Assembly: GCF_001632365.1 (NCBI RefSeq)
Contig: NW_024468541.1
Coordinates: 12,324-76,323 of the forward strand
Direction of reading: 5' to 3'
Length of the DNA stretch: 64,000 nt
Source: Laetiporus sulphureus 93-53
Lineage: Eukaryota > Basidiomycota > Agaricomycetes > Polyporales > Laetiporaceae
Shown: in pieces, positions 1 to 64,000 of the stretch
How the letters are laid out: each line of letters starts with the position of its first letter
Numbering within the stretch: the stretch's first letter is position 1
The notes under the pieces: generated by a model
What the model was told of the DNA's origin: nothing
What the model saw: only the letters and a program-made list of their open reading frames with translations
The model's database searches: none
Position numbers and translations under genes: made by a program

Positions 1-324
1 CCTTCATTGGGAGTCTTGTAGCCTTGCCCACTAGGTCCTCACTGCATAGTGTCAAGCCTGTGCCTGCTGCTGGTAGCACACAGCTTCTTTATTAGATCTT
101 AGAGTCATCCACCTATTATATGCGGCCTAACAAGCCAATTCACCCCTTGTTGTGAGCATAAGGCTAAGGGCCCTTTGAGCCCCTTTTTTAGGCTGCATGT
201 CACTGCATGCCTGGTTTGACCCTTCCTGGGCAAACCCCTTTTTTGTGCAGGTCACTGGACGCTGGCAAGCACCTTGCTGCCATTTCCTTGCCTTAGGGCA
301 CAGGATTCAATGCACCGTGACACA
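1..324 (-). repeat. Probable LTR of a retrotransposon (solo or truncated by the window edge)
   Basis: Read on the minus strand, the segment begins TGTGTCACGGTGC, an LTR-like 5' end (TGT...). It then carries a TATA-like CATATAATAGG (about 115-125) and, further on, an AATAAA polyadenylation signal (about 90). That is the expected LTR order of promoter followed by poly(A) signal. The left side runs off the window, so no second end, target duplication, primer-binding site or internal coding region can be seen. It could also be another kind of repeat; no coding potential was found. Confidence 0.35.
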
Positions 325-1808
325 GTTCCCCTCTTAAGATCGTTGTCGTTGGTATCATTTTCTACACTCTCCCACCATCCCGACCAGATAGTTCTGAACT
401 GACGATCAATCTACTGTGAACGATCGACCGTAAGGCCATGGCTCATATGCTATGTGCATCACTGAAAGGTACGATCCCCGTTTGTCCACTGTTGTTATTC
501 ACCAATCACAGACCTGTTCACTTTCACCACTGTTGCTGACGAGTCGTTCGACGACATGTTCGATGTGCGCGTGTCACCGTAATTCCCAAAGACTTCGCTG
601 CGGAAATATCGTCGCGAATTCCTGAAGACGTCCGACATCGTCGCGCTGCAATTCATGCTTGTCCAAGTGATCGATGAACGTGGGCTCGTTCGCGTACCTC
701 ATCTGACGTCTATAGCGTTGTACACGTCGCCCCGTTACATTTTCTTACTATGCAACGATATTACCCTGTCCATCACTGTGAATAAATTTCGTGTCCTCGT
801 ACTTTAACCCCAACTACCAACCTACATAGCGCTTCACTCTATGTGTACGTAATATGTTCGCTGGTCACATAATTCGATAGACCACAAACGTGCCGCGCAC
901 GATGTGCTCGTCGTAGCGGGCGTAGCGGGCGCTGCCGGTACCGGCCCTACCATATATGACATTGTCATATATGTACTATGTCGATCGTATGTGTCGGGCT
1001 TGACGGTACGAGCGCACCGAGAGCTTTTTCAAATTAGTCTAGCATCAAAAACGATAAAAAGCTCGGACAGGAATTGATGAATCCAGTCGGATAACTTAGC
1101 ATTCGCTTGGAGAAGCACGGCTAATGGCCATGCGGGAGCAAAATGAATGCAGCGGCTCTTCTGGCTCAGTAAACAAGTTGGAGATCAAGAAGTAGACCGA
1201 GCAGTTTCCAATCCATGTCGAGGCAGAATATGTAAGATGGACAGTAGCGGATTCGATGAGCCTAGTCGTGAATGCGCAAGAAAGCCGTCGGTGCAGATTC
1301 GGGGCTGCGCTGACTTGGTCGACGAGGGGAAGCATGGGTTTAGCCATATTGCCCCATTCCTCCACCGCCACAATACACAATATGCTCTACTGCGACGATC
1401 AATTATCTAGGGCTTACTTATTACCATGCATATGCACTCGCCATGGCCTTGGTCGGTCTGGATGCTTCGTTCAGATACAGATAAATCGGACGATGTAGTT
1501 CTTCGTTCGCAGCGACAACCATCACGTCCGTGGCGAGCTCGTGACTCGTTCTGCTCGATATCTCCGCATGTTGCTGACGGTCCTGAGCGCGAGGCAGGCT
1601 CACATCAAGCTTTCATTGTAGAAGACCAGGAGAGCCGCGACAAGCCGTGATATTTACGTATCTTCCTGACCGGCCGTTCGTAAGGAAGTTAGGAACGTGT
1701 TCATCAGCCGGCATCAGCGCCCGGAAAACGGTATCTTTTACGCTACTTCGCTCAAGTCAAGGGGACCCAGTTCGTCGTTGAGCTCAGTGATACTTCAAAC
1801 TGACCAGC
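325..1808. other. Non-coding upstream region of FMO copy 1
   Basis: No convincing exon was found. From about 1420 onward the sequence matches the region before FMO copy 2 (about 5755-6077), so it belongs to the duplicated unit and probably holds the 5' flank and promoter. The part from 325 to about 1400 has no recognised match in the window. Short reading frames in both directions overlap each other and look like chance. Confidence 0.4.
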
Positions 1809-3391
1809 ATGGATCTCCTCCCGAGTACATAGTGCCGTGCTCTTATCGTGACTCAATTCTCTTACAACTGACGCCGCTGCACAGATGCCGCCATTGAATC
1901 ACTGAAACAGGATGCCTCGAGCGATAAAAAGGATATCTGCATCATAGGTGCAGGTCCCGGAGGGTTGGCCGCACTGCAGATCATCATGGAGAGTCCGCAG
2001 TACAAAGAGGGACTATGGCATCCGACGGCATTCGAGGAGCGAGACAAAGTCGGCGGTATATGGTGCGTATGCGTCCGCTACCCATCCTTCTCTTTTGCGT
2101 GACTGCACACATCTCTAGGGTTCCTGCCCCGCCGAAAGACGACCCGCCAATCACGCCTCTGTACGACTCACTCACGACGAACCTCCCGCACCCCATCATG
2201 TGCTATGACTCCCTGCCATTCCCTCCCTCCACCGCGCTCTTCCCGCATGCCGTCGCCGTAGAAAAGTACCTCGCAGACTTTGCCACGCACTTCAATCTCT
2301 TTCCGCACATCCGCCTCGAGACTACTGTGCTTGGCATCGACTGGGATGCGAGCACCGCGAAGTGGCGGGTCAGCGTGAGCAGCGGCGAAGAGCACGCGTA
2401 CGACCTGCTCATCGTTGCAAACGGGCACTACCGCGTGCCGCGTTACCCCGCGACGCCCGGCATCGCCACGTGGATCGCGGCGGGCAAGGCGATGCACTCC
2501 GCATGGTATCGCCACCCAGAGCACAAGGGCCGCACCGTGCTCGTCGTCGGCGGCGGGCCGAGTGGGCTGGACATTTCCGCCGAGTTGCGTGGTGTGGCGC
2601 GTGTGGTGATCCACTCCGTCACCGATGGCGTGCCCGAAGACAGCGATGACGGCACGTTCAAGCGGCGCGGGCTCATCACCGAGTACCTCGATGTTGGCGA
2701 AGGAAAGGTGGTGTTCGAGGACGGCTCGACGGAGACGGGCATCGATCACTGCATTGTTGCGACGGGCTACCAGCACCACCAGCCGTATTTTCCGCCGTCG
2801 CTACTTCGTGTCGCGGTCCCGCCACCTGTGCCTCCGATTCCACCGACGCTGTACAACTCGACGTACCACCTTTTCCCGCTCGCACGGCATCTCTTCCCAC
2901 TATCGAAGGACTTTCCTCCATCACGTATCTGCTTCTTGGGGCTGCTCAAAGGCGTCGCGCCTCTTCCGCTTATGGAAGCCCAGGTCCGCGCAGCGCTCAA
3001 GATTTTCGCAGAGCCAGAACATTTCGACTCGACGCAAGAATCCATCGGCGTGATCGCGCGGTACGAGGAGCTGCGCGCGCGTGTGGGTGCGGACGAGCTC
3101 CGCATTGCGGCCACGTGGCACATCTTCGCGCCGCAAGAGCAGTTCGACTATCGCGACGAGCTACATGCATGGATCGGCGAAGAGGATCGCGTCCCGGCAT
3201 GGGTGCGCGAGATGTATGACAAGCGGGACGTGCTGAGAGCGGAGTGGCGGGACCTGGAGCGGCTCGGTGAGGCGGACGAGTGGGTGCACGGTGTTGGCGA
3301 GGGCGGTATGGATGAGTGGGTAGAGATGATGCGCAAGTTGCTGCGCCGGGCGGAGGATAGGAAACGAGAGGAGTGCAAAACCAGGCTGTGA
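1809..3391 (+). CDS. Flavin-containing monooxygenase, copy 1
   Basis: Likely an FAD- and NADPH-dependent monooxygenase that oxygenates a soft nucleophile or ketone; the substrate cannot be read from sequence. Model: exons 1809-1824, 1885-2062 and 2119-3391, 488 aa. The ATG at 1809 was chosen because an in-frame stop precedes exon 2, and because the first intron (donor GTACAT, acceptor GCACAG) is conserved in copy 2. Motifs: FAD-binding GAGPGG at residues 27-32, NADPH-binding GGGPSG near 209-214, and the FMO-type ATGYQ near 279-283. An H-S-A-W-Y-R segment before the NADPH site fits the FMO signature region loosely. Length suits the family. No signal peptide or membrane segment is evident. It lies head-to-tail with copy 2, and the minus-strand gene remnant begins about 95 bp downstream. 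Family assignment is firm; the role, perhaps secondary metabolism or detoxification, is inferred. Confidence 0.9.
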
Positions 3392-3661
3392 GATGGCTGT
3401 TTCGTTGCAATAACATCTACACTTGATGTACTTTTCCGCGACCCTAGACTGCTAATCACAACGCCAGATTCATCTGCAAATGCATTATTCACTATAATGT
3501 TCACTGCACTTGGACAATAAGGAGGGCTCTAACCCAAACTGGGCATAGTCTCCTATCCGAATCTTCTGTAGAAAAGTCGACATATTCTGCTCCTGCTCGT
3601 CAAGCCATTTCTTTGCTTCGTCGGCTGTCTTCGGCGGTGGAGGCTGAGGTGCTGAGAGGGC

Positions 3662-3675
3662 GGCTCTGACGACCT
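3662..3675. repeat. Left target-site duplication of the 149-bp insert
   Basis: The 14-mer GGCTCTGACGACCT occurs here and again at 3825-3838, directly flanking the insert. The empty site in the other tandem unit (about 8053-8066) reads almost the same, once only. Confidence 0.85.
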
Positions 3676-3824
3676 TTTTTTGGTACATTTATTTCTATAC
3701 CGCGCTCGGCGCGGTTTGCAAGGAGGGGGGGTACATGAGAGGTCACCGAGCGAAGATGTGCTAGGTAGGTATGGCGTCTAAAGGGGAGGCATACGCGGCA
3801 AATTAACCGGGGTCATAGGGTGCG
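3676..3824 (-). mobile_element. Short retroposed insertion (SINE-like or 5'-truncated LINE/retro-transcript)
   Basis: On the minus strand this 149-bp insert ends in a run of six or seven A residues, preceded about 10 bp earlier by AATAAA. It is flanked by 14-bp direct repeats and is absent from the otherwise matching second tandem unit, so it arrived by target-primed retroposition after or around the duplication. Just inside its 3' end is a perfect hairpin (ACCGCGC, 3-nt loop, GCGCGGT; 3699-3715), the kind of 3' structure some LINE reverse transcriptases recognise. I see no convincing pol III A/B boxes, so a 5'-truncated LINE or a processed mRNA 3' end is as likely as a tRNA-type SINE. Confidence 0.75.
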
Positions 3825-3838
3825 GGCTCTGACGACCT
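3825..3838. repeat. Right target-site duplication of the 149-bp insert
   Basis: Identical 14-mer to 3662-3675. Beyond it the sequence resumes the alignment with the second tandem unit. Confidence 0.85.
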
Positions 3839-4289
3839 GTGCCAGTACTTGACGTTGTTCAAGAGTAAGGAAATTTGGCTTTTGCTCCTCTTCAATATCT
3901 GCATGGTGAGACGTGAGATTGGAATCTTTAGGAACATAGAGAAATTTGCCTTGGTCCTCCAGGAACAGCGGTGTATGCGCATGGTGGGCGTCAGGAATCG
4001 GTGTATGCGCTGCATGGTGGATAATTGCGTTCGGGCTGGTTCATTAATGGAGCTACTCCTTTCCCGCCAATAGGAAATAAGTGCGTTGCACCGACCGGCA
4101 CAAATGGGGACATACCACTGGAGCAGAGGCCCGCTCAAACTGGATCCACGTCTGCTCGTCCTGGTGATGTATGCGCAGACGTTTTGCCCATATCCTGACC
4201 ATCTCATCATTGGGCAGAGGGAACTCATTCAATAATACTTGTAGGCTGGGGATGACCCCTGGGCTATTTTGAGAAGAAGGGTATACTTC

Positions 4290-6077
4290 GGCATATCCAT
4301 GAGCAGGGGGCTAAGAAAAACATACCTACCACAGGGACAGCCGAACTATTGATCGATCTGGTGGACGAGCCAGTCGCTGGTGCGGAGGATGAGATGAAGA
4401 GGCACACCCGAGGAAAGATTACAGATAAGAACCGGCCGCTGATGCAATGTACCTTGAGGATGGTCGGCTGCTGTCGAGCTATGGATCGCACTGTCAGGTT
4501 GAATGCCTAGCAGAACACCATCACAAACGACGCACTGACTGCGAGACCAGCGATACATCTTCAATACAAGCCTGTATGTTCCTTGAATATGTATCCTCAT
4601 ACATTTAAGGCGTCTCCGTGCTGCTCGACTGTCTGAGGTCGATTGAAAGAACACGAGTAACGCTCGAGGGACGGACGGTGCGTACCGCGTCGGTGGCGAA
4701 ACGCGTCCATTACGCGGTCACGTGGTGCGTGTCTCACCCTCGCAGTCAAAGTTGCCGCCTCGCGCAAATCTAAGTATTGATAGTAGTCGAGCAATCTCCA
4801 GCCTATGAGCTTCATGTCCAGTTTGTTATCATCGATGCATCAATATGACACTATATCAAGGTCCTCGGCAGCGTCACAAAGACTATCGTAAGTCTCGTTT
4901 CCTAGTGTTATATTCATGTCAGTCTAACGTGCCACAGTAGCTTTTGGGTAGGTCAGCGACTACGGCTTTACACTAGAATTGTGAAGTCGCGATGTCAAAG
5001 GGCAACAAGGGCCAGAGCCGAGATCCGAGCAGCTTCCGCCTGCAAATAACAAGTCATAGAGAAGATATTCCCGAGACAGTTCCATATCAGCGTACTCTGC
5101 TGGTTGTTTTGGAACGATGAGCCTAGCAGAGTCGGGGCTGCATTTACTTGGTCGCGGCGAATCCCTCACGCTCGCATCAGTTAGACGACATATTGCCTCA
5201 TTCCTTTGACCACGATCAATAACCGTATCGGATTAATCACGCCAAGCCCTACAGTGATCGCTCGTCATCTCTCGTCATCGCTCCGTTAACGCTGGCATTC
5301 TTGCTTCCATTGTTGAATGCACACTGTATATAGAATCGCCGTCTGAAACTAGCTTCAACGTTCACGTTCAACCGTTGCTATCAGTGATCTGCTGCATTTG
5401 TTCGGTGGACGTTTACCTCGCCGCCCTGCTATCTCTACCATGCAAAACATCGCCACTGCACCTGTGACCGCATCCGCGGGCTTCAGAAGTTTCACTGTAT
5501 CCCCTTTGAAAGCGCGAGTTGCGGCCCCATGGATACGAGTACATACTCTTTCTGTTCCGTGTCGCTCTCGCTCGTGTTAAGTATTTCTTGTATGCGCTCT
5601 CCTCCGTCAGTTGGCCTCTGCGCTCAAAATTACAGTATTATCTGCTTTACCATCTCTTCAACAATATTTAATACACTACGAACGGAAAATTTCGCCTGAA
5701 TCGCGTGATCGCGCTCGTCGTAGCTCGCGCTGCCGGGACCGGCCCTACTACTTTACTCCCAAACATATGCACCCGCCATGGCCTTGGTCGGTCTGGATGC
5801 TTCGTTCAGATACAAATAGGTCGGATCGTGTAGTTCTTCGTCCGCTCGGATGTGTGGCGAACTCGTGAGTCGTTCTGCTCGATATCTGCGGCGTGTTACT
5901 GATGATCCTGAGGGCGAGGAAGACTGCATCAAGCTTTCGTTATAGAAGGTGCAGCAGAACCGCGACAAGCCGTGATCTTTACGCATCTTCCTGACCGGCC
6001 GCTCGTAAGGAACGTGTTCATCAGTCGACGGTGGCCCAGGTCGTCGTTGAGCTCAGTAATACTTCAAACTGACCAGC
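4290..6077. other. Spacer between the tandem units, with the 5' flank of FMO copy 2
   Basis: From 4290 to about 5740 there is no counterpart in the other unit and no gene I can support. Short minus-strand frames (for example 4597-4815) lack splice context or recognisable motifs. From about 5750 the duplicated 5' flank of the FMO gene resumes. Confidence 0.4.
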
Positions 6078-8560
6078 ATGGTTCACCTTCCGAGTACGTA
6101 GTGCCGTGCTCTTATCGTGATTCATAGCTCATGCCGCTGCACAGATGCCGCCATTGAATCACCGAAACAGGATGCCTCGAGCGATAAAAAGGATATCTGC
6201 ATTATAGGTGCAGGTCCCGGAGGGTTGGCCGCACTGCAGATCATCTTGGAGAGCCCGCAGTACAAAAAGGGACTATGGCATCCGACGGCATTCGAGCAGC
6301 GAGAAAAAGTCGGCGGCATATGGTGCGTATGCGTCCGCTACCCATCCTTCTCTTTTGCGTGACTGCACACATCTCTAGGGTTCCTGCCCCACCCACGGAT
6401 GATCCACCAATCACGCCCCTGTACGACTCATTGTTCACGAACCTCCCACATCCCATTCTGGGCTACGACTCACTGCCCTTCCCTCCCTCCACCGCGCTCT
6501 TCCCGCATGCAGCTGTCGTAGAAAAGTACCTCACAGACTTTGCCACTCACTTTAATCTCTTCCCTCACATTCGCCTCGAGACAACTGTGCTCGCCGTCGA
6601 CTGGGACGCGAGCGCGGCGAAGTGGCGAGTCCGCGTGAGCAGCGGCGAAGAGCACGCGTATGACCTGCTCATCGTTGCGAGCTCGCACTACCGCGTGCCG
6701 CGTTACCCCACGACGCCCGGCGTCGACGCCTGGATCGCGGCGGGCAAGGCGACGCACTCCGCATGGTATCGCCACCCAGAGCACAAGGGCCGCACCGTGC
6801 TTGTAGTTGGCGGCGGGCCGAGCGGGCTGGACATTTCCGCCGAGCTGCGCGGTGTGGCGCGTGCGGTGATCCTCTCCGTCACCAAGAGCGAGCACGAAGA
6901 CAGCGAAGAAGGCACGTTCAAGCGGCGGGGGCTTATCACCGAATACCTCGATGTTCGCGAAGGAAAGGTGGTGTTCGAGGACGGCTCGACGGAGACGGGC
7001 ATCGATCACTGCATTCTTGCGACAGGCTACCAGCACCACCTGCCGTTTTTTCCGCCGTCGCTACTTCGCGTCGCGGTCCCGCCACCTGTACCTCCGATTC
7101 CATCGACGCTGTACAACTCGACGTACCATCTTTTCCCGCTCGCACGGCACCTCTTCCCAATATCGAAGGACTTTCCTCCATCACGTATCTGCTTCTTGGG
7201 GCTGCTCCAAAACGCCGCGCCTCTTCCGCTAATGGAAGCCCAGGTCCGTGTAGCGCTCAAGATCTTCGCAGAGCCAGAACGTTTCGACTCGACGCAAGAA
7301 GCAAACGGCGTGATAGCGCGGTACGAGGAGGTGCGCGCGCGCGTGGGTGCGGACGAGCTTCGGATTGCGGCCGCTTATCACGCCTTTGAGCCGCACGACC
7401 AGCAGTTCGACTATCGCAACGAGCTACATGCATGGATCGGCGTGGAGGATCGCGTTCCGGCATGGGTACGCGAGATGTATGACAAGCGGGAAGTGCTGAG
7501 AGCGGAGTGGCGGGAGCTTGAGCGGCGAGGCGAGGCGGACGAGTGGGTGCACGGTGTTGGTGAGGGCGGTGTGGATGAGTGGGTAGAACTGATGCGCAAG
7601 TTGCTGCGCCGGGCGGAGGATAGGAACCGAGATGAGGGCAAAACCAGGCTGTGAGATCGCTGTTTCATTGCAGTTACATCTGCTTTTCACTCGACCCTAG
7701 ACGTACAACACGAATAAATGCGTGCAATAACCTTACGAAATGAAGGGATATGGAAAGAACGAAGGTACGGCTACAGATAATTACTATGCCAGATCCATCT
7801 GCAAATGCATTATTCGCTATATGCGGTGGCTGCCAAGCTGAGCAATCTCACCTTCATGTCCCCATCGCTTCTGGTCAAGATGGTGTCATGTTCACTGCAC
7901 TTGGGCAATAAGGAGGGCTCTAGCCCAAACTGGGCATAGTCTCCTAACCGAATCTTCTGTAGAAAAGTCGACATATTCTGCTCCTGCTCGTCAAGCCATT
8001 TCTTTGCTTCGTCGGCTGTCTTCGGCGGTGGAGGCTGAGGTGCTGAGAGGGCGGCTCTGACGTCCTGCGCTAGTTCTTGACGTTGCTCAAGGGTAAGGAA
8101 ATTTGGCTTTTGCTCTTCTTCAATATCTGCATTGGGAGATCGTGAGACTGGAATCTTTAGGAACATCAAGGAACTTGCCTTGGTCCTCGAGGAACAGCGA
8201 TGCATGCGCACGGTGGGCCTCAGGAACCGGTATGTGTGCTGGCAATTGCCAGAGGGTGGAGGGCTCCGGAGAGCATGATGACCCAGGGGTGGGTAATTGT
8301 GTTCGGGCTGATTCATTTACGGAGCTACTCCGTTCCCTCTGTAAGTGCCAATAGGAAATAAGTGCATTGCACCGACCGGCACAGATGGACATACCACTGG
8401 AGCAGAGGCTCGCTCAAACTGGATCCACGTTTGCACGTCCTCGTAATGTACACGCAGACGTTTTGCCCATATCCTGACCATTTCATCATTGGGCAGAGGG
8501 AACTCATTCAACAGCACCTGTAGGCTGGGGATGACCCCTGGGCTGTTTTTGAAAGAGGGG
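5750..8560. repeat. Tandem duplication, unit 2
   Basis: Counterpart of 1420-4285. It contains FMO copy 2 and the more complete convergent gene, whose 5' exon (to 9031) extends beyond the duplicated part. The unduplicated 5' end suggests unit 2 holds the original gene and unit 1 the derived, 5'-truncated copy. Confidence 0.85.
6078..7654 (+). CDS. Flavin-containing monooxygenase, copy 2
   Basis: Paralogue of the gene at 1809-3391 with the same architecture: exons 6078-6093, 6145-6322 and 6379-7654, 489 aa. The first intron starts GTACGT and ends GCACAG; the second is nearly identical to that of copy 1. The FAD GAGPGG, NADPH GGGPSG and ATGYQ motifs are all retained. Differences are scattered substitutions plus one extra codon near the C-terminus (HDQQF versus QEQF), so both copies appear to be under constraint. 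Several changes lie between the FAD and NADPH sites (N-G-H versus S-S-H before Y-R-V-P), where substrate specificity could shift. Same inferred role as copy 1. Confidence 0.9.
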
Positions 8561-9031
8561 TATACTGTTGTCACATCCATCAACTGTACGTGTGAACAGG
8601 GGGGCTAACAAAAACATACGTATGTCTTCGCTGCTGCTCACAGTACCAGAGCCCTCTATTTTCTGCGGCAGGCTCCCGTAACGAGCAGCCCGCGCCGCAG
8701 CATCCTTTCGTCTTCGGGAGAAGAGAGTTTGAAGAGCACTATTTGTGTAATGATCGCAACCAGGGAGAGCATTGATTTTCTGGAGCAGCTCTTGTCTCTG
8801 GATAGCAGTCGGATTCTGGGTGACCTTCCATAATTCTGCGGGTGACCACAAGAGGTCAGCGCCTGAACCTTGCACGCCAAAGCCGAAGAATGCACCATCA
8901 ATCATTTGGTAACCTTGATGTGATAGGCGCTTGTGAAGGCGTCGTGCCGACGTCGAAGCCATCGACGACGATGATGCCGTGTAGCTCGACGCCGATTCAC
9001 CATCTGCATGCGCATAGAATGGCTCCAACAT
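7810..9031 (-). CDS. Uncharacterised protein with weak homeodomain-like segments, probably frameshifted
   Basis: Minus-strand model: exon 1 8642-9031 (ATG at 9031), exon 2 8395-8583, exon 3 from 8338. The introns are canonical (GTGAGC...ACAG and GTATGT...ACAG) and keep phase 0. Exon 2 contains a pattern V-x2-W-I-Q-x2-R-A after a helix-like L-L-N-E-F stretch, and exon 1 ends with an F-S-R-R-R-K helix. Both resemble the recognition helix of homeodomains but are too divergent to call with confidence. In exon 3 the frame ends at 8120, while a further 100 codons (A-A-L-S-A-P-Q-P-P-P-P and onward, to 7810) stay open in another frame. Comparison with copy 1 shows one extra base near 8140. So either a frameshift or an unseen intron separates the two parts. 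Function unknown; a DNA-binding role is only a guess. Confidence 0.5.
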
Positions 9032-9738
9032 CTGTTCGTTGAGTAGCTAGGTGGAGGATGCAGAGGGGATGGGCAGGGCAGGGGGTCGTGGCTGCAGCAT
9101 GGGGCGCTCAAGTGATGTCGGTCTCCTTTATCGCCTGTCAAAAGCGCAACCCATCCATTCGGTTATGTGCCCATTCTGAGACCTCGGTGTTTCGAAAATT
9201 TAATTGTGAAACCCCGCTGCAGCGTGTTTATCTGCAACCAGGTGTACGATGCATGGTCGGTTATACCGACATTGATCGCATGGCCGACATTGATCGCATG
9301 GTCAAATGCAGCCCCTAAAACATTACTCCGGTAGGTCTTTCGTACTGATTCTCTCTCACGCAGACCGCGCGGATCGATGCAATTCGGATCCGGGCCGCTA
9401 TCAATGAGCTAAGACAAAGTTTCATTTTCTATGGTTAGGATCCTTCTAGATGGGTCGTCACATTTTTCAAAGCGTTAACTCAACCTTCCAGCCACTGTAA
9501 GTCACCCTTAAATAACCCGTTCGAATTTGACTGAACATTACCGGTAATTTACGTAGGCTCATTAGCGCTCGTTAGCTATTTCTCTTCGCTTAGTTGCTAT
9601 ATACAGATCACTCTGGACCTTTCTGGTACAGTTCTACAGTATGGATGTCTGATGAGAAACAATAGGTAAGACTTCATGTCGCTTGGGCGAGATGCGGAAC
9701 AAGCATTTAACACTACGCGGACATGAAGGAAGGCGCAC
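9032..9738. other. Intergenic; short direct repeat only
   Basis: No gene recognised. Contains a perfect head-to-tail 18-bp duplication (9266-9301). It lies between the 5' end of the homeodomain-like gene and the 3' end of the CYP505-type gene, so it should hold the promoter of the former and the terminator of the latter. Confidence 0.4.
9266..9301. repeat. Perfect 18-bp tandem duplication
   Basis: The unit CCGACATTGATCGCATGG occurs twice head to tail (9266-9283, 9284-9301). No flanking structure suggests more than local slippage. Confidence 0.9.
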
Positions 9739-12700
9739 TCATTCGAAAATATCGGTGGCATAACGGCCCTGGATGGCACGCGAAAACATCTCCACGGCTT
9801 CCGCATCGTCAACACTCTGTGTCTCCTTGATAATCTTGATGAGAACCTCTTTGATTCCTTGGGCGATAGCGCGAGTTCCACACGTATAGAACTACGCACG
9901 TATGCGTCAGTGGTATCTCCGCGTCATAGATGATAGGCTACCGGCTACCCACCTTCCCGTTCGCTTTGTAGGCAGCGTCAATTTCCGCGCGGTCATGCCA
10001 CGCTCGGCTGCGAATGATGTCAATGCATATCAAAGACAGCGACCTGACGAAACGCACTCTTGCACATATTTGCACCCGGAAGACTCCTCCGTCAAGCGTG
10101 AAAACGCCGGCCTGACATCCACGATACCCAGCTCGGTCCACTCCTTCAGATCCGAATCTGCATATAAATAATCCTCCTTCGGCGTCCTGCATCCGAAGAA
10201 GAGCAGCGACCTCGCAACCTCGCGCCCCGCCTTCTTCTGCATCGCACGCTCCTGCAAGAATCCGCGCATCGGCGCGAGTCCCGAACCCGCGGCAAACATC
10301 ACCATCGGCACCGTCGGGTCTGACGGCGGGTGGAACGCAGCGGATGACGCGCGCACTGCGATTTGCACTTTGTCTCCCGGGCGCAGTCCGGCGAGGAATG
10401 TCGAGGCTACTCCAAGGAAGGACTCCTTCCGCCCCGCGATAGACGGTTTGTCGACGACGCTCACGGTGAGCGAAACGCGCTGGGCGTCCCAAAGCGGCGA
10501 CGAGGATATCGAATATTGTCGGACTCGCATGGAGGGCAGCATCTGTAGGTATGTCTCAAATGGTAGCTTGATTTCTGGGTAGTCCTCGAGGATATCGAGC
10601 ACGCTGAGCCGCCTGACGAGGACCTTCTCGCCGTATGTCGTCAAGAGCTCCTGTAGTGCTTCAGCGGGTGCCTTCTCAGCAGTCATTAAAATCCGGAGGT
10701 CTCGAGTCGTTGCAGGCTGCGATAGCTCCACATAGCCTGAGAGCAGCGCAGACACGCTGATGGGACGATCGACAGGTAGCGGTGTGGGACCAGCAGACGA
10801 CAAGAGGACCTATGGTGGGCTCAACAATCAATTTGCAAGCAAATAGAAGCGAAGTAGATCCGTACCTCTTGCTCAGCAGACAGCCCGAACCGGGCAATCG
10901 CTCGGTGAACATCACGAGGAGGATTGGAGGGCAATCTATGGAAACAGTTCTTAGCTACAAATCAGCGATCTCGCAAATCATGGCGCATACATGGCAAGAT
11001 AGTCTCCAGCACGGGCAGCCATACCCTCCGGAAGCTCGAATTCTGATCGAACAGATCAACATTACGCCCACAATGCACGACTATGCACGTACCTATATGT
11101 CTCTTGGGCGGCGCGCTCGGTGCAGTAAGCAGCCTGTTCTCAATGACCGTTCCCAGAGCAGCATCGGGCTGCCGGAGGACAGAAGCCCTGAAGGTCCCCG
11201 CATCTACCACTTTGATCTCCAGTCCTGCAAAGCCACCTGCCGCAGACGGGGGTGTCGCAGTCGCGCTGTATTCCTATCAACGAGCACGGACGAGTCAGTG
11301 CAAAGGGCGTATCCTAGGCACCGCATACACCCACCTTAGACAGCGTCTCCCAGAGCTTCGCCTCCCACTCATCGAAGACCTCAAAGAATTCCGGCGAGCT
11401 TGCGTCACCCGCTCCGCGAGGCACGAGCCGCCTGCCTCCGCGCTCTTCCAAGGTATCGTCAATTAGTGTGGGTATCCGCTGATATGTCAGGACCCAGTCG
11501 TGGTTGCCGCATCCGAACACGGCGTAGTTCACGTTCGCGAGCTCCTTGCCCTTGAGGTTCCTGATCCACTCCACGAAGTGCGCCGCGTTGTCGGCCGGCT
11601 CGCCTGCATAAGCAGCAGTCCAACATAGGCACCCCGAAAACAAAGGGTCATTCTCACCTTCAAATGAAGCGGTGATGATCACAACCGGCCCGTCGCTGGG
11701 CAACTTCTCGCAGAAGGAGTCCAAAGTACCCATCTTGGTACAAAAGCCTGCGTGCCATCAGGTCATCGTCCACATATAGCCTTCAGAACACGCACCATGA
11801 GCAGCCGCATCGCTCGCCACCCTCTGCGCAAACGTCTCCGACGTGCCCGTATTCGAACCGTACAGTACATACAGCCACTGTCTCGGCTCCACGCCCGTCC
11901 CCGGGACCGCGGCGCGCGTCGGCTGCTTTGGCTCTGTGCCTCTGCGCGCCCGGTGCAGCGATGAGCTGGGCATCGCGAGCGGCACCGCAGCGGTGCGCGG
12001 GATTGCGCGAATGTGGAGGTCCTTGGGCTTGATGGTGAGCGTCTGCTTTATCTTGAGCTCGTAAGAAGGGTCGTCCATGACGAGGTCGAACCGCTGGAAG
12101 ACGTAGGCCATGACGAGCATCATTTCTTGCCAGGCGAAGGCGCGACCCTAGACGAAAGGAGGGTCTCTAAACAGGAAGAGAACGAATTGGGAACGATGCG
12201 TACAATGCATGCTCGCATACCGAAGCCAAAGGGTTGCCACGCATTAGGCTAGTCGCAGTTAGTAAAAGTGAGGTTGTGGGGCAGAAGACACAACATACGG
12301 GTAGTGCCTCGAATTTACCATCCAACATGCGTTCCGGACGGAACTCCTCAGCCTGAGCAGCAAGAGTCAGTCTCAACGGTCCATAGCACACAAGATATCA
12401 TGCATACATCGTCACCCCAGACCTTGTGATCCCTCATCGCCAAAGGTGAGTTGATAACGACGGTCTGTCCCTTCTTGATCGCGTACTTGCCGCCTCCGAT
12501 CGTCGTGTCCTCGCTTGAGTCCACCGTGCGCATCGGCGCTGGCGGGTTGAGGCGAAGCGACTCGCGCAGACACGCTGACCCCACCGAGCTTCAGCGGAGT
12601 GTCCTGGAAAGTATGTGGAGACCGCGCACCTGTGAGGTAAGGCAGCTTGTTCATATCGCCGAGCTGGGGCGGCTGATCGCCGAGGACCTCATCGAGCTCC

Positions 12701-14149
12701 TCGCGCAGCTTGCGCGCGGCTTCGGGGTTCTTGAGAAGGTAATACAGCGTGAACGAAAGTGTCGCTGCACGAGGATCGGATCAATTATCCTGCTGGTATG
12801 CAGAGCGAACGTACATGATGTGGTCTCATGGCCTGTAGACGATAAGAATCAGCGAGCAGCACACATTGGGCAGATATTGGACGTTACCGGCAATCAGGAA
12901 GGTGAGCAGCTAAAGTGAATCATGTCGTGAGTGGGTACAGAGGTCCGGGCTTGAAGTGCACTCACGTTATACCTGACGGCCTCGTCTGAGAGGCCCTTGC
13001 CTGTCTTGGGGTCCTTACCAAGCAGCATCTTGTTGAGCAAGTCGTTTCTATCGACCGGGTTCGCCTTGCGATCCGCAATGACTATGATCACCATTTAATG
13101 TTAATGAGGAAGATCCGCACAAGTTGAGAAAATTGACAGTACTTTCGTTGGCCAGATCCGCCATGATCTTGATGTCCTGCTCATACTTGGTATTATAGCC
13201 CATCACGGAGGTAACGATGGATGGGCGGAAGGCGCGGTGGCCGGATTCTATGAGAAAGTCGACCATTGCTTGGACGAAGGGGTGATTCGTTTCCTAATGA
13301 ATGCATGAGCACGTTTGCATAGTCAAAGATCATGCAGGTGCCAGACAGACCCGGTAGAAGGAATTCAACCTGCATATATGAATGTGAATCTCTCTTGACC
13401 CGAAAAAGGCAGGGACTGCGAACCTGTGAGACATCGAGCATAGTGCGATCGTATCAAACGTCAATCGCGTGAAGTCCTCCGCGGGGTTGATCACCGCTCC
13501 GGGGCCGAACCTAAAGCGTGATGAGCATCTCTCAACGGCCGACGATCAATGCTGATGTACCGTTCCCATTTCATGATGAGTTGCGATGCGATGTCCATCA
13601 TGTCGTCGAACATGCCGCGAATCGCGGTCGTGCCGAACGCGGGCATCAACAGTCGGTCTGCGGTACGGGAGTGAGCAGCAGATCGGGAGCTTGTGGGACA
13701 TGAAACCTACGAGCGATCCCCCAGTTCTCCTCGTCGGGTCGCGCCTGAAAGTAGATCAGCGAGATCCACTCGGCCTGTGGCAATGAAACAGTTCATACTG
13801 TGAAGATGCCGTCGCCGACGCCATTGCGAACTTGCTCTAGGCTTCCTCCGATGTCCTTGAAGAACCGCTTGTCATCGCTGACCTCGTTCAGAAGCTCATA
13901 TGAGCTGACGACAATCAGCGTCCTCGCTGTGGTCAAATCAGCATACAGGAACACACAGCCTCGCCGACACTTACAGAATTGATGCAGCTCGTATATTTCA
14001 CCGTACTGGCGCGCCAAAAGAGCAAAGGAGCGAAGTGGGACCTCCTTCTCGATAGAAGTAACGTGGCCGAGGAAGGGCAGCGAGGGCGGGCAGGGAATAG
14101 GTGTGGTCATCTTCGAGTGCGGGATGAGTGCGGTATCCGATGTACTCAT
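9739..14149 (-). CDS. CYP505-type self-sufficient P450 (P450-CPR fusion)
   Basis: A single-chain monooxygenase: heme P450 domain fused to an NADPH-P450 reductase, typically hydroxylating fatty acids at subterminal carbons. I can thread about 23 exons (roughly 1,050 codons) from the ATG at 14149 to the TGA at 9739 with consistent phases. The heme part shows P-F-L-G-H-V near the start, A-G-H-E-T-T-S in the I helix, E-S-L-R, and the cysteine motif [10 protein letters not shown], which an intron (GTACGC...CTAG) splits after its Ile. The reductase part shows an FMN loop [11 protein letters not shown], then V-F-G-C-G-N-H-D-W, an FAD segment R-Q-Y-S-I-S-S-S, an NADPH segment [11 protein letters not shown] and a C-terminal F-Y-T-C-G. 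No break or missing catalytic residue was found and no membrane anchor is visible, as expected for a soluble fusion. It shares strand with the fatty-acid dioxygenase at 17572-20512, so an oxylipin role is possible. Confidence 0.93.
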
Positions 14150-15825
14150 GCTTCATCCACATCGCGTCTATATAGCGCTCTCGCAGAACACCGGGGGTGG
14201 CAGGGTATGTTACGCACGGTGTGTGATTCGTGCATCGCCTTCATAGCGCTCTGGCATGATGGAGTGCGCGCCAGCGATATGTTGTAGCAGAGCAGAGATG
14301 GTTACGCTGCGAGTCCGGGCGTCGGGCGGAAAATGTATGCGCGATGCACTGCGCTCTACATGCCTGGAATGGACAAAATCCCCGAGCCCGACTGGATGCA
14401 CGTCGCGGCGAGGTGATCGTCTCTGATTTCTCGGTTCGGACGGAACGCTGGAGACACCGATGGCAGACACGGCCACAACGCACCAACGGGATACATGGAG
14501 GCCTTGACATACAGCAAATGACAACTTTTCGTCCCGGAGACACCTGCTACGAGCCTGGCACGGTCGGTTTCAACGCAGACGGTCGAGAGGACATCACGGT
14601 GCACGGTTGTCCAGCACAAGCTGAGTGGTTGTAAGCGCTCGGCAACACCCGGTCGGTGGCTGGAATTGAAAGGCCGGCTCATGCAGTTGCACCTCCTTAC
14701 TCCTGCCAATACCCATGCCATTGATGCATTGGCCGGCTTCTTCCATCGTATGATTAAAACTCTCTTGCAGCAAAACCTCTCCAGTTCTTTCGGGTCATCA
14801 ATTTAATCATCTCAGGTCTCGCGATACAAACGGCGCCGCCAGTAAGCCAGATGGGAATGCTTATAAAATCTGAATTATACCAAGTCCCGCTTACTACCCT
14901 CGCTTGCTATGGACGGACCACTGGTTTCCCATGGCTTCTCTGACGCTGCTTCTCACTGCGACTGACGTCTTGCATGATACACTCAATCATCCGGTTGACC
15001 CCAGCAAGCGGCAACAACATACCTGAGGTCACTCGAGGCGTACAGTCACCTTCTGCCTCGTGCGATAATACTTCTGTCTCCGCACGCTTGGTGTCTTTGA
15101 AGTCTAGAACGTCTGTGGCTTCTCATTATCTGGACTTACTCCGGCCACGAGTCTGTAGACAGGAGGACAGGTGCGTGCACTCTATTGATGGCCGGTCTCT
15201 GATCCTCGCTGTATCACAAGGAGAAACGATTGGGACACGTCGCAGATCCAGGAATTTTAACATTGCGAATCTAGTCGACCACACACGCTATAAGAGCGAA
15301 GGATCATTTTGCTGTGTCCTGAAGCTGATGAAGAACGGGCAAATGCTGTGCTCGCCTCATCAAAGAAAAGTGCAACCGCGATGAGTGGCGCAACGCCACC
15401 GACGCATCTGTGACGTGACATACGCGTGGTGTCACGTCCAGATTCGCGGCGGCCAGACGCAGGAGCTGTGTGTGGGCTGTCGCGATTGACGTTATCTCGC
15501 TCAAATTCGGGTCCTCAACAGGCAAGAGTACGTGCCAAGATATTGCGTGCGCAAAACTTTGAAGAGGCCTGCGAACAACATGCGTCGACTGAGCGGCATG
15601 CAATGAATACGGCTGTGGAGAGAGCGCAATCACACCCGAAAAGGTGATATCTCAGTAAGTTGCGCCAGTCTCGCAATCACGCCCTCTTGAACGCACGTCC
15701 CACATTTCACTTTTTTGGAAGGGCGATCAGCCGCATCAACAAGAACCAGAAAGAGAAATATATAGACTCTTGTTCTGTTGTCTGCAGTCAGAGATGCTGC
15801 TCTGCACCGGACAGCAAAGTACGTA
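14150..15825. other. Intergenic, no supported gene
   Basis: Promoter side of the CYP505-type gene and 3' side of the next minus-strand gene. Several overlapping frames on both strands (for example 15304-15633 minus) show no motif or splice-supported extension. A TATA-like AAATATATAG lies near 15758 on the plus strand but no gene follows it. Confidence 0.35.
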
Positions 15826-16632
15826 TCACACTAATAACGAGGGAGGCAAAGGCGTATAGGTTTGGTCAAGGAGGGAGAGGTTCCCGCTCATGGACGCGAG
15901 CTGCTTCACATCATCGTCTCCACCGTCCTCGCTTCGAACTCTGGAGGCGACCAAGTCCAGCACGCGAGACTTGTCCGGGTGCCATGCGGGAATCGCGTTC
16001 TCGATACCACGCAACACTTGGGAAGTCAAGAAGCCGAGGTGATCTAATGAGACGTCAATATTGTCTGCATTGGCTCGGTCTGGCAGGCGTACCATTTGGG
16101 AGGTTCGAGGACGCGAAGGCATCTCGGAAACGCAGCGACGTGCGGCACTCTAGTGACCAGGAGAGATATCCTGAAGCGACCAGGCCGCGCTCGTCGTTGC
16201 TCGGCAAGGTGGTCATGTACCAGCTCGACGTGATATTCAAGTCACTGACCGGAAGATCATTTGCAATTGTCCATGACGAGCGCATGGGAGAGCATCCTAC
16301 TTGGCCTAATACGTGGAATGCAAGCGGAACTATATGACCATCCGAGTAATGAAGCGAGATCACAAAGATGTAGAACGACCGTTGGAAGTCGGAACTAAAA
16401 CAATTATCGGTGAGCATGAGCTACCCCTCGGTAAGAGTAGAATACCGGTTCACATGTCAATGCTCTTTGCCATGCTCCACAATAACAGCAGTTGCGGTTC
16501 TAGCCGCTCTGTAGTGGCATGGCCTGCTTGGGCGGAGGATAGCACAGTAAGGAAGAGATTTGCGTCATCGGGAAAGTGCGATTGAGCATCTGGAGAAGCG
16601 ACCACTCGGATATCTTCAAGACTAGTCAGCAT
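15826..16632 (-). CDS. Uncharacterised protein, three exons
   Basis: I do not recognise the family. A clean model runs ATG 16632 to stop 15826 with exons 16454-16632, 16093-16394 and 15826-16043. The introns are GTGAAC...TTTTAG and GTACGC...CATTAG, the phases match, and the product is 232 aa. The protein is of mixed composition with no signal peptide; a hydrophobic stretch (S-F-Y-I-F-V-I-S-L) lies near residues 63-71. The C-terminus is polar and acidic (E-D-G-G-D-D-D-V) and ends P-P-S-L-L-V. The chosen ATG may be internal, because further exon-like sequence (R-I-V-F-Y-E-A-A-L-A-L-P and onward, about 17110-17190) lies upstream on the same strand but could not be joined. Confidence 0.45.
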
Positions 16633-17571
16633 AAGCTATCTGGGAGCGCATGGACACTTGCTTGTCAATGCCACTGCACTACATGCGTTGAAAGCAAAAA
16701 ATGAAATGATGATAATTAGAACGATCGTTCAGACAAAGAGTACATTCTTTGATACCACTGACCTCATTCCTGCTGGTGATTTTGTGAATCAAGAATGAAC
16801 GTCTGGTGGGACGATGGATGATGGCAAGTGGCGTTGACCTGCTTCGTTCTTATATCCACGCTCACGGCATATCTGGAAGGCTGTGCTCTTTCAGGAGGGG
16901 ATGAAAAGCATAATATCCGAACATACAGTAAGCGACACGTCGCTCAGCCCTTCAGCGTCCTGAACAGCTTTGATTCCACAGAACACCTGATGTACGTACC
17001 ATATTGGACCACACGAACGCTCAAGGATGCCCACATTGAACTGCCCCAGCACCGCAACAAGAACATGTGTTCAAAGCAGATCTGCGACCTCTCATTTATC
17101 GGTATTATTGAAGCTCTAGCCGCCGGCGTGATGTGAGGCGATGAAGACCACATAATCTGTTGGGAGCGCCAGAGCCGCTTCGTAAAACACGATGCGCTGA
17201 GGCTGTTATAGTACAATGTAAGCACCGTGCATGTTGATTGAATGCGAAAAGAGACAGCTCCCATCAGCTGGAAACAGACAAATATGAGCTTCGAATCCAA
17301 GGATACGGACCAAGTGGGAAGTTACCGTCACGGCACACGTGACCGCGTCGCGTCGCGTACGCGTGCGTGTCCAAGCTCAAGTCCTCAAGCTCAAGCTCAA
17401 GCTTCAAAGCTTCATCGGGGAGGTATTTGGCTAGATAGCTGTATCAGATGACATTTCACACGCGGCTCATCGCTCTGGTACGCACAGTGCTCTCGGCATA
17501 TAGTACATCTCAAGACATGGGACTTCTGAATGATAGCAATAGCGGAAGACATGGCCCATGCTCAGGTATAA
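16633..17571. other. Intergenic or 5' exons of the preceding unknown gene
   Basis: The minus strand near 17110-17190 has an open, protein-like stretch (F-Y-E-A-A-L-A-L-P-T-D-Y-V-V-F) that could be an upstream exon of the 15826-16632 gene, but I cannot connect it with a consistent phase. An imperfect AAGCTC-rich microrepeat lies near 17370-17410. There is no cytochrome P450-like sequence here, which matters for the truncated dioxygenase next door. Confidence 0.35.
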
Positions 17572-20512
17572 TCAAACATTTGTGCTGTCCTCTGGACCCT
17601 TCGGTCGCGTCCAGGAGTACTGGTCAACGGGGCTCTGCTGCCATTTCTCCACAGATTCCTTCATCTTCTTCGGCACTATAAGCGGGAACATCGCATACGC
17701 AGAGCCCGCGGGATAGCACGCAGGCAGCGTTCGGAACAGCAACTTCGACAGAATTCCACCGAACGAGCCGTCGTTCTTGTCGACCTGCACGTCCTCGAAA
17801 CCCCATGTCGTCAAATTGAATGCTGTGGGAAGTAGGCGCGTGTGAGTCACCGGAAGTGTACAGCGGCAGAGACTTACGGGTGAGATCAAAAGTGAGGAAT
17901 CGATCTCCGCGCGTAAGGGCGACTGCATCCGCGAGAACCGCGCGCGAAATCGTGAGACCCGCGTACAGGCCAATACCCAACGAACCCTTTGTCTCCTCTG
18001 CCTGCATGCCCACCTTTCATACGCCCACACTACGTTCAACATCTTCTAAGACGAGCAAACAATCGATACGCTCACATAGAGTTCCAACTTGTCGATGTCT
18101 TGATACAGTGCCTCTGCCGCTCTCTAACCCACCGGCCGATCAGCATTGATCCAGCACTGCGCACAACACCGTGAAAGACGTACATGGATCTCCGGATCGG
18201 GGTTCCACTCCTTGAAACTCTTGTACGCTGTTCGGAAAGCGTTCGCAACATCCATTAACATCGGTTGCTTCAACGCTGGAGAGAGCCGTGGACTCACGCG
18301 CCAGGCCCATGAAGCTTCTGAATTCGTTCAGCGAACAAGTCCCCCAGCGGCGCGCTTCCAGGATGCCAATGATTTCAACGACGCGCAGCGCTTCGGGGAT
18401 CCCCCGCGCCTTGAACGCGCTCGCGGGCGTCTCCGTCGCATCGTACAGGATGTTTGAAAGATCAGCTTCACGCATTGCAGCAGGTATCAGCATCACGTTA
18501 GCACACAGGAAAAAGGCAGGAGACCGCACCATCGCTGTACCTCCCGCTCGAGTCGCGTTTGAGGCTGCAGAAGGGGAACGAGAGATACAATGAGAACTGG
18601 ATTACCGTTGGTGGAAGACGAGCACTATGCGGGCACCCACCCGCTGAGCGTCCACTGGCGTAGATCCTTCGGATATCTCTTTACATACTCCTCTATCGCC
18701 TTCCTGAAGTCCTGATCCGTGACCTACTCGCAAAGTACCATATCAGTGCCATCCTACCCACAGGCAGCCTGATTGTATGACATGAAACATGCGCACGCAC
18801 TTGATCAAAGGGCTTTCCTTAAATATGTCCTTAAACAGTGCATTCGTCCAGTCGTTGTCCGGCTGAGAGACCGTGGCATGCCAGCGGCACATCAGATTAA
18901 ACTCAACCGAGACGACATTCCCGTGGCCGCGTGGCGTCCACTCGCGGTTCAGCTCACGCATCGCCTGACGCGCCAATATCAGTTCAGTTCTGCAACCACT
19001 TCACGGACCGTATGCGTACCTGAAGCGGGTCCAACCGCCAATTCAGGCCCACCCGTGTCAGGCCGAGAATCGCGCCAACGTAGTCGCTCAAGATCACCTA
19101 GTACGCATGATGCGTCAGCTCCGATTCCATCTCAGGAAAGCGGCCTCATGCACTTGCCTGCGTAAAGTACGCAGTGTTAACTAGGCGCGCGCTGGAAGAT
19201 CTCCTCGTCTTGCGCCGCGCACGTCTCCTTGCTGAGCGTGGCGGGGTCGGCGTACGTTTTAAGGTCGTTGATCGCGAGGATCTGCTCCGCTACGTACTGC
19301 GGGAGCGGGTCAGGACCCAAGCAGTGGAGACAGAGACACGAGGTCAGGACTCACGTTGTGGTTCCGGCAGAAGAGCACAAGCAGCGCGTCTGTTGAGGGA
19401 GGCATGAACAGCAGACGTGCATCGGCAAACACATCGTCCCACAGACACCCTGTGCCGTCCTTGCCTAGAGTTCTGTCAGCATCAACATCTGCGATACGAT
19501 TCGCAGAAGTGGGCGCGGCACTCACGGCGGACTTTTTCGCTCTCCTCCTGGGAGTTGCCGTAGAGCGGACTCAGGTCGAGGTAGCTGCTCGCTTCGTTGA
19601 CCGTCCATTTGCGCGGATTCGTGTGGAAGAGGCTGTGGATGATGATGTTCGCGAGCGCGAAGAACAGGCTCGAGATGCCTCCTGTGCTCCCGTCAGCATC
19701 GGCCGCACCGGCGAAATTTATATATGGCATACCGGGGTGCTCGACATGTTTGTCCCTCTTTAGTAGCCTGTCAAACACAAGCCCAGGTTCAGGTAGTTGC
19801 TGCGGCGAGATAGGAGTGGTTCCGGGTACAGAGCGCACATAGGGCGTGCGCGCCATTCCGAGGGCAGGGATAAGCACATTGTAGTTGCTGCCATCGGCAC
19901 TGCGGTACGCGTAATTAACGGCGTTGAGCATAGACGGGACGGTTGGGACCGCGATAGTAGGGATCATGAGGAAGCTCATGGGTGGTTGCGGAATGTCCTT
20001 GTACACTGTCAAGGAATTGGATTAGCGAATGCGGAAAATCCGGACGAGCACGCACAGGTGTTGATGAGGACCTTCCCGAGAATCTGGGAAAAGATAGAGT
20101 CCTCAGAGGAGCGGGCGATGACGATGATAACCTTTTCAAGCTATGAGCGAATAGGACGGTACCATCAGCTTGTGCGCGAATGCAGGACAAAGGGCACGTC
20201 TACTGACAAGATAGAGGCGGTCATTTACGCCGCCGCCGGCCATACGTTTGATGGCGTTAATGAACGACGGCTGTATACATACATAAGCTCAGATGTTGGG
20301 GAAGGTTGTCCCCAGTGACGACGTATACGCACGAGGTCAGCGATAGAAAAGCGCTTGCCGCGGATGAGGCTCCGTTCGATGTCCTGGATGCTACTGGAAA
20401 GAATGGGGTGCACGGGCAGTGCATCGTCCATGAAGAAAGATGCGTCGGTGCCGGCGACAATATCGGCGGCATCGTTGAGGGGGCTAAGGATGCGGTTCGC
20501 GTTGACGTTCAT
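17572..20512 (-). CDS. Ppo-type fatty-acid dioxygenase (linoleate diol synthase-like), peroxidase domain only, catalytic Tyr replaced
   Basis: Animal-haem-peroxidase-type fatty-acid dioxygenase of the psi-producing oxygenase family; relatives make 8- or 10-hydroperoxides of linoleate or oleate. About 16 exons, roughly 670 codons, from ATG 20512 to TGA 17572. Family landmarks are clear: the distal haem histidine region L-F-F-A-L-A-N-I-I-I-H-S-L-F-H, then SSYLDLSPLYGNSQEE, and the proximal helix E-F-N-L-M-C-R-W-H. In the family, and in cyclooxygenases, the residue before R-W-H or H-W-H is the catalytic Tyr. Here the codon is TGC, Cys (18887-18889). After the domain-closing region (G-G-I-L-S-K-L-L-F-R-T-L-P, then M-F-P-L-I-V-P-K) the protein stops, where relatives continue into a P450 domain of about 400 residues. 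One intron uses a GC donor (CAG|GCAAGT, near 19157). All exons otherwise remain open, so this is a maintained gene with altered or lost chemistry rather than an obvious pseudogene. Confidence 0.88.
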
Positions 20513-21271
20513 ATTGTGAGTTTGCGATGATAGAGGAGGCAAAGGAATGTGGACAGTATACATGCAGATGGAGCGAAGAGGTTTATACGTAGAAGTGGAG
20601 ACGCCCTGGCCATCGATGAGTGGCTGCACAAGAGAGAGCAAAGTTCGGGGAGGCAATTATAGTACGACCAGATTTGTCTCCGCGAGCATCCAAGTAAAGA
20701 TCGACGATCGAAATTACTGCCACGGCACGTCGTCGCGCAAATGACCGACGTTCTGGTGGATGGTTCCTAGCTGCGTCCTTGCCTTCCCCGGAACAATCCT
20801 AGGCGAAATATGGTAGAACGTTCCTCGATAACCCGGAGAATCCGCAGCTTACAACCAACGTGGTCTAGAGCTGAGCGCTGCGCGATGATCATCGCGGCCA
20901 CATGTCCAACATCCAGCTCGAATCTTTCGCTGTTCCGTGGCAGGACAACACCGACCGCGCGTTGTACTGTCTCGTGGCCTGTCGTCCTGGACGGCGCTCG
21001 CTCGATGCGCTCCATCGATGGAGAAGCTTCAGGCTGTTTCTATGAGAATTTAGAGGGTTCCGGACAGACTGGACAACATGCGAATTTTTGACATCACGTT
21101 ATAGTACAGCTTGCACGATGGATGTCTACAATATAGCCGCTACACGTAAGACTGCAAAACGCATTGGCAAAAACAGAAACTAGCTAGGACGTTTTCTCAA
21201 CCGCAACATACCTCGATGTTACTTGTTCCCCACTAAGACCAGATGAACCGCGGCGTCGACGACGAGAAACC
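20513..21271. other. Intergenic, no supported gene
   Basis: Promoter side of the dioxygenase gene and 3' flank of the zinc-finger gene. Opposite-strand frames at 20767-21091 mirror each other and show no motif, so I treat them as chance. Confidence 0.4.
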
Positions 21272-24200
21272 CTACTGCAAAGCGTCGACCAAACTTATAG
21301 TCCAAACGAGCAAATTCGAAACAGGCACACGCACCTCCTCATACACCGCCCCATCTTCCTCGTCCACCGTCCCAAACAACCTCTCACTCCACGAAGGCTC
21401 ACGTTCGTGCTCTTCCCTCCAGCCACAATCAAATCGCGGACTACATTGCGCACTCTGCGCAACCGAACCATGCGACAGCGCCCGCAGATGCTCTCCGACC
21501 CCGAACGAAAACGCGCCCGCCTGGACCGGCGGGAAGAACGCACCCGCAGCTGACGCCGCAGGCGACGAGAACAGCGAGAAGGCGAGGCCACCGGACGAGC
21601 GGGGCGTCGAGAGCGGGATGACGGGCATGGTAAACGCGTCTGATGTGGCAGAGACAGGAATGCGGGGAGTCATTGGGAAGTCTGCCACAGTGGTAGCTCG
21701 GTCCCCGTCTATTACGTCTCGTCCAGCAGCAGTCTTTGCCTGTTGTCTTTCCCACTCCTCCCTCGCCATCCTACGGGCCTCCGCTTCCTCTCTCGCCCTA
21801 GCGACCACCTTGGAATTCTTGCTGATACCTGCAGCATAACAATAAATAATATCTTGGATAGTCGAATGCAGAGTAGTACTCACCTCTCTTCCAATCCAGC
21901 TTGGTTTTTCCCCAGTGCCACTTCAAATGAATCGCGAGCCCGTTCGGCAGCATAAAATTACGAGGGCAGAGCGGGCACTGGTAGAGTTGCTCCACCATGC
22001 GCGTTGGCCGCGCGAACACCTTCCTGCCCGTCCATTCAGACTGATCGATCTCTATGATATCGTCGGTGTGGTCATACGTCTGGCCCTGTTGATCTTGCAT
22101 ATTCCAGTCACCACCCGTAGGACCTGGACACAGCACCGCAGGTGCTCTCGGTGTTCGTTCATCTCGTTCAGAACGCGCCTCGTCGTCGAGCATAGTCTTC
22201 TCCGCCGAGTCTACGTTCGAATTGGAATGGTCTTGCCCGGGATCATGTTCTCCATTTGCAGCATCCTTCTTACCTTCATCCGACTGATCATGATCATCAG
22301 CGCGGTCTTCCTGACATCTTTCCCCACTTCCCCCACCTCCTTCTCGGTCGGTTTCTCCCAGCCCTCCTCCATTCTCAGCGCCTCCAGCACAGTCCCCACC
22401 CTCCCCATTCTCACTTTTAGTATCATCCCCTCTGGGCGACCCATCCACACCCTCCGCCTCATCCTCTGTCTCGTCATCTTCCGTCTCTTCAGCTCCCACC
22501 TCCTTCAAATACTTCTTCAACACACCTTTCCGCCTTTGTAGACGTCTCTGCCCCGCACCAGCCGTCGTCTGCGCAAACATCGTCGACCACGCCTCGTGCT
22601 GCGCGACGCCAACCTCATCACGTCTCGCAGTTCTCATTCTCATCATGCCCGAAAGCGGATGAAATAACGGAGGCGCCATCTGAGATGCATGAGGTGGCTT
22701 CATTGCAGGCATCGGCACGGGTCCAGAAGCTGAGATGGACATGGGCATATGCATGGGCATCGCGAATGGCGGCGGCGGCAGCATCTGCATCGGTAGTGCG
22801 TGCTGTGGAGGAAAGGGAGGAAACATCCCAGGAACCGGCGAGAAACTGGGCAGGCAGTGCGCTGTAGAAGTACTGTTGTGCGGCCTGGTCGACAGCGGAC
22901 CTGCAACAAATGCAGAAGCCATACTAGAAGGTGAATAGCTGAAGTTGGGAAGAGATGAGAGCGGAGCGGGCCGTGGCTGCACCGCCTTGTCGGCGTGAGG
23001 TCGCGCGTGCATCGAGGAAGGTGTTGGTGCGCGACGGTCATGTAGAGGAGGAGTATCCACTGGCCGTCCGGGATCGCCACGCTGAGGCATCTGCATATGT
23101 ACAGGCATGACCTCCCTAGGCGAACACGCCATTTCAATTGCACTCCCCGTGATGAGCCCAGCGCCGCCTGTACCTTGGCTCTGCAAATTATCCACAGGCA
23201 CATTCACGCGATATAACCGCGACCTACCAACCGGCCGAGGTTCTTCACGCCAGTCGCCCATGACCGAATTAGCAGAACCAAGGATGTTCTGCTGGAAATG
23301 TGCTTTTAGAGGAGCTGAGCCCGCTTCAAAACCTGGTGGGCCAGAGTCCATATCGAGAGACACATGTTGACCACGAACGCTAGCGAGCACTTCAGCACCG
23401 CTGTGTCCGCCAATCATATTGCCTCGGAAACGAGCCCCTGTATGCGCATCGCGTATGTGTGCATGCTCAATCTCCCTGGGACGTGCTATGGGATTGTACC
23501 GCATGTCCGAGACTGAACGCACAATTCTTTCCGGAGCCTGTGGAGACTGTGCCGGAGTAAGCACGTAAGGGCTTCCGCTAGCAGAATGTGGGACAGGCGG
23601 TGTATTTGTCCCTTGCTGGATCGAATACGGATGTCTGAAACGATATCCGATTGGAGGGTGTGGGGTAGGTGTGGCAGCAGAACGCAAGGTGGGATGGATA
23701 TCTGGGTTTAAAGAAGGTGGAGCAACTGCACGTAACGCTGGTGGCATGGCGCTGTGTGGAGCAGAAGGCACTGCAAGACCTCCGCCTCTCAAAGAGAAAG
23801 GCTGAAAGTCAGACGGAACGGAAGCCTGCATCGCGGGCTGTCGAGCGTATTGAACTATCACAGGATTAAGAGCTCGCGTCGTGCGCAGAGATGCATCTCG
23901 CAGCGACGGTTCTCTTTCATGTCTCCAGAACGACTCTGCGGTGTTCTGTCCCTGTTCGGGGACGGAAACGGCAAAGTAAGGGACGGACGTCTGGGCATCT
24001 GGCTGAGACGAGAAAGCTGGGTTGGTATGACCATAGCAATAAACAAAAAGGAGATCGACGCACCACAGGGATATACAGACTGGTGGATGATGATGGCACC
24101 TCGTCGACTGCGCAATTCGCAGCAATTGCTTGAGCTTGCTTAGCGCCAGCAGCTTTGGGGGCATCTGTACTCGGTAGGCCATTCTCTGCTTGCGAAGGCC

Positions 24201-25413
24201 GCGAATGGTTGCCTCCGGCACTCGCATCATATCGCACTTGGGTCTCGGTATCTTCATTGATCTTTCGTCGTTTATCCCTCTTCTTGCGAGCACCTTCTTC
24301 CGTGCCGTTCTCTTCCTGAGCTTCCGCTGCAGCATCCTCCTGAACTTCGCGACCTCGTTTCGGACTGAGCGGCTGTCTCCCCTTCACATTCTGGGCAGAC
24401 TTAGCCTTCGCATGTCTTCTGGCTTTCTGTTTCTGCGTGTCACGACCGATGGTTCTTTTATCGACACCAGTGCCTAGAGGATGATCGCTAGGTTCCGGGG
24501 CGGCGTTCTCGTCCCTCTCATTTCCTCTGATGTCCCGTCTGCTCTGAAGCCGGGCACTCGATCGCCTCTGTGCGACCGGCACTGGAGAAGCGGAGCTATC
24601 TATCACGACTGTCGATGCCTGCTCTGACGCGCCGTGGACTATGTTGGTGTCTATGGAAGGAAGAGATTCGGTGCGATTCGAGCTATTGGTACCAGAAGAA
24701 GCGACGGGCACAAAGGGCGCTCTTCCAGTAGAACATTCACCAGGGACAGCGTCTGGATCAGCCATCAAGACGGTATCTTGCTCGTTTTCGCGCATATAGC
24801 CAGCTTCATCGGTATCTTCGACGTCCGACTTTGGCTGTGATGGGACATCTGTATGAGAGACGTGCGTCGTCTCTGCTGCGGTTTGCGATACGGATGGGTC
24901 CTCCGTAGAGGCTTTCACATTCTCTGCTGAGAATTGATCCGCTATGCCGTCCAAATTATTCGCCGTAACGATGCCTGCGCTGACTTCTTCGACATCCTCT
25001 CTCCCAGATGCTCCCATGGTTCCTACGTCCCTACCTGCTCCACCCACTTCCACTTTCCCACCCTTCCCATCCTCTGCAACCCATATTGTTGGTGCAAATG
25101 AGCTCTCCCGCGAGCTCCAAACGACATAGGCGTTCTCGGAACCCTGCATCAACTCCTCGGTGCGTGACGGCCGTTTGTGGCCATTGGGAGCACCTGCGAC
25201 AATCAGCGTGTCGGAGGGAGATGGATTGCGGGAAGACGTCGAGGATGAAATAGATAAAGGGAAGGTCGGCGTGGAGGACAGGGAGGTGGAGGGGATGGAT
25301 AGGTCAGATGCGACGAAGCGCACGCGCAATGGAGCAGCACCTCGTGCTTTGCTCGTAGTGCGTTTCGGGCCCATGGAAGGGGTCAGGGTCATTTTGGTAG
25401 AATCGGGGGACAT
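21272..25413 (-). CDS. Large single C2H2 zinc-finger protein
   Basis: Three exons: 24064-25413, 21884-24002 and 21272-21828, 1,341 aa in total, with introns GTGCGT...CTCAG and GTGAGT...GCAG in matching phase. The start at 25413 is the first ATG of the long frame. Most of the protein is low-complexity. The N-terminal third is Ser/Thr/Glu-rich, with a basic K-K-R-D-K-R-R-K patch near residue 395 that could be a nuclear localisation signal. The middle is Pro/Met/His-rich, and a strongly acidic Glu/Asp/Gly stretch precedes the single finger near residues 1125-1145 (C-P-L-C, 12 residues, H-L-K-W-H). A short Arg/Glu helix follows. One finger with long disordered flanks suggests a transcription or chromatin factor, but the target is unknown and I recognise no named orthologue. 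Confidence 0.85.
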
Positions 25414-25754
25414 GCTAGTCTGTGATCACGCTTCAGCATTCATCGAAGAAGATTTCGAGAGCAGACGCACCAATGGACACAATGAGCCAACGACTAGGCT
25501 CGCGTGCGCATGTGTATCGTCCGCCCAGCCACAGAGACGGTGGGATGTATTCGACCAGCAAGCGAGGGGAGAGGGACTTAGGTGAAACTGAACAAGGAGC
25601 TCGCGAATGCCTGGACGATCGTGACGCTCCCCGCGTGCCATCTGTCAATGCGCCCGACAACGTCATAGTGTGGACGGGTGTTGCCGCAACTATGCGCGCT
25701 GCCAACCCAGTGCTTGAAAGCCCAAAGTTGTTGTGACATCGATTTTGTTTACAG

Positions 25755-26219
25755 CCTTCAAAGCTTCATCGATGGATATACGTGCACCGAAGGAAGACGT
25801 CCTCGGACTCGCGGAATCCTGGTTTGACGAAGTAGTCCTGGCAAAAATCCAAAGCAAGCACGCATCTAGAAGAATCGAGCTCTTTGTACGCTAATCTATG
25901 CCGGACTGCATCAGACAACATTCACAGCATGTGCATGGACAGGAGCAGAGCAGAAAACCTAGTAAGCAGCGCTAGGATGACAATCATAAGGCGAATTCGC
26001 CGGCCAAGCGCCGGTGGTCTTTCATACCGCGTCCACCTGCAGCTTCAGTGTCCTCGTAAGAGCAGGCATAAATCGCTCCTGGAGTTGGAGTGTAATCTAA
26101 AAACGCGTTGCGTCACGCGTCGACGCGTCGCCACGTCACACAGTGACGGAACGTGACCTCCCTTGACTGCGCGCTCTCTCAGGTTCCCCACACCTCATCC
26201 TCCAGCAAAAGCAAAATAA
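25755..26219 (+). CDS. Possible exons of an unrecognised small protein
   Basis: A strong acceptor (TTTGTTTACAG) is followed by an open, helix-rich exon (25755-25885) reading M-D-I-R-A-P-K-E-D-V-L-G-L-A-E-S, which ends at a GTACGC donor. The next acceptor (CATTCACAG, about 25927) leads to a short exon ending at GTAAGC. Later exons, ending with a TAA at 26217-26219, are speculative. The true 5' end is uncertain: an open frame upstream from ATG 25460 could join, but that would place its start only about 50 bp from the divergent zinc-finger gene. No family recognised. Confidence 0.3.
26103..26128. promoter_or_regulatory. Cluster of three MluI cell-cycle boxes (ACGCGT)
   Basis: ACGCGT occurs at 26103-26108, 26115-26120 and 26123-26128. 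In fungi this hexamer is the MBF binding core in G1/S promoters. The nearest firm gene, the zinc-finger gene, starts about 690 bp away, so the target is unclear. Confidence 0.35.
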
Positions 26220-26324
26220 GAACCGCCGAGTTTAAACACCCGTACATCGAGATATCAATCATTCATTCCAAGTTGGTTGGAATCAGAATGTCACTAGACA
26301 AAGCGTATGACAGTTTTGGCGTGA

Positions 26325-26462
26325 AGGATCTCCGTCGCCCCATGCAAGTATATCAAATTTGAGCCGGGAGACACTGACATCGGCTTGTCAGCGGCTGTTC
26401 TCTTCGAAGGCAATCCACCTTGGATAGGAAACATAAATTCGATTGAACCAGAGCTCAATTAG
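26325..26462 (+). CDS. Isolated protein-like open segment
   Basis: A 45-codon open stretch ends at the TAG 26460-26462 and has good protein character (K-Y-I-K-F-E-P-G-D-T-D-I-G-L, then L-F-E-G-N-P-P-W-I-G). It has no ATG of its own; it could be a terminal exon, with the GTGAAG before it acting as a weak acceptor. Family and upstream exons unknown. May belong with the neighbouring fragments. Confidence 0.22.
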   Translation, partial: RISVAPCKYIKFEPGDTDIGLSAAVLFEGNPPWIGNINSIEPELN

Positions 26463-27319
26463 ACCCGAGAACATTCAAAGGAACACCTAGGGTGAAAGGC
26501 CAGATACATGGCTGGGTGTGTATACCCGGTGCGTTGCATCGTAACACGGGGTTTTGGAGGCTCTAAATCTGTACGCGTCATCCTCAGCATGGCGAGGAAC
26601 ACAATATACAATAAGTTCTGAACTCTGGAGTGATGACGATGCACCAGCCCCTGCTGATGACGGTTTGTAGCGGATGGGGTTACAACCGTGTGCCGTCAGG
26701 TGAGCTCCAATGATGTGCCGCAGACATACATTTGCCGTTCGGTAGAGCTTTGTCAATAATGTGAGCATGCACTAGATGAAATTCTACTTGTTCTACGCTT
26801 TCGGGAGCGAGAGCCCCGGAAAACAGTTTGTGAGTGTCCTCATGAAATGAAAGGCATGTCCGTGTAACAAGCAAGACGTGATCCTCCAGGTAAAGCTACT
26901 ATGAGCAATTATTCTGATAGCTATTGCTAGTAACGGAGCATCGCCGCTGATCCGTCTGCGAATGAAGCATCCTAGTCGATGGTAATGGCGAGCATCGCAT
27001 TTGACGGCGTTTCCGGATCTCCGCGGGGAGGAAGCTCAACGTATTCCAGGCTTCGGTCCTGGCGCCCATCATGGGGTGGTGAGCTAACATTTGTGACTGA
27101 ACGCAACACCGCAGAAGAAATGAATGGTGCTTGTAGCATGCGCAACCGACTTCGCGATTGGTGCCCTCTTCGGACTGCAAATGAGGAGTGGGAGTGGATG
27201 CAAGGGGGGAGAACAAGCATTAACAAATTCTCCGCATGTCGGAACTCCACGGCTTCTGTAGACCTCCCACGTGGCGCACAGGTCCGTCTTTACAATCCCA
27301 ATCTCTGTGAAGGTCTCTT

Positions 27320-27765
27320 ACAAACTTCGAACAGGTCGGCTATGACTATCTCCCGGACGACAAGTGCATTCTCCTCCTTGTGATCCCGTCGTGGAATGTG
27401 TTACTTACAACAAAGTATAGGCACATGTTCGCACACATGTTCTCCGAAGAAAGGCCACGAGTTCGGCCACTTCTATGGCTATGGCGACAAGTGGTATCAC
27501 GAGCTGGCGATACGGCATCCGGCTGCAATAAAAATTCCCTTCCGCCATTCTGACATCTGTTTGTAATCAAGTCTAGGCAATCTTCCCATGGGAGGAGACA
27601 TATGGTCGCGTTGAAATACTTGAAGGCAAGGACATGTGCCCTGGAGGCAAGTCTACATCTTTCATGCCTCAGGCACATCGACTCACAGAACGTGCTATTC
27701 TTGAATAACATAGAACATGAACGGTTCCTGGGACTACGACGATATGCTGCGGAAGGCATGATAAA
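27320..27765 (+). pseudogene. pRiA4b ORF-3-like domain fragments (gene or decayed gene)
   Basis: Three collinear plus-strand segments resemble the pRiA4b ORF-3 domain found in bacterial plasmids and in many fungi. Near 27450 is H-F-Y-G-Y-G-D-K-W-Y-H-E-L, matching the family's Y-D-F-G-D-x-W-x-H core. Near 27590-27650 is G-R-V-E-I-L-E-G-K-D-M-C-P-G-G, matching the E-G-x-G-x-C-P-P segment. Near 27725 is N-G-S-W-D-Y-D-D-M-L, matching the G-G-x-x-G-Y-x-x-L-L segment. They lie in different frames. The first gap has no plausible intron (only an 18-nt GT-AG span), and stops intervene, so it is probably degenerate. An upstream segment (G-Y-D-Y-L-P-D-D-K-C-I) may be the preceding exon. The function of the family is not settled. 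Confidence 0.4.
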
Positions 27766-27859
27766 GCCTGTCCCAAAGAGAAGTGAGTATCTCCGACCGT
27801 TATTCTCCATCACGCCAGCCTGATCTGTTTGGGACTCGCAGGGCGTAGACAAGGCATGT

Positions 27860-30740
27860 AATCCTCTGCGCGTCGGGCTAAGGGCTACAGACGGATCGGC
27901 AAGCCGCTCATGCTGTCTGACTTCGACCCCCTGCGCTGCTTGTCACTGTCTCACAGGGCCACTCAGTGGTTCATCTTTTGCTAAAAGGACTTAGAACACA
28001 GGCCCTGGACTAAATTGCCACAGAAATATGATCAGATACCAATGTTCAAATCCTCTGTCGTACGATGATTTGCCCGCCGGGACAGTGCTACTATTTTGTA
28101 CAAATATTTACAGTTGATACGAAGATCCATGTTGTCATTAAAAAAGTCACGGCCACAACCGTCTCGGTCATTTGCTGTGTAGGGGGTTACGGAGCATCAT
28201 GCACAGTTATGCCAACTCAAAACAGAGAAGGCCGTCTGAAACATGATACATGAGCTCTGTGGATATGGTCCAGACATCGTCAGGGGTTTCTTGGTATCGA
28301 CATCAGCACCATTTGTGCCATGTAAGCGGTGCGCTGATTCGAGACCTGTCTCCAACACCGCTGTGCCCAACGAGTGATTTGATGTTGATGCCGAATTGGG
28401 GTAGCTTTCACGCTCGGGTCCATCCCGCAACGATGGACAGCAACTGAGCTCGCACGGTGCCTACGGGCTATGTAGCACCTGTCCAAAAAAATCACAGAAG
28501 TAGCGTGACGTGAGAGATTGATGGCATTATTTGATCCTATCCCTAACCTCTTCCAATGGCGCTCGGGTTCCGTGAACGCGAGAAGATCGAATTTATTTAT
28601 GGGATGGAGTCACTGGATGTCACTGTGATCGACGCTCGGGGTCGGGAAGGAAAGGATGAGGCTGAGCCATCACCGCACGCGTGACAGAGTGGCATGTCCA
28701 CACGGAGCAACGGAGTTAATTCGACCAACGGCTGATAAATTTTCAGAACCCCAGTAACATCGAGTAATGGAAGCGATAAGATACAAGGGAACTGCGCCTT
28801 GTGCAGAAGGACTTTGCGCGGTCGGACCACTGGCAGTTTGTAGGTGCCAACTTCGCAGCTCTCAATGCTCGAGTACTTTGGAGGATCATCACTTCTGATA
28901 CTCCCAAGTGGAAGACGTTAGCGAACGGGAATGAGTCATTGTGTGATCGGGGGGGGGAACTTGCAGCATATCAAACTCTAGTGCGCGGGGAAATAGCCAT
29001 TGAGCTCAGACTGTACAACATCAGAGATAGAGACTACGGACAAGAACTTTACTCACGTATGTGCGCTTTCAAGTTCGCTGAAGTGAAATGGATTGAAAGC
29101 TGATCGCCTGCCTGGTCGAAACGAGACCGTGCATTGATAACATAACTACCTCAAGTTCGTCTCGAACATTCCTCGACGGGCCTGTATGCATTCGGCAGCT
29201 TGACCCTATACTGTCAGTCGACATACGTTACCTGCATAGCGAGAGATATCATCGCTACGAGTAAGTTCGCATGTGCCAGATGACTTGTTGTGCATGAGTG
29301 CTTGTCTTTGCAGATGCGGCAGCGTAGCTGACGGACAGCGTTCGCATGCCCGGGGCTCGAACAGCGCGCTGGAATGTCACGGGATCGTGACAATGCGCGC
29401 GCCTCTCCGACTTACGGTCCACGATCGAGCACGAACTCTCTACAGCTCTCTACGGGAACGTTTGTTCTAGTCTGGTCGTCGTCCGTCTCCTCCGGCAAAC
29501 ACTGTGAGGAGATGCTGAGTCATTTGACGTTCCACCCTCGACGACCAATTTGACGGGTAGTTCTCGAGTGTGCTTCTAGCGGTCGCGCCGCACCCAAGCC
29601 CTCATTCGGAACACGGCCAGGGCATGCCTACATACAACTCTCTGACTGATGGTGCTCGCTGGTTAGTCTCCCTGGATTAACTCGACCGTGGTCGTCCTTC
29701 AGTACCAAGAGCGTTAGCTTCGGACCATGGACCATGATGCCATGGCGCACTGAATGCAATTTGAGGCTAGATGATTCTATGCTTATGAGCGCAGCATTGG
29801 TGCATCTGGAAGCGCGGCTCGCTGGTACAGCCGAAGGCCACCGGATCGATAATAGCAGCATGCTAATCCTTGGCTACCGAAATGGAAATATTGGAGCCTA
29901 TGCCTGATGTGCATCAAGAAAGAGTTACGTGAGCAAGACGTTATGGCAATCCCTCACGTTGCAGGTGAGTGGGCCCAATAGACATGCAGCTCATGATCAG
30001 CATGGCGCTTTCACATGCTCTTGGCATGGGTACTGTGATTGATGACAATGTGAGGCCGGCGGTCCTGTCAGACTTGTCAACTGGCAGACAAGGCCCTTGA
30101 CGAGATGATGCCGGCATCAGCTCTGGGCCGCTCTAAAGGCACGGCCGCATGGTAATATGCTGTCAGACTGCACCGGTATCTGATCTCGTATGATTTGCAG
30201 ATGCCATCGTGGTTTTATCCTGGCCTCCGACACAGGCACTGCGGGTGAGCGAGCGATAATGACGCTGCCGTGTCTCATCAGTCCAACTTTCATAGCATCG
30301 ACAGGCGATGTCTTCCGCTGTACAGCTACGACCAGGAGAGGAAGAAAGACGGGCTATGTTCCTATTGAACGCCCAAGGAAGATCTTCCAGGCGGGCCGCG
30401 GACTTACGGATTGTGTGTGTATGGAATCCCCTTTGCGGCTGTGGAAGATGTGTCATACAAAGCGAGACTAATCGAGTACGTCCTTTTCCCGTGTACGGAA
30501 ATACCTCGCACGCGTGAAACAGAAGCAGTGCTCTGTTCCTGAGCATCATTTTTGAGTTTTGACTTGAGTGAGGAGTGTGCCTAGGAGCGGTCCTATGCTC
30601 TTAGGCCATTCATCCGGGTGAACGTGCGCCAGCGCTCCGTCGGTGCAACGGACTTAACACCATCGGTGACACCTTTCACTGAGAGCACCCAGCCTGTCCT
30701 GCACCCCGTGCACCGGCGAGACGGGGGCGCCGTCACATTA
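27860..30740. other. Gene-poor region
   Basis: About 2.9 kb with no gene I can defend. The longest plausible frame, plus 28801-29103, contains an odd homopolymer run of G near 28950, lacks family features, and may be chance. A short plus-strand frame near 29780-29906 also reads as protein-like but stands alone. Confidence 0.4.
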
Positions 30741-30759
30741 ATGTAGCATTCCAGGATTG

Positions 30760-30768
30760 CATAAAAGG
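30760..30768 (+). promoter_or_regulatory. TATA-like box of the secreted-protein gene
   Basis: CATAAAAGG lies about 80 bp before the ATG at 30849, a usual fungal TATA-to-start spacing for a strongly expressed small gene. Confidence 0.45.
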
Positions 30769-30848
30769 GACCACTTTCGCTACTGAGAACCACTGTCGCC
30801 TCATCCACTCGTCAACGGTGTCGCATCCTCCAGTACACGCGTTACCAG

Positions 30849-31466
30849 ATGCTTGCATTCATCCCATTCCTCGCTCTTGCCTTCGCCGCGGTCGTGCAGG
30901 CTATCGGCTTCTCTCCCAACGTAAACAAGCTTCATCGTCGTCTGACGGGCCAGAGCGTCGCCTTCGCGTGCTATGGAGGTGGCGGTGACTGCGAATGCCC
31001 GACGGACTTGACTGGAGACAGCAGCGGCGTACTGATCAATGTCTACCCGGGATACCAGTGCGCATATCCCGGCGGCGCTTGCACTTGGAGCGATAAGGTC
31101 TGCCTTCCGGTATCGGATAGAGTCGGATCCTAGCTGACATTTCTGGTTGATGGTAGACCGGCGCTTTGCAGAACACAGCACAGACAAACTGCCCGACGTC
31201 TGCGCCGTGCAGCGCTGTCAGCGGCTGCGAATGCCCGGTTGACCTCAACGATGACAGCGGTGTGCTGATCAACCAGTTCACCGGGTACCAGTGCGCGTAC
31301 GTTAACGGCGCATGTACGTGGGACTACGTAAGTTGTTATTTTCGTCGAGTCCTCGCTCCTTGCTGACCATGTCGATGCTCACATCCAGCTCGGGAACCTT
31401 CAAAACACCGCTCAGACCAACTGCCCCACGGATTCCCCCTGCGCTCAGCTCGCTGGCGACTCGTAA
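30849..31466 (+). CDS. Small secreted cysteine-rich protein with a duplicated module
   Basis: Exons 30849-31097, 31157-31327 and 31389-31466, 165 aa. Introns are GTCTGC...GGTAG and GTAAGT...TCCAG, both phase 0. The first 19 residues (M-L-A-F-I-P-F-L-A-L-A-F-A-A-V-V-Q-A-I) form a signal peptide, likely cleaved after A-V-V-Q-A. A basic K-L-H-R-R follows and could be a processing site. The mature part repeats a module: C-E-C-P-x-D-L, D-S-G-V-L-I-N, G-Y-Q-C-A-Y, G-A-C-T-W, then L-Q-N-T-A-Q-T-N-C-P-T with a closing Cys. It is present about twice, with the linker element a third time at the C-terminus, and the module boundaries coincide with the exon boundaries. Secreted, disulfide-rich, function unknown; it could be an effector-like or wall-associated protein. 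Strong gene model, no family name known to me. Confidence 0.88.
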
Positions 31467-33178
31467 AGATCGCGAAACGACCGACAACTAGAATAGTGCT
31501 TACTTACACGCCAAATCTCGCCCTTCCGGTTGCCGAATACTTCGACTTTAAACTTTATACGACAATTCGCCTTGTTCGATAGTTAATTGCTCGGGAAGCG
31601 TTCATTCGCTGCTTGATATTTCATGGTAGTAGCTCTACCATCACCTCCATGCTTCTACTTATGTGCGAATTCGAAAAAAAATAATTGCATGCGATAACAT
31701 TGTCTAGATATGAAGATCGAAACAGTCAGTTAATCAGAACATCTGTAAGATACCTCCTCCCCTCTGAATGAAAGGCGTGGAGACATTTTGAAACGCGATG
31801 ATAATATAGCGATAGTCTGTCGGCCTGTAGCTGCGCGCTTGAAGCTTGCAGCACAGTAATGAATATTTTGGAGACATCGCGCTGACGAAGCGGATGGTCT
31901 ATGTGTAGCGGTATTGTCGGCCAGGGTCGAAGCAATCGAGAATCAAGCTATGCCGCTACGAGGATCACCGGTGAAAATGAGTTTTGCGCGAATGCGTTGG
32001 ACGTCTCGATGCCCTGCACTTTTGCCGCCGCGTAATGCCACCTGCCCACAGAGGAATTCGGCCACGACATCGCGAGCGGAGGCCAGTTTCGCGTTGACAG
32101 AATCATATGAAATGTCTATTTGGCTTCATTTCGATACATACCGCCGCCGAGGCGTGCGTGAACTTTGTGGCTACCTTCTCAAATCATTAATGATACCAAC
32201 TTGAACATGGCAAGCACAAAAAACCGCCACTCACACGCAGTTCTGGCAATGTGGAGATTTGTCATGTCACCCTCTCAAGCTCATTGGCACGTTCATGGAC
32301 TATGTTTGAGAGGGCCATCCAGAACAGCCAGCATATTCCTCACTTTGTTGATTGCCCATCATGAGTGCGTCGGAAGGGCAGGCTGAGTGTTTGGCGTGCT
32401 GAATGAACACAGACACGGACTTCACGGTTTGTGATGGTGTCCTAGCTGGGCTCATGCGGTCGGAACAAGTCCCGTCGAGCTAGTGATTTGTGAACCAAGC
32501 TCCTGAGGACTTGTTGGGTCAGGATACTGGAGACAAAGGCCTTCGGTTTGACTTTGCGTAGGCCCGTCCTGAACGTTGAACGAGGACTCAGAATGACAAC
32601 ACGACGCGTGACGTCGCGCGCCTTTGTTACGTTCACAGTAATCTAGTGCGCATTTATATTAGAACGACTCTCTATCTCCTTCTATCACACGCAGAGTAGT
32701 CTATTCTACTGGAACAACGTGTCAGAACAAAGATGTATTCAACAAGATAGAGTTCATGGAAGTCTCGAATTGCGACCTCCCGCCTGAGCATACGTTTGAA
32801 GCATCATTACGGGATTGACGCGGACATCGATGCCCAGCGAACATCACAAACCAGTGAATTAACGATGATGTCTGGATTTGCATCTGTCCTTCACCCGCTC
32901 AAATCGATTGTGCAAGGTGGCCCGTCTAATCAACCGATGTATGTCGGCCACTTGAATGCTAAAGAGCAAGTTTGCGGTGACCTGTTGAGGCTGTTATGCT
33001 TTTCGATTAGCAGAGTCTGTCAAAGGTACTTCAGCGAGTGATCAGATACTCGACGTACGTTTCCGTCACCGTATGTACCAGCTCAGACTCGTCGGGCAAC
33101 GGTCTACCCAGCACTTCAGATATCATGTGGAGGTCCTTTTCGGTGAAGCTCGGCAATTCACTTGACAGATACGACTGT
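31467..33178. other. Intergenic, no supported gene
   Basis: Holds the 3' flank of the secreted-protein gene and the downstream side of helicase A. An isolated ACGCGT lies at 32604-32609. The small frames seen (for example plus 31914-32204, plus 32796-33041) have no motif or splice support. Confidence 0.4.
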
Positions 33179-36073
33179 TCAAAACCTTAGCACATGCTTT
33201 TTTTTGCTAGGATGATTGATTACACGGACCTCTGCGTCGTCCTTGAGAGGTGTAAGGAACCTGGTGAGCTCCGTTCCGGAACTTGCAGCTGCATCACCGC
33301 GGACAGCTTTCGTCGATGGCATTCTTGGATGCACGAAATAAAGCAGAATCTTGGCGCGTGTGCTCGCAACAAACAAAAGCCTCCTAGCAGTTTCAATGTG
33401 TGAGATTACAGGAGGAATGATTCGCTTCAGTAGCCTTCACGTTACCTCTCCTCGTTCACGTCTTTGGAGAAGTAAGCAGGATAGGTTTTCTCGACCACTG
33501 TCGTTCGCATACTGCATGATTTATATCTTCTGAGGACCACAACGTGACATCGTACCAGATGGGATGAACACCGCCGCCCATTCTAGCCCTTTTGCTGCAT
33601 GGACGGTTGTAACGGTGACTTTCTAGCGGTTATTGTTACGAACATGCTGAGAATTGGATCTGAACGCGACCAAACTTACATTGTCAAACCCGTGATCACT
33701 GACAGAACGGAGACGTGTGATAACTCGGAGATGCGTGAGAAAGACTGAAAGCAGACGGCACCTGCGAGATCACCGCGTCAAGGCAGTCCTCGAAGCGTCA
33801 AGACGTTCATACCCATTCTGTTCTTTGGAGCGTTCCTCAAATTTTGCAGCAGTGTATAGAAGCTGTTGCACGTTCTTCCATGCGCTCTCCCAGTTCGATG
33901 ATTCGTTCTCCAGATGTTGTGCATAGTTTGTGATCTCCAACGTCCGCAGAATCAACGCCGATGGCTTATCTCCCTGTGGGACATTAGAGCGTAGAATCTC
34001 GCATTCAGTGCCATTGTACGCACGGCATCCGTTCGCTCACGTAACAGCTGCATGTGTTCCAAAAAAGGCCCGACATCTTGACGAGTGGAGTGGTCGACGT
34101 CAGATACCTCGCCATCATGGATGCGCTGCAAAAGTTCTAGACCAGACAGGCCGAATGTCGACGGGTTTGAAATGACACTCCTAATCACCTATGCAGGAAA
34201 TGATAAGACAAGAGATGGTCAGTCAACGAGAGTAACAGCAGATTGAGGCTTAATTGGAAGATGCAATACATTCATATTGGTTTGTTTGTTCGAGATAGGA
34301 ATCGCGCGGAGCAGATTGGGAATTGACTCAGGGGGCAAGATGAGCTCAAGGAATGCAAGGAGGTTCACAACCTGATTTATTTCGTCAATGAGATGCTCCG
34401 AAAATGCAACAATCAGATTTATACATGCCTCTGGGCGGTCAAGGAAGTGATAATTGTCTGATTTCCTATATGGAATGCCTTCCTCCTCGAGGGCACGCTG
34501 AATCACCTTTTTCTCATAATTCATCCGTACTGTGTGATGTGGAGAATGGGGAAAATATAGTGAGACTCGCGATAACGAATGCGCAACACTAACAGAGCCA
34601 GATGTAGGCGGCATACCTAGAATTGCGAAGTCTTCCCATCGAAGCAGACCGCCGGCTTCTTCGTATAGCCGTCGGATTTCAGAAGCAATGAAATCGGCCT
34701 GATCATCATAATTCTCCACTCCGGTGTATAAAACAGGTTGAATTCCCATAGGATGAGTAGATATGAGTGTTTTAGGCACTCTACCTTGCTCTAAGCTGGC
34801 GTTAGGGATCCATAAGGGCTCAAGCACGCTCTGCATACCTTGTTCTATGATCACCATGTTAGTTTTCACGATCTTACCGGTCGATCGGTAATTCTGCTCC
34901 AACCGTATCTGCACGGTATCGGGATAGTCTGGTGGAGGAAGACCTGTCAGCATACTGCGAGTTCTTGATGGCGAGCAACCAGACTAAACCAGTTTGCATT
35001 CTCTTGAGGTTTCCAACCTCAGCATCTCTCCAGCCGTATACTAAATAGTTTCAGAATATCCCCGCGAAAGACTAATCGCAACACCAGCAACTTACTTGAT
35101 TGATCTGGATCACCGACAGTTGTCAGAGCCTTCCTCTGTTGCAGTATACCCCTGGTCATTTCGTACTGTAGTATGCTGGTATCCTGACTTAAGCATTCTT
35201 CAGCCTCGGAGGCACCCTCTGGTGATCAAGGCACCTACAACTCGTCCACCAGCAGGTGATCACACCGAGTAGGGTTCTCCGCGAGCAACCGCTCATAATA
35301 TATGATGAGATCATCGAAATCTAAAGCGTTGTAACGCCTCAGGATCGTTTCATATTGCTTGAATATGCTATGCGCTGAATTATGAAGCTCGCGCATATAT
35401 TCTTCACGATCCTCGAGTCGGAAGTGCTCCGCCGTTAAACTGATGCCCTGTTCACGAAAAGCCTCTGCTGTCAGGCCTTTGCCTTTTGCCTTCGATATCA
35501 ACTCGTAGAACATGGAGTATCCATCCTCCAGGCTGACGTTGCATCGTTCTAGCACCTGAGCGTGTACCTGTACAGGCAGACTCATTACAGTGGTACTGCC
35601 AGACGTCAGTGCTGCCCCTCTGGCAAACAATCATGGGCGTCATACCAATCGGCTGGGTTATAGAGTTCGAAGTCACTTTTCAATCCAACAACGCTTGCGT
35701 GTTTCTTCAGCTCTTTCGCCGCAACGCTATGGAAAGTGCCCAACCGAACTTCTCTCGCTCTACGATCTCCAATAAGGGTCACCAGTCTTGCTGACATCTC
35801 CCTGGCGGCCGTTCTCGTGAAGGTTACAGCGCAAATTCTGTCAGGTCGCAGACCATAGTGATCGATCAAGTAAGCTACTCTAGAAGTCAAAACCTTCGTC
35901 TTTCCGGTACCAGGACCAGCATGTATTTGCAGCGGGATATCCGGAGGGTGTTGGACGGCTGGAGTGTAGGAGACATTGTTGATGTGAACGGCTCACCAGC
36001 AGAACGAGAGCGTTTAAAGGTACCAACCTTTGAGCTGGGCGTCGTTCAGGCCCTGCAGGTAATGGCTGCTCAT
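33179..36073 (-). CDS. UvrD/Srs2-like SF1 DNA helicase A
   Basis: ATP-dependent 3'-5' DNA helicase of the UvrD/PcrA/Srs2 family, expected to act in the nucleus on replication or recombination intermediates. Exon 1 is 36028-36073 (ATG 36073), and the gene ends at the stop at 33179. About 15 exons, roughly 700 codons. Motifs in order: Walker A A-G-P-G-T-G-K-T; motif Ia A-V-T-F-T-R-T-A-A; D-F-D-D-L-I; motif II D-E-F-Q-D-T (split by an intron); motif III G-D-P-D-Q-S-I-Y-G-W-R; motif IV Q-N-Y-R-S-T; motif V H-A-A-K-G-L-E-W; motif VI V-A-S-T-R-A-K. All are intact. It is shorter than yeast Srs2 and lacks that protein's long C-terminal tail. Introns fall at the same places as in the divergent paralogue at 36749-39677. 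Transcribed away from that gene across a shared 675-bp region. Confidence 0.9.
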
Positions 36074-36327
36074 CGCTCTTTGCGAGATTGACCGACGGAG
36101 GCACGCGTTATGGGCCGAGCACGCCATGGCAGGCGGTCTGGCAGCTAAAGGTCGTCTGGAGGACCAGTAGTGGTTGTGAACCGTTCAGCGAGTTATCAAC
36201 AAGCGCGATGTCGAGCATGTTTGCCGCCCGCACCGCACGATATCCCTCTATCTGTGCCTGTGAGGTCTTAGGGAGAAAGTTGCCAAATTGGGCACAAATG
36301 AAACACGTGGCGCACTGTTGCGAACCG

Positions 36328-36356
36328 ACGCGTTACGGTACGCGTCGGTCACGCGA
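36328..36356. promoter_or_regulatory. MluI cell-cycle box cluster in the divergent helicase promoter
   Basis: ACGCGT occurs at 36328-36333 and 36340-36345, with a near match ACGCGA at 36351-36356. It lies between the two divergent helicase starts (36073 and 36749), about 255 and 400 bp from them. Fungal MBF binds ACGCGT to drive G1/S expression of replication and repair genes, so joint cell-cycle control of both genes is a reasonable inference. Confidence 0.5.
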
Positions 36357-36748
36357 GGCGAGGTGTGACGACAGCGGAACCGTGACCAAACTGTTCGATG
36401 CTGAATCTCTATGATCTTTCAAAATCTCAACAGTCGTCTCTGAATCCGAGCACAGTATCCTTGGCTGACTGCAGTGCGCCCGGACCATAGCTCATATACG
36501 CTCGCGAGCCTATACGATCCTGTCAGAATAGCTTCGTGCACTAGCGTGCAATGTGTCTCGGTGAAATACGCGAGCCACGCGACCTACCGGACGTGCACTT
36601 CGGATGTCAACACGTGTATCACGGCGCCTGGTACACGACTTGACCAAGTGTGGCGAGCAATTCTTGGTTGACCTTGAACCATTCACCGCCCGATTTCTTT
36701 GCCGTTCAGATCCCGCGACAAGGACGCGAATGAAAGTCGTAGAGTTGA

Positions 36749-39677
36749 ATGTATCCTCAATATTTCCTCCAAAGACGTCTTCCACGCGTACGGGCGCGCG
36801 GAATAGCGATTAATCACTTGCAAGATCTCAACGCAGAACAGCGCCAAGGTCCGTCAGCTCACCTAGTCCCATGGTGGTGCTACTATAATGAGAATTAATG
36901 CATCATGAAATATTGACACAGCTGTTTTCCACCCGTGTGACATTCCGTTGCAAATCCTAGCTGGTCCGGGAACCGGCAAAACAAGAGTGCTCACAGCTCG
37001 CATAGCTGATATGATCCTTAATCGCGACCTACCTCCTCGGAGTATCTGCGCAGTCACATTCACAAATAAGGCTGCTGTAGAGTTGCGGGAGAGGTTGTAT
37101 GAACTTGTAGGCGACGAAGCGAGTCAAATAAGGACAGGCACCTTTCACGGGCTTTGCACGGTGTTCTTGCGAAAGTATGCAGATTTCGCCGGATTGTCGA
37201 GCCATTTCACAGTTTGCGGCGCAGGAGACAGGTACGTTGAGGTAGCTTTGCAATCTTGTTAGCCTCATCCGCCCGTAGGCAGAAAGTGATCTCTGATATC
37301 CTCAAATCAAAGGAGGATTTCCAACCGCTTCAACGGAGTGTGAAAGTCCTCGAATCCATGTTGTCCAAGATGAAGGGTCGTGGCCACACAGCGGAAGATT
37401 TCCTGCAGTACGACTTCGACATCACGCGTTATCATTTCTCAGACGTTCGCATTGCGCCATCGTTGGGCGACATACATAGACTCATCGGAGAGGTATTTGA
37501 ACGATACGAGACGTCGATGAAAACAAACAGCAGCCTGGACTTTGACGATTTGATAACACAGGGAGTAAAGCTATTCTCTCAGGCCCATCCCTTGAGTCGA
37601 TGGTGTCGACACCTGTTCGTCGACGAGTTGTGAGTGCGAAAAGGTGTAGTGTACACCAACCTTACTGATCTGAATTATCAGTCAAGACACTGATGCAATG
37701 CAATACACATTGATTCGTCATCTTGCTATAGAGAATAATGGCTTGACGATTGCAGGAGACCCGGATCAATCCAGTGAGTCGCGCAAGTATATTTCAAAAA
37801 CAAATGGGGCTGGCTAACCCGGATTCTCAGTCTACGGATGGAGATCTGCTGAAATTGAGAACTTCAATAGGATGAGGCGAGGTCTGTTAAGTCTATCCTG
37901 ATGAAACCTCCACAGCATTATAATCGCATTCTTCACCCTTGTATCGCATTACCACGAGAAGATTTCCCACATACGGAACGAATTGCTCTTGAGGTTAACT
38001 ATCGGTCAACGGGAGCCATCTTGAAAGCTAGCATGGCGATCATCGAGCAAGGTGCGAGGTTCCTGCTACAGTGTTTGGACCATTATTCTTTACGATATGA
38101 CAGATTGTAATCGAGTTTCAAAGACTTTGCGCTCCAATAACGAGCGTGGTGCAACTCCATTGTACCGAACTTTCGTAGATAGGAATGAGGAAGCGAAGTT
38201 CCTTGCGAACGAGATCAGGCGAATCATCGGCGAATCAAGGGGGAAGTGGCACTACGGAGATGTCGCCATTCTCGGTGAGTCCATTTCACGTCTAATGTCA
38301 GACCACGCAGAGTCATCTTGGGCTATACTCATCGAGGTTTTCAGTGCGCACTGCTAGCTTGACTAGATACTTGGAAACTGCCCTACTCGAACATGGCATA
38401 CCTTATCGTTTATTCGCTGGAACAAGATTTTTTGATCGTTCGGAGGTACGCGTCACACCAGTCAGATATGTATTACGTTGTGAATGCAATCAAATTCCTC
38501 CAGATCATGGATTTGCTTGCATATCTTCAACTGGTCGACAATGATCACTTTAGACCAGCATTCAATCGTGTGATCAATCGACCAACCAGGTCCATAGGAG
38601 AGAAGGTACTATCACATCATCATAAGTTGCTTATATGGCGAGTGATGTGTCTCGCCTTCAGACCCTTTCTGCAATCTATTTGAATGCCGATCGCATAAAG
38701 ATCTCGCCTTTGAAGCTTGTGGAACAAATCCACGACGATCTTGTCCCCGACGTCAAACCGTCGGCGAAGAAGAAACTTACTTCTTTTGTAGAGACAATAC
38801 GCAAATTACGCAAGCTGGCGAATGCTGTACGTACGAAAGCACAAGTGACATGTTGGACAGAATCGAATGAATCTTCTGCTAGGGTTCACCACCTTCGGAA
38901 CTGCTGAACATACTCGTCGAGTCAATTGAATACCAGTCTTACTTGAAGCAGACTGAAGAAAATTGGGAAGACCGGTGGCAAAATGTGCAAGAACTGATCA
39001 ATTTCGCAAGTGAACCTCAGTGGATCTCGGGTGATGTAACTTCTGCCGGGCATGCAGACATTGAGTGAGCGACATCTTCGTATCCGCAAGCTTTGATCTC
39101 ATTCATTTGCGAAGAAATATACCTCTACGTCGATTCCTGCAAGAAACTATGCTGACGACAAACGCCGACGCTCAGATAAACGATGACGTTGAGCAAGTTA
39201 GGAGATCGATGCCTTGCCATATACGTGAGCTGACGACCCATGATTAGAAGGTCACTATTGCGACTTGCCACATGGCGAAAGGACTGGAGTGGCCCATTGT
39301 AATGGTGCCTTCTGGTGAGATTATTCTACAAGCTTCCTCGTTAATGCATCATCGATCACTGAGATCTTCGCTGTAGTTGTTAACGGTAGCTTCCCGGCTT
39401 CCTTCTCCAGCGATGTGGATGAAGAACGGTGCGGACGTGGATGACTTGTTGATGAATGATGCTCATCGACTTGATGGATCTTAGGAGGCTTTTATTCGTA
39501 GCGTGTACGCGAGCTCAGGAATATCTGCACCTGACAAATGCGGAAACGAAGACGGGTTGGCGCACCCCTTTAGAGCCATACAGGCAAGAACCGTCTCCTT
39601 TCTTGTCAGATTTGAAGAATAAACAGGTTCTTCACGCTCAATCATCCTTGCGGCTTCTTTTACTGAAATTCATCTAG
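36749..39677 (+). CDS. UvrD/Srs2-like SF1 DNA helicase B
   Basis: Divergent paralogue of helicase A, with the same motif order: A-G-P-G-T-G-K-T; A-V-T-F-T-N-K-A-A; D-F-D-D-L-I; D-E-F-Q-D-T; G-D-P-D-Q-S-I-Y-G-W-R; V-N-Y-R-S-T; H-M-A-K-G-L-E-W; V-A-C-T-R-A-Q. About 15 exons, roughly 700 codons. Exon 1 is 36749-36848, which gives a start 18 codons longer than the matching point in helicase A. That extension (M-Y-P-Q-Y-F-L-Q-R-R) is not conserved, so the start is the weakest part of the model. Every exon joins its neighbour in phase and no break is present. The two proteins have diverged well beyond the tandem FMO pair, so this is an old duplication. Expected role: unwinding DNA or stripping recombinase during replication or repair. 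Confidence 0.9.
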
Positions 39678-40257
39678 ACTCTGTTCACGCATGAAGTGCC
39701 GGACGTGTCGATGGACGTAGCTCGTCCACGTGAGCATGCTGCCAGGAGTAAGACCCAGCTGTAGGTGATCTCGTTGGCCATTTGGATACGTGTCTGACTC
39801 TAAGCTTGGATGAAGGTCTAAGCCCGAAACCTCAAAGCATCCTGCAAGCGGCACTTCACCGGCGAGCCAACGTGGTCGAAGAAGCACTCGACCTTCTCTT
39901 CTGGACCGGATCAGAGGCTCGTGTCGTCTATCGTTTACTGCGGGTCGTAATTGACATGATTGATAGATTGGTTTGGTTGATTGGCGAGAATTAAGCGGGG
40001 GATCTACTTGCAATATAGATAGGACGCCCATAGCGTTCTCACGACTCTCGTGCAAAACATTCGCGAAGAAGGCTTCCCTCCAGCGAATGATGTTGTTTCA
40101 AACCACGAGTGGCATGAATTCACGTCGAATAGCTGATTTGATGTTCTCTGCCAGTTGAGTGGAAAGAACATCGTTAGGACATACATGCAATCTACACTTG
40201 ATGCTTCACTCTTTCGTTTCACCCAACCCGTCACTTGGCACTGAGTGGCGTGCCATT
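39678..40257. other. Intergenic, no supported gene
   Basis: Convergent gap between helicase B and the first DUF6533 gene. Frames on both strands (39660-40055 minus, 39782-39994 plus) overlap each other and carry no motif, so neither is called. Confidence 0.4.
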
Positions 40258-41894
40258 CTATGCGGAGCTCGACGGTTGGGTTACTGCGCTGTCAAGCTCA
40301 TCCACAGAGGTCTCCGTGGCCTCGTCTTCATGGGCAAAACCTAGATCGTACGGCGTCTGAGAGGACGTCCCTTCGGTATTGAATTCAGTTGCGGAGACCT
40401 CGCGAAGATCGAGTGCTAGCCGAGACAGTAACACCGAAGTGAGGCTATATTGCGCGTGCTCAGTCCGAGATGCTTGTAATATCAGCAAGGCGCCACTCAC
40501 ATTGCTGTCCAAGTCTGCCAAATATCGATGAACTGGGCAAACAAATTAAGTTTTTTTTTATAAAGATGGCAAACGCGTTCGATACCTCAGGCAAGCGACC
40601 TGTTGCAATCCCAATGACGTTGACGACACAGAGGAATCTGAGTATCAGCGAGTTAAGGCCACATTAAGTTCTCAAATGCTACTACGTACGCAAAGCAGAT
40701 CGCAGCTGGGGAAACACAACGGCATGTGCATTAGCAGTATACAACAGTGGATATCTGCAGACACTTACTGTCCCTCAACAATATATCCGTCAAGGATGGC
40801 CCGAGGGACGATGTGATGAGTCCTGGATCTTTCTTCCGAATGGTTTTCATGCATGTCAACAATAATACCAAGCCATCGGACACGAGCGAGGCGGCTCTTG
40901 CAGCCATCATCACTGTAGTGAACACGGTTAGGAAATGCGATTCAGACATTCGTCAGAATGTCACACGCACAACTAAGTGCAACTGCACGTTAGAATAATC
41001 AATATCGACTATAAAGGCTCCGGGCACACACCTCTCATAGGGTGAATAGCTGCCGACGATGTTGAAGGTACACGCTCGAAAACGCATGACCACAAAAAGT
41101 TCTGGCAAGGATAACACGAAAATATACTGCATAGAGCCACTAACGTTAGCGGAGCATAAAGCCTAAGCATTGGACACATCTTACGATGGAGATGGCTGGA
41201 TTGATCATTCCGGATAAGAGAACCAAGCCGAACATCCATTTGTTGCGACTGAAGATGGCATATACCCGTAATGCCGCAAAAACTGTCCAAATTGTCAAAT
41301 CCCTCTTCATGTACCAGTCGCAAAATGAACATACTTGTAGCACTGACGAGAACGATTATATCTAATACCATTTGCACCCGCAAGACGATGTCACAGCTGG
41401 AAAGAGAACCGATGAGAAGCGTGAGCGGAAGCAGCGACGTACCCACAATTGACATCTGCTCACGTCTGTGGGGCCAGTCAGTCGGTCATAACATGCATGG
41501 AAGCACCTGATACCTATAGGTACCCACCCAATTAGATTGCCAACTTGGCCATGCCATCCGACTAAGCAATACAATGATTGTATTGGATAGCGCGGCATAT
41601 CTGAAGGCATAGAAAAGTGAAGTTGCAAGTGAGAGGTCGGCCTTCCATATAAATTTGATTTCACGGTCCAATGTCAAGATGTAATCGTAGCAACATAGCA
41701 CTGCAATGCGTCAAGTATGGGTAAGCCAACGGATTTATGATAGGAACAGCAAGACGAGCGCACCAGTCACCGAAAAAAAGAAATAATTCTCAAAATCCAG
41801 GAATACCTGTACAAAACTGCATCACCGTCATCAGTGTGGCCAGCTATGGACTATGGTGAGTCTCATACACAAGTGCAGCCTCTTCTGGTGACAT
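40258..41894 (-). CDS. DUF6533-type multi-pass membrane protein, copy A
   Basis: Member of the basidiomycete-expanded DUF6533 family of multi-span membrane proteins of unknown function. A likely start is the ATG at 41894 (M-S-P-E-E-A-A-L), joined by a GTGTAT intron to the exon F-E-N-Y-F-F-F-S-V-T. A GTGCGC...GCAG intron then leads to the family signature C-C-Y-D-Y-I-L-T-L-D-R-E-I-K-F-I-W. Later exons show hydrophobic spans (M-V-L-D-I-I-V-L-V-S-A, and W-M-F-G-L-V-L-L-S-G-M) and the family-like A-L-R-V-Y-A-I-F. The C-terminus is cytosol-like and acidic, ending at the stop at 40258. The intron before the DUF6533 signature must be removed because it contains a stop, and its splice signals are conserved in copy B. 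Tandem paralogue of 43179-44832. Confidence 0.78.
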
Positions 41895-43178
41895 GTTTAA
41901 GAAGAGGAAGATGTCACTAGCCAGCAGTGGTGTGTGATTCCTCGGGAAAGCTGAAGCAATCTAGACTGAGGTGGAGCGAGGAGTGAAAATGACGAGGACT
42001 TCGACAACAACGAGGGAACAAGCGGGAGCCAGCTCTGGGGATCAGAGCTGTACAGCTAAACTATATACCTGCGGAGAGAGCTGATGAGCTATCAAGGGAC
42101 AGACTTCTCACGATGTTTAGCTACCGAGCAGCTTGAGCAGGCTCTGTCAGCATCAGAGCCGGTACCGCCGGATCCTCATGGGAGATAGCTTCATAGTGTG
42201 ATTAGAGTTGCGGAACATAGCACGAGCCACCCTGTTAGGTACCTGGGCGGCGTGGGCACATTACATACGTGTTGCACATCTGAGAAAGAGCGTCAAACAA
42301 TCAAACAACGATTCATTGTTTGATTGTTTGAGTGAGACATCGTGACAGCTGAGTTACCATTAACCCAGGATCTGCGTACCCGACCCAGGCAATTATGAAC
42401 ACGTGGCTGGTGAGCCATTGGCTATTAACGTAGCACCGACTACCCACCTGTCCGTTCAGATACGGCATGATACAGATCGCAATTTACTATTTGACTGCGC
42501 AGGCTTCGGGGCTTAAAATCCAGACAGTATAGGACTCCTACGACGGCTATCCTTCAACACTAAATGTTATTTCACAATGGGATCTATGCAGCTAGCATGA
42601 AAGGAGCCTATCACGAGCGCGGAACTATAAGTGTCGAACCCCGAGCTAGCGACAGCCAATTTCAATCATCAGCAGAAAAGAAAAAGGCCATAATTCATAG
42701 CACACACTTACGGATGAGTTGGTGTGGCATGAGCCGAAATTTCGCGGAGAGAACTAGTCACTCGTTGCAGAGGCAGTGTGACGCCAACAAAGATGATGCG
42801 CTGGGTGGTTCGCCGCGGGCTATTCTTGCAATCTGCCATGCCCCGTGTATGCTGCCAATGCCATAGTAACGTAAATGAACGGAGATTATGATAGTAGATT
42901 GTGAGTTTGGCCGAGCTGTGCGTTTGACGTCTGCAGTCGCGATTATACTATGGGAGAATATATAGCTTATGTACTACTTACTCTATAGGCGGCATTGTAG
43001 CTGCCCATAGTCACGATATTATAAATTGCAGGTGCGTCATCTGCCCTCTCCCGAGTCCCTCGATCACTGATTCATGTTGACAACTCGTTCTTGAAGTAGT
43101 ACTTGGGTGGAACGAACATTGTTAGGACGAACATGCAATCTGCACTTGATGCTTTCCTCTTTTGTTTGACTCAACCCG
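41895..43178. other. Spacer between the DUF6533 copies
   Basis: Contains the perfect hairpin at 42293-42331. Stretches near 42085-42170 and 42640-42680 resemble the region upstream of copy B (about 44990-45075 and 45195-45240), so the duplicated unit includes 5' flanks. No gene called. Confidence 0.45.
42293..42331. repeat. Perfect 16-bp inverted repeat (hairpin, 7-nt loop)
   Basis: The arm TCAAACAATCAAACAA (42293-42308) is followed by CGATTCA and then its exact reverse complement (42316-42331). Each arm itself contains the unit TCAAACAA twice. No T run follows, so it is not a typical terminator. Confidence 0.95.
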
Positions 43179-44832
43179 TCACTTGGTGCTGAGTGGTGCG
43201 ACATTATATGCGAAGCTCGACAATCCGGTCACTACGCTATCAAGCTCACCAAACGAAGTCTCCACGACGACCTCCTCTTCATGAGAAAGATCTGGATCAT
43301 ACGGCGCGGGATAGAACGTCCCTTCGGTATCGAATTCAGTCGCGGAGACCTCGCGGAGGTCGAGGGCTAGCCGAGACAGTAACACCGAAGTGAGGCTATA
43401 TTGCGTGTGCTCAGTCCGAGATACTTGTAAGATAATCAAGGCGCCACTCACATTGCTGTCCAAGTCTGCCAAATATCGATGAACTGGGCAAAAAGGTAAG
43501 ACTTTAATGAAGATGGCAAACGCGTTCGATACCTCAGGCAAGCGACCTGTCGCAATCCCAATGACATTGATGACACAGAGGAATCTGAGCATCAGCAACG
43601 TGAGCTTATATTGGCTTCTCAAATGCTACTACGCACGCAAAGCATAGCACGGCTGGGGGAACACAAAGGGGTGTGCATTAGCAGTATACAACGGCCGTTA
43701 TCTGCAGACACGTACTGTCCCTCAACAGAATATCCTTCAAGGATGACCCAAGGAATGATGTGATAAATTCCGAGTCTCTCATTCGGACGGTTTTCATGCA
43801 CGTTAACGTCAGTACCAAGCCATCAGACACAAGCGAGGCGGCTCTTGCAGCCATCATCCCTGTAGGCAACAAGATTAGGAAATGCCATTCAGACGTTCGT
43901 CAGAATGTCACACGCACAACTGGGCGCACGTTATAATGGTCAACATCGGTTGTGAAACTTTCGGGCACATACCTTTCATAGGATGAACGGTTGCCGACGA
44001 TGGTAAAGGAACACGCTTGGAAACTCATGACCGCATGAATTCCTGGCAAGGATAACATGAAAATGTACTGCATAGAGCCATTAACATTAGCTGAGCATAA
44101 AATGCAAGTATTTTGACACATCTTACGATGGAGATGGCTGGATTGATTATTCCGGACAAGAAAACCAGACCGAACATCCATTTGTTGCGACTGAAGATGG
44201 CGTATACCCGTAACGCTGCAAAGACTGTCCAAACTGTGAAATTCTTCCTCATGTACCTGTCACAAAACAAACATACTTGTAGCACTGACCAGAACAATTA
44301 TATCTAATACCATTTGCACACGCAAGACGACGCCGCAGCTGAAAGGGGAACGATGAGATCGTGAGCCGGAAGCAGTGATGTACCAATAATTGACATCTGC
44401 TCACGTCTGTGCGGCGAGTCAGTCAGTCATAACATGCATGGAAGCACGTGATACCTATAGGTACCCACCCAATTAGATTGCCAACTTGGCCATGCAATCC
44501 TAGTAAGTAATACCATGATTGTATTGAAAAGCGCGGAATATCTGAAGGCGTAGTAAAGTGAAGTTGCAAACGAGAGCTCGGTCTTCCATATAAATTTGAT
44601 TTCACGGTCCAATGTCAGGACGTAGTCGTAGCAACATAGTGCTGCAACGCATGAAGTATGGGCAAACCGGCGAACATATGATGGGATCAGCGAGACGAGC
44701 GTACCAGTCACCGAAAAAAAGAAATAATTCTCGAATTCCAAGAAGACCTGCACAAAACTGCGTCACCATGAGCGTGGCCAGCTGTAGACTATGGTGAGTC
44801 TCCTACCGAAGTGCAGTTTCCTCTGGTGACAT
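43179..44832 (-). CDS. DUF6533-type multi-pass membrane protein, copy B
   Basis: Tandem paralogue of copy A, about 2.93 kb away and on the same strand. It has the same order of elements: F-E-N-Y-F-F-F-S-V-T, a GTACGC...GCAG intron, C-C-Y-D-Y-V-L-T-L-D-R-E-I-K-F-I-W, the A-L-R-V-Y-A-I-F exon, and the acidic C-terminal exon, ending at the stop at 43179. The equivalent start codon is the ATG at 44832. However, the donor that works in copy A (CTT|GTGTAT) has changed to CTTCGGTAGG here, which shifts the phase of the first junction, so the N-terminus of B is doubtful. Otherwise open across the exons examined. Function unknown. Confidence 0.72.
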
Positions 44833-47503
44833 GATGAGGAGGGGGATGCCACTAATCAGCAGTTGTGGTTGATTCCTCGGCACAGATGAAGGAATCTGTA
44901 CTGAGGTTGGGCGAGGAGTGAAAACGACGAGGACTGCGACAACGAAGAGGGAAAAAGCGGGAACGGGCTCTATGCACCTGCAGAGACAGTTGATGAGCTA
45001 TCGAGGGACAGATCTCCCACGATGCTGTGCCAGCTACCGAGCAGCTAGAGCCTCAGGCTCCATCTGCATCAGAGCCGACCTGAAACTATTGGTGCATTCA
45101 GTAGTCCATTTTCTACCATCGTAAGTTGAGCGCCACAGACCTACTTGATATATGATGATCAACCTCGGAGGCGCCGTACACACGTGTTGCACTGGTCCCC
45201 GAGCTAGCGACAGCCAACTTAAATCATTACCAGACAACTGGACAGCTACATATCGTAGCACACACTTCGAGTTCCAGATGAGGGTGGCATGAGCCGGAAG
45301 TCCGCGGAGAGCACTAGTTACGAGTCACTGCAAAACCTACTAGTAGCAGAGGCTGTGACGTCAACAACAAAGATGCGCCGGGTGATCCGCGGATTGTGCG
45401 TTCAACCTTCGCCCCATGTATGCTGCCACGGTAACATTAACGAACAAAGAGCAATGATAGATCGCGAGCTTGGCTGAGCTGTGCATTTCATCATCCGCCC
45501 TCTCCGGGCTTCCACGTCCCTCGACCACGTTGAAGACTCCGAGCCGTTCTTGAAGCAGTGCGAAAGTTCTCGTAGAGTCACATGGCTAATTGTGAATTCG
45601 ATATCGCGAATCGGTGCAAATGTCTCCGGACCTTATTGACTTCGAAACGATAATTGGCATCTGTCAGCGCGCGTACGAGGAGTTGCAGGTGCTCAGCAGA
45701 GGGGAAGGTATCAAGATCGAAGGAATGCTAGGCGGAACATTGCGTCGCGTAGGTTACGTGCTTTCTGGTTGACCTATCGCTGTATGGCAGCAGCAAACCC
45801 ATAGCGGTATTATGCTGATGACTTAGTAATCGTTAGTGGCGCTGTGGCAGTGGCAAGGGATTTCAAGACAGGGGCCGACTCCCCCGATGCAGAACCACCC
45901 CAGTCGATCTTGACCTAGCACAAAGGAGATCTCGATGGCATGATGTGCCGACGACAGCCTGCAACAGGAAGATGACAGGAGTCAGAGTGCCTGGCGATGT
46001 TATATTCTTGTCTCGTATCGCTATCGAGGGCTATTCTCAGTCTTCCACCTTGAACATTAGGCCGATTTCTGAGCGTGATAGTACTTCTCACTGGCGTGGC
46101 GAATCCCAAGCAACTGCCGGAGGAGTATGTCATGCGATAGAACAGCGAGGCTCTGCTGAGCAACAGAACGATGCTGCGCTAGGTGACAGGGATTTCGAGG
46201 TTAACAGCATTCTGCGGATATCTCTGATACACGTGCTCACTGATAACACCAGTATTTCTGACATGGGAGGCGAATCGAGCGAAAGAACTGAGACTTCAGA
46301 TAAGCCGTTGAGCATCAGATTCCGTTTCGTCAATGATGATTGAGATTCACAATGTATTGTTGACGGTATGATACAGCTTCTGAAGTTAATATCCGCGTAG
46401 CCTATCGCATCGGGTATAGAGGTCTTGGATCAACGTCTAGCATTGTGACACGTAGAACCATCATTGGGAAGCCCCCCTATCACGCCGAGTGCCCGCCAAG
46501 TTCAAACGCTGTGAAGCAACTTCATCATACAAATAGGTTTCTGAGATCACGGAGGTAGAAACGGCCGAGCATGGACTTGTGACCAACGTTCGACAAGGAC
46601 ATTGAACCCGAATTACCGAACCTTGATTTGCCAGGCCTCATGGACAATGCCCAGCTATCAGATACGGCCCAGACCTGGAGAGATCCCCATTTGACCATGA
46701 TGAACGAGCTGGTACTCATCGAATGCGGCCTACGCAGGTAGACGAACATCATCCTGGAGCAACAGTGCATGCAATGTGTACATCACAGTTTGTTCGGAGA
46801 CGGCTGTCGAATGTTGGAGCTCGGAAACGGCACCGGCTTTTGCTTCCAGAGAAGTTAAAGGAAGTACACAGCCTGTATGCAAGGAGTAAAGTGAGTGGTC
46901 GCCATAAATGAAGACGTTCCATTGCTCAGTTCAAGTTAGGCGCTCGACCGTGCCTGGGATCTTCATGGGCGCTTGACAAGCGCTAAATGCTTCCGGCCGC
47001 TCAATCTCAGACTCAGTCGCACGGAAGGCTCCCGTCCTGTCACTGAGCGTGCCGACTCTACTCGACGAAGTTGAAACACTTCCTGCCGTCCCACCCAATG
47101 CCACAGGACGTATCATCTCCGACATTTATCGCATGCACTTCACTGTTCTGCTGTACGACTGCGGTAATGTCCATCCGGAGCTACGCCACGCCCAGTCTGC
47201 AACGTGATGACCGTGCTGCTCGGTCGTAGAACTTTGTGGTACCGCCTTTATCGGGCTTGGGTCGGTCCGAGATTGCCTGCTGCTTACTACCGTTCTGGAA
47301 ATCCCGAACGATATATATACCACATCAGAAGAATCAAATGAGAAGGTGCGCAGCTGACAACATCGTCGAAACGTTCCGGTCATCCAAGTTGCATCGAGAT
47401 CTTGGTTTTTCTGTAAGCTCTACGTATCTCTATTGCCCTTCGTGAATCTCACAGCGTCAATGCTGTCACCCAGTGTAACAATCGCGCACTTAACGTATCG
47501 CCA
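44833..47503. other. Mostly non-coding; a few protein-like open frames
   Basis: To about 45480 the sequence is the duplicated 5' flank of the DUF6533 gene. A 50-codon frame at 45620-45772 (M-S-P-D-L-I-D-F-E-T-I-I-G-I) and a 132-codon plus frame at 45945-46343 have protein-like composition but no recognised domain and no splice partners. Minus 46931-47125 likewise. I do not call genes here with confidence. Confidence 0.35.
45945..46343 (+). CDS. Possible terminal exon of an unrecognised gene
   Basis: An open frame of 132 codons ends in TGA at 46343, with a polar, Ser/Glu-rich C-terminus (S-S-E-R-T-E-T-S-D-K-P-L-S-I). It starts with an ATG, but the first residues look like chance sequence; an acceptor nearer 46100 may be the true beginning. 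No domain recognised and no neighbour to join. It could be a gene relic. Confidence 0.22.
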   Translation: MPTTACNRKMTGVRVPGDVIFLSRIAIEGYSQSSTLNIRPISERDSTSHWRGESQATAGGVCHAIEQRGSAEQQNDAALGDRDFEVNSILRISLIHVLTDNTSISDMGGESSERTETSDKPLSIRFRFVNDD

Positions 47504-48643
47504 ATGGAAAATTGTCCTGCTGAGATTTGGTCTCGGATATTCTTCTTGGCTTGTGCCGACGGCGGTCATACTGGGCGCTCGCTCTCGCACGTCTCGAGAT
47601 ATTTTCGCCAGACATCACAACTCGCCCAATTACATAGCATTGCCATCTCTGGGGTGGGCCAGCTGTACGAGTTCACCGAGATGTTATCCAGGAGGCCGTC
47701 CGAACTCTGCATGATACGGCATCTATTTGTTTCCAGTCAGGACATCCCGAGAAAGAGACCCTACGCTTATCCGGAGATACTTGCCTCACTTCCACAAGAG
47801 GAGCTTTCGAAACACCTCATCTATCATCTGTACCGCCCGGGCGACGAGGACCTTATCCAACAGCTGCTCAAGCGTGCCGGACACCGCCGGTCGTGGAACA
47901 AGGTCAGCATCCTCGCCGAACGCCGGGCGGCCTTCAGGATCGTGCTGCTGCGTCTGCTGCGGATAGTCGCGCCCACCCTGCAGACCCTCACACTCTACCT
48001 CGACACCTCCCACCAGCTCGTCCTCCAGGATGTGCAGTTCCCCTCACTAGTTGAGCTCACGCTGCACAGCAAGTTCCCCATCGCCACTGTCTTTGGTGGC
48101 CCTTCACGCTCTGTCCAGCCCATGCCGAAGCTCACGCGTCTGCATGTGGCTGGCGACCCTGACTGCTTCGAGGTGTTCCTCGGAAGCGTGCCTGCCCTCA
48201 CCCACCTGCGCCTGACCGGTGTCTCCTACCTAGCATCTCGCATCCAGAGCGCGGTCTGTGCTGCGATCAATGCGTTTTCAGCCGACTCCATACACGAGCA
48301 GAGTCCCGGTCAGGCCTCCTCAGATTCTGCAATCCAGCGACAATCCGGATCCGAGCTACCCCCTCTCAGTTGTGTCATGATTCATCCCTGCAGCGCCTTA
48401 CGCGGCTGGCAAGTGCAGAACAACGTAGTCTGCACGCTCCAGTCCATGACAAAGCGCAACGACAAACTCGTTTTACTGGGGATCGCTGAGTTCGATGCCC
48501 CATCTCATTACGACATCGCGCAAGCAAAGCAACATTGGCTGGAGAGGGTCGTGGGAGATGAAGGATGCTGGAGCACTACGATCACGCCGAAGAATGCTAG
48601 CGGCGAGCGGTGGAAGTTCGAGTATCGCCACTGGGTCGCATAG
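47504..48643 (+). CDS. F-box-like / leucine-rich protein, copy 1
   Basis: Intronless, 379 aa. The N-terminus CPAEIWSRIFFLACADGG, followed by S-L-S-H-V-S-R-Y-F-R, is the F-box-like pattern common in agaricomycetes: L-P-x-E-I-W-x-x-I-F, then the S-x-V-S-R motif. It would bind Skp1 and recruit substrates to an SCF ubiquitin ligase. The middle and C-terminal parts contain irregular leucine-rich repeats (L-Q-T-L-T-L-Y-L, L-V-E-L-T-L-H-S, L-T-R-L-H-V-A-G, L-T-H-L-R-L-T-G) as the presumed substrate surface. The ATG at 47504 matches the start of the paralogue at 54729-55874. The two lie about 6 kb apart in opposite orientation around an MFS gene. The substrate is unknown. Such genes are often lineage-specific and fast evolving. 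Confidence 0.82.
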   Translation: MENCPAEIWSRIFFLACADGGHTGRSLSHVSRYFRQTSQLAQLHSIAISGVGQLYEFTEMLSRRPSELCMIRHLFVSSQDIPRKRPYAYPEILASLPQEELSKHLIYHLYRPGDEDLIQQLLKRAGHRRSWNKVSILAERRAAFRIVLLRLLRIVAPTLQTLTLYLDTSHQLVLQDVQFPSLVELTLHSKFPIATVFGGPSRSVQPMPKLTRLHVAGDPDCFEVFLGSVPALTHLRLTGVSYLASRIQSAVCAAINAFSADSIHEQSPGQASSDSAIQRQSGSELPPLSCVMIHPCSALRGWQVQNNVVCTLQSMTKRNDKLVLLGIAEFDAPSHYDIAQAKQHWLERVVGDEGCWSTTITPKNASGERWKFEYRHWVA

Positions 48644-48751
48644 ATGACAAAATTACTACTGCGATGCCTGGTCAGTCATGATACGAGCATTGTTGTCTGC
48701 ACCGGCTGCTGTACCCTGCAGGCTGTCTTCAACATCGATGGCGTGCATTGT

Positions 48752-50407
48752 TCATAGCTCAACATGGTGCCGTATATCTCGATATCGTACAATACGTTGC
48801 CTAGATGTTGGAAGATTGTGGTACATATCCTCGTGATAACCTTTATCATTTTCAGAGAAGATGAGGCGCTTGATCCTTCGTCGATTGCGAGGAGAAATTG
48901 TTACATAACCTGCTACAATATACAATGAACTCAGGTTGGGTTCACCCAGAGCTATGATTCTCTTCTGATATATGAATGCTCGCACGGAGAACTGAAGGTC
49001 ATGCCTATCAGCAACTGGTAGGATAGGGCAAACTGCATCATCACTCACCAGAGAATATCGCCAGAGCGTACGAACCGTGTAATACGAAGTCTGTTTTCGC
49101 AATGTAGAAGACAGGGCAGGCCAAATTCTCAAGTGCGAGGCGTTTGGAGGAGTAGATTGTGCATGGCTTTGATCTCCGTGTTGTAAACTTTTTCTATTCT
49201 GGAGAAGCGCACTCGCAGCGAGAAACGGACCGGGATCAGTGAGATTTGTCGCATATCATACTGTCATTAAGGTCAGATGGACGTTCGTAACGGTGCGACT
49301 GCGGCGACTGTGATAGCATCGTCAATCAAAAAGCTGTGCAAGATCTCTAATGTGAGGGCTTTGTGAATGAGATCTCGTAAGGCGGTAGCCTGAGCGACGA
49401 GATGATGTTGTACTGGAGAATGGACCTAGTTAGTGGACGCAAATGAATGTCATGAAGAGGCATATGAAACGTACGATTCAATGATCCCTTTCTTTGTCAA
49501 AGAAGTCCATCGGTTAAATGATTCCTAAATAGCGTAGACTGCGACGCTTTGCTGACAGCATCTCAGACTACCTGTGTTTAGGTAACAGCTCAAGACGACA
49601 GGGTTGGGCAGCTTGCAATCCCGAAACATTATCCAAATCTACTTTTCAATTGGAGAGGAGAAGAATATGACGAACAGATTTGAATATATGAATACTATCC
49701 TGTCTGGTGCTATGTATGCGCGCGGGCATTAAACACGCCAGAGTGGATGGTTATCGAAGTCGAGTGGGACCAGGCACGCAGCTGTTGAGGTGCAAACTTA
49801 TGAGATTGGGGCACGAACTCGCATGCGGCCCATTAGCTCCGCCCATTCCAAACACCTGCAAGGATGAGGTTTTTGCTGTCAGATCGAGGTAGCGAGCCAA
49901 TATTTTGGCATGAACGTACATGCACTCACAGTCTAGCTCCAAAGGGCTATGTTGAGAGCATTCGTCATCTTCTGTCGGCTTCAACCATAGTTCGAATGTT
50001 GAGAAGTCGGCTTCCCGATCATTGAATCAGCCGATATGTCGGAGAACGTGCGTCATACATTTCGAAAGACCGAAGTGAGATCCGAAAGGCGATAGCAACC
50101 AGGAGCCGTGGACCTGCCTTAAGCCATGCGTTCGCACCTCCATCTAGATTAGACAATGTGCACCGTCCAAGGTCGTGTCGCCGATTCACTGTCTTGATGA
50201 GCGAGGTCCCAACGTCGAAACCTTCAAAGGACCCAGAACATTGCGATTTGAACAGAGAAATAGACGTTCTCGTCCTGATTGTGCGCAGAAAGACCAGAAT
50301 TGAAGCGAATCAGGAGATAAGGTCTCTGATGTGAGGAATCTGAAAGTTTGAACAGTCGGCGAATAAGAAAACACGAAATCTGCAGCTGTTGTCCGACGGC
50401 CTTTCAC
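48752..50407 (-). CDS. Possible unrecognised multi-exon gene or relic
   Basis: Three minus-strand stretches look protein-coding: about 50230-50030 (F-D-V-G-T-S-L-I-K-T-V-N-R-R, then G-P-R-L-L-V-A-I-A-F-R-I-S-L), about 49860-49990, and 49132-48752 (S-Y-Y-T-V-R-T-L-W-R-Y-S-L, then S-S-L-Y-I-V-A-G-Y-V). A stop interrupts the first stretch near 50025, and I could not find a consistent chain of introns. Either the splice sites were missed or the gene is decayed. No family recognised. Confidence 0.28.
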
Positions 50408-50959
50408 GAACTCGGCTCCAAGGTAGGCATGCTAGAAAAGAAGGCTCTCGCGCTGCACGGAAAACCACGTACGACTGCCGTGCATCACGAACCGGTATAA
50501 ATACTTGAGGACGTCAAGTACGTCCGAGTTGCTAATTGAGCGTTAAGAGATTCGTGCCCGGCAATTCAAGGCATGGTAGAAAGGCCGCGCTGGTAACAAT
50601 GGGCTGGCGAGAGAGCTTTTACTAACTGAAGGCTGTATATGGCTGCTGAGATGAAATGATATCAAGGATATGGGAGGCTATGCAAGTCGAAGTTCGAGAG
50701 TGATAAGCGCTCGCGGTTTGCTCGGTGCCACCACCACCGTCGTCGTCGTCGATATCGTCTACGATCAATTCTGCACTCTACCCGTTCACGATCACAAGAC
50801 CGGTAGAGTCTACTGCCTAGGCCTATTGCATACCCGCGAAAGTGCTAGCTTCCTGTTCGGGTTCTGAGCAGTACCGTCTTGACTGCGTTCGTCCTCGAAA
50901 TCAACTTCTTTCGAACTGCCTGGTATCACACAGTTGGCCTCTGGAACACCATAAGCAGG

Positions 50960-53900
50960 ATGGCACCCGGAAGGACATTTGGGACTGAGGGGCCTGTGGT
51001 AGACGTGAGCGATCAGCCACCAGGTCGGCTGGGTGATTCGCAGCAAGCTCGTCGCATCTCGGGACGCGTCTCCTTCTCCGATACTGTTCATCGACCAAGT
51101 TTCTTTGCTCGGAGAAGAAGCGCAGTGGATGAAGAGGCAAGTGGAGGCCCCACAGCTCAGGAACGGCCTGCTATCCCGAGCGCTCTACAACCAGGAGAGG
51201 CATATAGTACTCCACTACCCGTTCTGTCCATGGTTGTCTTGTCAATTGTGAGATGGCTGATTCTACCATTACCCATCCTTCACGAGCTTAATCGCCTTGC
51301 AGACTATGCTTGGCGAATTTTTATCTGCCAATGTCTCCGCCCCTTTCATATTATTCATGGTGCAAGGTGCGCATCTCGGGTGCACAGTATCCGAACCTTC
51401 TCAGTAAGAGTGACATCGATCAGGTTTCGGCCAATTCCCCGACGAAGCTCGTGCAGGATACTGGACAGGCATCTTGGGTAAGTACTTCGCGTCCTGTGTG
51501 CATCATCCGACCATCGTTGATAACACCATGCGCTGTCCGTCCCTACATCAGTGTCAATGTTCTTCCTCACTCAATTCCTTACATCGCTTCTCTGGGTACG
51601 CATCCACCGTCGTGCATTGCGAATCACTCTCTGAGTAACCGGCTGATGCCCGAATTTTTGACAGGCGACGGTGGCGGCGAAGCATGGGCAGCGTATCGTG
51701 TTGTTCATCTCGCTCCTCGGGAGCGCCATAACATGCTCACTCTTCGGAACATGTACATCCATCGAAGAAGCTATTGCCGTGCGATTGATGCAGGGTATAT
51801 TCGCCGGTGCGATCGGCGTCGCGCGTGGGTGCGTGACGTTGATTACCGACCAGAGCAACGAAGGGAGGGCATATGCGATTCTTGGGTGAGTGCGACACGT
51901 TCATTCTTCACGGAGCTCACCTGACTGCGGCGTAGCTTCTGCTGGGGATTTGGAGGTGTTGCTGGTGCCATCGTCGGTGGGACTTGTGAGTGACTGGTAA
52001 ACACCGTGCCTCTGTCGGAGAGTAGCTAATGCAAGTCGTAGTCGAATCGCCCGCAAGAAAGTGGCCATCTGCCTTTAATGATATTCCCTTGTTTGTAACG
52101 TATCCATACCTGTTGCCCTGTCTCGTAGCATCGTCGATCACATTCATAGGCAGGCCCACTATCGTTCTTCATAAGGATCTCGCTGATCCCACTGCTACTC
52201 AGGCTCTGTCCTGTGTCTCTTTCTAGGCCCAGACTGCGGCCCACGCGAAGGTGCCATCCATTTGCCGCAGGAGAAGATTGACACCATACCCGAAGAAGAC
52301 ACCGTGCCCACAACTCCGCTTTTCGAAGAGAGCGAATCACACAGCCTGTACGGAACGCTTAGACGAAAGCTGTCAGGCAGACTCTCAGGCTACTTCTCAT
52401 CTCGTGCGTCTGTTGCCGATGGTCCTTCGTCGCCTCCACAAGAACAGCCGTTGCCCTTGTCGTCGACACCATCTCGAAGCGATCTCAACAAAGCGCGAAC
52501 GATATCCCAAATGAGTCGCGCGAACAGTTCCGCGTACGGGTACAGCGGTTCGTACAGGAATCGTCTCTCGAGCGCCTACGGCGCCACGCCACGCGCGAGC
52601 ATGGCTCTATCGATTCGCCGGAGGCGAAGCAGCGCTGCGGATGGTCATCAGTCATCGATGGGCACTGCAACGGGCAACTTCGCGCAACGTCTCTTGATGG
52701 CGAACGAGAACGCTGTGACGAACATTGCCGACCTGTGGGTTGCTGCAGCAATGAACGCCGATAATGAGGAAGCGTTCGAAGATGATGGCGAATTTGATAC
52801 AGAAGCGGAGGCTATCGACGAGGAGGCGGTGAGCGGGGAGGCTGGGGAAGCTGGAGAACTGGAGGAGGACGTGTTCGGCTCCCGGGCTGCCACACCGACT
52901 TTGCGGGACAATCGGTTCTCGCGTCCAGAATCATACACGAGCGTGTGGTCTCAGGCCAAGCGGCCTTCGTTCTCCGCGGGTACCTCTACCGGCAGACGAC
53001 CCGCTCCCATCGGCTCCCCTCGCCGTTTGTCACAAACCGGCCGCTTGTCCTTTGCGCGTCAGCGTTCCTCCATGCTTTCACCTTCTCTTGGGGGCGAGGA
53101 ACCCCAGACGCCGATGCTGCATCGCCGGACGTCTTCTTTCATTCCACCGATTTTTTCACATGTGGGCGTGCGCACGCCTCCCGCAGTCCTCGAAGCGCAG
53201 CAGCTGCTATCACAGCTCGATGAACAGGCCGGCGGCGACTCGTTAGCCCCGATTGTGGAGGGCCGCCCTGCAGTACAGACAGATAACGAGGTTGTGGATT
53301 CGGAGAAGGAGCCTTCCTTGATCAAGCTGCTGCCGAATATGATCATCATCCAATACGGCTTACTGGCGCTTCACGCTACGACACACGATCAAGTGTTCTA
53401 TCTGTATCTTGTCTCGTCGGTGTCTACTACTCGGGTCTGCGTTATGGTCACTGATTCACACGTTCTCCCAATTTCAGCAAGTACCCTCTAGGAGGATTGA
53501 ACCTCAACGCGGGACACTTCTCCCAATTGAGTGAGCGCTATCCTACTTTCGCCGCCTGTCTTGAGTGCTGATGAGAGGATTGTAGTTGCGTTGATGTGCC
53601 TCGCGCAGATTGCCTACCAGTTCTACTTGTATCCGTATGTGTCTTTTTCTGACTTGTCCAATATGCTGGCGCTGAGTACGTGTCTGGTTCTGCAGCAATA
53701 TCGGGTTAGTTGTAACTGGTGTTTTCTACCTTTGCTTCACTGATCATTCATGTCCATTTTAGGCCGCCTCGAGGTAGATTCTCCCACTTGGCTATGTTCC
53801 GCCTTGGATCCCTATTGTTCATCCCGTCGTACCTATCCGTAATCCTGTATCGACCGCTTGCTAGTGCAAGCACGGACGGGAACCCTATCCTCATGGCCGG

Positions 53901-54408
53901 TAATGCCATTTCCGTTTTCATCCGTCCTGTATCACGCTAATGAGTCCATTGCCTGGTGCAGTTCTTGCCCTCAGCACGTAAGTATCAGTCTGGTCAATCA
54001 TATGTTGCGAGATGTTCTGACCAGCATGACAGCGCAGTGAGATTCTGTGGGAGTACGTTCAGTTACACTGCAGTCTCCGTCCTCCTGAATTACAGTGAGT
54101 CGTTTCCGAGCACGTTATGCAAAACATGATCTAATGCGTTTGCAGTGTCCCCACCTCACACCATCGGAATTGCCAATGGCATAGCGCAGAGTATTGTCAG
54201 CCTTGCACGGTTCTTCGGGCCGATTCTAGGTGGCATCGTGAGTGAAGGCTCGTTCTATTGGGTCACTCGTTCTTTAATTGACGTGTTTTCATACTTCCAG
54301 TTGTGGTCCATGAGTGTCGAGAATGGACCGACCGGCTATGCTCTTGGATTCTTCGCATGCGCAGGTGCATGCGCTCTCGCTATCTCTCATAGTTTCTTCA
54401 TACGCTGA
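50960..54408 (+). CDS. Major facilitator superfamily transporter with a very long central loop
   Basis: Multi-span transporter of the drug:H+ antiporter-like branch of the MFS, in the plasma or vacuolar membrane. The start at 50960 gives a 96-codon, Ser/Arg-rich cytosolic N-terminus. Exons then encode a TM1-like L-G-E-F-L-S-A-N-V-S-A-P-F-I-L-F, the loop D-E-A-R-A-G-Y-W-T-G-I-L-G, TM segments with A-A-K-H-G-Q-R, R-L-M-Q-G-I-F-A-G-A-I-G-V, and F-G-G-V-A-G-A-I-V-G-G. After G-P-D-C-G-P-R-E-G a single exon (52227 to about 53412) encodes roughly 350 residues of Ser/Pro/Glu-rich loop before I-K-L-L-P-N-M. The C-terminal half includes I-G-I-A-N-G-I-A-Q-S and A-R-F-F-G-P-I-L-G-G, ending at 54408. About 830 aa. 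One intron, near 52150, seems to use a GC donor. Substrate unknown; it could export a metabolite or toxicant. Confidence 0.88.
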
Positions 54409-54728
54409 GTTGGGTCGCAATTTGCTTCGCGTTCACTTGTAATGCGCGATTCATCCTCCTTCATGACGCCGAGCAAAGCGACATCCTCTCCCTCTCCCAT
54501 CAGAGCTTCTCGATAAACCTTTCCATAGAGATACCCTGTCTCGTATCTTTCTTTCTCGCCTGCACGTACCGTAATTGACGGAAGGACTATGAAACACCTC
54601 TGTAATGTAGCATCGCTGTGTGTAGAAGTTTCGTTAGTCCGACATATAAAATATACTGGTTTATAAGGTCTGCTGCAGCCCACATGATCGCACTCCTTCA
54701 CATTGCAAGCTGATTCCCAACATATGGT

Positions 54729-55874
54729 TCACACCATATGAAGACGGCGAGAAACCATCTCTTTCCGTGTTTTCGCACCCATTGAACCAACTTCCCAACA
54801 TCCATCGTATCCCGCGATCCTGTCTAACCACTCTTCCTTGGCTTTCTGAATCCCGTAACTGAACCACGTCTCATCCTCCGTTCCTCGTGATGGCCTAATA
54901 AACCCCACTGCTTGGACCCACTTGCTCTCGTGGAAAGGCTTCAGCAGCACAAACTTCTCGTTCGTGCGGGCTATTTTCTCAAAGCTTGACACAGTGCTGC
55001 TGCACGCGAGCCCTCCTCGAGAAAGGTTGTTGAGACGCATTATAACTCGATCGAGGGGTGGAAACCCTGCTGTCGTTTCCTGCGGTTCCGTAGAAATTGA
55101 CGAAGGTTTGATCGAAGCAAATATCGCATCGCGTGTCCGAAAGGGAAGGTGGGTGATACCGGTGAATTGCAGATGAGTCAAGGACGGCACGCGTCCCAGG
55201 AACAGATCGGAGCAGTCGGTGTCGCCGAGGATACGTAAATGCGTCAACGAAGGCAATGTGCGGACCTGCGACGAGATGCCGTTAAAATTGGTTCTAACGG
55301 ACAGCCCACTGTGCAGGGTGAGCTCGGCTAGTACTGGTAAATCAACGTTTTGCAGGACTAGCTGGTGATACGTGCCACAGTAAAGCGTGAAAGACTTTAG
55401 ATGGGGAGCAACGATTTTCAGGAGATGCAGAAGAACGCGACTAAAGGCAGATCTACGTTCGCCAATGAGCCGAGATTTCTCGATGGTTTGGAGATATCCA
55501 GCGCGTTCGAGCACATCTTTGATGTAATGTTCATTGTCAGAATCGTGTAGGTCGTGAACAAGGTGGTCGACCAACTCCCAAAGTGAAAAGGATTTGAGAC
55601 TTTCCGTGTCGACGTAGGGCCTCTTCCTGGGGAGGTCCTGGCTAGAAATGAACAGATGCAGCACGATCTGCAGTTCTCGTGGCCTGCTCTGCAGCACGTT
55701 GAGGAACTCGTACATCTGGCCAACACCTGAAAGAGATATGCTCTGCAGTTGGATGGGCCGCGATGTTTGATGGAAGTATCTCGAAACCTGCGAGAGTGAT
55801 TGGCCTGTGTAACCACCATCTGTGCATGCCAGAGAGAATATACGAGCCCAAATCTCTGCAGGACAATCCTCCAT
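54729..55874 (-). CDS. F-box-like / leucine-rich protein, copy 2
   Basis: Intronless, 381 aa, clear paralogue of 47504-48643 over the whole length. It has the same F-box-like start (CPAEIWARIFSLACTDGG, then S-L-S-Q-V-S-R-Y-F-H), the same R-K-R-P-Y segment, and leucine-rich repeats (L-K-S-F-T-L-Y-C, L-A-E-L-T-L-H-S, L-T-H-L-R-I-L-G, L-T-H-L-Q-F-T-G). The C-terminal 100 residues differ most, as expected if that part sees different substrates. The ATG at 55874 aligns with that of copy 1. Predicted Skp1-binding substrate adaptor of an SCF ligase. It converges on the MFS gene, with about 320 bp between their stops. Confidence 0.82.
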   Translation of the reverse strand: MEDCPAEIWARIFSLACTDGGYTGQSLSQVSRYFHQTSRPIQLQSISLSGVGQMYEFLNVLQSRPRELQIVLHLFISSQDLPRKRPYVDTESLKSFSLWELVDHLVHDLHDSDNEHYIKDVLERAGYLQTIEKSRLIGERRSAFSRVLLHLLKIVAPHLKSFTLYCGTYHQLVLQNVDLPVLAELTLHSGLSVRTNFNGISSQVRTLPSLTHLRILGDTDCSDLFLGRVPSLTHLQFTGITHLPFRTRDAIFASIKPSSISTEPQETTAGFPPLDRVIMRLNNLSRGGLACSSTVSSFEKIARTNEKFVLLKPFHESKWVQAVGFIRPSRGTEDETWFSYGIQKAKEEWLDRIAGYDGCWEVGSMGAKTRKEMVSRRLHMV

Positions 55875-57340
55875 TGCGGCTTCGGATTAGGTGTGCCGGA
55901 TAGAACTGTACAAACCATTCGTTGATTACGCTGACTGTCTATCCTAGTGTTATATATGTTCAAACTCACTGAAAAGCTGTCAGAGCTGTCAGGACGGTGA
56001 CTCTCTCTACTATCGCCAGGGCCAGTGACTGATAGGCGGTTTGACCGCCACGAAGCCGCGCGCAGACTGCCATGCCACTCGGGCGCTTACAACTCCCAAT
56101 TCGACTCGGAGCTGCTACTAGCGCCGAGAGTAGTTCGGACATAGTCGCAGACTCGAATAGTATGAGCTGTATGCATCAAGCCGTAACGTTGAAGGTGCGG
56201 GATATAGATAGTGATTTTTGCTCGTGACACTCCCTAATGATGGATGAGCTTGCAATTTGCGACTCAAAAAGGGAACCTGGTCCGTACCGAACCTCGATGT
56301 CTACCGCTCTCCAGCAACGATCGGAAAGAATTCTGTTGAGTATCGGTTAGCGGCAACCTGCGCTATCGGAACGGATAGACTCAAGACAGCTTTCAGGAGA
56401 CTCAGATGCCTGTAGTATTTATGCTAAATGAAGATGTGAGCAGCATTATTGAACCACAATGACTAGTAGGACCGTCAACACGCTCAGTTAGATGAGACTC
56501 ATGTGTTGTGGTATCGAGTCACAGAGTGTAACAATGGTGAGGTGTGATCATGAGCGCACCGTAATTGAATATTCCAACTTGACGAGTTCTCAACATGATC
56601 CAGGTTCTTCCTCAAACCTGTTCAACCGGTCTCTCTTGGCTTCCGCAACCCGTGTTGCGAGGTCGGACGACATCTCCCCCCTGCGTCTCCGGGTTCATCG
56701 GACAAGAAGCCTTCGACGTGAACTCGCATATTTGGTACGGCCTGATAGGCGCCAAAGAAGCTGTGCTCCAGCGTGGCTGCTTGCGCGCTTTGCGTTTTTT
56801 TTTTCCTGGATGCATCCGTGTCCTCCTTTCAACAACGACGAAATCTACTGAGCTTAGCTATAGGCGTCCGTCAAACTCACAAGATGTTTTTTCTGGATTG
56901 CAGTAGCTGCACTTATGGTCCTTGTTCTGTGCGTGTCGGGGGCCAAGTCACAAGTCACAACAAAAATACTACCATTCGAGCAGTCGAGCTTGCCGAAGAG
57001 TTTTAACTGTCAGCGGGCAAGATTTTCCATTTCATGCTTCTACCTCTGCTTTATCGCGTTCCACACCTCGCGTTTCATCTGTTTTCTGGTTGCTCACTGG
57101 ACTCTGCTTTACGTGTGCCAACTAAATCATGGATAGCTCTCGTGCGTTTCACGCTAACCTGGATCACTCGAACGATGCGTGCATAACGGAGAAATTATTC
57201 TTACTGTGTGTTGGACTGGCTTATGATCTTTGCGAGGCCGCTCTGTGGCCGACGAACTCTCTTCTCTGGGTATATTGCTGCGATCACGGCCACATCATCG
57301 AGCGCTCCTGCAGAGTACGGATACATTTCCCTGGATTGGC

Positions 57341-57628
57341 TCAGATTCTGGGGTCTATCACTAACAGAGTTTTAACTTTCCCTAGTCTATGTGTGACGGC
57401 GACATCGGACCCGCTCGTAATCGTTTGTAGCGCCCGGACGTAGCGTGTGCTCTTCTGATACGCGCCGGGGCGGACCGGTGCTCGGACTATCCACATCTTA
57501 GGTGTAGGTGAAGCAATCCAAGGTATGTTACCACCGTATCTCTGGTCGCTCTGTTCTTCATCTCCGAGATAATTCACAAAGACAAAGGTGCCACCGGGAT
57601 CGTGTAAAAATGGAAAATATCCGGGCAT
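57341..57628 (-). CDS. Possible terminal exon, unknown protein
   Basis: Open minus-strand frame of 95 codons ending at a stop at 57341, with good protein character (G-Y-F-P-F-L-H-D-P-G-G-T-F-V-F-V-N-Y, then G-G-N-I-P-W-I-A-S-P). An acceptor-like GAGACGCAG lies just upstream, near 57640. No upstream exon or family recognised. Confidence 0.25.
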   Translation of the reverse strand: MPGYFPFLHDPGGTFVFVNYLGDEEQSDQRYGGNIPWIASPTPKMWIVRAPVRPGAYQKSTRYVRALQTITSGSDVAVTHRLGKVKTLLVIDPRI

Positions 57629-59477
57629 TCTTCCAATTACCCCACTGCGTCTCAGACCGTGGTGTGCCCATTCACAACCTCTGGGACTTCAGGACTGACC
57701 GTCGTACCTGTTTTAAACCGCTGTAGTGCAGTCACGAGCTCGTACCACTATCAATGCACCATGGCTCCGGAACGAATGATACAGCAGGCGCAAGATGATG
57801 CTGTTCGAAACTCAGTACGCTGCGCTGTCAATAATGCCTAGAGCGGGTCCGTTCTTCGCATAATTTGTATACCATTGGAATGTTGAGTTCAATCAAGAGT
57901 GCCGTCTGTTCGGTCTCGCATCTTCATGATCTGTTACAGATGTATCGCGTGGGACGGCGAGTCTCGCCCCGCGTTTATGCATTCCTCGCTGGACGCAGCA
58001 CAGGGCTGCCGACTCCACTGGCGCCCAGTAACTCTACGGCAAGCACCCTAACTTCGGTTTCGGCATTCCGAGATCTCACCCTGCACTACAAATTCAGGCC
58101 GCGTAAAACTTGCTTCTTCGTAGACGCCGTCGTGCGAGAGTCACCAGCCGCCTGACTGGGTCCTGCGCAGTGCGAGTCTCGGCCACAGGAAATACCGAAA
58201 CATTTCACGACGCGTCAGGCACGCTGATACTAGGAGCTCTTCTTTGGAATGAGTTACGAACGCGCGTCCGATGATCGTCTCCAATGACAGAAACAAAAAG
58301 ACTTCTCGTACACGTCGCGTATTGGCTTCCAAGCCGTGTCATTCAGGTATCATCTCTTCACCGAGGAATGGGTTCCATGAAACGCGGAAATTGGGCGAAG
58401 GTTCGTGGTGCATGGCTGCCAATGTGAGGCTGCCCTAAAGCTGACGCACATTGTTGATGCTGACTAACTGTATTGCTTGCAAACCGACCGTCTGACTTGC
58501 GGACATAGATGACTTGCGTTCAACATGGACATCTGATCGTCGGCCTGATCTGCCGTCCGGCACGGTCCTAATACGAGCATGGCAATTCCAGTAACTTTGA
58601 AAGCGACGTTACGCCAAATGCGTTGGTGTTGTGCTCACCGCCTTCGGCATTATAGCATATTCGTTTGGTTTTCTCGGCTTCCATGTCGCAGCGTCGCGGG
58701 ATCCAGCGGGCCACCTTCTCGGCGGGCACCGAGACCGCATAGCACGCATCGTCTCTTGCTCAGCGCCCAATGGCCGATCAAGCACAAGCGGACTACGGGC
58801 ACCGAGACTCGTAAGCATTGTTATCAATCAGCAATAGCGTCATCCACATATCGTGGGCGCGAAGGATCTTGTTCGTCTCTCTTGTGGTTTCCTTGCCTAC
58901 TCCATGGTTTCATCGTGATCTGCTTCTGCCCTTTCCTCATCTTGTCCTGGCGCTTCGATGTTTGCGGAACAACATTTCACCAACTCTGCTGTGTTGATTG
59001 CTATATACAGATTTGGACAGATCATCGAGGATACTTTTCACCTGCCAAACTGAGCGAAGGACACTGACATCGCGGGTCACTGCCTGTCTGCGTACTTGCT
59101 GTTACTGATGTCTTGAGATGTAGGCCGCCGTGCCGTGCCTTGCTTTTGGGGTGTTCATGTGGAACCTATGACGACAGTATCATGCTGGCGTCACACGGAG
59201 CCAAGTATGGCTCTCAGTACTCCGGCTGAATGGGTGCCATCTCAGTTGCTCCACGGAGCTGTCCATCTAAGGAGGCATGACATCTGTTGCGGCCTCTGCA
59301 TGCTCTGCGTGGTCGCGCTCACCGTAGCTGTCCCCGACGTTCCATCCTGACAGCCCTATGCAATCCTTTACACTGGGCAAGGCCCGCGATGCCAGCGAAT
59401 GCCCATCTGAAACGAAGACAATCGGGTAATGACCGCTGAGCAACAGCACAAGCGACGGTATCGCTGCGCCGTGCAGA

Positions 59478-59738
59478 TCAAAGTATCGTACGTAGATTCC
59501 CTCTTCGGGATCTTCTCATCGCACCGATTGGCACTTCCCGTCGGAAGGACAGTTCTTGCGCGTCTGGTGACGGCAATCGGCTTTCTTCGAAGTTAACGTC
59601 GACGTACATAGCCGGGTCGGTGGCTATGGCCAGCTTCCCTTCACTGTTGAGTTTCAGTAACAGGAGCGCCGGTTCGAGGCCTTCGGGGCCGAGGATATGC
59701 GGGGGGGCGGACGTGCCCATAGTTGCACACGGACGCAT
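59478..59738 (-). CDS. Possible exon, unknown protein
   Basis: Open minus-strand frame with protein-like content (G-L-E-P-A-L-L-L-L-K-L-N, then D-P-A-M-Y-V-D-V-N-F-E-E-S) ending at a stop at 59478. Farther upstream on the same strand, 59956-60315 is also open and Cys-rich. I cannot link the two. No family recognised. Confidence 0.22.
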   Translation of the reverse strand: MRPCATMGTSAPPHILGPEGLEPALLLLKLNSEGKLAIATDPAMYVDVNFEESRLPSPDAQELSFRREVPIGAMRRSRRGNLRTIL

Positions 59739-60740
59739 TCGAATGCAGGCACCGCAAATTGAGGTCCGTCGACCTTGTTGTCACGAACTCGAAATCTTCA
59801 ATGTACTGCTGGTGTCAAATGGGCTGTCGCGCGCAAAATTTCGCATGTGCAACCTCGCAGGGTTGAACGGTTTCGCCGGCTGAATTGTTGGCTGGGATGG
59901 TTCTCACGTCCATTGAGCGCGATGGGCGCCCGTCGGTCCGAGCCGCGGCGTTAGCTCAGCAAGCTCCTCCAGAACCGAGCAAGAGACAATTGCACTCCTC
60001 CCCGCGCACAGTCGCCTCACGGCCGCACGTCCATTTAACGCGATATTGCTCGGCAGGACTCATGTGCATGGCGTGGTTAAGCTTAACGCTGATGGCCACA
60101 ATAGGTCGGTTGCAGGATCCAGTGGCGGGCTTTTCGCGGAGCTTGAAAATGCCTCCGCCATCGCGGAGCACATTTGGCCTCATTCGGACGTTGCAGTGAC
60201 ACTCTTCACGTTGCGTCCAACCCCACGACATATCGCTTGCATTGAATTGCACTGCGTTTCGCATTGCGCGTGGCCATGCGAACCAGTAGCACCGACGGGT
60301 TAGCGGAGTGTGCACAAAATATGTCCTCGAATATCGGACCCGTTGCGGGGGCTCACGCGGTGCTTCCTGAAGTTTGATTAACTATAGAGTGTGATCTCGA
60401 GCGAATCTTCAGAGTCTGCACCCTTTTGTTCCCTAGCTCATTGGCCTAGATTGCCGAGATCTGAAACTCGCAATCGGTCCTGGCCAATGCTTTTGTCATG
60501 CCTCTCTGCGCGGCACATTTTCTCGGACGGGCTCCTGCATCATTTCCCCGTCAGGGTCACGCTTGCGCGCTCGGGAATCGCAGCCTATGGAGAATTTTGC
60601 AACATTTTCCAGCACAATCACCACCACACGTGTTGCAAATGTTCCCTCCCACTCATAAAAGCCTCGCGTCCGCTAGACTGCCCTCCGTGCCTTCGGCTAG
60701 ACTCGCCTCCTTTGGTCATTGCCCATCCTACTTTCCTGAT

Positions 60741-60754
60741 CTATATCTATATTC
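60741..60754 (+). promoter_or_regulatory. TATA-like element of the sesquiterpene synthase gene
   Basis: CTATATCTATATTC lies about 32-45 bp before the ATG at 60786. If used, it implies a very short 5' leader. A pyrimidine-rich stretch precedes it. Confidence 0.3.
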
Positions 60755-60785
60755 GTCTATACACTCAAGCAGCTGATTCGCTCTC

Positions 60786-62106
60786 ATGTCCTCCTCAACC
60801 ATGCCTTCCGCATCGTCATCCTCCCCGACCAAATTCTACCTCCCCGACCTCGTCGGCCACTCCACAATCCCTGTCCGCTGCAATAGACATCACAAGCAGG
60901 CGAACACTGAATCTACCCAATGGTTGATATGCGGTGGCAAGCTCACTGACAAGAAGCGCGACGCGTTTCGTGGCCTTAAAGCGGGCTACCTTACATCAAT
61001 GTGCTATCCTCTGGCAGGCTACCCTCAGCTCCGGGTATGCTGTGACTTCATGAACTACCTTTTCCACCTCGACAACATCTCGGACGAGATGAACGACAGC
61101 GGTACTGTGGGGACGGCAGCACAGGTCCTCAATGTGCTGTACCATCCATATGCCTCTCAACCCAATACCAAAGTGGGCAGGATGACAAGAGAGTGAGTAC
61201 GCCACCCCTCGCATCCGAGTCTCGCATGGTCTGAGTTCATGCATATAGTTACTGGTTGCGCCTCATTGCCACAGCGTCCCCAGGCGCACAGCAACGTTTC
61301 ATCGAAACGTTCGACATGTTCTTCCAAGCTGTGACCCAGCAGGCCATGGACCGTGAGAGCGGTGCCATCCCGGACCTCGAGTCGTACATCGCAGTCCGGC
61401 GCGACACCAGCGGCTGCAAGCCATGTTGGGCGCTGATCGAGTATGCCAACAACGTGGGTGCTTCCGACCGATATCCGGATCATGCTTCTGACGTACTTGT
61501 ATAGCTCGACCTCTCGTGGGAAGTCATGGATCACCCCATCATACGAGGGCTTGGAGAAGCCGCAAATGACCTCGTCACGGTTCGTGTCTTTTGTCTTTGT
61601 GAGAGTGGGCAGCTGCTAACCTTTTTCCAGTGGTCCAATGTCGGTCTCACCATTTAGTACTGTGGGCTGTTCGGCGCTGACACCACCTTACCTCCTACTT
61701 ACAGGACATCTTCTCGTACAACGTGGAGCAGTCAAAAGGTGCGTCGGCGTACTGATTGAAGTGCGGTTGAAGGAATTTGCTTGCTAACAATAAGGCTTTT
61801 GTATAAGGCGACACGCACAACATGATCATCGTGGTACAAAGTCAGCAAGGTTTGGACCTGCAGTCCGCTGTCGACTTCGTGGGAGAACTTTGCAAACAAA
61901 GCATCGATCGCTTCCAATACCTACGCGAGAACCTGCCTTCCTGGGGCCCTGAGATGGATCGCCAGGTACAGATATACGTGGGAGGCCTCGCAGATTGGAT
62001 ATCGGGAAGTCTCAAGTGGTCCTTCGAGTCGGAGCGTTACTTCGCGAAGACAGGCCTCGAGGTGAAGAAGACACGTGTCGTCAACTTGCTCCCTCGTCGT
62101 GCCTGA
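60786..62106 (+). CDS. Sesquiterpene synthase (class I terpene cyclase, Cop/Omp type)
   Basis: Cyclises farnesyl diphosphate to a sesquiterpene in the cytosol; the product cannot be predicted. Six exons: 60786-61192, 61249-61453, 61505-61579, 61631-61639, 61705-61738 and 61808-62106, 342 aa, a normal length for fungal enzymes. The aspartate-rich metal site is D-N-I-S-D-E at residues 96-101. The NSE site is N-D-x-x-S-x-x-x-E at 232-240, followed by S-K-G-D-T-H-N. The R-Y pair near the C-terminus (S-E-R-Y-F) is kept. Exon 4 is only 9 nt (Trp-Ser-Asn), so the NSE motif is assembled across a splice junction. All junction phases agree and no residue is missing, so the enzyme should be active. No oxidase sits directly beside it, but the upstream MFS gene and the distant FMO and P450 genes are typical partners in such pathways. 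Confidence 0.93.
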
Positions 62107-64000
62107 AAATCGAAGCTTGATAGATACCCCCGGGCCTTGCGCATGGTACGTTCTTCGGTACGCTTGCTGAATGGAACCTTAACGTTTATTGAACCTTTTT
62201 ATTGCAGGTGCCTTACCCATTATCGCTTATCGATCCAGGCGCGTCGGCTTTCCACGCCAGGCGCCATGTCTTAGGCCACACCTACCTCCGTGCGGAAAAA
62301 AACTGACCCTCCTTTGTTGTAGCTATATCACGTACCTGCATTTGCTGTGTATCCATCCCAGCACATACATTCGTTCTAGACATCGCTGTCTCCTAGACTT
62401 CTTCTATCTGTGCTTTCGTTGTTCGTTCTCTCGCCATGTATGGATGGATCGCTCATGCGTTCGTGTACCACTCGCCCGCATCTCTATCATACAGCCTACT
62501 CCTTACACATTTCGATCTTTGGATCCTTATTTGAGCTGGCGGCAACGCTGCTCACATTCTTATCTACTCACCATCGCTCTTCGTTCGAGTTGGTACTGTA
62601 TTTGCTCTGTTCGACCATAGATACCATTTCATTATCTGACGTGTCCTGCATTGACCGTCTTATAATTATTGCCCTTCGGCGTATATATTTCCAGCATCTT
62701 TTGGACTCATTTAATGACGTGAAAACAATAGCGACGGACTTGATGTCCCGGGAAGGTGGCTTGCTGTCTTCAGGATTCTACGAGCTGACCAATTGACGAG
62801 TATAGAAATAGAGCAGACAGACACAGCCTCGGGAAGGGGTAACGGAGTCATTGAATGCACAGGGTGCCCAGCGCACTCTCACACTACCACGTATGAGGAG
62901 ACAGTGCAATGGAACATGCAGCCACCCCATCGGAACTCGGATAGACGCATGCGGCTCACCTCTGGAGAACAATAACAGTTACGAGATTGACAGATATGGT
63001 GCGTGGATTCCAGCATCGTTGGCTGACGTATGTCGCACAGCCCGGATGCCAGATGTTGGAATGCGCGGTGTTTTGCTATCACCGTTAGTTTGATGAAGCG
63101 GGAACCGGAGAGATGGGCAGCGCGAGGGGATCAAAGCTGCGAACAAGGCTCGAGAACTCGATCCTTGGAACGCTCATGCGATGTCGAGCTTGTACGACAG
63201 AGCAAGGAAGATGTGACCACTCGGCGTCTGCGCTTGACAATCAGAAGCATTTCCCTCGGAGCCGACCAAGACGTACCAGTCGCACTAGCACGAATACTGC
63301 AACCCAATCATCCGTTGTTCGTGGTATTCCGAGACAATGTGTGAGACAAATTGAGATCTGACCGTTGTCAGGTCAAGCGAGCTATCTCCGGGGTTCCAGC
63401 ATGATGGAACAATAGCAGTTGGAAACGACTTTGTTTCCGATCTTTTGAGGTACGATCTTGTCTTTACGAGTCTTGTCAGTACGAGCGCAGTATGTCTTGG
63501 CTGGTCAATCACCGCGAGTTGGTTGTACGATTGATCCAAATCAACTGATGGAAAGGTACGAACATTCTGTCGGGCGCGCGATAATTGGGGGGTGCACCGA
63601 CCGGCATCGCGCTACAGGTCACAAACAAATAGGGAGCGTGCATAATAGGGTGTCCAAGGGTGCGGGTCATCCTGTGCGGTGAACCAAACCTAAGATGTGG
63701 GTTGCACGCTGAGTGTGTAATAATGACATGGTCGCGATCGCGCTGATTGCGCGCGGGAACGAGGCGTGGTTTGGATGTCGATACACAGGAGAGCACACGG
63801 CATGGAGGCTATCGGATAAGAGTCATATGAACGACAAGCGAGAGCTGTCGAATACGAGTTGTCGTAGATGCAGCGAGAAGCGGGGTGCTCGGAATGCATG
63901 GTCTCCGTCGAATTCGGAAAACCTATACCGAACGATGTAGGCCTAATAGAAAACTCCTTTAAGGTTCTGCAGTGATGCCGGAAGTGCAAAATAATAAGCC
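62107..64000. other. Downstream region, no supported gene
   Basis: Begins with the 3' flank of the terpene synthase gene. The 62189-62800 part is pyrimidine-rich on the plus strand, with no coding signal. Minus-strand frames at 63285-63539 and 63690-63989 are open but lack motif, start or splice support. The window ends without a recognisable neighbour. Confidence 0.4.

What the first reader, a model, noticed from the sequence alone, without database searches (positions are those of the whole stretch)
17572..20512. Fatty-acid dioxygenase with Cys in place of the catalytic tyrosine
The proximal helix reads E-F-N-L-M-C-R-W-H. In Ppo/linoleate diol synthases, and in the related cyclooxygenases, the residue three before the proximal histidine is the tyrosine whose radical abstracts hydrogen from the fatty acid. 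The codon here is TGC (18887-18889), one base from TAC. The histidine, the distal histidine region and every exon are otherwise intact, which argues against simple decay. The protein could be inactive, regulatory, limited to peroxidase-like chemistry, or might use a thiyl radical.
Basis: partly seen in the sequence, partly recalled or inferred. Interest (0 to 1): 0.75.

Follow-up and report, generated by a model that had tools for sequence, protein, structure and literature searches.

The report
Broken copy of a fatty-acid dioxygenase
A bracket fungus carries a spare copy of a fatty-acid-oxidising enzyme gene in which the key tyrosine has become cysteine, but the gene is also cut short and its reading frame is broken before that point, so it is most likely a recently dead duplicate rather than an enzyme with new chemistry.

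Summary
The Cys codon is real: TGC at 18889-18887 (- strand), in EFNLMCRWH. It sits where 120 of 120 listed homologues (best 120 of 640 hits) and 55 of 56 fragments covering the site (the 56th does not align there) have Tyr. The claim that every exon is otherwise intact is wrong. Exon 7 is 139 nt, against 141 nt in both paralogues. The frame breaks near 19191 and stops at 19179, upstream of the Cys codon, so as sequenced neither Cys nor proximal His is translated. The C-terminal P450-like half is absent from the 64-kb window. A pocket loop with an otherwise invariant Cys-Pro is changed. The genome is inferred to be Laetiporus sulphureus 93-53. Two full-length paralogues with Tyr lie on contig C19; the window copy is sister to one. 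Its dN/dS (NG86 0.19-0.20) is close to that between those paralogues (0.18), so most of its history was under constraint and loss looks recent. Best reading: a young pseudogene of a basidiomycete Ppo-like gene. A sequencing error at the frame break plus a functional Tyr-less protein cannot be fully excluded.

The parts
17572..20512 (-). Ppo/LDS-like dioxygenase (DOX half) paralogue, 16 exons, 15 introns, conceptual 672 positions with one frame break
   Evidence: Gene model; exon lengths equal those of paralogue P0001 except exons 7, 9, 15 and the truncated last exon
18887..18889 (-). TGC codon, Cys at the catalytic Tyr position (residue 388)
18878..18886 (-). Arg-Trp-His following the Cys; His is the proximal heme ligand by homology
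19158..19296 (-). Exon 7 with frame break near 19191; 139 nt versus 141 nt in both paralogues; TAA at 19179-19177 in the frame as sequenced
19098..19157 (-). Intron 7, GC-AG type (60 nt)
17878..18013 (-). Exon 15, encoding the changed terminal substrate-pocket motif (KGSLGIGLYAG where paralogues have KVPMPGAGLCPG)
   Evidence: motif listed as substrate recognition site in PMC13049297 (passage)
17572..17822 (-). Last exon, ends in TGA in the linker where the paralogues run on into the P450-like half
19526..19681 (-). Exon 5 with distal His motif (IIHSLF), kept

Best explanation
A young, lineage-specific pseudogene of a basidiomycete linoleate dioxygenase (Ppo-like, DOX-P450) gene. Inferred order: an ancestral Laetiporus gene duplicated. 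One daughter (C19 copy P0002) stayed full-length with Tyr. The window copy lost its P450-like half and its reading frame, and in the same recent interval drifted at sites fixed in the aligned relatives, including the catalytic Tyr. As sequenced, translation ends after 328 residues, before the Cys and the proximal His, so no heme dioxygenase is made. Shown here: frame break, missing half, Tyr-to-Cys, full-length paralogues with Tyr. Inferred: the order of events, and absence of function in vivo.
For: Frame break and TAA upstream of the Cys. Exon 7 length differs from both paralogues by a non-multiple of three, while the other full exons equal those of P0001 or differ by three. The best in-frame splice alternative found uses a second GC donor (GCGCCT) and deletes the conserved stretch ARLVNTAYFTQ; all 12 alternatives displayed use at least one GC donor. 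No match of the C-terminal halves in the window. The DOX half of CcDOX1 alone gave no 10-HPODE in insect cells (PMC9579011, passages). The window copy has the most private departures from otherwise invariant sites of the 121 aligned rows: 4, next highest 3, and 98 of 121 rows have none; 4 of 93 sites against 0 for P0001 and 0 for P0002. Two full-length Tyr-bearing paralogues exist. No protein of this locus appeared among the listed hits (best 120 of 640; 120 of 127).
Against: Overall evolution does not look relaxed: NG86 dN/dS 0.197 and 0.188, close to 0.184 for the paralogue pair (ML estimates 0.111 and 0.160 against 0.100; dS near saturation); end branch 0.36 versus 0.33 for the sister copy. 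At 95%-conserved sites the full-length P0002 is also raised (11 of 197, against 20 for the window copy and 2 for P0001). No stop in the conceptual frame on either side of the break, and all 15 introns still have usable ends. The frame break is a single event in a short GC-repeat stretch that could be a sequencing or assembly error. DOX-only proteins exist, e.g. the 665-aa P0013 with Tyr. No RNA data.
Confidence: 0.84

Rival explanations
1. The frame break is a sequencing or assembly error. The gene makes a DOX-only, catalytically dead heme protein kept for a regulatory role (heme or fatty-acid binding, or partner of the active paralogues).
For: Heme ligands and most tested pocket residues kept; purifying selection over most of its history; all introns can be spliced.
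Against: Two further changes (loss of the P450-like half, altered Cys-Pro loop) are independent of any error at exon 7. No expression evidence. The DOX half alone of a relative showed no activity (PMC9579011, passages).
Confidence: 0.09
2. The protein is an active variant: Cys388 (thiyl) or a relocated Tyr at position 561, where the aligned relatives have Cys, carries the radical.
For: A Tyr and a pocket Cys are exchanged reciprocally (Y388C and C561Y); both belong to motifs listed in the substrate-recognition-site table (PMC13049297, passage); the central Tyr, Trp and Lys are kept.
Against: Frame break and missing half as above. Tyr376Phe kills 8R-DOX (PMC13049297, passages). C561Y sits in a loop changed at 7 of 11 residues, so the exchange may be coincidence. 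The model available has low confidence in both regions and no distance could be measured.
Confidence: 0.03
3. The TGC codon itself is a base-calling error for a Tyr codon.
For: One base from TAC.
Against: Another pair of otherwise invariant residues in the same gene is also changed, so departures are expected here; read quality could not be examined.
Confidence: 0.04

Closest known systems
Laetiporus sulphureus 93-53 heme peroxidases P0001 (1011 aa) and P0002 (1003 aa), contig C19 of the same genome
   Same: 67.7% and 65.7% identity; same exon order and nearly the same exon lengths through the DOX half
   Different: They have Tyr388, the LCPG loop, an open frame and the P450-like half
Coprinopsis cinerea CcDOX1/CcDOX2 (10S- and 8-DOX)
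   Same: Basidiomycete DOX domain with distal/proximal His and catalytic Tyr (Tyr-395/Tyr-407), followed by a P450-related half lacking the heme Cys (PMC9579011, passages)
   Different: Active; the window copy lacks Tyr, frame and the second half
7,8-linoleate diol synthase / 8R-DOX (Gaeumannomyces), Tyr376
   Same: Equivalent motif YxW, Lys540, Tyr531, central Tyr329 (PMC13049297, passages)
   Different: Window copy has Cys at the 376-equivalent and Tyr-Ala at the 550-551-equivalent
Cyclooxygenase-2 (Tyr385)
   Same: EFN..Y.WH motif by profile; the model of P0001 matches COX-2 best in the PDB
   Different: Distant, 17-19% identity in the top Foldseek rows

Membership tests
Fungal heme fatty-acid dioxygenase (Ppo/LDS) | Homology to the DOX domain | tested here: met
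   67% identity over 99% to P0001, which matches PF03098; grouped with the Laetiporus copies, support 100/99. The exon-by-exon genome search with PF03098 itself listed only the C93 and C68 loci, not this gene
Fungal heme fatty-acid dioxygenase (Ppo/LDS) | Proximal and distal His, Trp of YxW, central Tyr, Lys540-equivalent | tested here: met
Fungal heme fatty-acid dioxygenase (Ppo/LDS) | Catalytic tyrosine | tested here: not met
   Cys at the column that is Tyr in 120 of 120 listed homologues
Fungal heme fatty-acid dioxygenase (Ppo/LDS) | C-terminal P450-like half (usual in Ascomycota and Basidiomycota members) | tested here: not met
   No tblastn match of the C-terminal parts of P0001/P0002 at E<=1 in the window
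Fungal heme fatty-acid dioxygenase (Ppo/LDS) | Linoleic acid oxygenation | not testable with these tools
   needs an assay
Pseudogene of that family | Disrupted reading frame | tested here: met
   sequencing error not excluded
Pseudogene of that family | Intact-looking paralogue in the same genome | tested here: met
   Coding sequences of P0001 and P0002 recovered on C19 (P0002 apart from its last four annotated residues)
Pseudogene of that family | Relaxed selection | tested here: inconclusive
   dN/dS close to that of the paralogues, but most private departures at otherwise invariant sites
Pseudogene of that family | No productive transcript | not testable with these tools
   no RNA-seq

The most novel reading that the evidence does not exclude
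A DOX-only heme protein in which the radical-bearing Tyr has moved from the proximal helix (Y388C) to the substrate-pocket loop (C561Y), giving oxygenation at a new carbon or a thiyl-linked radical chain; the exon-7 frame break would then be an assembly error or a null allele of this one strain.
Probability: 0.03. Interest if true: 0.8.

Novelty: new member of a known kind. Interest (0 to 1): 0.17.

Why it matters
As a dead duplicate it matters little beyond showing birth-and-death evolution of oxylipin genes in a brown-rot fungus, and as a caution that a lone active-site substitution should be read with the whole exon structure. If the gene proved expressed and in frame in related Laetiporus, it would be a natural test of whether COX-type chemistry can survive without the conserved tyrosine.

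Tried and rejected
Alternative splicing around exon 7: 1168 one- or two-intron structures (GT/GC donors, AG acceptors, introns 40-170 nt) were open and in frame. The best keeps 98 of 109 reference residues and drops ARLVNTAYFTQ; the 12 displayed all use at least one GC donor. The other structures were ranked but not displayed; donor quality was judged by hand, not by a splice model.

Different residue as catalytic Tyr: rejected; Tyr is invariant at this column in the homologues aligned.

Search aimed at Cys variants: a region-limited search (residues 370-412) returned one candidate, P0241, which has Tyr. It drew few words and is a weak test. Among the 241 proteins fetched, no CRWH, CHWH or CRFH was found. 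Only the best 120 of 640 and 120 of 127 hits were listed, so weaker relatives were not examined.

Clustering: a scan for clusters of changes private to the window copy did not single out the pocket loop; its strongest cluster was residues 13-47 (9 of 14 sites, reached in 57 of 2000 shuffles; deleted residues are not counted in it).

Structure: the AlphaFold model of P0001 (mean pLDDT 78.6; blocks 361-390 at 41-56 and 551-590 at 45-57) was too weak for the active site, and no coordinates were available in the Python box.

dN/dS: YN00 failed numerically; NG86 and ML values are given, with dS above 1.

Minor failures: P0002's last annotated residues gave spurious tiny exons in my exact-match splicing script and were ignored. 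One search failed on a file name and was redone. A motif regex caught the distal-His region; its counts were discarded and the BLAST-based count was used.

Literature: in the listings of five searches I saw no title or abstract start about a Cys at this position. Passages of two papers were read (PMC13049297, PMC9579011). This does not show that none is in print.

Full report
Where it is. The window is contig C32 (12,324-76,323) of a 38.6-Mb genome. Two genes on contig C19 of that genome encode public proteins P0001 and P0002, named Laetiporus sulphureus 93-53; the public contig length 552,686 equals C19, and their coding sequences were recovered on C19 by exact matching (P0002 apart from its last four annotated residues). 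The organism is therefore inferred to be L. sulphureus 93-53, a brown-rot bracket fungus (lifestyle recalled).

The observation. On the minus strand, 20512 to 17572, sixteen exons can be read, separated by fifteen introns of 50-76 nt (14 GT-AG, one GC-AG). Codon 18889-18887 is TGC in EFNLMCRWH. In a MAFFT alignment with the 120 listed homologues (of 640 hits) every one has Tyr there. Of 56 fragmentary homologues covering the site, 55 have Tyr and one (P0186) does not align there. The five other Ppo-like loci read in this genome all have Tyr. A profile of 41 homologues aligns the motif with EFNTLYHWH of COX-2, whose Tyr is Tyr385 (whole-chain E 2.2e-25, this stretch alone 0.39). In 8R-DOX, Tyr376Phe abolishes catalysis (PMC13049297, passages).

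(1) Exon 7 carries a frame break near 19191: the frame ending ...DEEIFQ (19192) and the frame starting ARLVNTAYFTQ (19190) are not the same, and as sequenced the frame runs into TAA at 19179-19177 after 328 residues. Exon 7 is 139 nt; in P0001 and P0002 it is 141 nt, while the other full exons of the window copy equal those of P0001 or differ by three (exons 9 and 15). The Cys codon lies downstream of the break. (2) The paralogues continue for about 340 residues into a P450-like half. The window copy ends in TGA in the linker, and neither paralogue's C-terminal part has a match in the 64-kb window at E<=1; the sequence printed around it (12,000-21,500) shows no N. For CcDOX1, the DOX half alone gave no product in insect cells (PMC9579011, passages). 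(3) The terminal pocket motif KVPMPGAGLCPG, whose Cys and Pro are invariant in 118 of 118 homologues other than P0001 and P0002, reads KGSLGIGLYAG: of the 11 residues after the Lys, 6 are substituted and 1 is missing (counted by eye). Ascomycete DOXs vary at these two residues (PMC13049297 Table 2), so this change alone would not prove loss, and a scan for clusters of private changes did not single this loop out.

Tempo. A maximum-likelihood tree of 27 DOX domains (the window copy and 26 of the 120 homologues) places the window copy as sister to P0002 (100/99) within a Laetiporus clade, with end branches 0.36 and 0.33. Over 658 codons NG86 dN/dS is 0.197 and 0.188 to the two paralogues, against 0.184 between them; ML gives 0.111 and 0.160 against 0.100. 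The gene was therefore under purifying selection for most of its history. At sites where all other rows agree, it has 4 private changes (E300D, Y388C, C561Y, P562A), the most of 121 rows; 98 rows have none. At 95%-conserved sites it has 20 departures of 197, P0002 11 and P0001 2; the 118 others, each left out in turn, have a median of 2 and a maximum of 14. My reading (inference): loss of constraint is recent, enough for a handful of changes at fixed sites and one frame break, not enough for stops or broken splice sites.

Rescue routes. The in-frame splice alternatives displayed all delete conserved sequence or use weak donors. A sequencing or assembly error in the short GC-rich repeat at the break cannot be excluded here, but it would not explain the missing half or the changed loop.

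Neighbourhood. Downstream on the same strand (about 14.1 to 9.6 kb) lie exons of a P450-reductase fusion (p450, flavodoxin, FAD and NAD binding domains), resembling CYP505 fatty-acid hydroxylases (name recalled). It is a separate gene, not the lost half. On the other side is a long ORF, low-complexity by eye, without Pfam match.

Verdict. The substitution is real, but the gene is most likely a young pseudogene of a known family. The one point worth keeping in mind is the reciprocal exchange Y388C and C561Y between two pocket positions; with a broken frame it is most economically coincidence.

Noticed in passing
window 9600-14110 (-): Exons of a P450-reductase fusion (p450, Flavodoxin_1, FAD_binding_1, NAD_binding_1), CYP505-like by recall, downstream of the broken dioxygenase on the same strand; integrity not checked.
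   Followed up: partly
window 1928-3391 and 6188-7654 (+): Two similar-sized ORFs (487 and 488 aa), both with FMO-like flavin monooxygenase matches, possibly a tandem pair; not compared with each other.
   Followed up: no
L004 2540-6744 and L005 2426-6594: Two Ppo-like genes on contigs C93 and C68, with YRWH and by eye a P450-like second half, 94-95% identical at DNA level: recent duplicates or unmerged haplotypes.
   Followed up: partly
L026 7609-7508 and 1441-1310: Short extra matches to the P450-like half beside the C19 gene P0002, possibly remnants of further decayed copies.
   Followed up: no
P0013 (Rhodofomes roseus, 665 aa): A DOX-only relative that keeps the catalytic Tyr but has a long branch (0.64) and three private changes at otherwise invariant sites: DOX-only copies may have arisen more than once.
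   Followed up: partly
window 21798-24383 and 23917-25425 (-): Overlapping long ORFs (861 and 502 aa), low-complexity by eye, no Pfam match.
   Followed up: no
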